Assembly: GCA_029762595.1 (NCBI GenBank)
Contig: JARVGJ010000001.1
Span: 124,001-188,000, forward strand
Length of the DNA: 64,000 bases
Origin: Methanolobus sp.
GTDB taxonomy: Archaea; Halobacteriota; Methanosarcinia; Methanosarcinales; Methanosarcinaceae
Reading direction: 5' to 3'
Below, piece by piece: positions 1 to 64,000 of the stretch. Numbering within the stretch: the stretch's first letter is position 1; every line of letters starts with the position of its first letter. The notes below the pieces were generated by a model. It saw only the letters and a list, made by a program, of their open reading frames with translations. It made no database searches and was not told the origin of the DNA. Made by a program: the position numbers and the translations under genes.

Positions 1-864
1 CCCACTGCCTATGTAGGATATGAGCCAAGCGGTAAGATCCATATGGGACATGTACTAACGGTCAACAAGTTACTTGACCTTCAAAAAGCTGGCTTTAAAA
101 TAACGGTCCTCCTTGCAGATGTGCATGCCTACCTTAACAAAAAGGGAACACTTGAAGAGGTTCGAAAGATAGCGGATTATAATAAAAGATGTTTCATTGC
201 ACTGGGACTTGATGAGAAGGAAACTGACTTTGTATATGGATCCGATTACCAGCTTGGGCAGGAATATATCCTCAATGTACTGAAGCTTACCCGCAGCACA
301 ACCCTGAACAGGGCCACAAGGAGCATGGATGAGGTTGGACGCAAGATGGATGACCCAATGGTCTCCCAGATGGTCTACCCAATTATGCAGGCAATAGATA
401 TTGCAATGCTTGGTGTTGACGTAGCTGTTGGCGGTATTGATCAGCGCAAGATCCACATGCTTGCAAGGGAAGGGCTCTCGTCTCTGGGATTTTCAGCACC
501 CCTGTGCATCCATACACCAATTCTGCTGGGACTTGACGGAGAGAAAATGTCATCATCCAATAATAATTTCATATCCGTGGACGACTCAGAGGATGACATA
601 AATAAGAAGATGAAGAAGGCATTCTGCCCTCCGGGTGAAATAAAAGACAACCCGGTGATGGAACTCTTCAGATATCACATATGCCCCAGGTATGAAGAGA
701 TCGTTTTTGAAAGACCTGAGAAATTTGGCGGAAACCTTGTATGTAAAGGTTACGGGGAACTTGAACAAGTGTTCTCAGCAGAGGAACTACATCCTATGGA
801 CCTGAAAAACGGTGCTGCAAAGTACATGAATATGATACTTGATGTGGTCAGGGCTGTACTTTGA
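1..864 (+). CDS. tyrS: Tyrosyl-tRNA synthetase, 5'-truncated by the window edge
   Basis: Class I aminoacyl-tRNA synthetase that charges tRNA-Tyr in the cytoplasm. The reading frame is open from base 1, so the gene starts upstream; 287 residues are visible of a family that is usually about 305-320 aa in archaea. The HIGH-type motif is read as HMGH at visible residues 14-17, just after a YEPSGKI stretch, and the second signature KMSSS lies at about residues 182-186. The spacing of the two motifs and the short C-terminus fit archaeal TyrRS rather than TrpRS, a separate copy of which lies near 49 kb. The first ATG in the visible part (base 43) is internal, not the start. Confidence 0.93.
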   Translation, partial: PTAYVGYEPSGKIHMGHVLTVNKLLDLQKAGFKITVLLADVHAYLNKKGTLEEVRKIADYNKRCFIALGLDEKETDFVYGSDYQLGQEYILNVLKLTRSTTLNRATRSMDEVGRKMDDPMVSQMVYPIMQAIDIAMLGVDVAVGGIDQRKIHMLAREGLSSLGFSAPLCIHTPILLGLDGEKMSSSNNNFISVDDSEDDINKKMKKAFCPPGEIKDNPVMELFRYHICPRYEEIVFERPEKFGGNLVCKGYGELEQVFSAEELHPMDLKNGAAKYMNMILDVVRAVL

Positions 865-891
865 ATTTACTTTGCTCCACCTGAATAGCAA

Positions 892-900
892 TTTATATAT
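892..900 (+). promoter_or_regulatory. TATA box for the 0.96 kb gene
   Basis: TTTATATAT sits about 70 bases before the start of the next gene, in the 100-bp gap behind tyrS. It is a good archaeal TATA match and would place transcription start near 920, giving a leader of about 45 nt. Confidence 0.45.
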
Positions 901-964
901 GGTGTCTGCAAGAATATACCATTACAAATAAAGAAGGATAAAATATAGCAGGATGGAGATTCGG

Positions 965-2098
965 ATGAACTATACATTTCAGGACTCTACGGAATTGCCC
1001 TTACAGAGGGACTTTATTCAGGACCTTAACAACTTCATAGAAATGGCAAAAAAAGTCCTACCACTTGAGAACTCCGCCATTGAACTGAGCGAGGAGGAGT
1101 CAGAAGAAATATCTTCCCTTGAAACAAGGATAGAGGAAATGACAAGGTTTGGGAAAGATATACAGCAATATGTGGACCAGCGTTCAAATGGTGCTGAGAA
1201 CAAGGAGATCCTGGAATGTCGCAATGCTGTTATGGACGTCTGCACTGAAGTCACTAATCGTGGACTTAAGGAGCTAAGCCAGAAACTCGAGCAGATAAAA
1301 AGGGAATCTGAAAGTGGCATCTATAAGATAGAAATGGATCTTCTGAACAACCTGAACCCTCTTTTCAGATCCGGGATCTACGGCTCTGACAAGGCATATT
1401 ACGTTTCCATGTCAGATGGTGCCCTCAAAGGTATACTGAAAGCATCATTCTCAGGAATGGAATATACATGTGACCTCACATATGCCCATGAAATAATTAC
1501 TGTCAGGGAAATTTACGGGGAACTTTTCATTCCCACGTGGACAAAAGCAGGCATATTCTCTAAAGAGAACAAGGTCAAAATGATAGATGTATCTGACTAC
1601 ATGATCACCTCCATGAACTACGATGGTGACAAGCACGTTGACCTGAGCTTTGAGAACAAAAAGGGGGAGCAGAGATTCAAGATCATTTCCGACAATTCAA
1701 CTTACCAGATATATCATGGGGAGCTTGATGTCACAGCTGATGAAACCCTGCTTCGATCATTAACTTTGGATAGTGTGGCAGGTCTTGTTGATGATGTGAA
1801 AAAGTATGTGGAATTGTTCATAAAATCCCAGACACTTAAGCAGATATTGCTTGATGGTAAGGATGCCGTGCGCAACAACGAGGTATTTGACTGCCTGAAA
1901 CTCATTGCCGAACAATATGGCGATATAGTGAGGGAATCGCTTGACAGGGGATATGTCAAGAACGAAATAACCATCAAGATAGAATCATCCGACGGCACCC
2001 GTACCGAGAAGTACATCACCAAGGAAGAAGCCTTTGACCAGCTTGCAGAACTTGGCAGCGAAGGCCTGGAACTGGCCAGCATACTTGGTGTTGACTAA
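965..2098 (+). CDS. Conserved soluble protein of unknown function, 377 aa
   Basis: I do not recognise this family. The N-terminal third (residues about 40-115) is rich in Glu, Lys and Leu and predicted helical or coiled coil. The middle has a mixed beta-rich stretch, and the C-terminal 100 residues are helical and acidic. No signal peptide, membrane segment, Cys cluster or NTPase motif is visible, so it is probably cytoplasmic. The ATG at 965 is preferred because GGAG at 955-958 lies 6 nt upstream; an in-frame ATG at 953 has no well-placed ribosome site. It stands alone between tyrS and the marker-16 gene and is followed by a long T-rich tract. Confidence 0.75.
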   Translation: MNYTFQDSTELPLQRDFIQDLNNFIEMAKKVLPLENSAIELSEEESEEISSLETRIEEMTRFGKDIQQYVDQRSNGAENKEILECRNAVMDVCTEVTNRGLKELSQKLEQIKRESESGIYKIEMDLLNNLNPLFRSGIYGSDKAYYVSMSDGALKGILKASFSGMEYTCDLTYAHEIITVREIYGELFIPTWTKAGIFSKENKVKMIDVSDYMITSMNYDGDKHVDLSFENKKGEQRFKIISDNSTYQIYHGELDVTADETLLRSLTLDSVAGLVDDVKKYVELFIKSQTLKQILLDGKDAVRNNEVFDCLKLIAEQYGDIVRESLDRGYVKNEITIKIESSDGTRTEKYITKEEAFDQLAELGSEGLELASILGVD

Positions 2099-2115
2099 TG
2101 CGGCCATTGCTGCAA

Positions 2116-2138
2116 TCTTTTTTTATATTTTTTTTATT
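2116..2138 (+). terminator. T-rich tract: terminator of the 0.96 kb gene and TATA box of the next gene
   Basis: A run of T broken only by a few A and C follows the stop at 2098, as expected for archaeal oligo-T termination. The same tract contains TTTATATTT at about 2122-2130, some 35 bases before the ATG at 2162, so it can also serve as the TATA element of the marker-16 gene. Confidence 0.5.
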
Positions 2139-2161
2139 CCGGAAGTCTGGAGAGGAGTTTC

Positions 2162-3445
2162 ATGAAGCGCTCTGTTACTGACATCATAAAGAAGCTGGAC
2201 AGTGGTGATGCTGTTGTTATGACTGCAAGTGAAGTATCCGAACTTGTGGACAACGGAGAGAACCCTAGAATCAGGGATGTCGATGTTGTCACAACCGCAA
2301 CAAGGGGCATCATGAGCGGAACATATGCAGTCCTCTCTTTTCCCCTGAATACGTCTTTGTGCTTCAGGCGGGCATCAAAGGTATTCCTTAACGGAGTACC
2401 GGCACATGTGGGCCCATGTCCTAACGAAAGCCTTGGAGTGCTTGACATGATGGTGTTTGGAACGGCGCACTCTGCAAAGGAACATAACTACGGAGCAGGA
2501 CATCTTTTCAGGGAAATGGTCGAAGGGAAGGACATAGAAGTATCTGTTGTCACCGATGAGGATGTATCCTTTAAAGACAAGATCAAGCTTAAAGACATGC
2601 CCTATGCAAAGCTCTACGCAACCCGCCATGCTTTCAAGAACTATGCTGCTTTTGCAAATTGCTCAGATAAGCCAGTGGACACCATATTCCATAACATCCG
2701 GTTCAACCCTGGCATGAAAGATGCAACACTTTCGGGGTGCGGGGAGATAAATCCGCTGCAGAACGACCCAGAAATGGAAACCATAGGTATCGGTACACGT
2801 ATGCTGATGAACGGGGCAGAGGGTTTTGTTATAGGTTCAGGCACCCGCAGCAGCCCTGAAAAGCCCAACCTCACAGGTGTTGCAGACATGCATGACATGG
2901 ACCCTGCGCTCATGGGTGGGTTCCGGACATCCGCAGGACCGGAATGCATCGCTTCCTGGGCAATTGCCATTCCCATCACATGTCAGTCAGTTCTCGATGC
3001 TGTCCTGAAGACCGATAGTGAGATCCCCATGGTCGTGAACGATGTGGACAAAAGGGTGATGATAGGCAGCAGCACATACGCCGATGCCTGGAAAGGCACC
3101 GACAGGGCGATCAGGTTCCACCCCGGTGCATGCCTGGAATGTGATATATGCAAACCCGTGAGAGACTGCCCCATGGAAGCAATATATCGCAGGGACGGGA
3201 AAATCATACTTGACAGGCACCTGTGCTTCAATTGCGGATTCTGCTCAACTGTCTGCCCGGGTGGGGTTTTCATTGCAGAGCTTGGAACACTGCACTTCAA
3301 AAAAGATGACATCAGGTATGACGTACCAATCGTACTCAGGCAATCTGACCGCAAGCGAGCTGAGGAGCTTGCAGAGGAATTGAAGAAAATGGTCCTGCAA
3401 GGCAAGTTCAGAATCAATGAGATGGTCGGGAAGATATATCCATAA
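2162..3445 (+). CDS. Methanogenesis marker 16 metalloprotein (DUF39 plus two [4Fe-4S] motifs)
   Basis: A 427-aa protein with an N-terminal DUF39/COG1900 domain (residues about 1-310) and a C-terminal ferredoxin-like part holding two Cys motifs, CLECDICKPVRDCP near 323 and CFNCGFCSTVCP near 355. This architecture matches methanogenesis marker protein 16. A related DUF39 protein in Methanosarcina takes part in making homocysteine from aspartate semialdehyde and sulfide, an aldehyde-to-thiol conversion. Conserved-looking Cys residues in the DUF39 part include VGPCPNES and SGCGEI. A strong ribosome site GGAGAGGAG precedes the ATG. The gene converges on, and overlaps by 32 bp, the comE end of the CoM operon. 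By analogy and position I infer a role in sulfoacetaldehyde-to-CoM conversion; this is not shown by the sequence. Confidence 0.85.
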   Translation: MKRSVTDIIKKLDSGDAVVMTASEVSELVDNGENPRIRDVDVVTTATRGIMSGTYAVLSFPLNTSLCFRRASKVFLNGVPAHVGPCPNESLGVLDMMVFGTAHSAKEHNYGAGHLFREMVEGKDIEVSVVTDEDVSFKDKIKLKDMPYAKLYATRHAFKNYAAFANCSDKPVDTIFHNIRFNPGMKDATLSGCGEINPLQNDPEMETIGIGTRMLMNGAEGFVIGSGTRSSPEKPNLTGVADMHDMDPALMGGFRTSAGPECIASWAIAIPITCQSVLDAVLKTDSEIPMVVNDVDKRVMIGSSTYADAWKGTDRAIRFHPGACLECDICKPVRDCPMEAIYRRDGKIILDRHLCFNCGFCSTVCPGGVFIAELGTLHFKKDDIRYDVPIVLRQSDRKRAEELAEELKKMVLQGKFRINEMVGKIYP

Positions 3446-3977
3446 ATCTTTTGAGTATTCCTTCGGGACTCATCTTTATGACAGGAACTGCACTGTTGCC
3501 TGGTTCAGCCTTTACAACTATTATGCCATGATCCATGGTTTGGAGGATATTCCTGAGGTCCAGAGGCGTATCAACCACGCGGATCTGCTTGTTTCCCGCG
3601 CCTTTGGCGACTTCTGCAAGGTCAGTATTCCTTGATGTGGCTGTAGGCTGGTTGCCGGTGGAGCCGTATGAACCATTATCGATTATGACAAGAAGGTAGT
3701 TACGTGGCTTATGTGAAGCTATTGTTGCAAGGGAACCCATATTCATCAGTACGGAACCATCTCCTTCAATGGCAATCACCTTTTTATCCGGCCTGGCAAG
3801 TGCAAGTCCAAGTCCTATGGAGGATGCAAGTCCCATGGAGCCCAGCATGTAGAAATTACCGGGCATGTCGCACACACTGAACAGTTCCTTGCAGGGAACA
3901 CCTATGTTGCCCACCAGTAATGCATGGCTGTCCTTTGCCATTGCAGCTATCTCAGTTATAGCATCTATTCTCTTCAT
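3414..3977 (-). CDS. comE: Sulfopyruvate decarboxylase subunit beta
   Basis: Thiamine-diphosphate-binding subunit of the enzyme that decarboxylates 3-sulfopyruvate to sulfoacetaldehyde in coenzyme M biosynthesis. The TPP/Mg motif is visible as GDGSVLMNMG followed by a DNGSYGSTG segment, and the fold matches the C-terminal half of TPP decarboxylases. It is 187 aa, the usual size for a separate beta subunit. Its ATG overlaps the comD stop by 4 bp, so the two are translationally coupled. It is the last gene of the operon that begins with cysteate synthase. Its 3' end overlaps the convergent marker-16 gene. In some Methanosarcina the two subunits are fused; here they are clearly separate. Confidence 0.9.
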   Translation of the reverse strand: MKRIDAITEIAAMAKDSHALLVGNIGVPCKELFSVCDMPGNFYMLGSMGLASSIGLGLALARPDKKVIAIEGDGSVLMNMGSLATIASHKPRNYLLVIIDNGSYGSTGNQPTATSRNTDLAEVAKGAGNKQIRVVDTPLDLRNILQTMDHGIIVVKAEPGNSAVPVIKMSPEGILKRFMDISSRPSH

Positions 3978-4516
3978 GCCTGCTGCCTCCAGAAAGGAAT
4001 TGGCAGCAGTACAGCAGAGGGTTTTTTCTCACTGCTGGCTACATTCCATGCCGTTACGATAATATCAGCAGGATCGGTTCCTTTCTCCGGAATGAAATAA
4101 GGTATATCCATGGTATCCAGCAATTTTGGTGTGAGTCTGCCCATGGGCACCTGAGCAACTATCGGTTCACCCTCGATACCTCTGTGACTCATTATCATCA
4201 GGATCGGGATACCATAGAGCATGTTCAGGGATGCCAGGGCATTGATGGAATTACCAAGCCCTGAGTTCTGCATGAGCATTGCAGGTATTCTGCCACCCAT
4301 ATAGGCACCGGCACACACTCCTACACCTTCCTCCTCTCTGGTCACAGGCACATGGATGATGTCCGGAGCCTCATCCACCATGGAGATAAGTTCCCCCAGA
4401 TTGATGCAGGGCACACTGACAATGAAGTCTATTCCTGCTGCCCTGATGCCTTTGAATACAGATTCCGTGGGACTTAGAAGCCTTGTAGAAGAACCTTCCA
4501 TGATATCATTCACCAT
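3974..4516 (-). CDS. comD: Sulfopyruvate decarboxylase subunit alpha
   Basis: A 180-aa partner of ComE. It carries the pyrimidine-binding half of the TPP fold, with the catalytic-type Glu region REEEGVGVCAGAYMGG and a SGLGNSINAL stretch typical of the alpha subunit. The complex makes sulfoacetaldehyde from sulfopyruvate. The chosen ATG overlaps the upstream Fe-S gene by 7 bp; a second in-frame ATG five codons later (4501) starts MEGSSTRLL and is also possible. Overlap with comE (4 bp) and with the Fe-S gene argues for one polycistronic message. Confidence 0.9.
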   Translation of the reverse strand: MVNDIMEGSSTRLLSPTESVFKGIRAAGIDFIVSVPCINLGELISMVDEAPDIIHVPVTREEEGVGVCAGAYMGGRIPAMLMQNSGLGNSINALASLNMLYGIPILMIMSHRGIEGEPIVAQVPMGRLTPKLLDTMDIPYFIPEKGTDPADIIVTAWNVASSEKKPSAVLLPIPFWRQQA

Positions 4517-5160
4517 ACCTTCAGATCAATTGCTTCGATGCGGACGTTCTTGCCTTCAACGCCCACTACCATACCGGAGTGTACCTTCTGCATCATACAA
4601 TACTCCGGAACGAACTTCACGGTCTGGCCTACTTTTGGGATCCTGCCCCTGGCAACCCTACCGTCAAATGCCAGTATCATGCACAGGCCAACATCCTTGA
4701 ACTTGAAATCATCATGTCCCAGCCTGTGAAGCGGACCCACCATATGAACAGTGTATATGCCTCCCGGTATTTTATCAATGACCCGGGCAAAGTGGGTAAC
4801 AGGGCATCCAAGAGGCCTGTAACGCAGTATGTCACCGATATTCACTTCCACAGAGCCGTCAAAGGGGTGTATATCCTCCCTGCAGGAGCATTCGTCCTTC
4901 AGGGGAGCCAGTGTCAGATCAGCCTCCAGGCCATCGATGATACCCATTATCTTTTCATCTGTGGGTAATTCCTCACCCAGGACTAAGAGTAGCTTTTCTG
5001 CATTGGCTCTGAACTTTTCACGTGTAAGGAAAGGACACTTGTCCAGATCTGAAGCTTTTTCCAGCACAGCTGCAAAATCCCTGCATTGCCGATAACCGCA
5101 GCTTCCGCAATTATAACCGGGCAGCAGACTTTCTATCTCATTCAAAGGACATCCCCTCAT
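4510..5160 (-). CDS. Fe-S domain protein of the CoM operon
   Basis: A 216-aa protein with an N-terminal CNCGSCGYRQCRDF motif (residues about 17-30) and a further Cys about 15 residues on, matching the four-Cys [4Fe-4S] domain found in CO dehydrogenase/acetyl-CoA synthase and RnfB-type proteins. A second group of Cys (CSCR, around residue 90) follows. The C-terminal 120 residues look like an unassigned beta-rich domain. No membrane segment is visible. The gene overlaps its upstream GTPase-like neighbour and its downstream comD, each by a few bases. I infer electron transfer or cofactor-binding in support of CoM synthesis; the precise function is unknown. Confidence 0.75.
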   Translation of the reverse strand: MRGCPLNEIESLLPGYNCGSCGYRQCRDFAAVLEKASDLDKCPFLTREKFRANAEKLLLVLGEELPTDEKIMGIIDGLEADLTLAPLKDECSCREDIHPFDGSVEVNIGDILRYRPLGCPVTHFARVIDKIPGGIYTVHMVGPLHRLGHDDFKFKDVGLCMILAFDGRVARGRIPKVGQTVKFVPEYCMMQKVHSGMVVGVEGKNVRIEAIDLKVW

Positions 5161-5855
5161 TCACCTTTATATTCCATGAATCCGTCAAGGTTTCTCAGGA
5201 CACCCATATGATGTTTCCGGGCAACCCGGTTCTCACCCGTGCATAGTGAACAGATGGCAAGGGGTGGATTATAACGCAAAAGCATATTGCTGCCTGCATC
5301 CGGTCCGCAGCCTATGAGCTCGGCAAGTTCAAAAGCCCCTTTGCCTGTCAGTCCGTTGGCTTCCACAATGTTACATCCCGGATTGACCTCAAGCACACGC
5401 TCCCTGAACACCTCACGCTCGGCCTGGGATACCAGGTCACCTTTTGTCATGACAACTATATCTGCTGTTGTCAGCAGGGGACCAACCTTAAGAGGCGTGT
5501 TTGGTCCTGTGGTAACATCTATGACACATACAGCAAGACACTCATCAGGATATGGAGCACAACGCAGACACAGCCCGGCGGTCTCGTTCAGGAGAACATC
5601 TGAACCTTCCTTATCTGCCCAACTGAGCATTTCCTCGGTATTATAGATTGTAAAATGGTCAGGACACATGTCCTTGGCAAGACCCACGTGCACAGGTATT
5701 TCCAGTTTTTTGAAACGCTGGTCATCATCGGTCCACAGACAATCAACTTTGACCACAGCAGGGTTTTTCCCGTTCCTTATGAGAGCTTTGATGGTATGCA
5801 AGAGAACAGATGTCTTTCCCGAACCCGGCGTACCTGCAAGTACCACCAGCTTCAT
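5157..5855 (-). CDS. HypB/CooC-like P-loop GTPase of the CoM operon
   Basis: A 232-aa SIMIBI-class NTPase. Walker A reads AGTPGSGKTS at residues about 7-16, a Walker B/switch-like LLNETAGLC occurs near residue 90, and a base-specificity-like MTKGD at about 137. The region NETAGLCLRCAPYP brings two Cys together and a second Cys pair CSLC is near the C-terminus, which suggests metal or Fe-S handling like the nickel-insertion GTPases HypB and CooC. It overlaps the ABC ATPase upstream and the Fe-S gene downstream by 4 bp each. A maturation or activation role for a metalloenzyme of the pathway is plausible but inferred. Confidence 0.75.
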   Translation of the reverse strand: MKLVVLAGTPGSGKTSVLLHTIKALIRNGKNPAVVKVDCLWTDDDQRFKKLEIPVHVGLAKDMCPDHFTIYNTEEMLSWADKEGSDVLLNETAGLCLRCAPYPDECLAVCVIDVTTGPNTPLKVGPLLTTADIVVMTKGDLVSQAEREVFRERVLEVNPGCNIVEANGLTGKGAFELAELIGCGPDAGSNMLLRYNPPLAICSLCTGENRVARKHHMGVLRNLDGFMEYKGE

Positions 5856-6616
5856 ACAATGACCTCCACTATGTCCCCGCGCCTGATGGTCTCACGGAGG
5901 GACATAAGCCAGTTGTCAACCTCACTTATCCTGCAGCAGACATCCTGCTCCTGCGAGCTTGTAGTGATGATATCGATCATGCCCCCGTTCCTGATGACGA
6001 TCCTGCGCGATGACATCAGGGCCAGCACCGGATCATGGGTTACCACAACAACGATCTTACCTTCGCCGGCCAGCAACTGGAGAGCTTCCTGCTTCTTTAT
6101 ACCTGCATTCTCTACCTCATCGATGAGCACCACAGGAGAATCACTGATCACAGCAATGTCTGCAGTCATGAGTGAGCGGGACTGCCCTCCACTTAGAGCT
6201 GTCAGGTGATGGTGGGGTGCTATCGGCTCCCCGGTCAGAGTATTCGCAAGTTCGATGACCCTTGTAACAAGACCTGCATCCTTGCCCCTGCTGCGTGCAT
6301 GCATTTGCAAGAACTCCTCAACGGTCATATCAGCCAGGAAATGCATCTTCTGGGATAGCTGTGCTACCAGTTTTCTGCGGGGATCCACGCGTATGTTAGC
6401 ATCAGGCCTCTCCCCATTGACCAGAATAGTCCTGCCGGTTGGTGTGTCCCCCTGGGCAAGCTGTTCGATATCATCTATAAGTGTGCTTTTTCCGGAACCT
6501 GTGGGACCAACTATCCCCACGATCTCCCCGCGGGAGATATCAACAGACCTTATTGCCTCTTCGGTTCCATCCTTGTCAACACCACCCAATATAGTAAGAC
6601 TGATTATTTCACTCAT
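5852..6616 (-). CDS. ABC-type ATPase of the CoM operon, no permease partner
   Basis: A 254-aa ABC ATPase with Walker A GPTGSGKST (about residue 37), signature LSGGQS (about 141), Walker B VVLIDEVE and H-loop THD. The protein is one ATPase domain without membrane segments, and no permease or binding protein is next to it. It is therefore more like a soluble ABC protein (repair, Fe-S assembly or reductive-activation type) than a transporter half. It starts 3 bp after the cysteate synthase stop and overlaps the GTPase gene by 4 bp. Its presence inside the CoM operon suggests an ATP-driven step, which is inference. Confidence 0.78.
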   Translation of the reverse strand: MSEIISLTILGGVDKDGTEEAIRSVDISRGEIVGIVGPTGSGKSTLIDDIEQLAQGDTPTGRTILVNGERPDANIRVDPRRKLVAQLSQKMHFLADMTVEEFLQMHARSRGKDAGLVTRVIELANTLTGEPIAPHHHLTALSGGQSRSLMTADIAVISDSPVVLIDEVENAGIKKQEALQLLAGEGKIVVVVTHDPVLALMSSRRIVIRNGGMIDIITTSSQEQDVCCRISEVDNWLMSLRETIRRGDIVEVIV

Positions 6617-6619
6617 AAT

Positions 6620-7885
6620 TTATACACCATCATCCTGTATACCAAATATTTCAGATACCTTTTCCACTATTCTTGCCTCTGCCCCTTCATCCTTTGCCGA
6701 CACCGCAAGGGATACAGGCAACTGTTTCAGTTCATGGTCCTGCATCAAGCGTTTTTGTCCACCACCAGTTATATTGAGAACGATCCGTTCATCAGGACTT
6801 ATATTACCAGCTTCCAGGGCCTGCACCAGTGTAGCAATGGCAACTGCAGCAGCCCGATTTATGTCTATTCCCTCACAATCCTCAAAGAGTTCCTGGGCCC
6901 GGGATGCTTCCTTGTTGCTTACCGCATAGAGAGTTCCACCTGTTGCCTCAAGGGCATCCCTGACACCGCCTCTAACTGCAAAAGGTGGTTTTCGGTTAAA
7001 GAGAACATCATCATACATCCCTCCTGGACATTCAGGGTCCACTGCATCAATACCATGCCACATAGAATACAGGGGAGCACATGGAAGACTCTGTCCAAGA
7101 TGCAGTTTTGGCAAAGTACTGCCAAAACTGCCATCTTCAAGCAATCTCATAGAAGCTTCCCATGCTGATATGCCACCGGTGCCACTTCCCACTGCCTGGA
7201 AATAATGATCAGGTAAGCTTTTGGATGTGAGAACAGCATCCAGCATCACAGTAGCCATGCCATCACGCCTGGCAACGTTTTTGGCACCACCCTCGTTGAC
7301 AAAACCTTCTCTGGATGCAATGTCACCCGCCAGGGATATTGCATCAAAATAATCACCTTCAACCGTCACAAGGCAGATAGAATGATTATCGTCATGCAGT
7401 GTCCACAACCTGTGAGCGCTTTGAGCCGGAACCACAAGCAGTAAAGGTTGCCCGGTTATACTACACACATGGGCGAATGCCCTTGCGGTGTTTCCGGCAG
7501 ATGCCACAACCATTATCCTTTTTTCTTCCTGTTCCCTGAGTCTTTGCATGGTAGGGAATGACTCAAGGTCCTTGAAGGTACAGGTCATGAGATACGCTTG
7601 CTTTTCAGGCCAGTATCCATTAAAAGCTATCCACAGTTCATCAAGACCAAGAGCACTTGCAAGCCCCTTACTCCTGTAGGTCACCGTTCGTCCTGAACCC
7701 TCCTCAATGATACCACCTGTGGGAAGCCATTCGTAGTATCTCCATATTCCGGGCATATCCCTTGGAATCAACTGTTTTGCTGTGTAATGAGTACGAAGAA
7801 GAGAATCATCACCCCTTTTACAGCTCTGAGCATAGGGGTCGTGAACTTCGCCACACAGCAGGCATTTCACATTGTACTTATCCAT
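6620..7885 (-). CDS. Cysteate synthase (threonine synthase-like, PLP)
   Basis: PLP enzyme that makes L-cysteate from O-phosphoserine and sulfite, the entry step of CoM biosynthesis in Methanosarcinales; the family evolved from threonine synthase. An N-terminal Cys pair (CLLCGE) and a later Cys resemble the zinc-like N-terminus of this family. The ASAGNTARAF stretch, the AVGSGTGG loop and the ITGGGQKR C-terminal loop fit a fold-II PLP enzyme. It is followed directly by five genes ending in comDE, which supports cysteate rather than threonine synthesis. I place the start at ATG 7885 because a TATA box lies about 26 bp upstream, giving a leaderless message of a 421-aa protein; the open frame itself extends 30 codons further upstream. 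Confidence 0.87.
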   Translation of the reverse strand: MDKYNVKCLLCGEVHDPYAQSCKRGDDSLLRTHYTAKQLIPRDMPGIWRYYEWLPTGGIIEEGSGRTVTYRSKGLASALGLDELWIAFNGYWPEKQAYLMTCTFKDLESFPTMQRLREQEEKRIMVVASAGNTARAFAHVCSITGQPLLLVVPAQSAHRLWTLHDDNHSICLVTVEGDYFDAISLAGDIASREGFVNEGGAKNVARRDGMATVMLDAVLTSKSLPDHYFQAVGSGTGGISAWEASMRLLEDGSFGSTLPKLHLGQSLPCAPLYSMWHGIDAVDPECPGGMYDDVLFNRKPPFAVRGGVRDALEATGGTLYAVSNKEASRAQELFEDCEGIDINRAAAVAIATLVQALEAGNISPDERIVLNITGGGQKRLMQDHELKQLPVSLAVSAKDEGAEARIVEKVSEIFGIQDDGV

Positions 7886-7905
7886 ACATCGAATGTGGAC
7901 AGAGC

Positions 7906-7915
7906 TTTTATAAAC
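7906..7915 (-). promoter_or_regulatory. TATA box of the CoM operon
   Basis: On the minus strand GTTTATAAAA ends about 20 bases before ATG 7885. Archaeal transcription starts about 25 bp from the TATA centre, which falls at or next to the ATG, so the six-gene CoM message is predicted to be leaderless. Confidence 0.55.
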
Positions 7916-8019
7916 ATTGCCCTTTTGGACGTATAATTTTCCTTTTAGGGACAAATAAAAATAGTAAATGTACAATCGGGATTCAAATTAGATGTGCAGT
8001 AATATAAATGTGAAGATGA

Positions 8020-8742
8020 TCAGTTTTTCTTACTCTGTATCTCGCGATATATCTCTTTACCAGTGATACTTCCCATCATGTAGAAATTATGTATCTGTGG
8101 CCCGAGTCCATCTATCACATGTTTGATGGAACCAAAACTCCGTGATAATTTATCAGCCTGCCCTTCTGTTATCGCAGCACCTTTCTCATACTCGAAATAG
8201 TCTTCAAGGATACCATCAATTACGCCCTTGAAATGCCAGTCCTGCACAGACGATGGATTTATTCCGATTGAGATCTTGTACAACTTCAATATATCACCGT
8301 GCATGCCAAGTCCGGCTAATGCTATCAGTTTACCGGCAAGTGATTCCAGTGACTTCGGGTTACTCTCCAGCATCGAATCGTAAATATGAAGGGACTTATC
8401 AAATTCCGACAGCTTGTTCAGAAGCATACCATAGTGGTTCTGTATCATTACATCATCAGGGAATCTATCTGCAGCCTCTTTAAGATATGAAAGAGCTTCT
8501 TCGTTCCTGTCCACCATTTCAAAGACCATGGAGGTCTGCAGATATCTGTCCTTTTCATCTTCTATCTGCATCAGGAAAGCTTCTGCAAAACCAATGCCTC
8601 GCTCTGTCTGCTTCATCTCATGGTAGGTAGCAACTATCCTGAGAAGGGTTTCCATACTGGGAGTAGCACTAAAACTTTCCTTCAGACTGCGCAACTCAAC
8701 TTCAGGTGTGTCCTGCTCATTAGTATCATTATTTTCTTCCAT
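8020..8742 (-). CDS. Small cytoplasmic TPR-repeat protein
   Basis: A 240-aa protein with several tetratricopeptide-like helix pairs between residues about 20 and 200 (patterns such as RYLQTSMVFEMVDRNEEALS and NHYGMLLNKLSEFDKSLHIY). No signal peptide or membrane segment is seen. The ATG at 8742 is preferred over one six codons upstream because a TATA-like TTTTTAAAAGC lies about 26 bp before it, giving a leaderless transcript. TPR proteins are protein-binding scaffolds, but partners cannot be inferred. It is the first of three TPR genes within 8 kb. Confidence 0.75.
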   Translation of the reverse strand: MEENNDTNEQDTPEVELRSLKESFSATPSMETLLRIVATYHEMKQTERGIGFAEAFLMQIEDEKDRYLQTSMVFEMVDRNEEALSYLKEAADRFPDDVMIQNHYGMLLNKLSEFDKSLHIYDSMLESNPKSLESLAGKLIALAGLGMHGDILKLYKISIGINPSSVQDWHFKGVIDGILEDYFEYEKGAAITEGQADKLSRSFGSIKHVIDGLGPQIHNFYMMGSITGKEIYREIQSKKN

Positions 8743-9035
8743 GACTCTATATTGGATCAAATGCTTTTAAAAACTTACGAATTACCGGATACCTGTTATT
8801 TTTGCAGCCTCGGAACCCACGGATTATTCCTTATTACAGTAACTCGTTGTTTGCAATGTCAGCATTTCAAGCTCTTTGCTATAAGGCCCATGATGAGGGT
8901 TGCCATTATTTAATCCTCGCTGCAGAACACTACATACAATATGCCAGGAAAGAACCTTTCCATTAAGGCATCCGAAGCTATCATTTCAGAAAATATTACT
9001 TAGATAGGCTTTACATGAGCAGTTCCCATGCAATG

Positions 9036-12000
9036 TTACTGCTCATACCATCTTTGTGGCATTTTGTAATCCAGAGTATGACTATATTCAGCAGGCAGGT
9101 AGAACTGTGTACCCCTGTCCTGCAGAGATGCTGCAAAGTCAGGATCGATCGATTCAAGCCGGGATTTTGTAGCATCTGCAGTAACAGATTTGCCTATACG
9201 ATACAGGGCAAACTGCTTATTGTACAATGCTGATGTTGAATTAGGATCGATGGACAGCACCCTGTCATAACATGCAACAGCCTCCTCTACATTACCCATG
9301 ATATTGAGGATAAAACCTTTATTGTACCATGCGGTGCTGCATAAAGGATCCAGCTCCAGTGCCTTTTCATAGTAATAGACAGATCCTGCATAACTGCTTC
9401 TAATATACGAGAGCATTCCCAGGTGATACCATGTCGATGCACTTGTGGGGTCTGCTGCTGCAGCCATCTCAAATATAGAGGAGGCAGTGGCAAGATCACC
9501 TTTCAGGTAATATGCAAAACCTTTGCTGTTCAATGCCTTAACATTGTCCGGCTCAAGTTCAAGGATCCTGTCATATGTTGCGATCGCTTCATCATAACTG
9601 CCAAGTTTTTCATATGCGTAAGCCTCCCCGAACATCGCCATTGAATCTGCAGGGTTTATACTCAGCAGCCTTTCATAGAATCCAAGAGCTGCACCATAGC
9701 TACCAAGGTTCTCTGATGCAGTACTCTGTAATTTAAGTACAGTAACATTTGCAGGATCATACTTCAACACCTGATCAAAAGAAACAATTGACCTTTCATA
9801 ATTCCCAAGACTGAATTCGGCATAACCGGTCCTGTACCACACATCAGTGTTTTGAGGGTCCTTTTCCAGTATCATCTTGTAATAAGGTATAGAATGGTCA
9901 TACATTCCCAGGTCATCATAGGCTAAAGCAGCATAATAAAGTGCATCGAGATCCTGCGGATCATTTTCAAGCAACTTTTCAAAGGAAGCAACTGCAAGCT
10001 GTGAATCACCGTGTCTATAGTGGGAAAGACCTTTATTGTACCAAGCCTGCATATTTCCGGCATCCAGAAGTACTGACATTTCATAACATTTAACTGCCTC
10101 TGCGTAGTTTCCAAGCCTGTCATAAGCTAAGGCCATACCACTCCATGCTTTTGCAGACTCCGGATTGATCAGAATTGCTTTATTATATGACCCTAAGGCA
10201 GATTCATGCATTGACATACTACCAAGACAGGAACCTCTTAAGACCCATACATTTTCATAACTGATAACATCCCCAAGTAGCTCCGCATCTTTGAGAATAT
10301 TGACATTATTTGAAAGAGAGCCGGTCCCATGCCATATGAACAGCTGTGAACTGAATATCGCATCGTTCATAACACCAAAAAACGAGGATACCTTTGGAGA
10401 ATAGGAGACGGACTTGTTGCTGCTTTCAAGTATGTCTCTGTTAATACTTAACTGGAATCTGGCAAGAGAGTGATTCGGATTTAAACGGAGCACCTGTTCA
10501 TAGCACCCGATGGCTTCTTCGTACTTTCCAAGTTCATAGAGAGCGTTTCCTTTCCTGAGCCATGCATCCAGAGAATCGGGCTGTTGCTCAAGCACCGTGT
10601 CGTAAACCCTTGAGGATTCAGCATACTTCCCCATAGAATCCAAATCAAGCGCCCTGTTATAGTGTGCTGCCGTGAAATCCGGGTCTATTTTTACAGCCCT
10701 GGAGTATGCTTTCTCTGCAGCACTATATTCACCAAGACGGTCATAACCCATACCCAGGTCATAGCAAACCCTTGCACATGAATCATCGATCTTTAAAGCC
10801 CTCTCGTACGATCTGACAGCATCACCGTACAATTCAAGCCTATCATATGAATTCCCCAGCCAGTACCAGACCATCGGGAAACCAGGTTCACTGGAAACCA
10901 CGTTATTGAATGCTGCTACTGAACTCTCATAGTCACCTAATTTATAGAAAGCAAGCCCCTTATTATACCAGAGCAGAGCAGAATCAGACCTAAATGCAGG
11001 TGTTGCATCATAACAATCCGAAACCTCAGGAAGCATTCCAAAAATGGAGGCCCCTGAACCAACAGATGTTATCCCTTTGCTCCCCGGACCAAGTTGCAAG
11101 GCTCTGTCATAAGCTTCTATTGCATCTGAATACTTTCCTGCAGCATTCAGAATATCACCCTTAAGTGTCCATACCTCTGAATTTTCCGGCTCATAGATAA
11201 GAACCTGGTCATATGCCTTCAATGCAGATTTATGATCACCCATCTGTTGGTAGGCTTTCCCCATTTTATACCATGCATCCACAGCATATGGGTATCTGGA
11301 AAGGATAGCATCATATTGTTTTACCGCAAGCTCAAAATTGCCCAGGGACTCAAGATTGGAGGCCATTTTATAACGTACATCGATGTTTTCAGGCTCAAGC
11401 TCAATGACCTTTCCATAAGAGCTAATAGCATACTGATAATTCACCATTGCATCATATGCGAGACCTTTTCCATACCAATAAGCAGCATTGTCCGGTTCTA
11501 TCCGAAGTGCCTCATCATACATAATTATTGATTCATTGTATTTACCGATATCATACAAACCAGCAGCACGGTTTGAAAGTCTGGAGGAATGAGCTTTTGC
11601 ATAATCTATGATCTGATCATAATAGGAAAGGGATTCATTATATCTTCCAAGTGCCTGAAGCGACACTGCCTTATGATACCAGACACTGGGAAGCCTTGGG
11701 TCATAGTCAATATAGCTGTTACTGCCATCTTCAGGAATATCTGTTATGGAAAAAAGACCTATATCAAAAACTGGTTCATAATCAGGAGAACTCTCATTTG
11801 AAAGTGACCGAAGCGATCTGTCAAAATAAACCAATGCATATTCATGATCACCTGTTTTGGCCAGGGTAAGACCTTTTTTAAATAGAGCTGCAGGTGAGTC
11901 CGGACGACTTACAAGTATCTGATCATATATCTTTGATGCAACGGCATGATCACCCATCAGGAAAAGAGTTGAACCTTTGTTGTCCAGTGCAACGAGAAAG

Positions 12001-12185
12001 ACGGGATCTGCCTCAATTGCTCTGTCATAATAGACAAGAGCCTCCTCATAAGTGCCATTTACTGTCATTGAAACACCCATCGCATTCAAATCCCGGGCAT
12101 CCATTAACATGCTTCCTGCTGAGGAAGAGGAGAAAAGCACAAGTAAAAGGACTATTGTGTAAAGAGATAGGTTTTTAGTGACCAT
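9036..12185 (-). CDS. Large exported TPR-repeat protein, 1049 aa
   Basis: An N-terminal hydrophobic segment (residues about 5-23, SLYTIVLLLVLFSSSSAG) reads as a signal peptide or anchor. The rest is an almost unbroken series of 34-residue tetratricopeptide repeats with the W-Y-x-K-G, A-x-x-x-Y/F-D and P-x-x pattern, well over 20 units. Two less regular breaks occur near residues 130-165 and 590-640. There is no C-terminal sorting signal. It probably lies on the outer face of the membrane as a long superhelical protein-binding surface. Function is unknown. The ATG at 12185 has only a weak ribosome site; the upstream region carries repeated AGTGCT motifs. Confidence 0.85.
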   Translation of the reverse strand: MVTKNLSLYTIVLLLVLFSSSSAGSMLMDARDLNAMGVSMTVNGTYEEALVYYDRAIEADPVFLVALDNKGSTLFLMGDHAVASKIYDQILVSRPDSPAALFKKGLTLAKTGDHEYALVYFDRSLRSLSNESSPDYEPVFDIGLFSITDIPEDGSNSYIDYDPRLPSVWYHKAVSLQALGRYNESLSYYDQIIDYAKAHSSRLSNRAAGLYDIGKYNESIIMYDEALRIEPDNAAYWYGKGLAYDAMVNYQYAISSYGKVIELEPENIDVRYKMASNLESLGNFELAVKQYDAILSRYPYAVDAWYKMGKAYQQMGDHKSALKAYDQVLIYEPENSEVWTLKGDILNAAGKYSDAIEAYDRALQLGPGSKGITSVGSGASIFGMLPEVSDCYDATPAFRSDSALLWYNKGLAFYKLGDYESSVAAFNNVVSSEPGFPMVWYWLGNSYDRLELYGDAVRSYERALKIDDSCARVCYDLGMGYDRLGEYSAAEKAYSRAVKIDPDFTAAHYNRALDLDSMGKYAESSRVYDTVLEQQPDSLDAWLRKGNALYELGKYEEAIGCYEQVLRLNPNHSLARFQLSINRDILESSNKSVSYSPKVSSFFGVMNDAIFSSQLFIWHGTGSLSNNVNILKDAELLGDVISYENVWVLRGSCLGSMSMHESALGSYNKAILINPESAKAWSGMALAYDRLGNYAEAVKCYEMSVLLDAGNMQAWYNKGLSHYRHGDSQLAVASFEKLLENDPQDLDALYYAALAYDDLGMYDHSIPYYKMILEKDPQNTDVWYRTGYAEFSLGNYERSIVSFDQVLKYDPANVTVLKLQSTASENLGSYGAALGFYERLLSINPADSMAMFGEAYAYEKLGSYDEAIATYDRILELEPDNVKALNSKGFAYYLKGDLATASSIFEMAAAADPTSASTWYHLGMLSYIRSSYAGSVYYYEKALELDPLCSTAWYNKGFILNIMGNVEEAVACYDRVLSIDPNSTSALYNKQFALYRIGKSVTADATKSRLESIDPDFAASLQDRGTQFYLPAEYSHTLDYKMPQRWYEQ

Positions 12186-12343
12186 AACATTACCAGAGAA
12201 ACTTAGTGCTGATAAGTGCTAATAACGATAGCAAATGATAATAGCACTTTTAAGTATTTACATATATCTGATTATAAAAATAAATTATAATGATTTAACA
12301 ATAATAATACAAATATATTTGAATATATTATGGAGAAATACAG

Positions 12344-12937
12344 TTGCATGCATATAGAACCCTGGAAAAAAATGGACTTGCAAAAAAAGAGGTGAAAAAA
12401 TCGATCTTCTTTGCCTATGCAGCTCCTGTGCTAACAGAAGAGGAAGCAAAAAACATCATTCGTTTTTTGCGCAATGAACAAGATGCAGATCACAACGTTT
12501 TTGCCTATGTGCTGAATTCGGAAAAATTAAATTCATTTAAATATGATGATGATGGAGAACCTGCCGGAAGTTCGGGAAAAGTATTGCACAGGGTTCTGGA
12601 AATGAAAGAACTCAGCAATGTGATCGTAGTCGTTAAGAGGTACTACGGTGGTGTGAAACTCGGTTTTGGAGGACTTGCAAGGGCATACAGGGAAACTGCT
12701 AGCCAGGCCATAGAGAATGCCGGGATAATCGATGTCCGGGAAAAGAAAAGGATGCATCTGGAATTCGGCTACAATGATATTGAAAATGTAAAATGGCTTG
12801 TATCGGGTTTTGGAACGATACTGAAGACTGAGTATTCAGATACTATATCATTTGATGTGGAAATCGATTCTGAACTGGAAACTGTTTTTAAAGAAAAGCT
12901 CATAGAAGCGACAAGTAACAGAATAACTATCAAATAG
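12344..12937 (+). CDS. YigZ/IMPACT family protein (UPF0029)
   Basis: A 197-aa protein with the conserved YigZ core: DDDGEPAGSSGK near residue 68, then a VVVKRYYGGVKLG-FGGLARAY segment, and a C-terminal ferredoxin-like domain. Eukaryotic IMPACT relatives regulate translation through GCN1; the role of archaeal and bacterial members is uncertain. The start is TTG at 12344, with GGAG (12332-12335) 8 nt upstream; no in-frame ATG gives a full-length domain. An AT-rich region of about 100 bp ahead of it contains TATA-like sequences and lies back to back with the large TPR gene. Confidence 0.85.
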   Translation: MHAYRTLEKNGLAKKEVKKSIFFAYAAPVLTEEEAKNIIRFLRNEQDADHNVFAYVLNSEKLNSFKYDDDGEPAGSSGKVLHRVLEMKELSNVIVVVKRYYGGVKLGFGGLARAYRETASQAIENAGIIDVREKKRMHLEFGYNDIENVKWLVSGFGTILKTEYSDTISFDVEIDSELETVFKEKLIEATSNRITIK

Positions 12938-13068
12938 AATGAGAGATTTCAAACTGAAAACGAAAACATGACCATCAACCACAATTATTCTTCTGATCGA
13001 AAATAAATAGGATAAGGAATGTTTTAATCCGTATTCACAGATCACAATCATAAAATACCGAGAGCACT

Positions 13069-15537
13069 ATGTCAAAAAGAGCAAGAGATATGGCATTCAG
13101 GCAGTTAAACAAAGGAATAAGCCTGATTGAGAAAGGATTAAATGAAGATGCACTTGAAATACTGGGACAGGCCGAAGAGCAGGCCAGGGAAGCAGAATCT
13201 TTGAAGATACTTGTAGCAGTTCTGCAAACATATGCAAACCTGCTGTATTCACAGGGCAGGAATGAAGAAGCTCTTAAAAGATACCTTGCTGTCTCTGATA
13301 TCCTTGAAAAGAACCCTGAGTACTTGCCATCAGACCAAAGAAGTGAGATGTTCAGTAACATGGCAATGCTCCTTGAAAGCCAGGGAAAGCAGGAAGATGC
13401 CATGAAAAAATATGAGCTTGCTGCACTGGAGTACAAGGAACTCCTTAAAAAGGAAAAGGATGACACTTCCATAATATCAAATGCAGTATCCACGTTGAAC
13501 AATATGGGTTCACTGCTTGCAGAAATGGAGGAATATAATGAAGCATGGAATACTTTCCAGGAAGCTCTCAAACTGCATGAAACCCTTGGCTCAGGCAAAA
13601 CTGATGAAACAAAATACCGGCACAAGAAAAGAACGATACTTGCAAACATGCTGAATATTCCGCCCGCAGCCTCTGCAGGCAGGGAAGAATACGAAGAGAA
13701 GTACAAAGAACAATTGAAAATGTACCTTTCAGAAGCAAGGGATGAGCCTTCTGAATTGTCCAGGATCATTGCATCTTTGATAGACCTTTCCATAAGTATG
13801 GAAAAAGAAGGACAGGAAGATGCTGCGTTCCTTAAACTTGAAGAGGCATTGGACATAGCTACAATGCAATTCGAGAAGGACAACAACAATGCTGATACCA
13901 GGAAGCAGATAATTGATATTCTCAGGAACATGAGCAGGATACTGGAAAGTGAGGAAAGTTCGGACAGATCACTTGAAAGATATGACAGGATAGCTGGAAC
14001 ATCCAGGAAACTGTTGACATCAATGCCCGCAAATACCGCATACCAGTTGAACCTGGCATTCTCCCTTGGAATTACAGGCAACCTGCTAAAAGAAAGCGGA
14101 AGGAACAAAGAAGCCATGGAAAGACTGGAAGAGGCATTGGACATCACAATAAACACACTTACAGATGATGACCAAGATGATCAGACCGATCAGGCCATAG
14201 CATCCATTGTCGAAGATATGCTTGCAATAATAGAGATCGAGTACGACCCGGATGAAAGATTTGAAAAATACAATAGCCTGGAAGAAAAGATACGAACCTT
14301 GACTCAAAAAAGCCTTGAAATTGCACTGACCCATGCATATATCTGCAATTCAAAAGGCAGGATACTTGCTGAGAAGAAGGCTTTTGCAGAAGCAATTGAT
14401 AGTTTCCAAAAGGCTTTTTCTACATATGATGCTGTCAGGCATGCAACAGGAGATAATTCCAGTATAAAGGATGTTCTGGAAAACATAGCAAAGGCAAATT
14501 TTAGTATGAAAGCTTATGAAGATTCTTTGAGCAATTACATGCAGCTTCTGAAAAATGGCTTTTATGATACGGGGTACATTGATAGCATAGAGGAGATACT
14601 TGTTGAAAAGGAAAAGAACTCCGACAAGACGGGAAATCTGGAAAAACTGAAAAAAGAATATGAGAAAATATTAGGGATAAGGACTGAACTTCTGGGACTT
14701 GTGCCTGATGAGCAGAAAAAGAATGCCACCAGGATCAGAGAGCTTCAGGAAAAAACAGCAGACATCATGATTGCTATGGATCAGACAGCAGAGGCACTTC
14801 AGATATATGAGCAGCTTCATGAAGCAGATAAAACCGGCAGATACCTTCCCAAGATAGTGAAACTTCTTGAAAGGATGAGGGCATCTGCCGGTAAAGAGGA
14901 AGCTTCCGGGAAGCTAGAAGCACTTGAATTCCTGCTTTCCAGATACAATGATCTGCTTGATGAAAATACCTGTGATGTTTCTGTTCTTTCAAACAGGGCT
15001 TTTGTAATTGAGAACATCGCACAGGTACTTTCACAGAGAGGGGAGATCGAAGAGTCGGCATATATGTACAATCATGCAATAGATGCGTATGCAGAAATCG
15101 GGGAGCTAGACCCTGAAAAGATCTTCCTTCTTGAAAGAAGCGCATCACTACACAAAAAGATAGCGGATATTGCAGCAAATTCCGGCAATACGGAGGAAGC
15201 GAAAAACAGATATGATGCCTCACTTGAAACGTACCGGAAACTGATGGATAAGGATCCTTCAAACCCGGCACATCAGCTTGGTTATGCAGGGGTCATGGAT
15301 GGGATGGGATCACTTTATCTTGATGCAGGGATGCATGACAGGGCAAAGAAAAGCTATGAGAATGCACTGAGATACTATGCAGCTGTAATGGAGAGAGAAC
15401 CTGGTAATCCGGCATATCGTAGCAATGTTACTATTACCCTTGAAAATCTTGCATACGTACTGGAACTAATGGGACGCAATGAAGATGCATTGTGGATGTA
15501 TGAAAATGCAAAGAAGATAGATGAAGGGGTAGAATAG
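13069..15537 (+). CDS. Cytoplasmic TPR/helical-repeat protein, 822 aa
   Basis: A highly charged helical protein made of TPR-like units (for example LNNMGSLLAEMEEYNEAWNT near residue 143, and YGRNEDAL/GMHDRAKKSYENAL-type units near the C-terminus). No signal peptide, membrane span or catalytic domain is visible. The middle (about 470-640) is more irregular and may be coiled coil. It resembles proteins that cluster tetratricopeptide units without an effector domain. It is the third TPR gene in this part of the window; whether it acts with the exported one is unknown. Confidence 0.8.
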   Translation: MSKRARDMAFRQLNKGISLIEKGLNEDALEILGQAEEQAREAESLKILVAVLQTYANLLYSQGRNEEALKRYLAVSDILEKNPEYLPSDQRSEMFSNMAMLLESQGKQEDAMKKYELAALEYKELLKKEKDDTSIISNAVSTLNNMGSLLAEMEEYNEAWNTFQEALKLHETLGSGKTDETKYRHKKRTILANMLNIPPAASAGREEYEEKYKEQLKMYLSEARDEPSELSRIIASLIDLSISMEKEGQEDAAFLKLEEALDIATMQFEKDNNNADTRKQIIDILRNMSRILESEESSDRSLERYDRIAGTSRKLLTSMPANTAYQLNLAFSLGITGNLLKESGRNKEAMERLEEALDITINTLTDDDQDDQTDQAIASIVEDMLAIIEIEYDPDERFEKYNSLEEKIRTLTQKSLEIALTHAYICNSKGRILAEKKAFAEAIDSFQKAFSTYDAVRHATGDNSSIKDVLENIAKANFSMKAYEDSLSNYMQLLKNGFYDTGYIDSIEEILVEKEKNSDKTGNLEKLKKEYEKILGIRTELLGLVPDEQKKNATRIRELQEKTADIMIAMDQTAEALQIYEQLHEADKTGRYLPKIVKLLERMRASAGKEEASGKLEALEFLLSRYNDLLDENTCDVSVLSNRAFVIENIAQVLSQRGEIEESAYMYNHAIDAYAEIGELDPEKIFLLERSASLHKKIADIAANSGNTEEAKNRYDASLETYRKLMDKDPSNPAHQLGYAGVMDGMGSLYLDAGMHDRAKKSYENALRYYAAVMEREPGNPAYRSNVTITLENLAYVLELMGRNEDALWMYENAKKIDEGVE

Positions 15538-16006
15538 GCAACAAATCATAATGATATTCTATGCGACAAGGTCATGATATAAATCCACAGAAATGTGTGC
15601 TTCGTCTTTACCCGATGTTTGGCCCCGGACTATATGAAGGGTGGAATGTGGGGTAAAAAGTATTATAGGAGGATACTGAGGGGAAAGTATCGCCATGCCC
15701 ACATTCCATGCAATCCAATTCTTTTTTATTCGTTTTTGTCGGGTTTGATGATGCCCATATCGTACCTTTTTGGGACATTGCCACATTCCATCTTAATGTG
15801 AATGCACACGATAGTAAATAAACAAACTATATAAATATATCTATACTTGCATATCTAATCACCATCATTATTATGATGGGCGTTTGTTATCAAGGACGAT
15901 ACAAAAAACAACATCTTGGAAATAGATACAGAAGGTACGGAGGATATCCCAGTAAGAAAAGTGAAGTACGGAAAGATTGAAATCCCATACTACCACCATG
16001 ATATAA
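15538..16006. other. Gene-poor stretch between the TPR and membrane-protein genes
   Basis: 469 bases with no convincing full-length gene. The stretch holds a strong hairpin with a T-tract (15641-15737), a third copy of its arm sequence (CCACATTCCA at 15781-15790), AT-rich promoter-like sequence near 15820-15850, and a possible short reading frame at 15916-16038 that overlaps the next gene. Confidence 0.5.
15641..15737 (+). ncRNA. Candidate structured RNA with 12-bp stem and T-tract
   Basis: GTGGAATGTGGG at 15641-15652 pairs with CCCACATTCCAT at 15698-15709 (11 Watson-Crick pairs plus one G-U). Inside, AGTAT/ATACT (15659-15663 and 15673-15677) forms a second stem whose 9-nt loop carries GGAGG. 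A run CTTTTTTATTCGTTTTT follows at about 15721-15737 and would act as terminator. It may be a small RNA or the 3' end of a longer message. Strand is chosen from the T-tract. Confidence 0.35.
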
Positions 16007-16861
16007 ATGAACACCGCCGGGATATCGAACATAGGTAGGCCTCTTGACACTGGCTATTTGACAAACCGATTGATAATCACCATCACTTTACTTTCATTTA
16101 TTGCATTTACAGTCAACTGTGTATTAAACGGACAGAACAGCTACACAAGCCTGCTGACAGGAGCACGGTACAGTATGACCGTGTTTCTCCTGTGGGCAAT
16201 CTCAAGTGAGCTGGACCCGGACAGGCATTGGGGAGCTTTTGTTGTTGTGCTCATGTCATTGATACTCCTGTCTTGCGGGATGGATATTTCCCTGCTACCT
16301 TTTTTGTGGTTCCTGCTTATTCTGAGGATCATCAACCAATCATCAGGTTTACCAGCAGGTCCTTTTGACTCTTTATTAATTGCAGCTCTTGGAATAATAC
16401 TTGGATACACAATATCCTGGATATATGCTGCAACCAGTTCTGCAGCCTTCCTTATTGACAGCCACCTGAAGGAACCTGCAAAATATCATGTGCAGGCGGG
16501 AATAATAATGTTTTTCGTATCAATACTTATTGTTATCCAAATGAATAGTGTGGCATTTGAAACTTCGTTGGAGGGACTGTACATGTTTGCATTGGGAACT
16601 GTTCTTTTCCTCCCAATTGCCATAAAACATGAAAGATTCGCAAGTGTAGGAGACAGAACAGGAGAAGTGCTGGACCCTTCACGTATCCGGGCAACAAGAA
16701 TAATGTCGATAATCATATTCCTTTTAATTGCTCTCTTTTCACCCGGCCAGTCTGCCTCACTTAGCAAATTGATTTTTTGTATATTCGCCGGATTGGGGAC
16801 CTACCATATATTAAACAGAATGATAAAGCATACAGGCAAGCTGTCAGGAAAAAGTCCCTGA
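16007..16861 (+). CDS. Integral membrane protein of unknown function
   Basis: A 284-aa polytopic protein with about eight hydrophobic segments (roughly 22-42, 56-68, 78-90, 94-108, 120-143, 160-180, 190-208, 224-240 and 248-262). No signature of a known transporter or enzyme is recognised. The start at ATG 16007 has no clear ribosome site; a TTG at 16058 would remove 17 residues. It precedes an MscS channel gene by 42 bp and a PrsW-type protease gene, so it may belong to a membrane-stress group. Confidence 0.6.
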   Translation: MNTAGISNIGRPLDTGYLTNRLIITITLLSFIAFTVNCVLNGQNSYTSLLTGARYSMTVFLLWAISSELDPDRHWGAFVVVLMSLILLSCGMDISLLPFLWFLLILRIINQSSGLPAGPFDSLLIAALGIILGYTISWIYAATSSAAFLIDSHLKEPAKYHVQAGIIMFFVSILIVIQMNSVAFETSLEGLYMFALGTVLFLPIAIKHERFASVGDRTGEVLDPSRIRATRIMSIIIFLLIALFSPGQSASLSKLIFCIFAGLGTYHILNRMIKHTGKLSGKSP

Positions 16862-16903
16862 TAACTGATAAGATTATTATACAATAGCTTTCAAGCTTAT
16901 TAT

Positions 16904-17875
16904 GTGAGTGGGAAAAATAACATCATAATAATTGCCTTTGCCGTTTTGTTACTTCTATTGTCCTATATCAATTACTTCACAGACTACACTGCAAATCGTG
17001 AAGCAATGTTTGCAAAAATAATTCAGGCTTTGATAATTGTTCTGTGTGCATACCTGCTGGATGTATTCGTTGAAAGGATGCTAAACGACAGGGTAAAGGA
17101 TACCAGAGACAGATACACCTTCAGAAAAGCATCATCTGTATTTATTACACTTCTTGCTGCAGCGTTGCTGCTTATTGTCTTCTTGAAGGAAACTACAACT
17201 CTCATAATCGCATATGGCATTTTCAGCGCAGGAGTTGTCATCACATTACAGGACGTTTTCCGCAACTTTGCAGGTGGGATCATAATACTTATCTTCAAGC
17301 CTTTCAGGGCAGGGGACCGGATGCAACTCAATGACTGCTATGGAGATGTACTGGATATAACATACTTCCATACGACACTTATGGAAATAAGAGGGTGGGT
17401 TGACGGTGACCAATATTCAGGAAGGGTGCTCAACGTTCCAAACAGTTTTATCCTTAGCAGCACCATAATGAACTACACAAAGGATTTTTCATTCATATGG
17501 GATGAAGTGACAATAATACTGGCTCCAGGCAGTGACTGGACAAAAGCAAAAATAATAGCATTGGCCACAATCAATGAAATTATCACAGACTACATAGAGA
17601 ATTCTAAAATAGAACTTGCAAAAATGGAGGGGAAATATATGCTTACATCCTATGATGTTGATACTAAGGCCTTTATGCAGATAGAAGGTGACAGAATCGA
17701 AATGCATCTTAGGTACGTGGTTGACCCTAGAAAACGAAGGCATGTCAATGACATGATAGTCAGAAACCTTCTTGATACCTTTGAACATGAGGAAGACATC
17801 TCCATTGGAAGTGTATCAAGTGTGGAAATTACAAAAATGCCGGGAATTGATACAGGGTCGTACCCGAATACTTAA
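16904..17875 (+). CDS. MscS-family mechanosensitive channel
   Basis: A 323-aa small-conductance mechanosensitive channel. Three or four hydrophobic helices fill residues about 5-120. The pore-lining helix is followed by the typical MscS beta-domain start (GGIIILIFKPFRAGDRMQL, about residues 126-144), and the C-terminal alpha/beta domain follows. It would release solutes on hypo-osmotic shock. The start is GTG at 16904; no ATG start fits. A second, distinct MscS paralogue lies near 24 kb. Confidence 0.85.
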   Translation: MSGKNNIIIIAFAVLLLLLSYINYFTDYTANREAMFAKIIQALIIVLCAYLLDVFVERMLNDRVKDTRDRYTFRKASSVFITLLAAALLLIVFLKETTTLIIAYGIFSAGVVITLQDVFRNFAGGIIILIFKPFRAGDRMQLNDCYGDVLDITYFHTTLMEIRGWVDGDQYSGRVLNVPNSFILSSTIMNYTKDFSFIWDEVTIILAPGSDWTKAKIIALATINEIITDYIENSKIELAKMEGKYMLTSYDVDTKAFMQIEGDRIEMHLRYVVDPRKRRHVNDMIVRNLLDTFEHEEDISIGSVSSVEITKMPGIDTGSYPNT

Positions 17876-17920
17876 AGACCCGTATCTAAAATTCAAAAGA
17901 TCCATAAGCGGAAGTCACTC

Positions 17921-18811
17921 ATGGAAGAACAGGAAAGAGATGAGGAAGATAGATACGGACAAAGGAGAGATAAAAAGAGGATCTCCTGGCTAAAAGTATT
18001 CACAGGCGGTTTACTCCTATACATATTCGGAGTTATCGCGCTTGCTGCAACACGTAACACCAACATTTTTCCCACTGTCGTGATACTTGGAAACTTTCTT
18101 GTGCCTGTGACCTATGTGGCTTTCTTTTATCAGAGAAGACATTTAAGCAAGCTCGACATGCCAACAACTGCCTGGGCCTTTTTATATGGAGGATTGCTGG
18201 GTGTGCTGGCTGCTGCTACCCTGGAGCCCATATTCCTTTCACAACATAAACTTCTCTACTCTTTAGAAGTTGGCCTGATAGAAGAATTTGCCAAGATTCT
18301 GGGAGTACTGGTGATAGCAAAACGCTGCCGCCATGATTCACCAATGGATGGCCTCATCCTTGGTGCGGCATCGGGGATGGGATTTGCAGCACTTGAAAGT
18401 ACCGGTTATGCTTTTACTGCCTTCCTTGCAAGCGGAGGAAGCCTCTCCCAGACGGTCCTCATCACACTGGTAAGAGGAGTTATCGCACCCATTGGACACG
18501 GCACGTGGACAGCCATCCTTGTAAGTGTCATGTTCAGGGAAAGCGGACCCCGGATATTCAAAATCAACCACAAGGTCATCGGTGCATATCTGACAGTTTC
18601 GATACTGCACGGACTGTGGAATGGACTTCCGGAAGTGCTGTCCATATTCCCCCTGCCCCTTGTAAACGTTTTCATTGGACAGGTTTTCGTAGCAGCAGTA
18701 GGTTTTTTCCTGCTGTGGAGAAGATACGACGAAGCTAAGAGACTTCAGATAGAAAGACAGGAGCGGGGCATACCCGAAACTGCATGCTGGAGTGAAAGAT
18801 ATGAAAGATGA
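17921..18811 (+). CDS. PrsW-family intramembrane metalloprotease
   Basis: A 296-aa membrane protein with the motifs of the PrsW/CPBP-related protease group: EEFAK (about residue 119), a GMGFAALEST segment (about 148), RGVIAPIGHGTW (about 187) and HGLWNG near residue 230. These Glu and His residues are the predicted zinc-binding and catalytic residues. Hydrophobic segments surround each motif. Bacterial PrsW cleaves anti-sigma factors; archaea lack sigma factors, so the substrate here is unknown. The start of the next gene overlaps its end by 11-20 bp. Confidence 0.85.
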   Translation: MEEQERDEEDRYGQRRDKKRISWLKVFTGGLLLYIFGVIALAATRNTNIFPTVVILGNFLVPVTYVAFFYQRRHLSKLDMPTTAWAFLYGGLLGVLAAATLEPIFLSQHKLLYSLEVGLIEEFAKILGVLVIAKRCRHDSPMDGLILGAASGMGFAALESTGYAFTAFLASGGSLSQTVLITLVRGVIAPIGHGTWTAILVSVMFRESGPRIFKINHKVIGAYLTVSILHGLWNGLPEVLSIFPLPLVNVFIGQVFVAAVGFFLLWRRYDEAKRLQIERQERGIPETACWSERYER

Positions 18812-19406
18812 AAGAATTGAATGGGATATTGACGTTTCGATTTTGACAAACAGGTTCATCCTGAAAGAACTGCTAAAGGTCCTTGGTATCGCTGCCTTTA
18901 TCGCAGCAGGTATCATGATTTTGATAATACTTCCATCCATCCTTAGCGGGAACTTTTATTCCAACAGCAGCAACATAGGGGACATGAAGTACGCCCTGAT
19001 GCTCATAGGGATGTTGTTCTTTTTCACCACACTGTTCATATTCGCATACTATGGGAACCGATACCTGCTTTCCTACAACATGGATGAGAAGGGCATAAAG
19101 ACCATCAGCAGGGAAGATCAACGGCTCAAGAACAGCAAACTGAATTTTTTGATCGTACTGACAGGACTTCTTGCAAGGAACCCTGCGGCAACGGGTGCAG
19201 GGTTTCTTGCTGCTTCACGCCAGGACCAGGACATGAAATGGAAAAAGATAACAAAAGCTGTGTTCTATCCTAAATACAGCACCATCACCCTGCATGCAGG
19301 GTACCTGGAAAAGAATATAGTTTTCTGCACAAAGGAAAACTACAACCAGATATCCGCTTTCATCAGACCGATGTGCGCAGACTCCTGTCAGATCAGAGAT
19401 AAATGA
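18792..19406 (+). CDS. Membrane protein of unknown function, coupled to the PrsW gene
   Basis: A 204-aa protein with two hydrophobic segments (about residues 27-48 and 67-88) and a soluble C-terminal half that contains a third weak segment (about 118-140, rich in Ala and Gly). The C-terminal part resembles a PH-like beta domain but I cannot assign it. It overlaps the protease gene by 20 bp (or 11 bp if the ATG at 18801 is used), so it is likely co-translated and may be a substrate or partner of the protease. Confidence 0.65.
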   Translation: MKDMKDERIEWDIDVSILTNRFILKELLKVLGIAAFIAAGIMILIILPSILSGNFYSNSSNIGDMKYALMLIGMLFFFTTLFIFAYYGNRYLLSYNMDEKGIKTISREDQRLKNSKLNFLIVLTGLLARNPAATGAGFLAASRQDQDMKWKKITKAVFYPKYSTITLHAGYLEKNIVFCTKENYNQISAFIRPMCADSCQIRDK

Positions 19407-19433
19407 CGGAAAAGAAAAAGGAAAAAAGAAGAT

Positions 19434-20234
19434 TTATTCAAATCCCGGACCTGCCAGGCATTCTTCCAGCAGGGAGAACTTATCGACTATACCAAGCAGC
19501 TGCTTATTGTCGGTAACACATATACGCCCTACGTCATAGGAAAGCAGGGTCTCGATTGCTTTGGATATTGTCGTATTGGGGCTAATTGAATACAGAGGCG
19601 TTGACATTATCTTCTCAACTTTTGGGGAATCACCTGATGCACTGTCATGTGCTTCACTTGCACGGTTGCCGGGTCGGGCAAATCCTGCCCTCATGATGTC
19701 ACTGCGAGTGACAATTCCCATGACCTCTTTTTCATGGGAGATGACAGGTATTCCGGTATAATCCCACTCCAGCATGTTTCCCCAGACCTTGGCGACACTA
19801 TCATCAGGATACACGGTCCTCACTTTTGTGTTCATTATCTCACTTACAGTCTTTTGCGTGAGTTTCATGAGTCTGACATGCCTCAGGAGGGTTGTATCAT
19901 TCAGTACACCTGCAAGGGACCTGTCAGTGGAAGATTTCACCACCGGTGAGAAGTGTTGTCTTGCATCAAGAAGTGATCTCGTTGCTTCCCTGATTTCCAT
20001 ATCCGGGGTTAGCAACGGAAACTCACGTGCATATCCACTTACCGTCACTTCAGATCTGTTAGACTGAAGCCTAAGGATGTCCTGATCATCCAGCATACCG
20101 ACCACACGTCCGTTACCGTCCATTACAGGCAGACTGTGAAGGTGCTTATCCCGCATTACCTGTCTGGCTTGTGTCATCAGATCCGTCTCATTGACACATA
20201 CCGGATCTTTATTCATTATATCCCCAACTATCAT
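19434..20234 (-). CDS. Four-CBS-domain protein
   Basis: A 266-aa protein composed of two Bateman modules. CBS units start at about residues 1, 65, 135 and 205, with typical endings such as VVGMLDDQDILRL and VMGIVTRSDIMRA. CBS pairs bind adenosine nucleotides or S-adenosyl compounds and sense energy state. No attached enzyme domain is present. I chose ATG 20234 because AAGGAGTG lies just upstream; the open frame extends 31 codons further without such a site. Genes of this type often sit alone, as here. Confidence 0.85.
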   Translation of the reverse strand: MIVGDIMNKDPVCVNETDLMTQARQVMRDKHLHSLPVMDGNGRVVGMLDDQDILRLQSNRSEVTVSGYAREFPLLTPDMEIREATRSLLDARQHFSPVVKSSTDRSLAGVLNDTTLLRHVRLMKLTQKTVSEIMNTKVRTVYPDDSVAKVWGNMLEWDYTGIPVISHEKEVMGIVTRSDIMRAGFARPGNRASEAHDSASGDSPKVEKIMSTPLYSISPNTTISKAIETLLSYDVGRICVTDNKQLLGIVDKFSLLEECLAGPGFE

Positions 20235-20549
20235 TCTTTCACTCCTTCTTGCTCCTAAGAGGAGCCTTGTAAAAATTCGGTCCTGTATCTCTCCCCCAAT
20301 GGAGAGCACAGGATACTCCATACACATTCAATTAACATGTTATATTACGCATCAATAGTATTTGTAAATCCCGGCAGTTGTATATGGACAAAGAGGACAT
20401 GCTAACAGCAGGTTATCAGCGGGCTTCAGCAGATTATCCATAGGTGACACACAGGATACCTGCATATCTGCAAACAATATGCAAACAATCTTTAAGCAAT
20501 CCGCAGGCTGTCCACAAACTATTAACTAAAGTAAGACAGAACCAGAACC

Positions 20550-20930
20550 ATGATCAATTCCTTTGTTATGATCCTTATCCTTGTGCTGCTCCTTGCAGGA
20601 CTTGTAATGTCCTTTTTCGCTTTCAGGCTGAAGAGAGAGGAATACAGGGCAACCGGAAAATATCCAAGGGGCCATTATATGGGACATGGACTTCTCATTG
20701 GGATAGCTATCGCCATACCCATAGCTATTGCACTGGAGAACATATTCCTGGGTTACCTTGTTGGCCTTGTTATCGGAACCTTTCTGGGGTCACACCTTGA
20801 AAAGAAACATGAGCATGAATTAAGGCCTCTCACACAGAAGGAGAGGGACCTTAGGAAAAAGACAATTATCATATTCGCAATACTGTTCGCACTGGGAATG
20901 GTCATGTTTGCTGCTCTTGTGCTCTTTTAA
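20550..20930 (+). CDS. Small membrane protein, 126 aa
   Basis: Three hydrophobic segments (about residues 3-25, 48-80, and 105-125) are joined by charged loops. The family is not recognised. The upstream 220 bases contain no other gene. The ATG follows a weak AGAACCAGAACC region without a strong ribosome site. Function unknown. Confidence 0.55.
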   Translation: MINSFVMILILVLLLAGLVMSFFAFRLKREEYRATGKYPRGHYMGHGLLIGIAIAIPIAIALENIFLGYLVGLVIGTFLGSHLEKKHEHELRPLTQKERDLRKKTIIIFAILFALGMVMFAALVLF

Positions 20931-21032
20931 GTATAGCTTGCAACTGAGGAAGGATTGATGGGATCCTGGCCCTGATGAGCGTTCATTGGAACATCATCTT
21001 CGTTGGAACAGCCATCTTCACCAATTTAAATA

Positions 21033-21545
21033 TCACTCCTGAATGGACCTGTATTCCCCGGCAAGCCGGACATATTCCGCCGCATTCTCCCGTATATGGG
21101 CGATGTCCTCATCTGTCAGCTCCCGCTGCACCTTTGCAGGCACACCGACTACAAGGCTTCCTGCCGGTATCTTCTTGCCCGGCGGCACAAGTGCGTTGGC
21201 ACCTATGATGCAGTTCTGCCCTATCTCGACACCATCAAGCACCGTAGCGTTCATCCCGATGAGCACGTTGTCAGCTATCCTGCAGCCATGGAGCACAGCG
21301 GCATGCCCAACTGTGACATCGTCCCCTATCTCAACATTGTGCGGCTCATCCGCATGGATAACAACGTTGTCCTGTATGCTTGTCCTCTTCCCTATACATA
21401 TACTACTGCTGTCCCCACGAATGACAGCATTGAACCAGACGCTGGAATGCTCTTTGATAGTTACATTACCGATAACGTTTGCAGAACTTGCTATAAATGC
21501 CGTGGATGAGACTGATGGCCTTACTGATCTGAATTCAATTATCAT
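21033..21545 (-). CDS. Gamma-carbonic anhydrase-like left-handed beta-helix protein
   Basis: A 170-aa hexapeptide-repeat protein of the CamH/YrdA group. Metal-ligand-type His residues are visible in VIHADEPH and VGHAAVLHGC, with the Arg, Asp and Gln positions in VIRGDSS and SIQDNVV, so it may hydrate CO2. Related proteins lack activity or are acetyltransferases, hence the cautious name. The ATG at 21545 (MIIEFRS) is preferred; the frame extends 15 codons upstream with no typical N-terminus. It has no close operon partner. Confidence 0.85.
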   Translation of the reverse strand: MIIEFRSVRPSVSSTAFIASSANVIGNVTIKEHSSVWFNAVIRGDSSSICIGKRTSIQDNVVIHADEPHNVEIGDDVTVGHAAVLHGCRIADNVLIGMNATVLDGVEIGQNCIIGANALVPPGKKIPAGSLVVGVPAKVQRELTDEDIAHIRENAAEYVRLAGEYRSIQE

Positions 21546-21653
21546 GTGGATCACCTTTGAAGAAGTAAAGAAAATATGAATTAATATCAAAGTTACGATT
21601 TAAATTACGATTAAAGTTATGATTCAAGCTATAGTTCCAGTTATGATCTAAAG

Positions 21654-21785
21654 TCAGCTTTTGTCCTTTGAACCTTCGAGTGTGGCCTTCTTTTCATCCT
21701 TACTTCCATAAGGCTCACCAAGATCGAGCACCAGATGGTTGCACCTGCCACTTTTCTGACCGCACACTTTACAATATCTGGGCAT
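21654..21785 (-). CDS. 43-aa zinc-ribbon-like small protein
   Basis: A short protein beginning MPRYCKVCGQKSGRCNH with a Cys-x2-Cys ... Cys-x-His pattern that could hold one metal ion, then a polar Lys/Glu-rich tail. The start at 21785 is supported by a good ribosome site GGTGAG 5 nt upstream. It lies 44 bp downstream of tRNA-Gly on the same strand. The reading frame can be read upstream through the tRNA, but that part is not coding. Function unknown. Confidence 0.6.
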   Translation of the reverse strand: MPRYCKVCGQKSGRCNHLVLDLGEPYGSKDEKKATLEGSKDKS

Positions 21786-21829
21786 AAAGCTCACCTTTAA
21801 TGATACTGGTTTTGTTCTCAAGATTTCAA

Positions 21830-21901
21830 TGCGGCTGCCGGGATTCGAACCCGGGTTCATGGCTTGGGAAGCCACGGTCATAGCCACTAAACCACAGCCG
21901 C
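21830..21901 (-). tRNA. tRNA-Gly (anticodon CCC)
   Basis: A 72-nt cloverleaf on the minus strand. The acceptor arms GCGGCTG/CAGCCGC pair fully, the anticodon stem GTGGC/GCCAT encloses loop TTCCCAA (anticodon CCC), and the T arm is CCGGG-TTCGAAT-CCCGG. Discriminator A; the 3' CCA is not encoded. A TATA-like GTATAACATAC lies upstream near 21915-21930. Confidence 0.95.
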
Positions 21902-22321
21902 ATATTAAAAAATCGCAGTATGTTATACTACGTTTTAGATTATAGATTTTGTGGTGAGCAGGGTTTATTCATGGTATTTCGTGTATCATATACGGGTTGT
22001 CCAACTGCAGAGCTCTATCAGGATACGCTTTGATAATCCTTTTTTGCTGCTCAGTTAACACTTGTAACTATGAATCTGAATCTCTACTGTACTGCAGGCA
22101 GGTCCAGGGCAGGAATTGTAGATTTGTCGGAGGTGGAATGCGACAATAATTGCGAGTGAGGAAAAGGTCTGAACGTTTCTGTTTAACAGGCTAAAGTTCT
22201 ATCTGCAGCCGGCTACTGTACAAAAAAGCGTTCAAAACCGTGGTTTCAATATGCTGCAGATCAAATATTAGCAGATCGGATCCAATAAGACCCCTGTTAT
22301 ATTACTCCTGAGACATCCGTT
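21902..22321. other. Gene-poor stretch upstream of tRNA-Gly
   Basis: About 420 bases without a supported gene. A 29-codon plus-strand frame from ATG 22070 to 22159 encodes a Cys-containing peptide but has no clear ribosome site. No repeat or stable long hairpin was noticed. Confidence 0.4.
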
Positions 22322-22444
22322 CTACGACATTCCTGCCATGCAACCGCACAGCGGGCAATAATAGATAATGTTACCACCACTAAGTTTTTTCTGTTCCAAT
22401 GAATATCCGCAATTTGTGCAGGAATCCTTTTCTCCGGTTTTCAT
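22322..22444 (-). CDS. 40-aa zinc-ribbon small protein
   Basis: A 40-residue frame beginning MKTGEKDSCTNCGYSLEQ and ending in YYCPLCGCMAG. It has two Cys-x2-Cys knuckles about 20 residues apart, the classic zinc-ribbon spacing. A GGAGATGAG ribosome-site-like sequence lies 5-14 nt upstream of the ATG at 22444. Small single-ribbon proteins are common in archaea and often act as nucleic-acid or protein-binding factors. It stands alone in a 1.1-kb gene-poor region. Confidence 0.6.
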   Translation of the reverse strand: MKTGEKDSCTNCGYSLEQKKLSGGNIIYYCPLCGCMAGMS

Positions 22445-23070
22445 TTGTTCTCATCTCCATGTAATTATAAATTGTAGAAGGATGGTGACATATGTCCCAA
22501 TAGCATCATCCTTCCTCATATTAAGGCCTTCCACAGGCATTATAGTAAATCCACTCCCTGGATTGGGGACCGATACCGGTCTTTTTTGTACCTTGTTTGA
22601 AAAACCCCGATTTCAATCTGCAAGGTCGTTAAGTGGAATTTCAATCTACAGCATCATCATAAGCTTCTAAAGATATATAAGTAATTCATTAAAAAAATAT
22701 CCTGGTTTGCTAATATTACAATGTCGTTGCAATTACAAGTTCTGCCATAATTAGTTTAATCAATATTTTGCAAGGTATGTAAAGTCATGTGATACTTGTA
22801 ACCTTAGCTTTTTCAGAGGAATTTAACACGGATCCCCTGCATTATTAATGTAATCACACTGACAAGATGTGCATATCTAAGAAAGGATCGAACGGTGAAG
22901 TCAGGTTGATCTATTGATGTAGTTGCAATCCATAATAACATTTGAGAGTCGTGGATCAAAACCCACATGTAATTTACTCTTTTAAATGAAACAAATACAG
23001 GAGTGAATGGTGGGACCTTCCCCACAGCATAAGCAAGTACGAAAATGTGCTGAAAATAAAAAAAGGAGAG
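22445..23070. other. AT-rich gene-poor stretch
   Basis: About 630 bases. A plus-strand frame from ATG 22482 to 22670 (62 codons) and a minus-strand frame at 22813-23025 (70 codons) are open, but neither has a family resemblance or a good ribosome site. Two copies of ATTTCAATCT about 28 bases apart (near 22610-22645) do not form an array. Confidence 0.4.
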
Positions 23071-23466
23071 TTATTTTTTTACAAGGAATCTGACGAATTC
23101 CGGGCTCAGTCTTGTCTCACGTATCATTTTTTCTTCGACCTCCTCATCTGAAAGTCCATCCTGTTTGTACTCTGCGATACGGTCATATACGCTTTGAGAT
23201 ACCTCTGAGTATTCGTTTATGTCCTTTCTGTGTCCCCACACGTCCCCTTCAAGTAGTTCGATCCCCTGCATCTCAAGGAAGATCTTTGCAGATTTTGATA
23301 TGGTCCTTTTGTAGGAGCTTGGTATGTGCAAAGCTTTCACTGTCGGGCATTTTTGAACAAGTGCAAAGATATCCGTGTTTGAAGGCCTGAATGCCAGGTG
23401 TATGATTTGTTCATTTGGGCCAAGTGTCTCAATCTCATTTTTTGAACTTACTACTCTTATTTTCAT
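23071..23466 (-). CDS. DUF1699-like archaeal protein
   Basis: A 131-aa soluble alpha/beta protein beginning MKIRVVSSKNEIETL, with an LHIPSSYKRTISKSAK segment in the middle and a charged helical C-terminus. The size and pattern fit the methanogen family DUF1699, whose function is unknown. The ATG at 23466 has a good AAGGTGAT ribosome site 5 nt upstream, and a TATA-like CTATAAATATT lies about 20 bp before it. It is not in an operon. Confidence 0.65.
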   Translation of the reverse strand: MKIRVVSSKNEIETLGPNEQIIHLAFRPSNTDIFALVQKCPTVKALHIPSSYKRTISKSAKIFLEMQGIELLEGDVWGHRKDINEYSEVSQSVYDRIAEYKQDGLSDEEVEEKMIRETRLSPEFVRFLVKK

Positions 23467-23987
23467 TTATATCACCTTACAATATTTATAGGGTCGCAGG
23501 TAATTTATCATGATGTGCGGAATATATTTAAACATATTGTATATACAATATTACGCAGAAAATATGAGCAAAATACAGTAGAATAGAGACATGCATAATG
23601 GAAAATCGTAATAGTAGCACCAATGTAGAATTATGTAATATATAAATGGACATATAAAGAGGTCAGTATTTGATTACACATATGCCAAAGTGTTTTATAG
23701 ATTAACAGTGTTAATATGAATTAGATGAGGTGTGCGCCCTTATTTTACCACCAACCCCCCACCCAATCTCTAGCACACCTCTTACCAGGGGTACATTTTG
23801 ACCTTTCCAGATACATGGGTTTGTAAATGCATTCTTTATAGAATAGTAAAACCAAAGTGTTTTCTTTAAAATTAAGTAAAAAAACGTTACTCACATATTT
23901 AAGCATGGTTAAATTGTAGTTCCTAAGGAAAAAATCAGCGTAACTATCCTGAACTATCGCACAGCGTTTGAATAATTAAAAAAGATA
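23467..23987. other. AT-rich intergenic region holding an RNA candidate
   Basis: About 520 bases, strongly AT-rich except for the hairpin at 23727-23781. No protein frame is supported. TATA-like sequences occur near 23637-23660 and 23690-23697. Confidence 0.45.
23727..23781 (+). ncRNA. Candidate small RNA hairpin with C-rich loop
   Basis: Perfect 9-bp inverted repeat GAGGTGTGC (23727-23735) and GCACACCTC (23773-23781) around a 37-nt loop that contains CCACCAACCCCCCACCC. A TTTTATAG element near 23690-23697 would place a plus-strand start close to the hairpin. The C-rich loop could pair with G-rich ribosome-binding sites. The strand is uncertain. Confidence 0.3.
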
Positions 23988-24890
23988 TCAGCTTTTTTCT
24001 ATTCTCAGTTCATCCAGCATCATTGCTGTTATCCGGTGCCTTATCTGTTCGCGGCAGTCATAAGTTGACCTGTAATAGACGGTTATCTTGATGCCGTCCT
24101 TATCAGAACCCATAAAAAAGCCTATATCAACATCAATGCCGCTCCATACCTTCTCTTTAAGGGCTTCGACACGTGCGGTAAAATCAGCCGGGATCTCGTC
24201 CAGGTCAAAATACATGTCAAACTCACTCCTGAACTTACCCCTCCCGTAGTTTCTGATGGGTTTTTCAAGGAAGACCTTATTCGGGACCTTTAAATAATCC
24301 TCATATGTTTCAGGGGTAGGGTCGACCACTACATAGAACATACCTATATGTTTTACAAGGCCCTCGGAATTACCATCTTCCCCCACCTTTATGTAATCAC
24401 CTATCTTGAAGGGTTTCTTGGTAAGCAGGATGAACCAGATGAAATACGAAAGTATCACATCCCTTATGGCAAAGGCAAAACCTGTGGCCATCAGACCAAG
24501 GAAGATGGCTATGTTCTGCTTTGTGATGCCAAGCTGCCAGAAAACAACCAGTGTCGCAATGAGATAGATGAGGGCAAGGTACATCTTACTCATAAGTATG
24601 CGCTCCTCAACGTGCCCTATACCCTCAAAATAATTAAGTATACGATTCACTGTGAGTTTGGCAAAAAGAGTTGCAAGTGCATAAGAGATAAAAATGGTGA
24701 CCAGGGCACCAAGGGTACCCGTAATAACAAGAGGCACATCTATTATCCCCCTCTCATCGGCAACGATTATGAGAAGCGCAATGGCTATCATGAATACAAA
24801 GAACAGGAATGCACGGTTCAGTAACTTGTGCACCAGCTTTGACCTTACATTTATAAGGCTGTTAGATGAAGTCCTTTTATCCATACCCAT
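23988..24890 (-). CDS. MscS-family mechanosensitive channel, second paralogue
   Basis: A 300-aa channel with hydrophobic helices at about residues 25-45, 52-78, 100-120 and 125-155. The MscS junction FILLTKKPFKIGDYIKVG lies at about residues 152-169, followed by the beta domain and a C-terminal alpha/beta domain. It is quite different in sequence from the copy at 16.9 kb, so it is not a recent duplication. ATG 24890 has AGGGAACTT just upstream. It is monocistronic. Confidence 0.85.
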   Translation of the reverse strand: MGMDKRTSSNSLINVRSKLVHKLLNRAFLFFVFMIAIALLIIVADERGIIDVPLVITGTLGALVTIFISYALATLFAKLTVNRILNYFEGIGHVEERILMSKMYLALIYLIATLVVFWQLGITKQNIAIFLGLMATGFAFAIRDVILSYFIWFILLTKKPFKIGDYIKVGEDGNSEGLVKHIGMFYVVVDPTPETYEDYLKVPNKVFLEKPIRNYGRGKFRSEFDMYFDLDEIPADFTARVEALKEKVWSGIDVDIGFFMGSDKDGIKITVYYRSTYDCREQIRHRITAMMLDELRIEKS

Positions 24891-25169
24891 AAGTTCCCTA
24901 TGATTTTTGGTATTAACGATTTAGTGATTTTCTTAATAAGAGGGTCTATGTATATCACCTTATTCATCTTAATGAGCTGGTTCATTTGCCCTATGCTGCA
25001 ATTATGTAAAATATGAACGTGAACTGAGATAAACACCCGGTATATGAATAAGGGACAAAGGCACTTAAGGTGGGCCTTTATAAGAATCAAGAACAATAGA
25101 CAAGAATAAGGAATATGAATAGGAGTAAGGAATAAACAGAAAATAGTCAGGCAGAAACCCTTAAAGGGT

Positions 25170-26381
<1,212 letters not shown>

Positions 26382-26519
26382 TTAAAAATGTTCGTTGTAA
26401 AATTATCAATATAGTTTTAATTCTTACGGTTGCCATAGAATAATGAACCATAGCATGAAGCATAGCTGAAAAAAAGGCCGTCTAAATGAAAAGTGAAAAG
26501 TAAAAATGAAAAACAAATA

Positions 26520-26779
26520 GCTCTGTAGAAATCCAGATCGTCAACAAGTTTTAAGTCATAACCGCAGATGAAACACAGATGAACACATTTATATTTTCCA
26601 TTATCTGCGTTACCTGCTAAACACATTTTTAGCAGTCACTCAACTCCATAGGAGGTGGGCGCATCCGTGTTCATCTGTGGTTCTTTCCTTTAATATTAGC
26701 CACAGATAAACGCAGATGGACACAGATAGCGTTTATTCACATCCGTGATTTATAGTAACGTAGAGGATTTCTACAGAGC
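26520..26779. mobile_element. 260-bp MITE-like element
   Basis: Perfect 15-bp terminal inverted repeats, GCTCTGTAGAAATCC (26520-26534) and GGATTTCTACAGAGC (26765-26779), are flanked at both ends by the same 10-bp sequence AAAACAAATA (26510-26519 and 26780-26789), which looks like a target duplication. The inside has no gene. It holds a hairpin CTGCTAAA/TTTAGCAG near 26613-26634 and several direct and inverted copies of an ACACAGATGAACAC-type motif (near 26573-26586, 26667-26682 and 26700-26728). No transposase of a parent element is in the window. Confidence 0.7.
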
Positions 26780-26855
26780 AAAACAAATAACAGATAAAAC
26801 AAATCAAAACAAATAGAAGGCACCAATTGGTGCAACTTCATAGCTTCAGAATAAC

Positions 26856-27134
26856 TTAGATATCAATCGCTGTCTTAAAAACCGACAGAAACTCATCACA
26901 CTGGGTAACAAGGCTGCCCGCAGCATCCCTCACAACATCAATAGGGTCTGCACCATCTGTTTTCACAAAAAGTATAGGATCGCTTATCGACACGTGTTTC
27001 ATGTCATATGTTGCAATCTGAACCCTTTTGTCATCAAGGAGCGCTGACTTGAGCATATTGAGGAGAGTGTGGTTCTCCCCCAGTATCTCAAGGTGCATCT
27101 CATCAGCGTTTTTATCAATGATCTTTAATTCCAT
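26856..27134 (-). CDS. rpoL: DNA-directed RNA polymerase subunit L (Rpb11-like)
   Basis: A 92-aa subunit that dimerises with RpoD to nucleate assembly of archaeal RNA polymerase. The N-terminal ELKIIDKNADEMHLEILGEN and the following HTLLNMLKSALL helix are typical of the alpha-like family. It is the last gene of the operon hpt-dph2-METTL5-csl4-rpoL, an arrangement common in euryarchaea. The spacing to csl4 is 53 bp. Confidence 0.92.
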   Translation of the reverse strand: MELKIIDKNADEMHLEILGENHTLLNMLKSALLDDKRVQIATYDMKHVSISDPILFVKTDGADPIDVVRDAAGSLVTQCDEFLSVFKTAIDI

Positions 27135-27187
27135 CTTAATCTCACCTAACGATAATTCATATAATAATCAGACAATCACAATATTCA

Positions 27188-28006
27188 TCAGACGATTCCT
27201 GTTCCATAGTCAGATGATATCTTTCTTTTCTCTATACGACCGCATTGAGGACACTTCAGCCTGTTGTCGTCCTTCTGCAGGACAGACCTGCATTTTGAAC
27301 AATATGCTCTCATGACACCAAGGGACTTCTCATCGGTACTCAGACGCATGTTCTGCGTATTGATGACCTTAGCCTTTACGATGTCTGAAAGGGAGAACTC
27401 CTGGCCAAGGTTCTTGACATAGGAATCCTTAACATTGGAAACATGGATGGCTGCAGCACCATTGGTCTGAAACTCACGTTCGCCCTTACCTTTGATGGCC
27501 CCTATCTCGACCAATGCCACAGAATCACGCATATTGACAACATTGCCAACAACTATGTCACCCTCATTTATCTCAGGTGGTGTGCTGGTCCTTGGAACAA
27601 CCGAGATAGTCCTTGACTTCCTGTCCACCATCACATAACCCGTTCCTAGTGAATGGATATCTGCCACATTGACATAGGTACCGTTACCTGCCCTGAACTC
27701 TTCTGTGGTTCCTACAAGATCACCGGGCATTACAAAAATACATTCATCTGTATCAGTATCTTCTTCCATAACATCCTCTTCCTTTGGCCCATTTTTGGGT
27801 TTCGTGTTCCTCGTGTTCCTCTTTCCTGCTCTGCCGTGGCGAGCTTTTCCCTTTTCATTCCCAGCAAAACCCTTTGCACCTTTTTCCGGTACAGCGGCAA
27901 CTTCTGATCCTTCTACGAGGACCTCTTCTTCACCAATCTCCTTACCGTCGGAATTAGATGATTTGATCTTCCTGCGTGAAGTCTTTCTCCTATTTCTTAT
28001 CCTAAT
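27188..28006 (-). CDS. csl4: Exosome RNA-binding subunit Csl4, with a basic N-terminal extension
   Basis: Cap subunit of the archaeal RNA exosome. The core starts at CIFVMPGDLVG, continues through an S1-type RNA-binding domain, and ends in a zinc ribbon (CSKC ... CPQC) followed by KRKISSDYGTG. The start is uncertain. ATG 27769 has a good GAGG site and would give the usual 193-aa length. However, the frame stays open upstream with a coding-like, Lys/Arg-rich tail and has no ATG or GTG. ATT at 28006 has AAGAGGG 6 nt before it and would begin MRIRNRRKTSRRK. The frame ends upstream at a TTG at 28081. I give the ATT as a compromise. Confidence 0.85.
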   Translation of the reverse strand: MRIRNRRKTSRRKIKSSNSDGKEIGEEEVLVEGSEVAAVPEKGAKGFAGNEKGKARHGRAGKRNTRNTKPKNGPKEEDVMEEDTDTDECIFVMPGDLVGTTEEFRAGNGTYVNVADIHSLGTGYVMVDRKSRTISVVPRTSTPPEINEGDIVVGNVVNMRDSVALVEIGAIKGKGEREFQTNGAAAIHVSNVKDSYVKNLGQEFSLSDIVKAKVINTQNMRLSTDEKSLGVMRAYCSKCRSVLQKDDNRLKCPQCGRIEKRKISSDYGTGIV

Positions 28007-28087
28007 TGGAATCCCTCTTATAATCTGAAATTGAATAAAAATGTGCAAAAACCATAACCTTTTGAGCAAATAAAGCCACAACTGCTG

Positions 28088-28681
28088 TTAGCGCACAATA
28101 CGATATATCTCTACCTTTATCATCTCTAATTCTTTCTTATGAAATTTAAATGTTCGTTTCATCGGAAACGCCGTTGTATACCAGTCGGTTATACTGGCAT
28201 CGCCTATGAAACCAGCAATAAAATTATGGCTCCCGCAATTATGAATGGAATATACCACATCACTGGTTTTCAACGCACTTAAAAGAAACGGTCGGTCATT
28301 GCCTTTGGACTGTGCCCCAAAAGGAGGGTTCATCACAACAGTGTCCGCATGTCCTTCCAGCCTGGAAATATCACTGTGTATGAATTCCACTTCAACACCA
28401 AGCTTTTCGGCATTCTTTTTTGCTACTTCAAGGGCCTTTCGGTCAATATCAAAACCAACCACCCTTTTTGCCCCAAGCAGCTTTGCGCCAATTGCAAGCA
28501 CCCCTGTACCGCATCCAAGGTCAAAAACGGTCCCTTCCAGGTCACCCTGCATGTAAGCAAAGTGCAGGATCTCAGCAGCAAGCAGCGCAGGTGTGGCATA
28601 CTGCTCAAGTGTGACATCCGGAGAGTCAAAGCCCCCTACCTGTTCAAGCAATATCTCAAGCTTTCGCTGTTTCAACTTCAT
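28088..28681 (-). CDS. METTL5-like RNA methyltransferase (COG2263)
   Basis: A 197-aa class I SAM-dependent methyltransferase. SAM motif I reads [14 protein letters not shown] (about residue 52), an acidic loop GFDID follows, and the catalytic motif is NPPFG near residue 118, the form used by N6-adenine and related methylases. Eukaryotic METTL5 modifies an adenine in small-subunit rRNA; the archaeal substrate is likely rRNA but is not shown here. It overlaps dph2 by 4 bp and lies just upstream of csl4. Confidence 0.85.
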
Positions 28682-29673
28682 TCACCTGTAATCTCATCAA
28701 ACACCAGCTCTTCCCACTGCCTCCGGCCAAGGACGATCTCAAACTCCATGGGAGTCAGCATTGGGGCATGGAACCTTCCAACCTCATCCACTGCCAGCCG
28801 CGGGCAGGCAGTATTTACAAAAGCATCCACCTTAAACTGTAGCAACTGATCCGGGGTCACCAGGTCCATTGTGAGGATATGGGCCACTTTATCATGCTCT
28901 TTAGCCATTGTTTTCAGCTCCACGGCAAGCTCCATTCGTTCCTGTCCCGGCTTGGATGAGACCACAATACCGAAAACCTCAGCATCTAGTGACTTTGCTA
29001 TCACCGCACTCCTTTGCCTGAGCACCTTAGAACTGTCTGCTTCACGAAGCTCGTTTACGAAGGGATCTGCAATGAGCACGCGCTTCTTTGTTGCCAGTGA
29101 GACACCAAGAGGATGGAACTGTCCACTTCCGATATAGAGGTATTCATCACATTCTTCATTCCTGGCCGCTGAGAAATTGCATCCCAGCACCTGCCCAGGA
29201 TACGCTATCTTACCGTCACCGGCACATATGACACACTCCTTCCCATGCTCCTCCAGGACCGAAGCTGCATCACCCAGTTTATGGACGTGCTGTACCGTGC
29301 TGATGATACCGATCCTGTGCCCGGTGAGTTCAGATACAGCCATTTTTACAACATCCCTCACGTCCACAGCAGACCTTGTCTCGATGAAATACACCTTCCG
29401 TGAAACAGCATTGTCATCTAGGGGAGCATGCCCGAAATGAAACATGATATCAACGTCCCCTGTAAGTGCAACATCAATGTCACATGCACCAAAACACGGG
29501 TTCCCGGAGATCAATATCCTTGCACCGGTCTCTTCTTCCAGTCCTGATGCAATTGCGGGCGAGCGTCTTTTAAAACCTTCCGGGAACTGCAGCCCCACTA
29601 CCTTTGCACCCGTATCCTTTATGACGGATATGACGCGCTCAAGCTGGAAATCAAAAGCTTCCCCTTCACTCAT
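28678..29673 (-). CDS. dph2: Diphthamide synthase subunit Dph2 (radical SAM-type)
   Basis: Transfers the 3-amino-3-carboxypropyl group of SAM to a histidine of elongation factor 2, using a non-classical [4Fe-4S] radical SAM mechanism. The three cluster Cys positions are visible in NPCFGACDI (about residue 60), near residue 165 (VLGCNFSAA) and in NTACPRLA near residue 285. The length of 331 aa fits archaeal Dph2, which works as a homodimer. It overlaps hpt by 8 bp and the methyltransferase by 4 bp. Confidence 0.9.
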
Positions 29674-30229
29674 GAGAATCCTCGATCAAAACTCCATTTT
29701 CAGTCACATCTATGCGGACAAGGGTCTTCACATCAATACCCATTTGCCTCAGGCGGGAAACACCATCCCCACGTTCGATTACAACAACGGTATCACTGAT
29801 AACAGCGCCAGTTCCTTCAAGGGCTTTTATCAGCGCCATAAGCGTACCGCCGGTGCTTATAACATCATCCACTATAAGTACCCTGTCTCCTTTTCGGATA
29901 TCGTTGATATAGAGTTCACCTTTGGAATAACCTGTTTCCTGGGAAAGTCTGATCTCACCGTCAAGCCCGTACGATCTTTTCCTGATTATGGAAAATGGAA
30001 TACCGGTCTTCATGGAAATTGCGGTTGCAAGGGGAATCCCCATGGCTTCTATGGCAAGTATCTTGTCAAAATCCTTGCCTGTCATTGCAATTATGTGGTC
30101 TGTGACCTCTTCAAGTAACCCGGGATGAAGGGATGGAACACCATCTGATATGGGATGAATAAAATAATGATAATCACCCCTGTGAACAATGGGAGCATTC
30201 AGAAGGGATGCATGTAATATCTTTAGCAT
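29666..30229 (-). CDS. hpt: Hypoxanthine/guanine phosphoribosyltransferase
   Basis: A 187-aa purine-salvage enzyme that joins hypoxanthine or guanine to PRPP. The PRPP-binding loop reads [14 protein letters not shown] (about residues 120-133). The N-terminal part is of the archaeal type. It is the first gene of the five-gene operon that runs down to rpoL. ATG 30229 follows an AT-rich leader. Confidence 0.9.
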
Positions 30230-30373
30230 AATTATGGCTTAATATCTGACATTATATAAAGAGAGTTCCCATATTGCAGCAGTGCATGTTTATGATCTGT
30301 TTTTGATGAACAGTTGTAAACATATCATCAGTTATATGCTCCTCCTGTACTCGATCTTAGACCCACTCAGACA

Positions 30374-31978
30374 TCATACAAAAGCAATTTTTGCATCCCT
30401 TTCCTGCTTTATGGCAGAATACAGGGCTTCCTTACTGAGCGACCTTGGATGATAATAATTTCCGCCTGCCTTCATTGCAAGCTCCCTGGCAAGTCCTGAG
30501 CCAGTATCACTGATATCCACAACAAGAAGATTGATGTGCTGGTGTGCTATCGTTTTGCATACCTGCAGGATCTCCCTCCTGATATTACCCCCCAGATGAA
30601 GAGGGGAATTAGCAGTACCATCGGTTACAAGTATCATGATAGGTACCGCTGAGGGCTCTTTCTTCACTTCTCTTGTCAAAGTGTCAAGCCCGACAAGCAT
30701 TCCGGAAGCCATTGGCGTCGTTCCCCCGAAAGGTACCTTCTCAAGATAGCGCTTTGCTGCCTCCACTGAAGACGTGAATGGCAAAACAAGCTCTCCGGTG
30801 CGACCACTATATGTCACAAGAGAGACCCTGTCCCTGCGCTGGTAGGCATCCTTGAGCAGGGCTATCACAACGCTTGTTGTGATCTGTACCTTTTCCTGCT
30901 CATCCATGGAACCGGAAGTATCAAAAACGATATTTATCAGACTGGAGATACGCCTCCTTCTTACCTTTTCCCGAATATCGCTCTTTTTTATTTCTATTTT
31001 CCCGTCCTTTGCATGCTGTGCCGCTGCGCGTACCGTGGGAGCAATGGCAATATCTGTGATCTTCTCCCCGGGCATCCTGTACCGTACATAACGACCACGC
31101 TTGCTCTTGGTCAGCACCTCTGCTCGCCTTCCGGACTTCAGTCTGCCTGCAGCAAGCCTCTTTTTCTGGGAGTTGCGGGCAAAATCATTGAGTATCTTAC
31201 CCACAGTCTTGTCCTCTTTCAGTTCTCCTGACAATCTCTCGGATGCAGTGGTTTCATTTACATCCGCAGCCAAATCCTCAAAATCCATTTCAGGCCCTTC
31301 TGAGTATAAAAACGGGATGTATTCTTTTGGCGTGAGTTCCACAGAAAGTCCAGGTTCATGAAGACAAACTGCGGATGAGTTTTCAGAAGCACGTTCTTTC
31401 GGTACCAATCCGGCAGAAGACCCGGGACCAAAACCATGAACCACCTCAACAGCACCATCCTCAACGGCACCACTGTGATCCTCATTGTCTTTCATATCGG
31501 TTTTCAGCAGATCAGCAAATACTGGCCCCTCTGGATCCGTTTCAAATTGGTCTGTTTCCAGCACCCCGGAAAAGGCATCATCCGGAATAATATCCACAAC
31601 CTGGGAACTATCCGGCTCTACATGATCAGCAGGCAGCAGCACAGCATCATCAACATGCACATGTGCTTCTGTTTTGAATACTGCAGAGAGTGCTGTATCC
31701 GAGCTACCTATAAGAGGCCTGAAGAAAACGTCCGTGTCCATTGACAGATGGTCCGAATCCGCAACAATATAGACCTCATGTATCTCATCCGGCCTTATCT
31801 GCTCCATGTAGGAATACAGGCGGTCGTAAAGTATATCCGTGTCAGTCTTTGAGAATTCGGAAACAGAATATCTGGGGATGCGCAGGCCAAGTATGGGAGC
31901 ACCTATATACATCACCTTGATGCCAAAATCGCGAGGAAGGTTCCTGCGCAGACGCTCAACTATCTCATGTTCGCTCAT
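30374..31978 (-). CDS. VWA-domain chelatase subunit (ChlD/BchD-like)
   Basis: A 534-aa protein. Residues about 120-255 form a long acidic, low-complexity linker. A basic segment follows (about 275-325), and the C-terminal 190 residues are a von Willebrand A domain with the MIDAS motif DTSGSM near residue 350 and the T/D positions of GGTTPMASG and LVTDGTA. In Mg- and Co-chelatases this subunit couples the AAA ring to the catalytic subunit. It lies 14 bp after a ChlI-like gene. The large CobN/BchH subunit is not in the window. The chelated metal is uncertain (cobalt for cobamides is a reasonable guess). Confidence 0.82.
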   Translation of the reverse strand: MSEHEIVERLRRNLPRDFGIKVMYIGAPILGLRIPRYSVSEFSKTDTDILYDRLYSYMEQIRPDEIHEVYIVADSDHLSMDTDVFFRPLIGSSDTALSAVFKTEAHVHVDDAVLLPADHVEPDSSQVVDIIPDDAFSGVLETDQFETDPEGPVFADLLKTDMKDNEDHSGAVEDGAVEVVHGFGPGSSAGLVPKERASENSSAVCLHEPGLSVELTPKEYIPFLYSEGPEMDFEDLAADVNETTASERLSGELKEDKTVGKILNDFARNSQKKRLAAGRLKSGRRAEVLTKSKRGRYVRYRMPGEKITDIAIAPTVRAAAQHAKDGKIEIKKSDIREKVRRRRISSLINIVFDTSGSMDEQEKVQITTSVVIALLKDAYQRRDRVSLVTYSGRTGELVLPFTSSVEAAKRYLEKVPFGGTTPMASGMLVGLDTLTREVKKEPSAVPIMILVTDGTANSPLHLGGNIRREILQVCKTIAHQHINLLVVDISDTGSGLARELAMKAGGNYYHPRSLSKEALYSAIKQERDAKIAFV

Positions 31979-31992
31979 CCCCGCACCCTCTT

Positions 31993-33114
31993 TCAGATCT
32001 TTCCGTCAACAACAGCTCTTAACTGGTCCGCACTGAACTCCTCTTCCTCAAAGGGCTTCTTACGCATGCGGTGTGGCAGGACCATCTCCGATGCCTCTAT
32101 TATGTCATCGTTGGTAATGCGTTCCCTGCCTTCATAGGCTGCATTGGTCCGGGCAGCTCGCTCGATCATGATGTCCGCCCTGTGACCATCCACATTAAAA
32201 GCAATGCATATCTGCGCGATGGTGCGCAGATTCTCCCTTGTGGTAATCACCCTTGGAAGCATCTGCATAGCCTTTACTATCTTTGAACGTAATTTTTCCT
32301 GCTCGGCCTCGAACTCACGTATGAACTGCCTGGGATCATCATTGAACCTGTTACGCCGCTCCACGATCTCAATACGCTGCTCCACATCATAGATACCTGT
32401 CACCTCCACCTGCAGAGCTATGCGGTCAAGCAGTTGCGGACGAAGCTCCCCCTCTTCCGGGTTCATACTTCCCACGATTATGAAATTAGCAGGATGGCTG
32501 ACACTCACACCCTCACGCTCCACAGTATTCACACCCATGGCCGCAGCGTCAAGCAGTGCATCGACAACAAAATCATCAAGCAGGTTTATCTCATCCACAT
32601 ACAGTATTCCCCTGTTTGCCTGGGCAAGGATACCCGGATCAAAGGCCTGCACACCCTGGCGCACTGCTTTTTCGATATCAAGGCTGCCTACTACCCGATC
32701 TTCGGTTGCCCCTACAGGAAGGTCCACAACCTTCATCTGGCGCTTGCTCAGATGCATCGTTCCCATCCTTTTCTTATCAATGCATTCCCAGCAGAACTTT
32801 TCAGGATCACCTGGGTCGCAATTGAACTTACAGCCATCCACCATCTCTATCTCAGGCAATATCTCAGCCAGACCTCTTACAGCTGTTGATTTGGCTGTGC
32901 CTTTCTGCCCGCGTATGAGCACACCGCCAATTGAAGGATTGATCGTGTTCAATATGAGTGCCCTGAGCATTTTTTCCTGCCCCACTATAGCGGATATAGG
33001 ATAGAGCACCCTTTCTGTCCTTGTAGCCTTACGGGAGATCTCTTCCAGATACTTGGAAGGAGCCTCCACGGTTTTTGGAACCTCTTTTATCGTTCCTGTG
33101 ATACTTGAACTCAT
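31993..33114 (-). CDS. AAA+ chelatase subunit (ChlI/BchI-like)
   Basis: A 373-aa AAA+ ATPase of the Mg/Co-chelatase helper class. Walker A reads [10 protein letters not shown] (about residue 70), Walker [11 protein letters not shown], and sensor 1 [11 protein letters not shown]. An unusual insert after Walker A carries four Cys ([11 protein letters not shown] and FCWECIDKK), which could bind zinc or an Fe-S cluster and is not found in chloroplast ChlI. It is followed by the VWA subunit and would form the ATP-driven motor of a metal chelatase. Confidence 0.87.
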
Positions 33115-33174
33115 ATTATCGCCTTTTTGATTATGAAATCCGGTTCATTGTAACTTATTGTTTACAAACTGAAT

Positions 33175-33582
33175 TTACAGATACCTCAGTATGATCGCAG
33201 AAATAAGAGCCATGAACAAAAGCACAAGGCCTGCAACGTAAAAACCGAACACTATAAGGACATGCACTTTCTTTTCCATGTTCTTTGCAAGCCGTGCAAG
33301 CTCGTAGAGGGAAAAAGATGACCCCAGCAGGAAAAACATTGAGGACAAAAGCAACAATGAACCCGCAACAAGAATATACTGCGCTGTCCAGGTGAGAGCC
33401 TGTGCATTCAAAAGATCAAGAAAAAAGTCTTTCCCGTGCCTCTCATAAGAAGACGTGATCCACATCATAGTGTAAGCGATTTCTGCAGCAGCCATTATAA
33501 CAGAGCATATGGCAGTAGTCATTAGTGTGACCATCATCCCAATATCAGGGATCTTTATATCTATTTTCCATTCATCACCCAC
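33175..33582 (-). CDS. Small membrane protein, three or four spans
   Basis: A 135-aa protein with hydrophobic segments at about residues 15-42, 62-90 and 102-133. The family is not recognised. It ends 60 bp upstream of the chelatase start on the same strand, so co-transcription is possible, but no functional link can be drawn. Confidence 0.55.
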   Translation of the reverse strand: MGDEWKIDIKIPDIGMMVTLMTTAICSVIMAAAEIAYTMMWITSSYERHGKDFFLDLLNAQALTWTAQYILVAGSLLLLSSMFFLLGSSFSLYELARLAKNMEKKVHVLIVFGFYVAGLVLLFMALISAIILRYL

Positions 33583-33726
33583 AATTTCACCTTGAGCTGG
33601 TTTTTATGGTATACCCTCTTAACAGAAGATATGTGATATATGTATTAAAATAATAAAAATATACCCATTAAAATATTTACCGCTGTCATGTAAACCGAAA
33701 AATAAAAGTATGAAAATTATTAACGA

Positions 33727-34650
33727 TCATTGGATTTCCCTTAGCTTGTCAACTATGATCCGGGACAAATTACTGCTCACATCAACCGACTTCATTAGGG
33801 TGTCAGCCCTGAATACACTGCAAGCTATATCCGAAAATCTGTTTTCATCAACCCTGTCACGCTCATCTATGATAATGTGATCCAGAAAATCGGAATAATA
33901 AGATGCAACCCCATATGATGAGACCTCGATCCCCCTTGCAGCCATCAGTTTACCAGCAGGTCCGCTTACCGGTTCATTGCCGATAATAGGACTTACTGCA
34001 ACAACCTTTTTGTGTTTGAGTATGTCGCGCATCCCGGAAAGTTCGATAATGGGACCAATGCTGGTAATAGGATTGCTCGGACCTATGATCACCTCATCTT
34101 CAGATTCCAGTGCATCAAGGACAGCAGAAGATATTGACGCTTGTTCGATTCCCTGCTGGGTCACTTCAATAACTTCAGGTTTCCCGCGATTTCCCACCCA
34201 GAAATCCTGGAAATGCATCTTACCTTCAGGGGTGCTTATCAACGAAGCTACCGGTTCATCGGACATAGGCAATACCCTGGCCCTAATACCAAAAGCATTA
34301 CAAAGCCTGATAGTGGCTTCTGTGAGAGTCATTCCTTTGCGCAGAAGGTCCGAGCGCATTATGTGGGTTGCACGGTCAAGGTCCCCGAGCATCATGAACT
34401 CGTTGTGCCCAAGTTCATTCAGGGCTTCATGGGTCCTGTAAGTATCTCCTTTAATACCCCACCATCTGGACATATCTATCCTTGCAGATAACAGGTAGAG
34501 TACAGTGTCAATATCAGGTGTTACAAGATTCCCGGATATCCATATGTCTTCTGCGGTATTGACCACCACAGTAAGGTCTTCTTCCGGAATTACTTCACGC
34601 AGGCCATTCAATAGTTTGGGGGTGCCGGTACCGCCTGAAAAGATTATCAA
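33727..34650 (-). CDS. cofD: 2-phospho-L-lactate transferase
   Basis: Attaches the phospholactyl (or phosphoenolpyruvyl) group to Fo in coenzyme F420 biosynthesis. The start MIIFSGGTGTPKLL, the VVNTAEDIWISGNLVTPDID segment and GPSNPITSIGP are signatures of CofD; 307 aa is normal. The start codon is TTG at 34650, supported by CAGGAG 8 nt upstream. It is divergent from the HD-domain gene and monocistronic. Confidence 0.93.
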   Translation of the reverse strand: MIIFSGGTGTPKLLNGLREVIPEEDLTVVVNTAEDIWISGNLVTPDIDTVLYLLSARIDMSRWWGIKGDTYRTHEALNELGHNEFMMLGDLDRATHIMRSDLLRKGMTLTEATIRLCNAFGIRARVLPMSDEPVASLISTPEGKMHFQDFWVGNRGKPEVIEVTQQGIEQASISSAVLDALESEDEVIIGPSNPITSIGPIIELSGMRDILKHKKVVAVSPIIGNEPVSGPAGKLMAARGIEVSSYGVASYYSDFLDHIIIDERDRVDENRFSDIACSVFRADTLMKSVDVSSNLSRIIVDKLREIQ

Positions 34651-34765
34651 TTTTGAAACTCCTGTATATTACAATTACAAAATCCTATATTCTTACAATT
34701 CAATAAGCTAACGCATCAATGCACTTATCGGAATATCATTATAAGATGACGCATATTTAAAAGAT

Positions 34766-35962
34766 ATGAAAGTCATCCGTGACCCAATTCATGGTTATAT
34801 AGAGCTTGATCCACTTACATTATCGATCATAGATTCACCCCAGATGCAGCGCTTGAGAAGGATTAGCCAGCTTGGTCTTTCAAACCTTGTATATCCGGGA
34901 GCAAACCATAGCCGTTTTGAACATTCCCTGGGAGTGATGCACCTTGCAACCATGCTTACAGGCAAGATAGATTCGGTTTGCGAGGAGGAAAAAAAAGAGT
35001 TGAGGGTTGCCGCTCTACTTCACGATGTGGGCCATGGGCCATTTTCACATGTAACTGAAGGCCTTATAAAACACTATACAAGACAGCAACATGAGGATGT
35101 CAGAGGAATACTGAAAAAAGGGGAACTTGGGGAGGTGCTTAAAGAACATGGCCTCAATCCTGCAACCATCGAAGAGCATATACAGGGAAAGACCGACCTT
35201 GGCAAGATACTCAATAGCGAGATAGATGTGGACAGGATGGATTACCTTGTCAGGGATTCACATTACACAGGTGTTGCCTTTGGGCTTGTGGACCATGTGA
35301 GACTCATAAATGAGATGAAATTCTACGAGAACAAACTTGTTGTGACTTCTGGAGGTATCAAAGCAGCCGAGTCTCTGCTCGTATCCCGTTTCCTTATGCA
35401 TCCTTCCGTATACTACCATCATGTTTCAAGGATAGCTGAAACCATGTTCATAAGGGCAGTAGACCACCTGGTTCAAAAAAGATCCCTAAACCCCTTTGAA
35501 CTGCGCAATATGGATGATTCCAGGATATGTGAGATGATCAGAAATGATGATGGTTATGCAGGGCAGCTGGCAGAGAAACTGGACAACAGGAAACTCTACA
35601 AGAGAGCATTGTACGTGGGATTCGATGAGGTGAGCGAGGGAGTTCTCAGGCATCGCAGGAATATAAAAAGGGCTGAGACAGAGATTGCCGAAGAAGTAGG
35701 GACAGAACCTGAAAACGTGCTCATTGATATTCCCAGGAATCCTGAAATTGCTGAAATGAAGGCACAGGTCAAAGTAAATAACAGGATGTTACGCCTGGAT
35801 GAGGCCTCAAATATCGTTGCAACACTTGAACAGGCTCACCACGATAACTGGAAGATGGGAGTCTACACCCCAAAGGAATACAGGGAAGACGTGGCTAAAG
35901 CTGCAAAAGTATTCTTTGATGTGAAGAGAACAACCAAACAGTTCAGACTGACAGAGATCTAG
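34766..35962 (+). CDS. HD-domain phosphohydrolase
   Basis: A 398-aa metal-dependent phosphohydrolase of the YdhJ/dGTPase-like group. HD residues occur as NHSRFEHSLG (about residue 49), LLHDVGHGPFSH (about 86) and EIDVDRMDYLVRD (about 152). Relatives act on nucleotides, including dNTPs. The N-terminal VIRDPIHGYIEL is typical of archaeal members. It ends in TAG, and the next gene follows 21 bp later in the same frame with its own strong ribosome site. Confidence 0.88.
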   Translation: MKVIRDPIHGYIELDPLTLSIIDSPQMQRLRRISQLGLSNLVYPGANHSRFEHSLGVMHLATMLTGKIDSVCEEEKKELRVAALLHDVGHGPFSHVTEGLIKHYTRQQHEDVRGILKKGELGEVLKEHGLNPATIEEHIQGKTDLGKILNSEIDVDRMDYLVRDSHYTGVAFGLVDHVRLINEMKFYENKLVVTSGGIKAAESLLVSRFLMHPSVYYHHVSRIAETMFIRAVDHLVQKRSLNPFELRNMDDSRICEMIRNDDGYAGQLAEKLDNRKLYKRALYVGFDEVSEGVLRHRRNIKRAETEIAEEVGTEPENVLIDIPRNPEIAEMKAQVKVNNRMLRLDEASNIVATLEQAHHDNWKMGVYTPKEYREDVAKAAKVFFDVKRTTKQFRLTEI

Positions 35963-35983
35963 GGTAGGGTAAAGGAGGATACT

Positions 35984-36343
35984 ATGCACCGGATAAAAAA
36001 GAGTGCAGCACGCACAGACCTGATACTCGAATGGAAAAAGATAGGACATGATCATGTGGTCTGCCTGACAGGAGGGGATGAGCATGTGGGCGCAGTGGCT
36101 GTCGGATACTATGACATAAAGTCAAAAAGGGCTTCCTCTTCGGTGATCACCAGCCCGGGACACCGGGAAACAGAGCTGGCCTTATTTGGTGCCAGGGTCA
36201 TCAGCAAGGCTGGAAAGTCCACATCAGTATTTATAGCTGGCATACATCTGGAAGATATCATTCCAGAAGAGATAGAGGAGATAGTCTCTGTTGCAGAGAG
36301 GATGATCGATGAACTGTCTGTCATTATTCAGGAGGTTTGCTAA
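35984..36343 (+). CDS. LpdD-like prenylated-flavin chaperone family protein
   Basis: A 119-aa protein next to, and overlapping, ubiX. Small proteins of this kind regularly accompany UbiX in methanogens and are related to LpdD, which is thought to help deliver prenylated FMN to UbiD-type decarboxylases. A strong AAAGGAGG site precedes the ATG. No UbiD-type decarboxylase is in the window. The assignment rests on context and overall pattern, so it is moderate. Confidence 0.65.
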   Translation: MHRIKKSAARTDLILEWKKIGHDHVVCLTGGDEHVGAVAVGYYDIKSKRASSSVITSPGHRETELALFGARVISKAGKSTSVFIAGIHLEDIIPEEIEEIVSVAERMIDELSVIIQEVC

Positions 36344-36894
36344 TGGAAATAGTAATAGGCATAAGTGGAGCTTCGGGCTCTGCTTACGGGATAAGGCTGC
36401 TGGAAATATTATCGGACACAGATATTATGACCCACCTTGTTATGACAAAAACCGCAAAACAGATCATAGACATAGAGACAGATTATGATATCCCTTATGT
36501 GGAAGAACTGGCAGATGCGACCTATGATGAGAGCGATTTCACAGCCCCCATTGCAAGCGGCTCGCATAGGTTCGATGGAATGGTAATTGCGCCCTGCAGC
36601 ATGAAGACCCTGGGAGAAATTGCAGGAGGCATGTCGGATAACCTCATCGGCCGGGTAGCGGATGTCTGCCTGAAGGAGCGCAGAAAACTTATCCTGATGA
36701 CCCGTGAAACTCCCCTGAACCAGATACATCTTGAGAACATGCTCAGGCTGGAAAGGGCCGGAGGGATAATCCTACCTGCATGCCCTGGTTTTTATTCAAG
36801 ACCCCGGACCATTGACGATCTTGTAAATGCCATGGCCGGGAGGGTACTTGACCTGATGGATATTGACAATGAAGTGTACAGGCGCTGGGAATAA
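36343..36894 (+). CDS. ubiX: Flavin prenyltransferase UbiX
   Basis: Makes prenylated FMN from FMN and dimethylallyl phosphate, the cofactor of UbiD decarboxylases. The N-terminal IGISGASGSAYGIRLLE loop, the APCSMKTLGEIAGGMSDNLI segment and RETPLNQIHLENML are family signatures; 183 aa is normal. ATG 36343 overlaps the stop of the preceding gene and has GGAGG 7 nt upstream. Confidence 0.92.
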   Translation: MEIVIGISGASGSAYGIRLLEILSDTDIMTHLVMTKTAKQIIDIETDYDIPYVEELADATYDESDFTAPIASGSHRFDGMVIAPCSMKTLGEIAGGMSDNLIGRVADVCLKERRKLILMTRETPLNQIHLENMLRLERAGGIILPACPGFYSRPRTIDDLVNAMAGRVLDLMDIDNEVYRRWE

Positions 36895-36937
36895 GACTTG
36901 ACAAAAATATAGATGTTAAAATGATACTGTGATAGCT

Positions 36938-37711
36938 ATGGGTATTTCCGGGATGAAACTCTGTCTGAACACTGTATTCACCCTGTGGATCAGGGAAATG
37001 CTGCGCTATAAACGTTCGCGTTCAAGGATAATAGGCTCCCTTGCAACACCTCTTCTATTTCTGGTAATCATGGGATCTGCACTGGGCAGTTCCATGACAA
37101 TAAGCAGTGGGAGATACATCGATTATATGGCTCCCGGCATAATCGGGATGTCAATACTCTTTTCATCCCTTATGGGAGGGGTCTCTATTATATGGGACAG
37201 GGAATTCGGTTTTCTAAAGGAGATACTGGTGGCTCCTGTCAGCCGTTTCTATACGGCCCTTGGAAAAGCAGCCGGAGGCGTAACAACGGCAATGATACAG
37301 GGAACTCTGCTTATGATAATAAGTGGTTTCATCGGCATAGAATATGTATCCATATGGAGGGAATTGCTCTGCATCCCTGTCATGTTCCTCATGGGCCTGG
37401 GTTTTATCGGGCTTGGCATCACTCTTGCCTCAAGGATAGAATCCCATGAAGGGTTCCAGATGATGATGACCTTCATTACGCTTCCAACGATCATGGCAAG
37501 CACTGCATTCTACCCTATGGCTAACCTGCCTGGCTGGCTGAGTATACCCGTCCGGCTCAACCCGCTGACATACGGAGTAGAGGCCCTGAGATGGTTGCTT
37601 CTGGGTACATCAGAGGTGCCAGTGACCCTCTCCTTATCAGTTATCACGGTTTTTGCACTGATGATGATGGCACTTGGAAGCTGGGCTTTTGACAGGGCAG
37701 GCGACCAGTGA
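36938..37711 (+). CDS. ABC-2 type transporter permease
   Basis: A 257-aa membrane protein of the DrrB/NodJ-like export permease family. About six spans are visible, with the family stretch WDREFGFLKEILVAPVSRF (about residues 85-103). No ATP-binding subunit is next to it, which is unusual since these permeases act as dimers with an ATPase; the partner must be encoded elsewhere. The start could be GTG 36929 or ATG 36938; I use the ATG. Substrate unknown. Confidence 0.8.
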   Translation: MGISGMKLCLNTVFTLWIREMLRYKRSRSRIIGSLATPLLFLVIMGSALGSSMTISSGRYIDYMAPGIIGMSILFSSLMGGVSIIWDREFGFLKEILVAPVSRFYTALGKAAGGVTTAMIQGTLLMIISGFIGIEYVSIWRELLCIPVMFLMGLGFIGLGITLASRIESHEGFQMMMTFITLPTIMASTAFYPMANLPGWLSIPVRLNPLTYGVEALRWLLLGTSEVPVTLSLSVITVFALMMMALGSWAFDRAGDQ

Positions 37712-37826
37712 AAAAAGGATTTAATCCGGAAAATACGTACTTAACACTGTTTTTTGTGTATGGTATCCTTATTCTCACGAAAGCTTTTTATGCAATAAAT
37801 GCTATTGCAGAGCTACCCTTCTGATT

Positions 37827-37904
37827 GGGATAGTAGGGTAGCTTGGTCCATCCTCGAGCGTTTGGGACGCTTGGACCGCGGTTCAAATCCGCGCTATCCC
37901 ACCA
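37827..37904 (+). tRNA. tRNA-Pro (anticodon TGG)
   Basis: Acceptor arms GGGATAG/CTATCCC pair fully. Anticodon stem GAGCG/CGCTT encloses loop TTTGGGA, giving anticodon TGG. The T arm is GCGG-TTCAAAT-CCGC-like. Discriminator A at 37901 is followed by an encoded CCA (37902-37904). A TATA-like CTTTTTATGC lies about 40 bp upstream. Confidence 0.95.
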
Positions 37905-38017
37905 GAACCTTTTTTGATCACTTTCAAACATTGTCATATCCCCATAATCTTCAAGTCGTATACTTATAAGTCCGCATGGATTAGTTTTATAACATATCCG
38001 CAGGGAATAATATCCCC

Positions 38018-38299
38018 ATGGCAAGCGTTAATTTGAAACTTTTTGCAAATCTGCGGGAGATCGCGCAGACATCCTCATTATCAATAAATGGTGACACTGT
38101 CAGTGAAGCACTTATAGCCCTCATAGAACAATATCCAGCATTGAGGGAACTAATTTTCGAAGACGGAGATAATATGAAACTGCGCGGTTACATCAATGTA
38201 TTCCTTAACGGTAATAACATCAAACATATGGAAGGATTGGATACTATTCTCAATGATGGTGATGAGATGGGAGTATTCCCGCCTGTGTCGGGTGGCTGA
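38018..38299 (+). CDS. MoaD/ThiS-family sulfur-carrier protein
   Basis: A 93-aa ubiquitin-like protein ending in the activatable Gly-Gly tail (FPPVSGG), as in MoaD, which carries thiocarboxylate sulfur to molybdopterin synthase. The beta-grasp start SVNLKLFANLREIAQ is typical. It lies 20 bp upstream of moeA, which supports a role in molybdopterin biosynthesis rather than thiamine. A TTTTATAAC box near 37985 gives a very short leader. Confidence 0.87.
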   Translation: MASVNLKLFANLREIAQTSSLSINGDTVSEALIALIEQYPALRELIFEDGDNMKLRGYINVFLNGNNIKHMEGLDTILNDGDEMGVFPPVSGG

Positions 38300-38319
38300 A
38301 GCACAAAGGAGGAATGCGG

Positions 38320-39504
38320 ATGATATTCAGAGAACGCATGGATGTGGCAAAAGCAAAGGAAATATTCCTTTCAGAAATAAAGGGCATGGAAAAAACAGAG
38401 ACACTTGAAACCATAGCATCTGTTGGCAGAGTGCTTTCAATGACCGTACTGGCACCCCGTAACGTACCACATTATCGCCGCTCTGCCATGGATGGGTTTG
38501 CGGTCAGGTCTGTTGATATCATAGGTGCCTCACCCACAAACCCCGTGATCCTACAGGTATCCGACGATGTGATGGAAGGGACATGTAAACCCGTAAGCAC
38601 GGGAGATTATGTTCCGGACACTGCAGATGCTGTGCTCATGGTTGAAGACACCATAATGATCGGGGATATGATAGAAGTACGTGCACAGGTCCATCCCGGT
38701 AAGAATGTAGGGGAAATTGGAGAAGACGTCAGGAAAAATGAAATAATCTTCAATAAAGGCCATCTTCTGAGACCATGTGATGTTGCAGTACTTGCTTCCC
38801 TGGGTATCAAAGAGGTTGCCGTATATGAAAAACCCATTGTGGCCATCATACCTACTGGTAATGATCTCCTGCCCCTCCCACAAGACGATGTGCCCCCACC
38901 TGGCAAAACACTGGACATAAACAGTCCCATGATCGGCAAATATGTTGAAATGTGGGGTGGTACGCCGCGTTACTGTGATATAGTACCCGAAGATGAAACA
39001 CTGATAGAGAAGGCGATAAGATCCAACCTGGATGCTGATATGATCGTAGTGTCCGGCGGGACTTCTGTGGGTGACAGGGATTATGTTCCGGCAGTGGTCG
39101 AAAAGCTTGGTCAGAAACTTGCCCATGGTGTGGGGCTCAGTCCCGGCAAGCCTACGGCCCTGGGTGTTGCAAAGGGCGTACCCATCCTGTGCATGCCCGG
39201 ATACCCTGCAGCAGGACTTGTTGCTCTTTTTGTATTCGCCAAACCGGGCCTTCGAAAGGCAGGGAACATCCCCCATATCCCGGAAACTTCGATCAAGGCC
39301 ATCCTGAGTGGAAAGATAATGTCCAGGGAAGGTTACCTGAGTTATGCCAGGGTGGTCCTTGAAAATATGTTCGCCCATCCGCTTATGACAGCCGGTGCAG
39401 GCATATTGAGTTCAATTGCCAAGGCCGATGGTTTTGTTATAATCCCCGAGAACGTAGAAGGTTGCGAAGAAGGAAGTGAAGTGGACGTTGTACTGATTGA
39501 ATAA
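38320..39504 (+). CDS. moeA: Molybdopterin molybdenumtransferase MoeA
   Basis: Inserts molybdate or tungstate into adenylated molybdopterin, needed by the formylmethanofuran dehydrogenase of methanogens. Motifs include YRRSAMDGFAVR, STGDYVPDTADAV, VVSGGTSVGDRDY and LSPGKPTALG with the GYPAA C-terminal region. Length 394 aa is normal. I choose ATG 38320, which lies 7 nt after GGAGG (38308-38312); the ATG two codons upstream is too close to it. It is followed by the fluC pair with overlap. Confidence 0.92.
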   Translation: MIFRERMDVAKAKEIFLSEIKGMEKTETLETIASVGRVLSMTVLAPRNVPHYRRSAMDGFAVRSVDIIGASPTNPVILQVSDDVMEGTCKPVSTGDYVPDTADAVLMVEDTIMIGDMIEVRAQVHPGKNVGEIGEDVRKNEIIFNKGHLLRPCDVAVLASLGIKEVAVYEKPIVAIIPTGNDLLPLPQDDVPPPGKTLDINSPMIGKYVEMWGGTPRYCDIVPEDETLIEKAIRSNLDADMIVVSGGTSVGDRDYVPAVVEKLGQKLAHGVGLSPGKPTALGVAKGVPILCMPGYPAAGLVALFVFAKPGLRKAGNIPHIPETSIKAILSGKIMSREGYLSYARVVLENMFAHPLMTAGAGILSSIAKADGFVIIPENVEGCEEGSEVDVVLIE

Positions 39505-39898
39505 CAATCCATTTAAAGAGCAGGGCCTTGGCCTCCTGGCCATAGGAACAGGAGGATTCCTGGGTGCTATTACAAGATTCATCATTTCAGGGCAGCCTGC
39601 CTCTGCAACAGGAACCCTTACTGTCAACGTTCTTGGAAGTCTCTTAATTGGCATTCTTATGTACAGCTCCCAATACCTTGGATATGTGCCACCCAGATGG
39701 CGCATGTTTTTCGGTATTGGTTTTTTAGGATCATTCACAACATTTTCCACATTTACGATACAGACTTTCCAGATGCCCTTTCCAGAGGCGCTTATTAATA
39801 TAGTTACAAATGTCCTCCTCACCCTTACAGGGATTTTCACCGGCAGGGCATTTATCTTATATATTGCCAGAAGGAGGGAAGAGATCAATGGTCCCTGA
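39497..39898 (+). CDS. crcB: Fluoride channel FluC/CrcB, subunit 1
   Basis: A 133-aa four-helix membrane protein with the family motif GSFTTFSTFTIQ (about residues 76-87) and an N-terminal GGFLGAITRF. FluC exports fluoride as a dual-topology dimer. The start is TTG at 39497, overlapping the moeA stop, so translation is coupled. The paired gene that follows makes an antiparallel heterodimer likely. Confidence 0.88.
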   Translation: MNNNPFKEQGLGLLAIGTGGFLGAITRFIISGQPASATGTLTVNVLGSLLIGILMYSSQYLGYVPPRWRMFFGIGFLGSFTTFSTFTIQTFQMPFPEALINIVTNVLLTLTGIFTGRAFILYIARRREEINGP

Positions 39899-40241
39899 TA
39901 TTCTGCTTGTGGGCATCGGAGGATTCATTGGTGCCACACTCCGCTACCTGGTAGCAGGCATCACCCCGAGGATCAAGGACATACCCGCCGGGACCCTTAC
40001 CGTGAATACCATTGGCAGCTTTATAATGGCGGCAATGACCTTTGCATCGGTTACCGGTTCACTGCAGTTTTTTGTCTGTGTGGGGATACTTGGTTCTTTT
40101 ACGACGTTCTCAACATTTGCGTATGAAAGCTTCCGGTTGCTGGAAGAAGGAGATAACAGGAATTTCCTGCTAAATATCGCACTTAATCTGACAATGTGCC
40201 TTTTTGCAGCTAAGCTGGCATACATTATCATCCTTCAGTAA
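39888..40241 (+). CDS. crcB: Fluoride channel FluC/CrcB, subunit 2
   Basis: A 117-aa paralogue of the preceding gene with GGFIGATLRYLV and GSFTTFSTFAYE. The ATG at 39888 overlaps the stop of the first copy and has GGAGG about 10 nt upstream. The frame is open further upstream, but that part lies inside the first gene and has no homology. Two tandem copies of different charge bias are typical of heterodimeric FluC channels. Confidence 0.87.
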   Translation: MVPDILLVGIGGFIGATLRYLVAGITPRIKDIPAGTLTVNTIGSFIMAAMTFASVTGSLQFFVCVGILGSFTTFSTFAYESFRLLEEGDNRNFLLNIALNLTMCLFAAKLAYIIILQ

Positions 40242-40281
40242 ATGAAAGGATATTTCCAGAACAAAAACCTGCACTGACAAT

Positions 40282-41370
40282 TCATATAATGTTGAAGTTC
40301 AGCAAAATTGCCAGGAGAATTAATACAAGGCCGGTAACAAGGCGTACTTCAACGCGTCTTTTTTCCCTGATCTCATTGACCTTTTTCGGATCAAGACCAA
40401 AAGCAAGAAGAGACCCCAGTAAAAGTATTGGAAGGATCACTCCCAGGTTATAGAGTCCCAGATAGAAGGTTCCATTCAGAAGATTATCGCCTTTTATGAG
40501 CATCTCAAGGATCATAAGATAAACCGCACCAACACATGGTGCCTTTACAAGTGAAAAGATACTGCCCCCGACAAATGAGATGAAAAGTATGTTCCTGCCC
40601 TCTGCCTTATGCATGAAGCCTCCAAAAGAGCGAGGTGTCTTAAAAGAAGAGCGTGAGTGCTTCCGGATATAATATGCATCATAGATGTGCCAGAGTCCCA
40701 GAATAGTCAGAAGCAGGATTATTGATGTTGTTATGCCATCCCTGATGCCGGGGAAATAACCAATAGTGTTTAGTATACCAAAACCCACTACCATGTAGGT
40801 CATGAATATACCAGTACAAAAACCTGTCACCAGTACAAGCATGTCTTTGCGTGAGCCGCCTGAAGAAACTATTGCTGAGGCCAGAAAAGCCATCACTGCA
40901 ATAAGGCAGGGATTAAAACCCGCAAGCAGACCAGCAATGAAGATTACAAAGAGAGTTGTTTGTGTGTCTGAATCCCGGTTTCCCGGTAGACCAGAGAGAT
41001 TTGTGCCATGTTCGGGAAAGCCCGCGATCTGAGGAGCTGTTTCAATTGCTTCAGAAAGCAGTGTCTCAAATAATTCGTTGTCACCTTTGTAATCATCATA
41101 ACTTATGACCAGGCTTTTATTGATTACAACAGACGGTACCGTACTCACACCATATTGTCTTGCACGACCGAAATGGGAAATGATACTATAAGCAGAAAAA
41201 TCCACATGATCATAACCGGATATCACTTCTTCAATTACAGGAGATATCTGATCACATTTGAGGCAACCATCCTCATAGAAATATTCTACAGAAGTATTCC
41301 CGGCCTGAGCTACACCTGTTAAAAAAAAAGACACGATAATCAAAAGGAAAAATGTCCTGTAAGCACTCAT
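40282..41370 (-). CDS. Thioredoxin-CcdA fusion, membrane thiol-redox protein
   Basis: A 362-aa protein. A signal-like helix (residues about 6-22) leads to a short thioredoxin-like domain with the active-site pair CLKC (about residue 37) and the cis-Pro stretch VSTVPSVVIN. Six membrane helices of the CcdA/DsbD type follow, with the two redox Cys in AGFNPCLIAVMAF and VKAPCVGAVYL. Such proteins move electrons across the membrane to reduce extracellular disulfides. The ATG at 41370 lies just after the stop of the upstream gene, so the two are coupled. Confidence 0.85.
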   Translation of the reverse strand: MSAYRTFFLLIIVSFFLTGVAQAGNTSVEYFYEDGCLKCDQISPVIEEVISGYDHVDFSAYSIISHFGRARQYGVSTVPSVVINKSLVISYDDYKGDNELFETLLSEAIETAPQIAGFPEHGTNLSGLPGNRDSDTQTTLFVIFIAGLLAGFNPCLIAVMAFLASAIVSSGGSRKDMLVLVTGFCTGIFMTYMVVGFGILNTIGYFPGIRDGITTSIILLLTILGLWHIYDAYYIRKHSRSSFKTPRSFGGFMHKAEGRNILFISFVGGSIFSLVKAPCVGAVYLMILEMLIKGDNLLNGTFYLGLYNLGVILPILLLGSLLAFGLDPKKVNEIREKRRVEVRLVTGLVLILLAILLNFNII

Positions 41371-41371
41371 T

Positions 41372-41794
41372 TCAGTGACAGGACAGTGAGGAACATGTCT
41401 TTTTATCATATTCGCTTTCCAGAACGGATTTTGTGCTGACATCAAGAAGTTCACCGGTGCTTGCAGACACATAACCTTCGATCACATACAAATCCTTTAC
41501 AGTGGAACAGGCACAACTACGCTCCATAATCTCAACTTTCCACACGCTGCCATCCAGGGCTTCACTGTCCGGAGCAGATCCAATAAGGGAAGTGGTTGTT
41601 ATCCTCCATTCCTCCACTTTGAAATGGGATGAGTAGTATTCAGAAACATTTTGGTCGTTCATTACAGTTTCAACTGCCTGGAAAGAGTCAATTTCCGGGT
41701 CATTACCCTTTATGTCAATACACATGGATATGCCCACAATGCCCATAAGCATTACAGCAACAACTGCAATTAATGCGACTTTGCCTTTTTCCAT
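41372..41794 (-). CDS. Secreted or anchored Cys-containing protein, partner of the CcdA fusion
   Basis: A 140-aa protein with an N-terminal hydrophobic segment (about residues 6-26), then a soluble region carrying a CACS pair and a C-terminal CSSLSC. The paired Cys residues and direct coupling to the thioredoxin-CcdA gene suggest that it is an extracellular redox client or assistant. The ATG at 41794 (MEKGKVAL) is chosen; six more codons are open upstream. Family not recognised. Confidence 0.6.
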   Translation of the reverse strand: MEKGKVALIAVVAVMLMGIVGISMCIDIKGNDPEIDSFQAVETVMNDQNVSEYYSSHFKVEEWRITTTSLIGSAPDSEALDGSVWKVEIMERSCACSTVKDLYVIEGYVSASTGELLDVSTKSVLESEYDKKTCSSLSCH

Positions 41795-42043
41795 ACAATA
41801 CCGTAATATCATTTATGCTATAAACCTTACTGAACAAAAACATGAAGATGAACATATCAAGGTTTTAATGGGCTTAACCTTATGGATTCATCATGAGACA
41901 TTACCCAAACCCATTGACTATCATTAAACACTATTGACTATTATTTATAGCTCCAAGGATAATATTACACCATATAAGCATCCAGTACATAAAACATTAT
42001 AATATAATACTGTCCAATTATCATCCAAGATCGGAGAAAGTTC

Positions 42044-42385
42044 ATGAGAACATTGCTATTGAGGATATACCTTAGCGAAAATGACAGATATAAAGGTCAG
42101 AACGCACACCACGCAGTTGTAGAATTCCTGAAGAAAGAGTATATAGCTGGTGCTACGGCCCATCACTGCATTGAAGGATATGGCACCCATCATGATATTC
42201 ACACTGCAAGTGTGCTCAGACTTGGAACAGACCTGCCGGTCATTGTGCAGGCCGTTGACAGAGAGGAAAAGATAAGAAGGATCATCCCAAAACTGAAAGA
42301 AATACTGCCTGAACAGCTTATGATCGTCCAGGAAGTAGAGGTTGTTTCGGGAGAAGGTTTCAGGGAATGGGATAATAAGTTCTGA
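42044..42385 (+). CDS. DUF190 (PII-like) protein
   Basis: A 113-aa protein of the DUF190 family, which has a PII-like fold and is often found near crcB/fluC genes. The start MRTLLLRIYLSEND and the HHCIEGYGTHHDIHTA segment are typical. A fluC pair lies 1.8 kb away, separated by the CcdA genes. CGGAGAAAG stands 5 nt before the ATG, and a TATA-like TTATAATATAA lies about 45 bp before it. Probably a nucleotide- or ligand-sensing regulator; not established. Confidence 0.82.
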   Translation: MRTLLLRIYLSENDRYKGQNAHHAVVEFLKKEYIAGATAHHCIEGYGTHHDIHTASVLRLGTDLPVIVQAVDREEKIRRIIPKLKEILPEQLMIVQEVEVVSGEGFREWDNKF

Positions 42386-42646
42386 TCACCTGTAGAGCAC
42401 AACAGTGCTTCCTCTTACATCTATAAGTGTCGTATTGGTAGCTTCTGCAAGTTTCTCTGCAGATATACTGACATCCTCGCCCTCGGCACTGGTCTTGAGC
42501 ATTTTTATCTTCACAAGACGATTTGCTTTAACCTGTTTTTTGATTTCTTCAAGCACTGGTGCGGTTAGCCCGTTCTTGCCTATGTTTATAATTGGCTTGA
42601 TTTTTGTTGCTTCAGTCCTTAACTGATATAATTTTTCCTTTTCCAT
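42386..42646 (-). CDS. YhbY/CRM-domain RNA-binding protein
   Basis: An 86-aa CRM-domain protein. GKNGLTAPVLEEIKKQVKAN contains the GxxG-type loop of the family, and the C-terminal half has the alternating beta/alpha pattern. Bacterial YhbY binds pre-50S ribosomal RNA. The ATG at 42646 (MEKEKLYQL) is supported by AGGTG about 9 nt upstream. It ends base to base with DUF190 on the other strand. Confidence 0.85.
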   Translation of the reverse strand: MEKEKLYQLRTEATKIKPIINIGKNGLTAPVLEEIKKQVKANRLVKIKMLKTSAEGEDVSISAEKLAEATNTTLIDVRGSTVVLYR

Positions 42647-42765
42647 GATAATACACCTGATATGTGATACACCTGATAATCCAATCACATGATTATTAAA
42701 GAAGATGTCTGTCTAAAAACAAAGAAACATACACAGGACATTCATTGTTCCCGTATGGAACAGTA

Positions 42766-43479
42766 TTACGTCCTTTTAAGAGAGATCTCCGTTCCATCTA
42801 TACTGTACTCGAACCAGGGAGTTGGTTTTGAGGTCATACCTACCACTCTCATAGCATAGGCATCCCCTACAGCCTTGATCTCGACCATGCCGTCAAATAG
42901 TTGTTTTAATGTGGCTATGGTCTGTGCATCATGCATTTCATCTTCCACTACATACAGGCCAAAACCATTCGCGGCTTTTACGCGTCCGGTGAAGACATGA
43001 AGAAACCTGAAAACGGTCTGTATGTTAGAATACATAAGTATTGTAGACAATGAATTAATGCATAGGTGAATTTTTTTCTTTTGCTTTCTAACCAGCATCT
43101 CTTCAAAGAACTGACTTATCTTCACCCCGATGCCTGTAAGATCGACCGGACTTGATGCCCTTTTTATCTTATCGGTATCTGCAGCACCAAGGCCCAGGGT
43201 TTTAGTTACACAGTCAACTACACCAATATCTGAATTCAAAACGTCTACACCATTATCCTCAAACCAGCCAAGTACACGTTCTCCGGGTTCGCGTGTGGAT
43301 ACTATGATAGCTGAATCTTCAGAGTCCTGACTATTAAGATCCTGACTATTAAAAATAATCGCAGCCAGAAGATCATCTTTTTGGCTCATAGGCGGACCTA
43401 TCATCATTAGGTTAGTTCCTTCCCGGATACTGCCAAGCAGTTCATCCAGTTCCTTGATGCCTAAAGAGTAGCCGGACAT
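42766..43479 (-). CDS. RecA-superfamily (KaiC-like) protein with degenerate P-loop
   Basis: A 237-aa protein with the start SGYSLGIKELDELLG, as in RAD55/KaiC proteins. Where Walker A should be it reads GPPMSQKDDL, lacking the Gly-Lys-Thr/Ser, and Walker B is poorly formed (KKIHLCINSLSTI). It is therefore unlikely to hydrolyse ATP in the normal way and may be a sensor or scaffold. Related inactive copies are frequent in Methanosarcinales. Function unknown. It stands alone. Confidence 0.72.
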   Translation of the reverse strand: MSGYSLGIKELDELLGSIREGTNLMMIGPPMSQKDDLLAAIIFNSQDLNSQDSEDSAIIVSTREPGERVLGWFEDNGVDVLNSDIGVVDCVTKTLGLGAADTDKIKRASSPVDLTGIGVKISQFFEEMLVRKQKKKIHLCINSLSTILMYSNIQTVFRFLHVFTGRVKAANGFGLYVVEDEMHDAQTIATLKQLFDGMVEIKAVGDAYAMRVVGMTSKPTPWFEYSIDGTEISLKRT

Positions 43480-43654
43480 GTTTCTCTCTTCATTGGGATT
43501 GTATATAGGATTTGCCCTTTAACTATAAGATTATGAAGTTAAGAACCTAGCGCAGTACATAAGATACTTAAGAATATATAAATACTCACATATATAAACG
43601 TGCCTTTTTGCACATCATAAATTAAATAAAGGGTACGATATAAACCTTTTGTGG

Positions 43655-44194
43655 TTACTGATGAGCATGTTTTACCAGATGACCAGCCTCCGGGATGATT
43701 ATTTGACTCAGTGCAAGCTCAACTGCAGAAGGAGAGCCTGGAATGCAGAATATGATCTTACCCCTCAGCAAACCTGCGCAGGCCCTGGTGAGAATAACAG
43801 AAGCTCCTATCTGCCCTATGCTTTTGTGCCTGAAAAGTTCACCAAATCCCGGAAGCTCTTTTTCAAACAGTGGTGCAAGGGATTCTATAGTCACGTCCTT
43901 TGATGCAAGCCCCGTGCCTCCACTCGTTACTATGATATCAGAGTCAGATTCAAGAGCATGGTGAACAGAGCCTTTGATCATGGAAGGTTCATCCGGGACA
44001 AGTTCATATCCACATACACGATGCCCTCCGGCAGTTACCAGGTCACACATCATGATCCCGGAAAGGTCCCCGGCACTTTCCGCAGATGCAGAACTCCCAT
44101 ATTTTTCATACCTTGAACTTGAAATGGTTATAAGGTAAAATGAATAGGATCTTTCTGTATCTCTCTTATGCTCTTTTACTGTTGGACTGGTCAT
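43655..44194 (-). CDS. moaB: Molybdenum cofactor biosynthesis protein MoaB
   Basis: A 179-aa molybdopterin adenylyltransferase-type protein (MoaB/MogA fold). IIVTSGGTGLASKDVTIE and IFCIPGSPSAVELAL are the substrate-binding signatures. It adenylates molybdopterin before MoeA inserts the metal; moeA and a MoaD-like gene lie 5 kb upstream. It shares a short divergent promoter with the DUF1786 gene. The start ATG 44194 would be leaderless. Confidence 0.9.
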   Translation of the reverse strand: MTSPTVKEHKRDTERSYSFYLITISSSRYEKYGSSASAESAGDLSGIMMCDLVTAGGHRVCGYELVPDEPSMIKGSVHHALESDSDIIVTSGGTGLASKDVTIESLAPLFEKELPGFGELFRHKSIGQIGASVILTRACAGLLRGKIIFCIPGSPSAVELALSQIIIPEAGHLVKHAHQ

Positions 44195-44203
44195 ACGAAG
44201 TGT

Positions 44204-44223
44204 TTATACTATAATAAGTATAA
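44204..44223. promoter_or_regulatory. Palindromic divergent promoter of moaB and DUF1786
   Basis: TTATACT (44204-44210) and AGTATAA (44217-44223) form a perfect inverted repeat with a 6-nt spacer, inside the 47-bp gap between two divergent genes. Each arm is a plausible TATA box. The distances (about 25-35 bp) predict leaderless transcripts in both directions. Confidence 0.45.
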
Positions 44224-44241
44224 GAATCACGCGATATAAGC

Positions 44242-45300
44242 ATGAGAATACTTGCCATTGACATAGGTACCGGGACACAGGACATACTCCTGCATGATAC
44301 TGAAAAGGAAGTTGAGAACAGCCTTGTGATGATTATGCCATCTCCCACTGTAATTATTGCTGACAGGATAAGGAAAGCAACGCAAAAAGGATCAGACATT
44401 TTACTCACCGGAGACATCATGGGAGGAGGACCCTCAGTAAGGGCTATCAAGAACCACATTAAAAAAGGTCACAAAGTATATGCTAGTGAAAATGCAGCCC
44501 TGACGATAAAGGATGATCTTGAAAGGGTGAGGTCCATGGGAATAATTGTGGTCGGCAATGACGAGATCCTCCCGCAGGTAGCTGAAGAAATTGTCCTGAA
44601 AGATGTTGACCTTGGATCAATAGAGAACGCACTGGGAAATTTCGGAGTGGATATGCCCCATAAGATAGCGGTGGCTGTACAGGATCATGGGAACTCCCCT
44701 GCGGAAAGTAACCGCGTGTTCAGATTCAGGATACTTGAAAGGCTTATCGATCAGGGAGGCGATTTTGATAAATTTGTCTACAAAGTGAATGAAGTACCTG
44801 AAGAATTCACACGTATGGCATCGGTTTCCCGTATCATTTCAAGAAAAGATGCCATCATAATGGATACAGGGCCTGCGGCCATATTCGGTGCACTGCTGGA
44901 TGTAAATGCAGTCCAGCCTGCAATCGTAGTGAACATCGGAAATGGCCATACACTTGCCGGGATCATAGATGAGGACAGGATAATTGGTCTTTTTGAACAT
45001 CACACTTCAAACCTGGACGGGAAGCAACTCCAGCAACATATAATTGATCTTGCAAACGGAAAACTTACATTTGACGATATTTTCAATGAAGGTGGACATG
45101 GTTGTTACATAAAGAGAATATACGGAGAAGATACCATAATGTCAGTAATGATAACAGGTCCCAGGCGCAATCTCCTGCAGGACATGAGAACTGAGGACAG
45201 GGACCAGATGATCTGGAGAAAGATACATTTTGCTGCACCTTTTGGCAACATGATGCTTTCAGGTTGCTATGGATTGCTTACACCCCAGCTGAGGCAATAA
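44242..45300 (+). CDS. DUF1786 protein (actin/Hsp70-like ATPase fold)
   Basis: A 352-aa protein of archaeal family DUF1786. MRILAIDIGTGTQDILL is the phosphate-1 loop of the ASKHA (actin/Hsp70/sugar kinase) fold, and MDTGPAAIFGALLD and VVNIGNGHTLAGI are the phosphate-2 and adenosine-like motifs. Some databases name it a pyruvate formate-lyase activase relative, but no radical SAM Cys motif is present. An ATPase/activator role like that of 2-hydroxyacyl-CoA dehydratase activators is possible. It is divergent from moaB. Confidence 0.82.
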   Translation: MRILAIDIGTGTQDILLHDTEKEVENSLVMIMPSPTVIIADRIRKATQKGSDILLTGDIMGGGPSVRAIKNHIKKGHKVYASENAALTIKDDLERVRSMGIIVVGNDEILPQVAEEIVLKDVDLGSIENALGNFGVDMPHKIAVAVQDHGNSPAESNRVFRFRILERLIDQGGDFDKFVYKVNEVPEEFTRMASVSRIISRKDAIIMDTGPAAIFGALLDVNAVQPAIVVNIGNGHTLAGIIDEDRIIGLFEHHTSNLDGKQLQQHIIDLANGKLTFDDIFNEGGHGCYIKRIYGEDTIMSVMITGPRRNLLQDMRTEDRDQMIWRKIHFAAPFGNMMLSGCYGLLTPQLRQ

Positions 45301-45446
45301 CTCCGAACCAGCGATAAGACTTATAAACTCCAAGGTAGTATGAGGACAGCCATCCAGATTAATCCATATTGTTGACAGGCAACATCAACAAATACAAATA
45401 TATACATATAAATTAAGGTAGAGATCCAGATGCGAGGATCAGTGGT

Positions 45447-45458
45447 ACTATATATAGT
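45447..45458 (+). promoter_or_regulatory. Palindromic TATA promoter of rpl10e
   Basis: ACTATATATAGT is a perfect 12-bp palindrome about 43 bp before the rpl10e ATG. Transcription would start near 45478, giving a leader of about 23 nt that carries the ribosome site AAGGAGAT at 45486-45493. Confidence 0.5.
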
Positions 45459-45500
45459 ATCGCGCTTTATTGCAATAATCAATTCAAGGAGATTATATTC

Positions 45501-46019
45501 ATGGTAAGAAAACCAGCAAGTATGTACAGGAACGTCAGACAACGTTCATACACCAGAAGGAAATACATGGGCGGTGTACCAGGCAGCCACGTCATCCACT
45601 ACGACATGGGTAACAAGAGCGCTGAGTTCCCGGTAAAGGTCACACTCATAGTAGACGAAAGATGCCAGTTGCGTCACACTGCACTTGAAGCAGCCCGTAT
45701 CACTGCAAACAGGGCAATGACCAACGCAGCAGGACGTCTGGGATATCACATCAAACTGAGAGTTTATCCCCACGAAGTACTCAGGGAGAACAAGCAGGCC
45801 ACAGGAGCAGGTGCAGACCGTGTATCCAGTGGTATGCGAGGAGCTTTTGGAAAGAACGTAGGAACTGCAGCAAGGGTTTCTGCAGGCCAGAAGATCTTCA
45901 CAATTTCAGTTAACAAAGAGCACTTTGTAATGGCAAAGGACGCTCTCAGGAAAGCCGGCCAGAAACTACCAACACCTGTCAGGATAGTTGTAGACCAGGG
46001 ACAGGAACTTGTGCAGTAA
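45501..46019 (+). CDS. rpl10e: 50S ribosomal protein L10e (uL16)
   Basis: A 172-aa protein of the large subunit near the peptidyl-transferase/A-site tRNA region. The start [21 protein letters not shown] and the internal [15 protein letters not shown] are highly conserved. AAGGAGAT lies 7 nt before the ATG. It is followed by aIF2-beta after 24 bp, a translation-linked pair. Confidence 0.95.
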
Positions 46020-46043
46020 ACAAATACAAAAGAGGGATTAAAG

Positions 46044-46652
46044 ATGGAAGATTACGAAGCGCTGCTGGATCGTGCAATAGCAAACTTACCAGACATGGAG
46101 ACTACGGATGCCCGTTTCGTAATCCCCGAACCAAAAATAATGGTTGAAGGTAAGACCACTATCCTTGATAATTTCAACAACATTGCAGATGTCCTTAACA
46201 GGAGCCCCGACCACCTGATGAAATACCTGACCCGTGAGATGGGTACAGCAGGTAAGATCGAAGGCTCAAGGGCCATATTCCAGGGAAGGTTCTCAAAGGA
46301 ACAGATCCAGTCAAACATCGGAGCCTATGTAGAGGAATTCGTTATGTGCTCTGAGTGTGGAAGGCCCGATACCCAGCTTGTAAAGATGGACAGGATTATC
46401 GTATTGAAATGTGCAGCTTGCGGAGCACATAGGCCTGTAAAGAAGAGAAGAGCTACCGCGCCGGTCAAGCAGGATTCCGTTGAAGAAGGAAAAGAATATG
46501 ATGTCCGTATCGATGCTGTTGGTTCCAAAGGTGATGGAATCGCAAAGATGGACAAATTCACTATCTTCGTTCCGGGTGCTGCAAAAGGTGATACTCTTAA
46601 GATCCGCATTAAAAGAATCAGTGGAACCCTTGCGTTTGCTGAGAAAGTATGA
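46044..46652 (+). CDS. Translation initiation factor aIF2 beta with C-terminal TRAM domain
   Basis: A 202-aa protein. Residues 1-135 are the aIF2-beta domain with the zinc ribbon CSECGRPDT ... CAACGAHR; the subunit works with the alpha and gamma subunits to bring initiator tRNA to the ribosome. Residues about 145-202 add a TRAM domain ([20 protein letters not shown]), a beta-barrel RNA-binding fold. The fusion lengthens the usual roughly 140-aa factor. AGAGGGATTAAAG precedes the ATG. Confidence 0.92.
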
Positions 46653-46731
46653 TGCCTGAATTAACAGGTATCAATCCTTTTCTTTTCTGATGACATATTT
46701 AAAGTAACTGTTATATAACATACGTGTCGTA

Positions 46732-46740
46732 AATATATAA
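46732..46740 (+). promoter_or_regulatory. TATA box of the KaiC-like/radical SAM pair
   Basis: AATATATAA lies about 34 bp before ATG 46770, predicting a start near 46761 and a very short leader; GGGGAAAG sits just before the ATG. Confidence 0.45.
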
Positions 46741-46769
46741 AACACTCGAAAAAGACATCGGGGAAAGAT

Positions 46770-47555
46770 ATGGCACGAGTACCTACAGGGATACCAGGAT
46801 TTGATGAACTCATAGAAGGCGGTTTCATCGAGAATGACGTGATCCTCCTGACAGGCGGACCTGGTGCAGGTAAATCCACTTTTGGCTCGCAGTACCTGTA
46901 TTCAGGAATAATGCACCACAATGAACCGGGAGTTTACGTCACATTCGAAGAAACACCCGGCCGCATAATGAGAAATATGTGGAGGTACGGATGGGACATG
47001 GAACGCCTGGTCAAAGAGGATAAACTCCGCATAATACGAACAGACCCTATCGCATATGGCCGCTATATCAAGAAGAACATGGAAGCTGATACCAACGGTG
47101 ACCATGAAAATGCAACCCTGGAGACGGTGCTGAAGCAGATATATGCAAGCATCCGGGAGATAAACGCAAAAAGACTGTTCATCGATTCGCTTACATCATT
47201 AAAGATATCATCCGATCCTGTGGATGTAAGACATATCATACTTGAATTTATAAAAAATGTAGAGAATTTTGATTGCACCACCATAGTTACAAGTGAGATC
47301 CATAAAGATCCTGATAATTTCAGTGTTGAAGAATACCTCGCCGAAGGAGTTATCTGCCTTAAGGTATTCAGGATTGATGGAGAAAGGATCAGATCCCTTG
47401 AGATATTGAAAATGAGAGGTGTCAAGCATGATGAAGTGCTGCGCCCTTATATGATCACTGACAATGGGATCATTGTTTATCCCTACGAATCTGTTATTGG
47501 CAAGGAAGCTGATGTGTTCTCCTTCCAGAAATCTTCAATTTTAGGGGAAGAGTAA
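46770..47555 (+). CDS. KaiC/RAD55-like RecA-family ATPase
   Basis: A 261-aa single-domain KaiC-like ATPase. RVPTGIPGFDELIEGGF leads to Walker A TGGPGAGKSTF (about residues 29-39), a Glu pair follows in YVTFEETP, and Walker B reads KRLFIDSLTSL (about 134-144). Unlike the copy at 42.8 kb all catalytic residues are present. The next gene, a radical SAM enzyme, starts directly after its stop, so the two are co-translated. In archaea such ATPases act in signalling or assembly; the target is not known. Confidence 0.83.
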   Translation: MARVPTGIPGFDELIEGGFIENDVILLTGGPGAGKSTFGSQYLYSGIMHHNEPGVYVTFEETPGRIMRNMWRYGWDMERLVKEDKLRIIRTDPIAYGRYIKKNMEADTNGDHENATLETVLKQIYASIREINAKRLFIDSLTSLKISSDPVDVRHIILEFIKNVENFDCTTIVTSEIHKDPDNFSVEEYLAEGVICLKVFRIDGERIRSLEILKMRGVKHDEVLRPYMITDNGIIVYPYESVIGKEADVFSFQKSSILGEE

Positions 47556-48758
47556 ATGAAGGCCGATCAAAAAGGTTCAGACAGCAAGGATATCACATTG
47601 ATCTCAATACCCGGGCTCTCGATAAAAATGGATAAAAAAGCCGAGTTTGTCCAGCTCAAGGCACATGGGGCTTTACGTAAAGCATGTGCACCTTTCCTGA
47701 AAAAGATCAATCAGCGTTTAAAAGAAGAAAAACCTGCCTTTGTTAATGATGAAAGTGTGGTAGCTTCCACATGGCTTCCACCCATCCCAAGTAAAGCTTT
47801 CAACAGGTTGTTACTGGCTGAGATCCAGATAGCTCTTGGAAGATATATCCCTGAAACCGTTTCCTTTGAGATCACACGCAACTGCAAATGTAATTGTGAA
47901 CACTGTGTGGTCAGCGGAGGAGAAGGTGACCTTGATATCGACACTATGAAAAAGGCCATAGACGATGTACTTGACATGGGTGCGATGGTGATAGTCTTCA
48001 CAGAGGGGGACCCCATGCTGCGTGAAGACATATATGAACTGATAGATTATGTGGACAAGGAACGTGCCATAGTCAACATGTACACTCCGGGAACAGAGAT
48101 GACAGCTGAAAATGCAAAACGTCTAAAGGATGCCGGGCTGCACAACCTGCTGGTAAGTACCTACTCCACTGACCCATTAAAACATAATGCTGTACGCCGT
48201 CTGGATGGGGCTTTTGAGATGGCTACAAACGCGATGAAGATGGGACTTGAGGCAGGATTGCTTGTTACAATGGCAACTCATGTCTCGCCAAAGAACATAG
48301 ACGAATTACCTGCAATGTATGAACTTGCCAGAGACATAGGAGTACATGAGTTTTCGCTCTGGGAATCCGTACCAAAGAAAAAAGATGATCCGATCATCAC
48401 AGAGAGGGACAGGCAGAAAGTGCTTGAAATGTACAACCGCATAAATTCCACAAAAGGTGGGCCACGTATCTTTGCAAACACCTACTTTGAAGGAGAGATG
48501 CTCGGATGTATGGCAGGACAGAGATGGATGCATGTATGTGTCGACGGACAGGTAAAAGCATGCCCATACATTCCATTCAGCTATGGCAACATACAGAACA
48601 GCTCCATAAAGGACATCTGGAGCAAGATACGCAAGGATAAGCACTTCAGAGGCCAGCGCAGTACATGCCTGATGCAGGAGCCTGAGTACCTCCGGCTTGT
48701 GGATAAGATACCTGAAGGCGCATCCAAACCTTACGATATAGAAAAGATCGAGTCTTGA
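47556..48758 (+). CDS. Radical SAM enzyme with C-terminal Cys cluster (SPASM/twitch-like)
   Basis: A 400-aa radical SAM protein. The cluster motif C-x3-C-x2-C reads NCKCNCEHC at about residues 109-117. A GDPML element and later a Cys-rich C-terminus (GCMAGQRWMHVCVDGQVKAC, near residues 318-338, plus a Cys near 370) could hold one further [4Fe-4S] cluster. It has about 95 N-terminal residues ahead of the barrel. SPASM-type enzymes modify peptides or heme/quinone precursors; no small peptide substrate gene is obvious next to it. Coupled to the KaiC-like ATPase; substrate unknown. Confidence 0.85.
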   Translation: MKADQKGSDSKDITLISIPGLSIKMDKKAEFVQLKAHGALRKACAPFLKKINQRLKEEKPAFVNDESVVASTWLPPIPSKAFNRLLLAEIQIALGRYIPETVSFEITRNCKCNCEHCVVSGGEGDLDIDTMKKAIDDVLDMGAMVIVFTEGDPMLREDIYELIDYVDKERAIVNMYTPGTEMTAENAKRLKDAGLHNLLVSTYSTDPLKHNAVRRLDGAFEMATNAMKMGLEAGLLVTMATHVSPKNIDELPAMYELARDIGVHEFSLWESVPKKKDDPIITERDRQKVLEMYNRINSTKGGPRIFANTYFEGEMLGCMAGQRWMHVCVDGQVKACPYIPFSYGNIQNSSIKDIWSKIRKDKHFRGQRSTCLMQEPEYLRLVDKIPEGASKPYDIEKIES

Positions 48759-49030
48759 ACCTATCCTTTGCTTTGGCCTTACTTGCCGGATACCACCTGC
48801 ATCAAGACCTATCAGCTGTTTTTTGCCTGTAAGCTTAGCACAGCCACATTATGCGATATAGGCACACATCTAAAAATATCAAGGTTTGTAAAATACAGGA
48901 TGTTTTCCAGAATTTTCCCCAATATTTGCAATAAGAAGCTTTACATATCACAACGTATTTTTACTAACAATTTTAAGTGCCAGGCACTAAATAAAAAAGA
49001 TCCGACAAACAGAGGAGCAAGAGGCAATAC

Positions 49031-50329
49031 ATGAACATGAAGATCGACCCCTGGAGTGCATTGAACATTGACGATTATTCCAAGTTGTTCGATGAATTCG
49101 GAATACTGCCATTTGATGATATGCTCAGGGAGATCGAGAATCCTCACAAGTTCATGAATCGTAAGATCATATTCGGACATCGTAGTTATGACCTCATAAC
49201 CGATGCCATGAAGAACAAAAAACCATTCTCGGTCATGAGCGGATTCATGCCTTCCGGGAAGATCCATCTCGGGCACAAAATGGTCATGGAAGAGATCATA
49301 TGGCACCAGCAGCAGGGTGCTGATGCATTTGTAGGGATCGCGGACCGTGAGGCACATTCTGTCAGGGGCATGCCCTGGGAAAAATGCCGGGACATCGGCA
49401 TAAACGAGTATATTATTAGTCTTATTGCTCTTGGATTTAATCCAGAAGGCCATATATATTTCCAATCTGGCTCAAAACAGGTAAAAGACCTGGCATTCGA
49501 ACTTGGTTCAAGGGCCAACTTCTCCGAACTCAGTGCGATCTACGGGTTCACAGGCGAGACCAGTGTCTCGCATATGCTTAGCGCAGTGACCCAGAGTGCA
49601 GACATACTCCATCCTCAGCTGGAAGAGTACGGAGGACCAAAGCCAACTGTCATCCCCGTTGGCGCGGACCAGGACCCGCACATTCGCCTTACAAGAGGCC
49701 TTGGTCACAAAATGAACATGTTCAAGATAGAAGGACGGGAAGATAAGGACGGGATCAGATATATGAGCGTTCGCAGCAAAGCAGCTCCGCAAGACGCCCT
49801 GAAAGAGCTGAAAGAACGCATTCCCGGCAGGGCTAAACTTTTTGAAGGACATGTGGATGTGTTTGATACTGATAACTTTGAAATGCTTCTGAATACTGTC
49901 AGGCAGGTAGAGCTTGAATTCGGAGGATATGCATTCGTGCCTCCTTCTTCCACATACCATCGCTTCATGTCAGGATTGCAGGGCGGCAAGATGTCAAGCA
50001 GCGTTCCCGACAGTTATATTTCACTTACCGAAGACCCAAAAGGTGCAGCAAAGAAGGTTAAAAGGGCAAAGACCGGAGGCAGGATGACCCTTGAGGAGCA
50101 AAAAAAACTTGGCGGTGAGCCAGAGAAATGCTCGGTCTATGAGATGTTCCTTTTCCACCTTGTGGAGGATGACGGGGAACTTGCCCAGATATATACCGAA
50201 TGTCGCCAGGGAAGCAGGGTTTGTGGCAATTGTAAAGCCCTTGCTGCACAAAGGACGGAAAAGTTCCTCAAAGAGCATCAGGAACTGCGGGAAGTCGCAA
50301 AGGACAGACTTGATGAGTACGGATTATGA
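49031..50329 (+). CDS. trpS: Tryptophanyl-tRNA synthetase
   Basis: Class I synthetase charging tRNA-Trp. The HIGH-type motif is in [12 protein letters not shown] (about residues 75-86) and the KMSKS-type motif in [10 protein letters not shown] (about 318-327); [12 protein letters not shown] is typical of archaeal TrpRS. Length 432 aa. A second in-frame ATG lies two codons after the first. It is followed by pheS after 21 bp. Confidence 0.95.
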
Positions 50330-50350
50330 TGAACAATTACAGGTGTGATT

Positions 50351-51829
50351 ATGAGCTCCCAATATAACCTTACATCCAACGAGAAGAATGCACTGCTTAA
50401 ACTGGAAAAACTAGAATATGCAAGCCCCGGTGAACTGGCTGACAAAGCAGGGATGAAAATGGAAACTGCAATGCAGGCTGCGTTTTTGCTAGAGGAGAAA
50501 GGACTTGCGCAGGTAGAGGAAACAGTAACCGAGATCTTTGAACTTACAAAGGAAGGCGAGAAATATGCAGATGAAGGCCTGCCTGAAAGACAGATCATCA
50601 AAGCGGTTTCAAAACCTGTTTCCATGGATGAGCTCAAAGAGAAGTTCAATCCTGCAGTTGTGGGTATTGCAACAGGATGGATGCGTCGCAAAGGCTGGGC
50701 AAGCATAGATAAAGGAATGATCCTTCCAACAGGCAATTGTGGTACTGGCCCGGACGAGCAGGTCCTTGCAATGTTTGCAGGGGAAAAGAAGACAGTTGAG
50801 GAGCTGGGAGCAGATAAGAGTGTCATAGGAGACCTGATAAAACGTAAGCTTGTTTCAAAGATAGAAGACAAAGAAAGGAAAATAACAATCACACAAAAAG
50901 GCAAGGACCTTGTTGCAGAAGGAATTGTTGTCGAGGAGGAACTGGCACAGATCAGTTCCGAACTCCTGAAAAGTGGTGAGTGGAAGAACAGGAAGTTCAG
51001 GCCTTACAACATCCACACAGCACCAAGACCCATATATGGTGCAAAGATACACCCCTACCAGCGCCTCATAGACCAGATGAGACGTATTTTCCTGGATATG
51101 GGATTCACTGAGATCAAGGGCGAAGTGGTACAGAGTTCTTTCTGGAACTTCGATTCACTTTTCCAGCCCCAGGACCATCCTGCAAGGGAAATGCAGGATA
51201 CGTTCCATCTTTCAAGTATATCAGAACTCCCGGAAGAATACAAGGACAGCGTATGTGCTGCACACGAGAATGGCGGGGAAACCGGATCAACCGGATGGGG
51301 TAGCAAGTGGAGCGAGGAAATTGCCTGCAGGAACGTTCTCAGGACACATACCACTGCACTGACCATCAAATACCTTGCAGACAACCCCGAACCTCCGGTC
51401 AAGGCCTTCTCCATAGACAGAGCCTACCGCAGGGAGACCATCGACCCCACACATACGCCTGAGTTCGAGCAGCTTGAGGGTGTTGTGATGGACAGGGACA
51501 TGTCATTCTCAAACCTTCTGGGATGCCTTTCCGAGTTCTACCACAGAATGGGCTTTGAAGATGTGCGCTTCCGGCCCGGATATTTCCCATACACAGAACC
51601 AAGTGTAGAGCCAGAAGTATATGTGGAAGGTCTGGGCTGGGTGGAACTGGGAGGAGCAGGTGTTTTCAGGAGAGAGGTCACCTATCCCCTGGGCATCAGA
51701 TATCCTGTACTTGCATGGGGCCTTGGTGTTAGCCGCCTTGCCATGCTTAAACTGGGACTCAAGGACCTGCGCCAGTTGTATCACTCAGATATCGACTGGC
51801 TGCGCAAGAGCGAGGTATGCCAGCTTTAG
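50351..51829 (+). CDS. pheS: Phenylalanyl-tRNA synthetase alpha subunit
   Basis: Class II synthetase, 492 aa. An N-terminal winged-helix region (about 1-200) precedes the catalytic core. Motif 2 is in [14 protein letters not shown], a [11 protein letters not shown] segment is phenylalanine-specific, and motif 3 reads [13 protein letters not shown]. The ATG at 50351 has AGGTG 5 nt upstream; the in-frame GTG at 50345 does not. The beta subunit gene pheT is not adjacent. The stop codon lies in a strong hairpin. Confidence 0.95.
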
Positions 51830-51837
51830 CTGGCATA
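51816..51837. terminator. Hairpin over the pheS stop codon
   Basis: TATGCCAGC (51816-51824) and GCTGGCATA (51829-51837) form a perfect 9-bp stem with loop TTTA; the stop codon TAG is part of it. It lies 40 bp from the end of the convergent DUF362 gene and may act as terminator or 3' stabiliser for either strand. Confidence 0.5.
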
Positions 51838-51876
51838 TATGATCCCACCAAAGCATCGCTGCGTCTGCCTTAATGC

Positions 51877-53004
51877 CTATTTTCTGGCCATGGTAACTAT
51901 TTTTGCCAGCCAGGAGCTCTCTATTCCCACGGCATTTTCCGGACAGAGCTCGCGGCAGCAATAGCACATAATACATTTTTCCCTGTTTATTTCCAGATGG
52001 CCATTGATCTTCCCTATTGCATCCACAGAACAATTCCTGACGCATGCACCGCAAAGCACACATTTTGTTGTATCTATCACAGGCCGCATTTCAAAGTATC
52101 TGCCAAAGAACCGGGTTATAAACGGCGGAGCATTGAAGAGTATGCCAGCACTTGATGGTTTGTAATTCTTTTTTACCTCAGCAGAATCGATTCCCATTGT
52201 TTTGGGATCCGAATTGCCAAATCCCCGCTCAAGTGCTGCAACAGTGGTTGGAACTGAAAAAGGATCAATTCCCATGATATCAGAAGCTACCACATCCAGC
52301 GACACGCAATCAAAGGATGCCATTACTACACCGCTCTTCACTGGTATCCCGTGGGCGGGACCATTACCTTCCATCCCAATAACACCGTCCATTACTGCAA
52401 GATGGGGCTTTACTACCGAATAAAGATCCACCACAGCTTCGCCAAACAATTTCCTGTCGGCCAGCAGATGCATTTCCTTCCTGGTCCGCAGTGGCAATGC
52501 ACCGAACATGTTCTTGACAGCACCCGTATAACGGGTCAGTTCGTGGGTCTTCATCTTTGGCAGGGATATTAGCACGTCGGCATCCAGCACAGCTTTAGAT
52601 ATAAATAGCCTGGGAAAATGAATGGCATCCGGCACCTCCACTTCCACATAGCCCCCGGTCTGAAAATTAATGAGCTCAACGTCGTGCTTCTTTGATACTT
52701 CCGCCATGCCAGATACCCTAAAGGCATCAGCCGTTGCCCCGGGGTGGGTCATGCCCGAACCATCCCCTATAACCGGAATTCCACCGGCTTCCTTCACAAG
52801 CTCACACATTGCGGCAACAACAGAAGGGTGAGTTGTGACGGCATCCTCGGGTCTGCGGGCGGCGAGCACGTTGGGCTTGAGAAGCACACGGTCACCTTCA
52901 GAGATGATGGGACCCATGCCACCAATCATAGACACCACTTCATCCACAACTTTTCCAGATTTAGAATAATCATCACATCTGAGAATCGAGACTTTGAGAT
53001 CCAT
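51877..53004 (-). CDS. DUF362 protein with two [4Fe-4S] ferredoxin motifs
   Basis: A 375-aa protein. The N-terminal 290 residues are a DUF362 domain (LLKPNVLAARRPEDAVTTHP, PKMKTHELTRYTGAVKNMFG, MEGNGPAHG). The C-terminus carries CVLCGACVRNC and CIMCYCCRELCP, a bacterial-type ferredoxin pair. The family may act in electron transfer or Fe-S proteins; no enzyme activity is known to me. The ATG at 53004 (MDLKVS) is used; 17 more codons are open upstream. Monocistronic. Confidence 0.87.
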   Translation of the reverse strand: MDLKVSILRCDDYSKSGKVVDEVVSMIGGMGPIISEGDRVLLKPNVLAARRPEDAVTTHPSVVAAMCELVKEAGGIPVIGDGSGMTHPGATADAFRVSGMAEVSKKHDVELINFQTGGYVEVEVPDAIHFPRLFISKAVLDADVLISLPKMKTHELTRYTGAVKNMFGALPLRTRKEMHLLADRKLFGEAVVDLYSVVKPHLAVMDGVIGMEGNGPAHGIPVKSGVVMASFDCVSLDVVASDIMGIDPFSVPTTVAALERGFGNSDPKTMGIDSAEVKKNYKPSSAGILFNAPPFITRFFGRYFEMRPVIDTTKCVLCGACVRNCSVDAIGKINGHLEINREKCIMCYCCRELCPENAVGIESSWLAKIVTMARK

Positions 53005-53171
53005 GTATGCAATGGTAAGGACCCTGGATTGAAATAGGTATTGAAAAAATACCATTTGTAGGAGTAATTTACTGATATGGGAACAATGAAAGATACATAT
53101 ATCATTATTATAATTATAATGACTCCTTTAATATGTTCGGAAAGTATAAGAACATTGAAGAAGAAATAGAA

Positions 53172-53184
53172 CAATAGTCTATTG
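53172..53184. promoter_or_regulatory. Palindrome upstream of the PEF-CTERM gene
   Basis: CAATAGTCTATTG is a 6-bp inverted repeat about a central base, 37 bp before the ATG. It may be an operator; no regulator is evident. Confidence 0.25.
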
Positions 53185-53220
53185 TAAGGACTAAATTAAC
53201 ACAAAGAAAGGTGGTACAAA

Positions 53221-53709
53221 ATGAAGAAAGTAATAACCATTATGATAATGTTTATGATGTTGGGATGTATTCCACTTGCTGCAGCAGTTGTTGCATGGGA
53301 TGGACAAGTGGAGTGGAGTGGACAGGGCATAGATTCATTGAGGTGCGACAAACTCGGAGAAAGTCCTGAGCGTACTGAAGCTGGATGGATGCACTGGATA
53401 GTTACTCAAGCAGGCAACGTAGAAGATGCTGAGCTTGTGCTCGGTGGCTCTGGAAGTGGAGCGTACGAACCAACAAAATATGGACCTGTAATAGAATTCT
53501 TTACACCCTATTATGATGTTGACGAGCTTGAAGCAACTTTGCATTATGAAGGAACACTTGATGTTAATTCACAGCTTGTCCTTTCTGACTACTGCCCCGG
53601 CGAGAACGGCAATGGCGGCATAGAAGAAATCCCTGAGTTCCCGACAATTGCACTTCCAATAGCTGCAATTCTTGGACTGGCTTTCTTCTTCCAGCGCAGA
53701 AAGGAGTGA
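53221..53709 (+). CDS. Secreted PEF-CTERM sorting-signal protein
   Basis: A 162-aa surface protein. A signal peptide covers residues 1-22 (ending LAAAVVA). The body is small, acidic and beta-rich with two or three Cys. The C-terminus has the PEF-CTERM signal: IPEFPTIALPIAAILG, a hydrophobic helix, then basic RRKE. Such tails are cut by an archaeosortase, which leaves the protein anchored or lipid-modified. GAAAGGTGG precedes the ATG. The processing enzyme is not in the window. Confidence 0.87.
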   Translation: MKKVITIMIMFMMLGCIPLAAAVVAWDGQVEWSGQGIDSLRCDKLGESPERTEAGWMHWIVTQAGNVEDAELVLGGSGSGAYEPTKYGPVIEFFTPYYDVDELEATLHYEGTLDVNSQLVLSDYCPGENGNGGIEEIPEFPTIALPIAAILGLAFFFQRRKE

Positions 53710-53737
53710 TTACACTCCTTTTAATCTTTTTTATTTT
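53701..53737 (+). terminator. Intrinsic-type terminator of the PEF-CTERM gene
   Basis: AAGGAGTG (53701-53708) and CACTCCTT (53713-53720) form an 8-bp stem with loop ATTA over the stop codon, followed by a T-rich run to about 53737. Confidence 0.65.
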
Positions 53738-53752
53738 TGCAATAATACAAGA

Positions 53753-54499
53753 TCATTTTTCTTCCATTGCTTCTTCGACACTCTTTCTTATGATATAGCC
53801 TGCTTCGTGTAGTATAGTATCTCCTAGCTGGGCGTCTTTTTCCATGCTTGCGGTGCAGGGGTAGGAGTGGTGGGCACCTGAAATTGTTTCCTTATAGTCC
53901 CGGATGTCAGACCATTTTAGCTTTTTGGCAACGAACCAGGTTGCACCGCAGGGGGCATCCCTCAGGACCTCCACATGGGTGAAAAGTCCGTTTACAGGAT
54001 CCGTGGTGATCTTCAGTAAGGGGCGACCAAATCCCATCGTTACGAATTCATCTATATGTGCTTTCCCTGTTATGTCCAGTGAGCAGAAAGGCTTGGGGCA
54101 TTCACATTCAACCCCCATGGACTCAAGCTTAGACCTTACCTGCTCTGTAAGGCCTGCCGGAACAAGCCGGGAATCGTCCACAGGAATGATCACTGCCTTT
54201 GCACCGGTCATTGTTACAATATCAGGAACAGCCATCAAGAGGTCAGGATGCAGGTCAATGGCAATGATCAGGTCAGACATTGGCAGGCCTGCAGGAATAT
54301 ATTCCATGGGTTCCTCTACAAAGTCAGGCAGGTCTGTGCGCAGTTCAAAAATACCCATTATAAGGGGGGCAAAACATGTCCTTGGTTCGCGACAATGGTC
54401 GCATAGTTCACCGCACGAAACACAAAAACTATCAGAATTGACAAGGTTGCCGACAATCTTCTTACCAAACTCTCCCGAATAGAAAATGCTCAGACGCAT
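53753..54499 (-). CDS. DUF166 protein
   Basis: A 248-aa archaeal protein of the DUF166 family, sometimes described as distantly related to thymidylate synthase. The start MRLSIFYSGEFGKK, a Cys-rich segment CVSCGELCDHCREPRTC (about residues 26-42), and HVEVLRDAPCGATWFVAKKL are characteristic. The four Cys may bind a metal or cluster. ATG 54499 is used; the frame runs 16 codons further. It lies 88 bp behind DUF531 on the same strand, so it may belong to the larE operon. Confidence 0.8.
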   Translation of the reverse strand: MRLSIFYSGEFGKKIVGNLVNSDSFCVSCGELCDHCREPRTCFAPLIMGIFELRTDLPDFVEEPMEYIPAGLPMSDLIIAIDLHPDLLMAVPDIVTMTGAKAVIIPVDDSRLVPAGLTEQVRSKLESMGVECECPKPFCSLDITGKAHIDEFVTMGFGRPLLKITTDPVNGLFTHVEVLRDAPCGATWFVAKKLKWSDIRDYKETISGAHHSYPCTASMEKDAQLGDTILHEAGYIIRKSVEEAMEEK

Positions 54500-54586
54500 G
54501 CCAGTAAGTATACGGATGATACTTAATAAAGTTCCCTGCCAGGGCATGCACTGTTTGCTGGTTTCCCGGTTTCCTCATATTCCCGC

Positions 54587-55132
54587 TTATTTTTGGGATC
54601 TTTTCGTATTCACTATGCCCATTATATAAGCAGGTATACATCCGATGGCCGTACATGTTTCAAGGGAGATACCCTGGGAAGTTATATCCAGATGATATTT
54701 TGCAAGACTGAAAAGGTCTTTTGGAAGCCCTTTATGGCCAAGTCCCACAAGCACCAGGAAAGACCTGTTGCGGATTATCTCATCTGCAAGGTCCTCAGGA
54801 GTAATGGAGAATTTCCGTTCAGGTTTGGAGCTTGTGACCACCAAGGAGCCGAACTGGGGCTGGAACCCTTTCTTTGGCAGGTCAAATACGAAAAGGTGAC
54901 GTTTCTCATGCAGCAGCCGCAGGTATTTTCCCGACTCACCTATTGTGGTCTTATCTGCCACATAGTCCACAAGTTCATCGGCATCCATCCTGAAAGGGAA
55001 ATCATATAACGCAAGGGAGAATCCGAATGCATGGCAGATGGGAGCGGCCCTTGCTATTGCCCTGTAATGGGCATCAAGTACCTTGATTTTATCATAAGTA
55101 TTAACAATTCCAAGTGTAAGCAGAGGCATCAC
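54587..55132 (-). CDS. DUF531 protein (possible SPOUT-like fold)
   Basis: A 181-aa archaeal protein of family DUF531. The alpha/beta pattern and the LVLVGLGHKGLPKDL segment suggest a SPOUT-methyltransferase-like RNA modification fold, which is inference. It overlaps the GNAT gene by 4 bp. Function unknown. Confidence 0.78.
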   Translation of the reverse strand: MMPLLTLGIVNTYDKIKVLDAHYRAIARAAPICHAFGFSLALYDFPFRMDADELVDYVADKTTIGESGKYLRLLHEKRHLFVFDLPKKGFQPQFGSLVVTSSKPERKFSITPEDLADEIIRNRSFLVLVGLGHKGLPKDLFSLAKYHLDITSQGISLETCTAIGCIPAYIMGIVNTKRSQK

Positions 55133-55605
55133 CGTCCATTGTCTCTTATATCCAGACGCAAGACAGATTGCTTACACGTATTTAATCTGTTGCATCCGGC
55201 ACAATCATCCCAAAGTTCTGCCTTTTCAGAATCATCCAGCCTTTTAAAACCTGCCTTTTCAAAAAAAACAGGCGACGTGGTTCTCGTAAAAACGAAGTCC
55301 GCATCTTTGACCTGGGAGATCATTTCATACAGCAACATATGCCCGATACCCTTTCCGCGATGGTTGGGATGTACCGCTATGGAATGGATCTCTGTCATCT
55401 TACCGGTCTGCAGGCATGCTGCCCCGATTATTCGTTGACCTTTAAGGGCAACTATAAAACCATCCATCGGAAGCCCTTCAATATCAAGGAAATAAGTGGA
55501 CATGATCACCTGAACAGCTACAGTGTCAGAGACTACCGCTTTTCTGAGAGTGATATCTGATGCTACAGCAGCGGATGCATTATCTTTACCATCATGCAAA
55601 TTCAT
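55129..55605 (-). CDS. GNAT-family N-acetyltransferase
   Basis: A 158-aa acetyltransferase. The acetyl-CoA binding motif is VHPNHRGKGIGHMLL (about residues 75-89). The last 40 residues have three Cys in CAGCNRLNTC, an unusual addition that could bind metal. The ArgA-like or protein-acetylating substrate is unknown. It overlaps larE and DUF531 by 4 bp each. Confidence 0.83.
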   Translation of the reverse strand: MNLHDGKDNASAAVASDITLRKAVVSDTVAVQVIMSTYFLDIEGLPMDGFIVALKGQRIIGAACLQTGKMTEIHSIAVHPNHRGKGIGHMLLYEMISQVKDADFVFTRTTSPVFFEKAGFKRLDDSEKAELWDDCAGCNRLNTCKQSVLRLDIRDNGR

Positions 55606-56423
55606 AGAACCTCATCCATACTCCCGCTCCTGAAACCTTGAAGGTCCAGGGCGACATAATTAAAACCCAGGTTCAGGAGGTAAGGAACGATATCTTCACG
55701 CATACCCAGCAGAAGGGGCATATCCTCACAGGATATCTCTATCCTTGCAATCCCGCTATGATCCCGCACCCTTAGTTCATGCAGCCCAAGTCGTATGAGA
55801 AAGTCCTCTGCCTTTTCCACCCTCTCAATGGAGTGCTTTGTGAGGGGAACACCGTAAGGAAAACGTGAAGCCAGACAGGGAAAAGGTTTTTTATCTGCAA
55901 CTGAAAGCCCGAGTTCACCTGCTATTTCCCTTATTTCCCTCTTATTGATGCTAAATTCAATGAACGGGGAATGCACAACATGCATAGCCTCATCTATTGC
56001 CTGCCTTCCGGGCCTGTAGACAGCAAGGTCAGAGACGTTACTGCCTTCTATGATCACATTGAACCCAAGCTCCTGCCTGACAGTATCCAGAACCTTTAAT
56101 ATCTCTTTTTTACAATAGTAGCACCTTTTTGGACCGTTCTCGCTTATCAAAGGAACCTGCAGTTCATCATAATCTACTGTCCTGTGAATGATGCCCATCT
56201 CCTCTGCCACTTTGATAGCGCATTTAAGTTCCCTCTCAGGAAAAGACTGAAGATTTACAGTTACAGCAACAGCATTATCCCCAAGTTCATCATGGGCCAG
56301 GTAAGCCAGGACAGAGCTGTCCACACCACCGGAAAAGGCAATGATGGCACTCTCCTTTTCAGATATTCCTTTTTTCAGCGACACTAACTTCGAGCTTAGC
56401 ATTTCGTCGGGCATTGATGGCAT
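55602..56423 (-). CDS. larE: LarE-type ATP-dependent sacrificial sulfur transferase
   Basis: A PP-loop ATPase that donates sulfur during synthesis of the nickel-pincer nucleotide of lactate racemase; similar proteins occur in archaea without lactate racemase. The PP-loop is FSGGVDSSVLAY, and KRCYYCKKEIL and KPFPCLASRFPYG give three Cys of the type that supports [4Fe-4S] LarE. Length about 273 aa. Start uncertain among several ATGs (56423, 56414). The larB and larC partners are not visible. Confidence 0.87.
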   Translation of the reverse strand: MPSMPDEMLSSKLVSLKKGISEKESAIIAFSGGVDSSVLAYLAHDELGDNAVAVTVNLQSFPERELKCAIKVAEEMGIIHRTVDYDELQVPLISENGPKRCYYCKKEILKVLDTVRQELGFNVIIEGSNVSDLAVYRPGRQAIDEAMHVVHSPFIEFSINKREIREIAGELGLSVADKKPFPCLASRFPYGVPLTKHSIERVEKAEDFLIRLGLHELRVRDHSGIARIEISCEDMPLLLGMREDIVPYLLNLGFNYVALDLQGFRSGSMDEVL

Positions 56424-56519
56424 ATACGGAATAAAGGAATATATTGTTAAGCATCCTTCACAAAGCATAAAATAGTGTTTAGACATATATCTGCAATACT
56501 TTTAAAATGGTGATAATGG

Positions 56520-57860
56520 ATGGCATTTTTTGGAACTAACGGAGTAAGGGGAATAGCTAACGAATACATAACCCCGCAACTGGCAATAGACGTTGCTCGT
56601 AGCCTTGGGACATATATGGGATCTAAAGGCGTGGTTGCCATTGGGAGGGACACAAGGGCATCCGGAGAGATGCTCAAATCCGCTGCAATAGCCGGTGCAT
56701 TATCAGCCGGCCTCACTGTTATCGATGTGGGTATCTGCCCCACGCCTTCCGTACAGTACTATGTGAAAGAACATACAGATGCGGGAATCGTTGTTACCGC
56801 ATCCCACAACCCCAGGGAATACAACGGCATAAAATTAATAGCAGGGGACGGAAGTGAACTATCAAGGGAAGGCGAGGCAGAAGTAGAGAAGATATACTAT
56901 TCAAAAGAATTCAGTGCTGCAGCATGGAACAGGACCGCAGACCTGCGCTATGACAGCAATGCCAATGAACTTTACCTTCAGGGAATAATCAATTCCGTGG
57001 ACCATGAGCTCATACGCAGTAAAAGATTCAGGGTCGTGGCAGACACCGGATGTGGTGCGGGGTCGGTGACACTTCCATTCCTCCTGCAGAGACTGGGATG
57101 TGAAGTCATAACCATCAACGGACAGGTTGACGGTACATTCCCATGGAGAAATCCGGAACCCACCCCGGATGTACTCACAGAACTTGCGGAACTGGTCCGA
57201 AGAACAGGGGCCAATATGGGTGTTGCCCAGGACGGGGATGCGGACAGGGCAGTATTCTTTGACGAGAACGGGGATTTCATTGAAGAAGAAGTACTGCTTG
57301 CAATGATGGCAAAATACGTACTCGAAAGGAAAAAAGGTCCTGTTGTCACTCCTGTCAGTTCATCATCCCGCATGCTGGACGTTGCAAATGAAGCAGGGGT
57401 TGAACTTGTCTGGACTGCCGTGGGATCCATCAACGTAGCGCGTAAGATGATGGAAACAGGAGCTGTCTTTGGAGGAGAGGGTAACGGAGGACTTATCTTC
57501 CCGGAGCACCAGTACTGCCGTGACGGGGCCATGGCATGCGCCAAGTTCCTGGAGATAATAGCAAATGGGCAGAACCTGTCAGAGCTTGCCAAAAGCGTAC
57601 CAGCATACTTTAACTCAAAAACTAAAGTACGGTCTGAGGACCTGCCGGCCACAATGGAAAAGGTCAGAAAGGAAGTACTCTCAAAGGACAATGAAGTCGA
57701 CACCACCGATGGTGTCAAGATATGGTATGATGATGGCTGGGTGCTTATACGGCCCTCTGGAACAGAGCCGATAATCCGAGTATTCGCAGAATCTAAAACA
57801 AAGGAAAGAGCTGATGCCCTGATGAATGAAGGGGTCGGACTGGTTAGCAGATCCGTATAA
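56520..57860 (+). CDS. Phosphoglucosamine/phosphomannomutase (GlmM/ManB-type)
   Basis: A 446-aa alpha-D-phosphohexomutase. The catalytic Ser is in VVTASHNPREYNG (about residues 92-104), the Mg loop reads QDGDADRAV (about 238-246), the sugar-binding loop is GGEGNGG, and the phosphate-binding loop is RPSGTEPIIRVFAE. It makes hexose-1-phosphates for cell-envelope or protein glycosylation; GlmM-type activity is most likely but ManB cannot be excluded. GGTGATAATGG precedes the ATG. Confidence 0.92.
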   Translation: MAFFGTNGVRGIANEYITPQLAIDVARSLGTYMGSKGVVAIGRDTRASGEMLKSAAIAGALSAGLTVIDVGICPTPSVQYYVKEHTDAGIVVTASHNPREYNGIKLIAGDGSELSREGEAEVEKIYYSKEFSAAAWNRTADLRYDSNANELYLQGIINSVDHELIRSKRFRVVADTGCGAGSVTLPFLLQRLGCEVITINGQVDGTFPWRNPEPTPDVLTELAELVRRTGANMGVAQDGDADRAVFFDENGDFIEEEVLLAMMAKYVLERKKGPVVTPVSSSSRMLDVANEAGVELVWTAVGSINVARKMMETGAVFGGEGNGGLIFPEHQYCRDGAMACAKFLEIIANGQNLSELAKSVPAYFNSKTKVRSEDLPATMEKVRKEVLSKDNEVDTTDGVKIWYDDGWVLIRPSGTEPIIRVFAESKTKERADALMNEGVGLVSRSV

Positions 57861-57866
57861 AGAACA

Positions 57867-58466
57867 TCATGCCTTCCCCCTGGATTCACCCAGGACGATG
57901 CCGGTTGCAATAAGATGAGCCACTCTCAGTGGTTCAGGTATGTTGCTTCTTGTGGATGAAAGCTTTACTATCCGGGCAGCTTCTTCGGTATCAATTCCAC
58001 AGCATTGCATGAATACCGGATTTGATACTTCCTTTGTTACAACTTTACTGATCTTTCCGGCCTTTATGATGATATTTAGTCTCTCATCCTTTTCTGGCAG
58101 CCAGGATAAAGCCGCTTCTATTTTCCTGAGATCCGGAAGGTTGCGCATTATAACAATGAACGGGATGCCAGTCTCATGGTTCAGACGAACTATGTCAACC
58201 GGATTAAAACCCCCGTAGGTCACTCCGTCAAGCATGACCACCCTTATTTGCGGGAAGTGCTTACTCCGGCGCACCATTGAACTGATGCGCTTTGTTGCAT
58301 CCATGCCATCCCTTGTAAGCTCAGAGCGAAGTACACCATCAAGCCACTGGCCTCCACGGAAAAAAGCTCCTACTATAGTAATGGTATCAGATATGAGTGC
58401 AGAGTCATCGATACCCAGTATACGGATCTCGTCTTTAATATGAAAATGTCCTTTGCCAGTATTCAC
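57867..58466 (-). CDS. DUF99 protein (endonuclease V-like)
   Basis: A 199-aa archaeal protein of the DUF99 family, whose fold resembles endonuclease V. The start is IRILGIDDSAL with conserved Asp, then MLDGVTYGGFNPVDI with a conserved Asp. The active-site Asp pattern is retained, but activity is not known. It is convergent with the mutase gene (6 bp apart). Confidence 0.85.
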   Translation of the reverse strand: MNTGKGHFHIKDEIRILGIDDSALISDTITIVGAFFRGGQWLDGVLRSELTRDGMDATKRISSMVRRSKHFPQIRVVMLDGVTYGGFNPVDIVRLNHETGIPFIVIMRNLPDLRKIEAALSWLPEKDERLNIIIKAGKISKVVTKEVSNPVFMQCCGIDTEEAARIVKLSSTRSNIPEPLRVAHLIATGIVLGESRGKA

Positions 58467-58515
58467 AGAAAATATTATGAAAATAGGTAATGAAGTAACT
58501 TGCCGGCGGGAATGC

Positions 58516-59805
58516 CTAAATGAACATCCCTTCCGGAAGGACTTCCTTTTTGATTTCTGTTTTTGACATTACCTTCTGCACAGACTCAAGGAAATCTGCC
58601 ATGCTGACCGAGTCCTTATCAAACCTTACAGCAAGCATACCTGCCTCCATGGCAATTGCATTGAGATCTGCACCGCTTGCGTTCTCGGTGAGTTTTGCCA
58701 GTTTCCTGAAATCAATGTCCTCTTCAATGGACATGAAACGAGTGTGTATCCTGAAGATATTTGCACGGGCCCCCTCATCCGGCATTGGCACATTGACTAT
58801 CCTGTCAAACCTGCCAGGCCTGAGTATCGCAGGATCGAGTACGTCCAGCCTGTTAGTGGCTGCGATTATCCTTACATCACCCCTGTTATCGAATCCATCC
58901 ATTTCAGCAAGCAGTTGCATCAGGGTCCGCTGTACCTCGCGGTCGGCACCATTGGTATCGTTCAGGCGCCTTGAAGCTATTGCATCCAGTTCATCTATAA
59001 AGACTATGCTTGGAGACTTCTTCCTTGCCATGTCGAAAAGTTCCCTGACAAGTTTTGCACCGTCGCCGATGTATTTCTGGATCAGTTCTGACCCCACCAC
59101 ACGGATGAAAGTAGCTTCTGTCCTGTGTGCAACGGCCTTGGCCAGCAGGGTCTTACCAGTGCCTGGCGCACCATAAAGGAGAACACCCTTTGGAGGTGTA
59201 ATACCTATACGTTTGAATGTCTCGGGCTTTGTCAAAGGCAGTTCAACGGATTCTATCAGTTCCTGTATCTGTTCATCCAGTCCTCCGATATCCTGGTAAT
59301 TAACATCCTGTGATTCCAGTACTTCCATTGCAGAGACTTCCGGATCCTCACTTGTTGGGATGACTTCCACTATCGCAAGTGTCTGCTGATTCAGTGCAAC
59401 CTTTGCACCCGGGACCAGTGAACCTTCATTAAGGTACTGCGATACGTTCACCATGAACTGCGGGCCTGTGGAACTCCTCACAAGTATTTTCTCCTCAGTG
59501 ATGACATCCATTATAGTTGCCACTACAAGAGGAACGGTCTTGAGACGGTCGATCTCTGCCTGTAACCTGCGCACCTCACGCTCGTATTTGAGTTTCTGGC
59601 TCTCTACGAAACGTTTTTCAGATTCTATCTGGTCGCATTGTTCTTTCAGGAGATTGTTCCTGGACTCAAGCTGTCTCATACGATCCAGCAGATATTTGGA
59701 AAAATCTTCCTCACTGTCCGAACCGACGTAGTCATAATCAGACTTGTTCACAGAAGTAAAATCATATCTTCTGTTCTCAAAGTCACTGTCGCTTGTTTCG
59801 CTCAT
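58516..59805 (-). CDS. pan: Proteasome-activating nucleotidase (PAN)
   Basis: Hexameric AAA+ unfoldase that feeds the 20S proteasome. An N-terminal coiled coil (residues about 20-75) leads to an OB domain, then Walker [12 protein letters not shown], Walker [11 protein letters not shown], and the arginine fingers in RPGRFDRIV. The C-terminus ends in a hydrophobic-Phe-X tail (MFI), the gate-opening HbYX-like motif with Phe instead of Tyr. ATG 59805 (MSETSD) has GGAG 4 nt upstream. Confidence 0.95.
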
Positions 59806-59887
59806 GTGTCTCCGAATAATATTTAAGTGCAAAGGGTATATAGCCCTTTCGTAAAGATGAGATTAGACCCTTTATGAGTTGAGATCT

Positions 59888-60376
59888 ATGCAGTGTGAAA
59901 TATGTGGCGCTGAAATAAGAGGCGATTCTTTTAAAGTTAGCATTGAAGGTAGTGAACTTACAGCATGTGGGAGGTGTTCACAGTACGGGAATGCTGTTGG
60001 AAAACGCAGCCCGGTATCAAAGAAAGTTGCACCTGAAACACGTGGCCCCCTTAGTCAGGGAACCCGCAGACCTCCTAAAAAGGTCCCTGGAATGATAGTT
60101 GATGAACTTATTGACAATTATGACCAGGTCATAAGGGAAGCCAGGGAGAGCAGGAAATGGTCACATGACCAGTTGGCCGCAAAGACGAAGGAAAAAGCAA
60201 CGCTTATCAAAAAGATAGAGCGTGGCGAGATCGTGCCCGAGGATGACGTACGTCAGAAGATAGAAAAAGCCCTTGACATCAAGCTTACAGAAAGAACAGG
60301 CGAAGATGACTGGAGTGGAGAACGCCTGAACCGTGGCACAACTCTGGGTGATATTGTGACGATCAAACGCAAATAA
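59888..60376 (+). CDS. MBF1-type zinc-ribbon HTH transcription factor
   Basis: A 162-aa archaeal multiprotein-bridging-factor homologue. An N-terminal zinc ribbon (CEICG ... CGRC) is linked by a basic segment to a XRE-type helix-turn-helix (about residues 85-140, SHDQLAAKTKEKATLIKKIE). Such proteins bind the ribosome and coactivate transcription. ATG 59888 is used; the frame is open three codons upstream. It is divergent from pan and 17 bp before proC. Confidence 0.9.
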   Translation: MQCEICGAEIRGDSFKVSIEGSELTACGRCSQYGNAVGKRSPVSKKVAPETRGPLSQGTRRPPKKVPGMIVDELIDNYDQVIREARESRKWSHDQLAAKTKEKATLIKKIERGEIVPEDDVRQKIEKALDIKLTERTGEDDWSGERLNRGTTLGDIVTIKRK

Positions 60377-60393
60377 GAAAAGAAGATGATAAA

Positions 60394-61209
60394 ATGAATC
60401 TGCAAGGTAAGAAACTGGGTTTCATAGGTACCGGTAAAATGGGAGGAGCTTTGATAAAAGGCATATGTGATGCCGGTCTATTATCACCTTCCGATGTATA
60501 TGCAAGTGACCTGTATGAACCATCTCTTGATGAATTGAAGCAGGATGTTGGGATCAATGCAGATACAGATAATTTAGTAACGGTCAGGAATTCCGATATA
60601 ATCGTCCTTGCGGTCAAACCACAGATACTAAGGAAAGTCATAAACTCCATTAAGGACGATGTTACAGCTGACAAACTGATAATCTCGATAGCTGCCGGCG
60701 TGAAACTAGAGGACATTGAAGGTGAATTCAATGAAGGGACGCGTGTTGTAAGGGTCATGCCAAACATAGCTGCAACTGTCAATGAAGCGGCTTCTGCCGT
60801 AACCCAGGGAAAGAGTGCCTCTAAAGAAGACACAGAAATAACCCTCACAATATTCCGTTCCGTTGGAAGTGCCATCCAGGTACCCGAGAATCTCATGGAT
60901 GCCGTGACAGGACTATCGGGCAGTGGCCCTGCATACGTGTTCCCTGTGATAGAGGCAATGGCGGATGGTGCGGTTTACGAAGGACTTGACAGATCCAGTG
61001 CATTGATACTCGCCGCCCAGACAGTGATGGGTGCTGCAAAAATGGTACTTGAGACCGGGATGCACCCAGGAGAACTAAAAGATATGGTAACCTCGCCTGC
61101 CGGGACTACCATACGTGGCATTCGCATCCTGGAAGAGAGCGGTGTAAGGGCTGCTTTTATGAAGGCCGTTATAGAATCATCTAACCGTTCAAAAGAACTT
61201 GCAAAATAA
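60394..61209 (+). CDS. proC: Pyrroline-5-carboxylate reductase
   Basis: Last step of proline synthesis, NAD(P)H-dependent. The Rossmann loop reads FIGTGKMGGALIKG (residues about 9-22), and the substrate region LSGSGPAYVFPVIEAM and SPAGTTIRGI are family signatures; length 271 aa is normal. A ribosome site AAGAAGAT lies just before the ATG. The rest of the proline pathway is not in the window. Confidence 0.93.
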   Translation: MNLQGKKLGFIGTGKMGGALIKGICDAGLLSPSDVYASDLYEPSLDELKQDVGINADTDNLVTVRNSDIIVLAVKPQILRKVINSIKDDVTADKLIISIAAGVKLEDIEGEFNEGTRVVRVMPNIAATVNEAASAVTQGKSASKEDTEITLTIFRSVGSAIQVPENLMDAVTGLSGSGPAYVFPVIEAMADGAVYEGLDRSSALILAAQTVMGAAKMVLETGMHPGELKDMVTSPAGTTIRGIRILEESGVRAAFMKAVIESSNRSKELAK

Positions 61210-61381
61210 TCCTGAACCCTGAAAAATATCATATCTATCCCTTCCTGATAGAAAAGTTTATTACATTAAAAAGTTTTAACTATAAATAAGCTAGGAAATC
61301 CAGGCATTTAGAGTGCGGGAACCTAAAAAACGTAAGCTAAAAAACATATTATGGAAAAACTGAACAGGGGGATTTTCTGGA

Positions 61382-61750
61382 ATGGGGATTGGAGTTAAAT
61401 CATTTGCTGTTATCAGAGGCGATAATGCAGACAAGGTCAATGTTGCTTTACATGACCTTGAGCACTACGGACGGATGAGATTTGTATCGAAGCCAAAACG
61501 TATAGAACCGATTTACGCGGATAATTTGCTGGTTAGCGTTGCAGGTGTGCCACTGCGGGCCAAATGTAATTCTGCAGCGCTGGTTGAGCTTGACAACAAC
61601 GCAGGAGCAGCTATAAGCAAACTTAGGAAGATACATCCTCCGGCACATGTGGTCATAGTAAGTCCAAGGCATCAGGCATATGAGGAGCTTATGGATAAAT
61701 CAGAGCTTTATCCTGAGTTTGAGCGTACTTTTGAGCCTCAGCACCACTGA
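61382..61750 (+). CDS. DUF356 archaeal protein
   Basis: A 122-aa protein of the methanogen family DUF356. It begins MGIGVKSFAVIRGDNADKV, and has a KCNSAALVELDNNAGAAI segment and a C-terminal HVVIVSPRHQAYEEL. No catalytic motif is recognised. GGGGATTTTCTGG lies near the ATG. Function unknown. Confidence 0.82.
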   Translation: MGIGVKSFAVIRGDNADKVNVALHDLEHYGRMRFVSKPKRIEPIYADNLLVSVAGVPLRAKCNSAALVELDNNAGAAISKLRKIHPPAHVVIVSPRHQAYEELMDKSELYPEFERTFEPQHH

Positions 61751-61764
61751 CATCCAACAATTCA

Positions 61765-62232
61765 TCAAAAAGGATCATTATCATCCGTGGCTTTGGTTAT
61801 ATTCTTAAGCTTACCAATGTAACCAGGAAGACTTTCAACATCTTTGATCTCCTTCTGTACAAGAGAAACAATGAGTTCCCTTATTCTGGTCTCAGGAGTA
61901 CTGCCCAGGGACTGCAGGTTTTCTACAAGCTTTGAAGCAAGTATATCCCCCCTACGATCCCAGTCCGTAAGTATAACGACCTTCTTACCGGTTTTAGACA
62001 GCTCTTCACAGAAATGCATCAGTGGATGGTGGGTGGCAGGACGAAGATCGCCATCCAATCCAAGAGACTTTAAAGCTGCAATGTCCCTTTTACCTTCCAC
62101 AACAACTATAGAATCCCTGTCAGCAAGTTCCTGCAGTTCACTTAACAGTTCCTCCGCCATTTCCAGCCTTTTCTGATAAACAGCCATAGGCGCTTTCAGT
62201 GGTCTTGCAGGATGAGAGCTTCTTTTTTGCAT
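61765..62232 (-). CDS. TOPRIM-domain protein (UPF0292)
   Basis: A 155-aa protein with a TOPRIM domain (residues about 40-120): the Glu in VVVEGKRDIAALK and the Asp-x-Asp in LTDWDRRGD are the metal-binding residues. Related small TOPRIM proteins include RNase M5 and primase-like enzymes. The N-terminal 20 residues are basic. The ATG at 62232 has GGAAATCTT upstream; an internal ATG at 62187 is possible. Function unknown. Confidence 0.83.
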   Translation of the reverse strand: MQKRSSHPARPLKAPMAVYQKRLEMAEELLSELQELADRDSIVVVEGKRDIAALKSLGLDGDLRPATHHPLMHFCEELSKTGKKVVILTDWDRRGDILASKLVENLQSLGSTPETRIRELIVSLVQKEIKDVESLPGYIGKLKNITKATDDNDPF

Positions 62233-62294
62233 AAGATTTCCAGCACAATATCTTGTTCAATATCATTAGGAGTTACCTGTCATCTGATTAAAGA

Positions 62295-62310
62295 CTGACC
62301 TTCAGGTCAG
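62295..62310 (-). terminator. Small hairpin, possible terminator
   Basis: CTGACC/GGTCAG with loop TTCA, between the TOPRIM gene and the microprotein unit; on the minus strand it is followed by a short T-rich run. Could end the microprotein transcript. Confidence 0.35.
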
Positions 62311-62377
62311 CAAAAAGACAAATAAATAGGAACAAATTAGGTTAAGCTAAACAAAGTTAGATAAATAAAATAAGCAT

Positions 62378-62462
62378 TTACAAGCAAATATCCTGTCGCA
62401 ACAAAGCAAACTTATGGGATCAGGAGGGTTGTTGGCGACAGGAATGTAATATTTACTTGTAA
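62378..62462 (-). ncRNA. Long hairpin at the 3' end of the microprotein message
   Basis: TTACAAGCAAATAT (62378-62391) pairs with ATATTTACTTGTAA (62449-62462) with one mismatch, and CCTGTCGC plus AACAA (from 62392) pairs with TTGTTGGCGACAGG (62429-62442), leaving a 6-nt bulge. The 24-nt loop reads CCCTCCTGATCCC... on the minus strand, an anti-Shine-Dalgarno-like sequence. The outer arm includes the stop codon of the 26-codon frame. It may be a regulatory RNA, a 3' UTR structure, or both. Confidence 0.45.
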
Positions 62463-62533
62463 TAACGAACAAAATCTTCGAACTGTTCATAATAGCTTGC
62501 TCTTTCTACCAGGTTTTCGAAATATTCATCCAT
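62453..62533 (-). CDS. 26-aa microprotein
   Basis: A frame of 26 codons beginning MDEYFENLVERASYYE and ending RYYK, amphipathic and rich in aromatic and acidic residues. A textbook ribosome site GAGGT lies 7 nt before the ATG, and a TATA-like GTATATTAAA stands about 38 bp before it, giving a leader of about 13 nt. The message continues into a long hairpin. Its own promoter and ribosome site argue that it is expressed. Function unknown. Confidence 0.55.
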   Translation of the reverse strand: MDEYFENLVERASYYEQFEDFVRYYK

Positions 62534-62566
62534 GTATTACACCTCAGATACCAGATTGCCTTCGGT

Positions 62567-62576
62567 GTATATTAAA
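62567..62576 (-). promoter_or_regulatory. TATA box of the microprotein gene
   Basis: On the minus strand TTTAATATAC lies about 25 bp before the predicted transcription start near 62546, just ahead of the GAGGT ribosome site. Confidence 0.45.
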
Positions 62577-62622
62577 TAAAAGGAAGCGTGGTGAAAGTAT
62601 TAAGATTGCAATTGCCCAGGGA

Positions 62623-62949
62623 TCAATCGGAATGTTGCGGTAATTTTTCTTTTAATTTCACCAATATAGCCGAATACTCAGCATTGGCCAAAAGCAGGGA
62701 TTTTTTAGAACTATGCATGCCACGTATTATAGACACATCAGACATCTTCAAAGCAAAAATATCTGCAAGAGTAAATCTTAATTGTTCGTTGGCCTTGTCC
62801 TTGTGAGCGTTCTCAGATAAGCGCACCTCTATACGCTTTCTCCAGGGATTATAGCCGCTTGGGACAGAAATGGTTTTAGAACCTGGTGTTACCTCTATGT
62901 CAATAAGAACACCGGCATCGGTCTTTTTCAATGCATCCTCAAAAGACAT
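62623..62949 (-). CDS. DUF167/YggU-family protein
   Basis: A 108-aa protein of the UPF0235 (DUF167) family. VTPGSKTISVPSGYNPWRKRIEVRL is the central pattern, with KDKANEQL following (about residues 50-57), a typical family stretch. The function is unknown in all domains. ATG 62949 has no strong ribosome site. The gene lies upstream of the microprotein unit on the same strand, but the latter has its own promoter. Confidence 0.87.
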   Translation of the reverse strand: MSFEDALKKTDAGVLIDIEVTPGSKTISVPSGYNPWRKRIEVRLSENAHKDKANEQLRFTLADIFALKMSDVSIIRGMHSSKKSLLLANAEYSAILVKLKEKLPQHSD

Positions 62950-63291
62950 ATCTTATCAACCCGAAACACAAGAAAAAAATCACATGTGATGTGAAAAATA
63001 GTGATCTTAAAGGATAGTGCTGTCGTCTGACGCACTAACTCCGGGAGATCATCCTAGATGGAATTTCCGCTGTCCTTCCCGGTTTCCCTCGTGACAGGCA
63101 TTTATCACACTATCCGGTGTAACGTATTGAGGTTGTCTGTACAATCACTGATAGGCTCTGCCATGCTCTCATGCAAGGACCTAACAATACGCACTTTAAT
63201 AGAGTATATATACACATATAAAGATGTCGTCACTGTATCCACATATCTGCTATAAGTGCTTATAAATAATGACAAACATAGATGATTGTCC
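62950..63291. other. Intergenic region with a leaderless promoter
   Basis: About 340 bases without a supported gene. It is the divergent region between DUF167 and the amidohydrolase. Besides the TATA box near 63260, a GC-richer part (63020-63120) has no clear stable fold that I could identify. Confidence 0.4.
63260..63268 (+). promoter_or_regulatory. TATA box of the amidohydrolase gene
   Basis: TTATAAATA is centred about 28 bp before ATG 63292. No ribosome site is visible, so a leaderless message is predicted. Confidence 0.5.
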
Positions 63292-64000
63292 ATGCCATGC
63301 GAACAGACAATCCAGGGGAAGATAATATACGGACCTGAAGCTGAGGTCATTGAAGGTTATGTAGTCATAGATGACGGGATCATCAAAGAAGTCCATGAAA
63401 AGAAGAATTATTCCGCAAACATCATCGCACCCTGTTTTGTCAATGCACATACCCACATAGGGGATTCTGTATGCAAAGACCCTGTTCTTGGGATAAAAGA
63501 AGGCCATTATATCCGAAGGGACCTGAGCCAGTTAGTGCAGCCTCCACACGGACTCAAGCACAGGATACTGAAACAGACACCACACCGGAAGATGGTGGAT
63601 GCCATGAGCAGTTCACTGAGGGATATGAACAATACAGGTACATGCGCTTTTGCTGATTTCAGGGAAGGAGGGGCCAAAGGAGTACTTGCATTAAAAGAAG
63701 CACTCGGATATTCCGATATCGAAGCCAGAATATTCGGCAGACCTGTTAATTATGGAGGAAAACATGATATCTCAACTGAACTGGAAGAACTCCTTGAAAA
63801 CACAGATGGCCTTGGGATGAGCGGGGCAAATGACATTGACATGGATATCCTGGAAACTGTCAGGCATGAAGCATTAAAGAAAGGTAAGACCTTTGCTATC
63901 CACGCAGGAGAGAGCAGAAGGGATGATATCGATAAAGCGTTGTCACTTGATCCTGACATTCTGATACATATGACCCAGGCAAGCCAGAATGATCTCAGGG
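63292..64000 (+). CDS. Amidohydrolase-family protein, 3'-truncated by the window edge
   Basis: The frame is open from ATG 63292 to the last base (236 codons visible). It begins MPCEQTIQGKIIYGPEAEVI, and after the small beta domain the metal-binding HxH is seen in FVNAHTHIGDS (about residues 49-59). A later His is in FAIHAGES (about residue 200). These fit the cytosine deaminase/chlorohydrolase-like class of metal hydrolases acting on a cyclic amidine or amide. The substrate cannot be told. Since the end is missing, the class of the last metal ligands is unseen. Confidence 0.85.
   Translation, partial: MPCEQTIQGKIIYGPEAEVIEGYVVIDDGIIKEVHEKKNYSANIIAPCFVNAHTHIGDSVCKDPVLGIKEGHYIRRDLSQLVQPPHGLKHRILKQTPHRKMVDAMSSSLRDMNNTGTCAFADFREGGAKGVLALKEALGYSDIEARIFGRPVNYGGKHDISTELEELLENTDGLGMSGANDIDMDILETVRHEALKKGKTFAIHAGESRRDDIDKALSLDPDILIHMTQASQNDLR

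Follow-up and report, generated by a model that had tools for sequence, protein, structure and literature searches.

Many methane-making archaea carry electrons in their membranes with methanophenazine, a compound that has one reduced double bond in its chain. The futalosine route to menaquinone (MqnE/MqnC, MqnA/D, UbiA) is an oxygen-free carrier pathway that uses radical SAM enzymes, periplasmic-binding-fold enzymes and a UbiA prenyltransferase. Radical SAM enzymes such as AhbD, BlsE, PqqE and MqnE/MqnC need no oxygen to take off carboxyl groups or to form bonds between carbon atoms. By analogy, this is the kind of step that would be needed to make phenazine from a carboxylated precursor. The available part of PMC3017947 describes methanophenazine as a C25 chain ether-linked to phenazine and geranylfarnesyl diphosphate synthase (GFPS) as the known enzyme of the chain. 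Its biosynthesis is called unidentified or undeciphered in the available portions of PMC6315138 and PMC8546582. The literature searched, as listings and full-text portions of mostly open-access papers, linked no radical SAM protein to methanophenazine biosynthesis, and a search combining KaiC, radical SAM and Methanosarcina returned no match. Where three of these papers mention radical SAM, they deal with other proteins.

Here we describe three radical SAM paralogues of the class Methanosarcinia, RS1, RS2 and RS3, starting from an RS1 gene that adjoins a KaiC-like ATPase. We propose, with a probability of about 0.7, that the trio takes part in making a membrane electron carrier of the prenylated aromatic kind, methanophenazine in Methanosarcinales and Methanotrichales. 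The logic of such a pathway would resemble that of the futalosine route by analogy.

The window locus and the RS1 protein

The window is the whole stretch of DNA analysed, 64,000 nucleotides from a Methanolobus sp. genome, and its radical SAM protein has its closest named relatives in Methanolobus. On its forward strand a KaiC-like, single-domain RecA-family ATPase of 261 residues (46770..47555; PF06745, E=5e-65) is followed by RS1, a radical SAM protein of 400 residues (47556..48758; PF04055, E=1.5e-15; SPASM PF13186, E=5.4e-7). An earlier note on this stretch had called the two genes there, and both are real, co-directional and abutting; the ATG of RS1 comes straight after the TAA stop of KaiC. 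Both are conserved as coding sequences, being 84–89% identical in the closest loci of Methanolobus. The spacing between them was read in 20 loci where both are called, the window among them, and runs from +26 nt to a nominal overlap of at most 122 nt, the overlaps being approximate since starts are those of the longest ORF.

Upstream lies the gene for translation initiation factor IF-2 subunit beta with a TRAM domain (46044..46652, +; 321.7 bits, cut-off 243). The intergenic stretch that follows (46653..46769, +) holds a terminator-like inverted repeat following IF-2 beta and, ahead of KaiC, a TATA-like stretch rich in A and T. Both elements align in eight Methanolobus loci, and a separate promoter and one transcription unit are therefore plausible. 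The earlier note had asserted one unit with one TATA box; the TATA-like stretch stands, and the single unit is best kept at plausible. An L10e-like gene also lies upstream of the pair. Downstream are two housekeeping genes that we take, from their sequences, to be tryptophanyl-tRNA synthetase-like (TrpS-like; 49031..50329, +) and phenylalanyl-tRNA synthetase alpha-like (PheS-like; 50345..51829, +), both of them syntenic neighbours. This translation-gene order is kept around RS1 with or without KaiC in most Methanosarcinaceae loci examined. The location of RS1 is therefore uninformative on its pathway. No biosynthetic gene adjoins RS1, either in the window or in those loci of Methanosarcinales and Methanotrichales that were examined. 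Nor was a precursor-peptide candidate recognised near it among window ORFs of at least 60 residues. The earlier suggestion of a small-molecule substrate looks like a good guess.

RS1 carries the CX3CX2C motif of the radical SAM superfamily intact at residues 110, 114 and 117, and these three cysteines are invariant among 21 aligned RS1 proteins, window included. Its GGEP-type motif reads EGDP. RS1, RS2 and RS3 have in common an N-terminal extension of ~95 residues, which precedes the radical SAM core and includes a P-x-x-P stretch. The C-terminal domain has just four cysteines (318, 328, 336 and 371) against the seven to eight of a full SPASM set. A truncated SPASM domain is defined as 'Twitch' in the available part of PMC10452713, and the RS1 domain appears nearer to Twitch.

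An AlphaFold2 model built from the 21 sequences (mean pLDDT 78.8, pTM 0.83) predicts a radical SAM fold followed by an auxiliary domain at the C-terminus. A fold search matched residues ~77–386 to SkfB (Z 20.1 over 275 residues, rmsd 3.9), PqqE (18.6) and BlsE (18.0), and also to SuiB. The fold is the same as that of SkfB, PqqE and BlsE, but RS1 is 16–18% identical to them and no peptide precursor was seen among the ORFs of at least 60 residues. Assigning function from fold was abandoned, because the four matches lie within ~2 Z of one another and permit no choice. AhbD, MqnE and MqnC were not among the fold matches listed, and the menaquinone models MqnE/MqnC were not in the best 25 of 45 NCBIfam matches of RS1. 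The first ~65 residues are barely covered by PDB fold matches. Within them, residues 13–57, inspected for an N-terminal RRE, the winged helix of RiPP-maturing SPASM enzymes, are modelled as three strands and a helix.

The trio, its gene neighbourhoods and its distribution

Besides RS1, the genome encodes two members of the family, with 38% and 34% identity to it (E <1e-69). The next protein is the genome's AhbD, at E 4.6e-26. A phylogeny built from 66 selected rows unites the window protein with its counterparts, also those from beyond the class, in a single RS1 clade (SH-aLRT 96). Within the class, RS2 is sister to RS3 (98). Outside it, the remaining two paralogues group by themselves (99) and are therefore not strict RS2 or RS3. 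Relatives are labelled here by family (f), genus (g), genome (G) and locus (L). Unusual members are a fourth, long-branch RS1-like gene besides the trio in L160 (G060, f6); a single RS2-like gene in L216, from the MqnE-carrying genome G256, that groups with an f3 gene and reflects contamination or transfer; and a single long-branch RS-like gene in G309.

Inside the class, RS3 adjoins GFPS with a gap of at most 284 nt in all 64 testable genomes, six of them Methanotrichaceae-like. These come from 74 class genomes with a GFPS match, ten of which (two f1, eight f7) were left out as RS3 coordinates were lacking; RS3 membership was checked by best match or tree for selected loci. The RS3-adjoining protein matches the GFPS model NF040627 at 336.8 bits, under its cut-off of 600, which 13 of 343 genomes pass, all of g7. 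As a phylum-wide marker NF040627 was rejected, as 123 of 343 genomes match at 1e-60, trio-less families included, and only adjacency to RS3 was used. No GFPS match was found at 1e-60 in four genomes of f2. In f7, which we take to be Methanothrix/Methanosaeta species, GFPS adjoins RS3 in five of the six loci with RS3 called, L166 being the one without. RS2 is followed by a GGR-family (geranylgeranyl-reductase-like) reductase and a UbiA prenyltransferase in 10/10 long Methanosarcinaceae loci. UbiA is one gene away from RS2 in f6, and RS2 has no UbiA or GGR neighbour in the five f2/f3 loci and six f7 loci examined.

Outside the class, where RS1 orthologues occur in families f12, f16, f18 and f22, RS1 itself joins such clusters. 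All eight loci have a second RS paralogue adjoining RS1, a further radical SAM gene and a GGR gene. In six of the eight, three more genes lie no further than ~10 kb away: an NMT1/SsuA-like gene (PF09084), a gene of the UbiA family and a third RS paralogue. They belong to the cluster itself in L207, L209, L210 and L211, and are set off by intervening genes in L208 and L218. Family f16 has the same three together at a second locus, where UbiA was assigned by 60–62% identity to the L209 protein and has no Pfam match. The one UbiA protein tested matches PF01040 at 45 bits. The further radical SAM proteins are PTO1314-like, two tested scoring 146 and 135 bits against a cut-off of 306. GGR proteins of RS2 loci and of outside-class loci are 39–44% identical. 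The NMT1/SsuA-like protein is 54–88% identical to the L209 copy across L207–L211 and L218 (and L212–L215). The link of RS1 to the pathway would thus run through paralogy and these orthologues in four families. The earlier note could match its gene pair to no known pathway, and this can now be improved upon for the radical SAM protein, with its two paralogues and with orthologues outside the class in clusters that hint at a prenylated aromatic electron carrier.

The RS3–GFPS locus of Methanosarcinaceae also has CcmE, heme (AhbD, AhbA/B, HemA) and ATP-synthase genes, and this shared respiration context could itself explain the linkage of RS3 to GFPS. In L091, a CcmE-like gene, GFPS and RS3 stand in a row (6082–8571, −) ahead of the operon for archaeal ATP synthase, and divergently oriented heme genes complete this grouping of respiration genes. 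The available part of PMC3017947 reports the heme and ATP-synthase context of GFPS in M. mahii, and the term 'radical SAM' does not occur in its text.

The trio might instead act in heme or cytochrome maturation, which we consider improbable. RS1 shares a radical SAM core and a C-terminal auxiliary-cluster domain with AhbD and NirJ, the radical SAM enzymes of heme b and heme d1, and AhbD (TIGR04545) and NirJ2 are the best NCBIfam matches of RS1, RS2 and RS3. CcmE and heme genes flank RS3–GFPS in Methanosarcinaceae, and CcmE adjoins RS3 in two of three f2 loci (L100 and L156, not L104). However, RS1 scores 143.4 bits against the TIGR04545 cut-off of 500, while the genome's own AhbD scores 598. 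RS1 also differs from AhbD and NirJ in its extra N-terminal region, in EGDP for GGEP and in its neighbours outside the class, which are prenyl-carrier genes. Families f4 and f5 lack the trio, yet f5 is taken to be Methanoperedenaceae (ANME-2d), and c-type cytochromes abound in ANME-2d. The five f7 loci noted above keep RS3 beside GFPS and have no labelled heme gene next to it. Heme maturation also leaves UbiA and GGR unexplained.

The distribution of the family was compared with that of the menaquinone enzyme MqnE. The RS family (E≤1e-35) is present in 160 of 191 class genomes, 150 of which have at least three matches and 152 a best match below 1e-100. The complementary 31 genomes are those of f4 (2) and f5 (29); 20 are listed as lacking the family, and absence in the other 11 is deduced, all 160 matching genomes being listed. 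MqnE (TIGR03700) exceeds its curated cut-off in exactly these 31 of the 191. Under that cut-off the model matches 188/191 class genomes at 1e-40, and only cut-off matches were counted in the class. Across the phylum, the RS family occurs in 89 of 343 genomes and MqnE in 67 at E≤1e-112, a limit of our own choice, with 10/343 exceeding the curated cut-off. Both markers are found in one genome (G256) and neither in 188. Unlike the analogy in logic, then, the genomic relation to the futalosine pathway is one of near exclusion. Within the class this contrast rests on two families, and so on few evolutionary events.

The distribution fits a trio tied to methanophenazine, with presence of the carrier presumed. 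PF02665 was tried as a marker for HdrE and was uninformative: it missed even G000 and matched 4 of 24 genomes, all of f10 and f33. No RS family match was found in the two f15 genomes listed (G203 and G212), which may be Methanocella. According to the available part of PMC9012536, ANME-2a/b/c and ANME-3 may use methanophenazine, and ANME-1 has futalosine menaquinone genes. In the Thermoproteota, 'Ca. Methylarchaeales' have a homologue of GFPS and some of them HdrDE (PMC9478090). The available part of PMC3087415 (2011) states that Methanocellales contain methanophenazine. Methanocellales are thus a possible exception, and we hold the carrier-pathway reading slightly lower for this reason (0.70 instead of 0.72).

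Somewhat less probable again than heme maturation is a trio that modifies isoprenoid membrane lipids in the manner of Tes, Gms or calditol synthase, with GFPS, UbiA and GGR as paralogues from the lipid pathway. Members of the UbiA and GGR families are also employed in making archaeal lipids. Radical SAM enzymes act on archaeal lipids, according to the available parts of PMC11186832 and PMC10821996. But GFPS makes the C25 chain of methanophenazine and not the C20 lipid chain (PMC3017947, available part), and membrane lipids do not predict the contrast between RS and MqnE. In the RS1 fold search, Tes (7tol) reached Z 14.1, far below SkfB.

KaiC as a neighbour of RS1

Single-domain archaeal KaiC-like ATPases such as the UPF0273 protein PH0284 share one KaiC domain, a Walker A motif and a TFEE motif. 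The window ATPase has all three, with Walker A GGPGAGKST from residue 29, and its best PDB matches are KaiC proteins. Its one domain sets it apart from circadian KaiC, which has two. It differs from PH0284-type ATPases in sitting with RS1, and its best NCBIfam model scores 176.9 bits against a cut-off of 307. A second RecA/KaiC-like protein is encoded at 42766–43479 (−) in the window. It matches DUF7504 (102.9 bits) and DUF7090, has no NCBIfam match, and recurs in the same syntenic block in many relatives.

The earlier note had treated the ATPase and the radical SAM protein as a functional unit, to be judged by conservation of the pair. RS1 is present in 49 of 60 relatives searched, 48 with a best match below 1e-100 plus G057, where it is in two pieces. 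KaiC lies within 50 nt of RS1 in 28 of these 49 genomes and is absent or elsewhere in 21. The carriers are 26 of the 27 genomes of g1, one of g4 and one of g6. The pair is therefore found in 3 of 18 RS1-bearing genera and not in the other 15. Counted by genus, this fulfils the note's own ground for refutation, a separation of the two genes in most relatives. It indicates that KaiC is no fixed partner of RS1, and the functional unit was dropped. Genus g24, outside the 60-genome sample, is mixed. Loci titled Methanolobus have the pair, and KaiC is missing from those of Methanohalobium and Methanohalophilus.

Of the 60 genomes, 36 have a KaiC orthologue (E≤1e-50): 28 Methanosarcinaceae, four of f3 and four of f5. 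All 28 in Methanosarcinaceae adjoin RS1. Those of f3 and f5 are 52–56% identical to the window KaiC; in f3 they sit apart from RS1, and f5 is a family without RS1. KaiC adjoins a 341-residue protein with no Pfam match in f3 loci L087–L089. In f5 loci L085 and L086 it is followed by two aminotransferase-like genes (class III and HisC-like), annotated in L085 and in the same clusters in L086. Next to an intact RS1, KaiC is in pieces in one Methanosarcinaceae MAG (L060, 3348–4112) and was not found in L055 and L059, a sporadic loss. KaiC is probably a lineage-specific accessory neighbour of RS1, possibly with a regulatory role. That KaiC and RS1 form an independent two-gene system, an ATP-driven partner feeding a radical SAM modifier of peptides or proteins, is the least probable alternative: the adjacency in all 28 Methanosarcinaceae genomes with this KaiC and the nearness of the RS1 fold to SkfB, PqqE, BlsE and SuiB favour it, but most RS1-bearing genera do without the pair, and GGR and UbiA genes accompany the RS1 orthologues found outside the class.

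Loss of iron-sulphur ligands and the proposed pathway

In 37 genomes RS1 lacks both CX3CX2C and the C-terminal cysteines: 26 of g7, which we take to be Methanosarcina, four of g11, two of g2, two of g10, one of g9, and G194 and G195 of g36 (L228–L257, L070, L080–L083, L147 and L282). In two of the 37 proteins a single cysteine survives at one of the motif positions. The motif was missing from 39 of 99 rows in a first set, or 36 genomes after three duplicates, and a second set added G195; the other 60 rows and 19 of the 20 in the second set keep it. A tree of 42 selected rows, without G195, needs two losses, and ligand loss has occurred in at least two independent events. RS2 and RS3 keep CX3CX2C in all 44 loci checked, including those of g2, g7, g9, g10, g11 and g36. 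NCBI names a related type 'pseudo-SAM' (TIGR04347, a pseudo-SAM/SPASM protein). It matches RS1 weakly (98.8 of 525 bits), but RS1 forms a family of its own, with orthologous members that carry the motif or lack it.

Median dN/dS of RS1 is 0.105 in g7, 0.128 in g11 and 0.061 in Methanolobus, and the aligned parts are free of stops. These values come from pairs with dS <1.5 (291 of 325, 6 of 6 and 22 of 105); g2 and g9/g10 gave none. They indicate that ligand-free RS1 genes are under purifying selection and are not decaying. Some RS1 rows do have an in-frame stop where they match the family (TAG in G126 and G060; TGA in G187, G189 and G190). Judged from its residues, RS1 of the window genus keeps its ligands and could be a catalyst. 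RS1 of the Methanosarcina clade, in turn, would be confined to the part of a non-catalytic partner or a repurposed protein. Because its clusters are lost there, RS1 radical chemistry would seem not to be needed in Methanosarcina, the source of methanophenazine. RS1 may therefore have a structural role in an RS complex.

In the carrier pathway that we propose, GFPS would make the C25 chain. A UbiA prenyltransferase would join it to the aromatic head group, and the GGR-family reductase would reduce one double bond of the chain. The head group, or a precursor of it, would be worked on by the radical SAM proteins in steps that need no oxygen. RS1 would either catalyse a step that is dispensable in Methanosarcina or act mainly as a partner of RS2 and RS3. 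A bolder version, which we regard as rather unlikely, is that the trio forms a heteromeric radical SAM machine that makes the phenazine head of methanophenazine without oxygen and is unrelated to bacterial Phz; RS1 would be its scaffold, catalytically dead in at least two lineages and still essential.

The trio, the UbiA protein and the GGR-family reductase offer a short candidate list for a pathway called undeciphered in papers of 2018–2024, as far as their available portions go. Outside the class, the further radical SAM protein and the NMT1-like protein would be added. These candidate genes are testable in a genetically tractable methanogen. The repeated loss of RS1 ligands under purifying selection, with the ligands of both paralogues kept, makes RS1 a clean case for the study of the function of such a protein without its cofactor.
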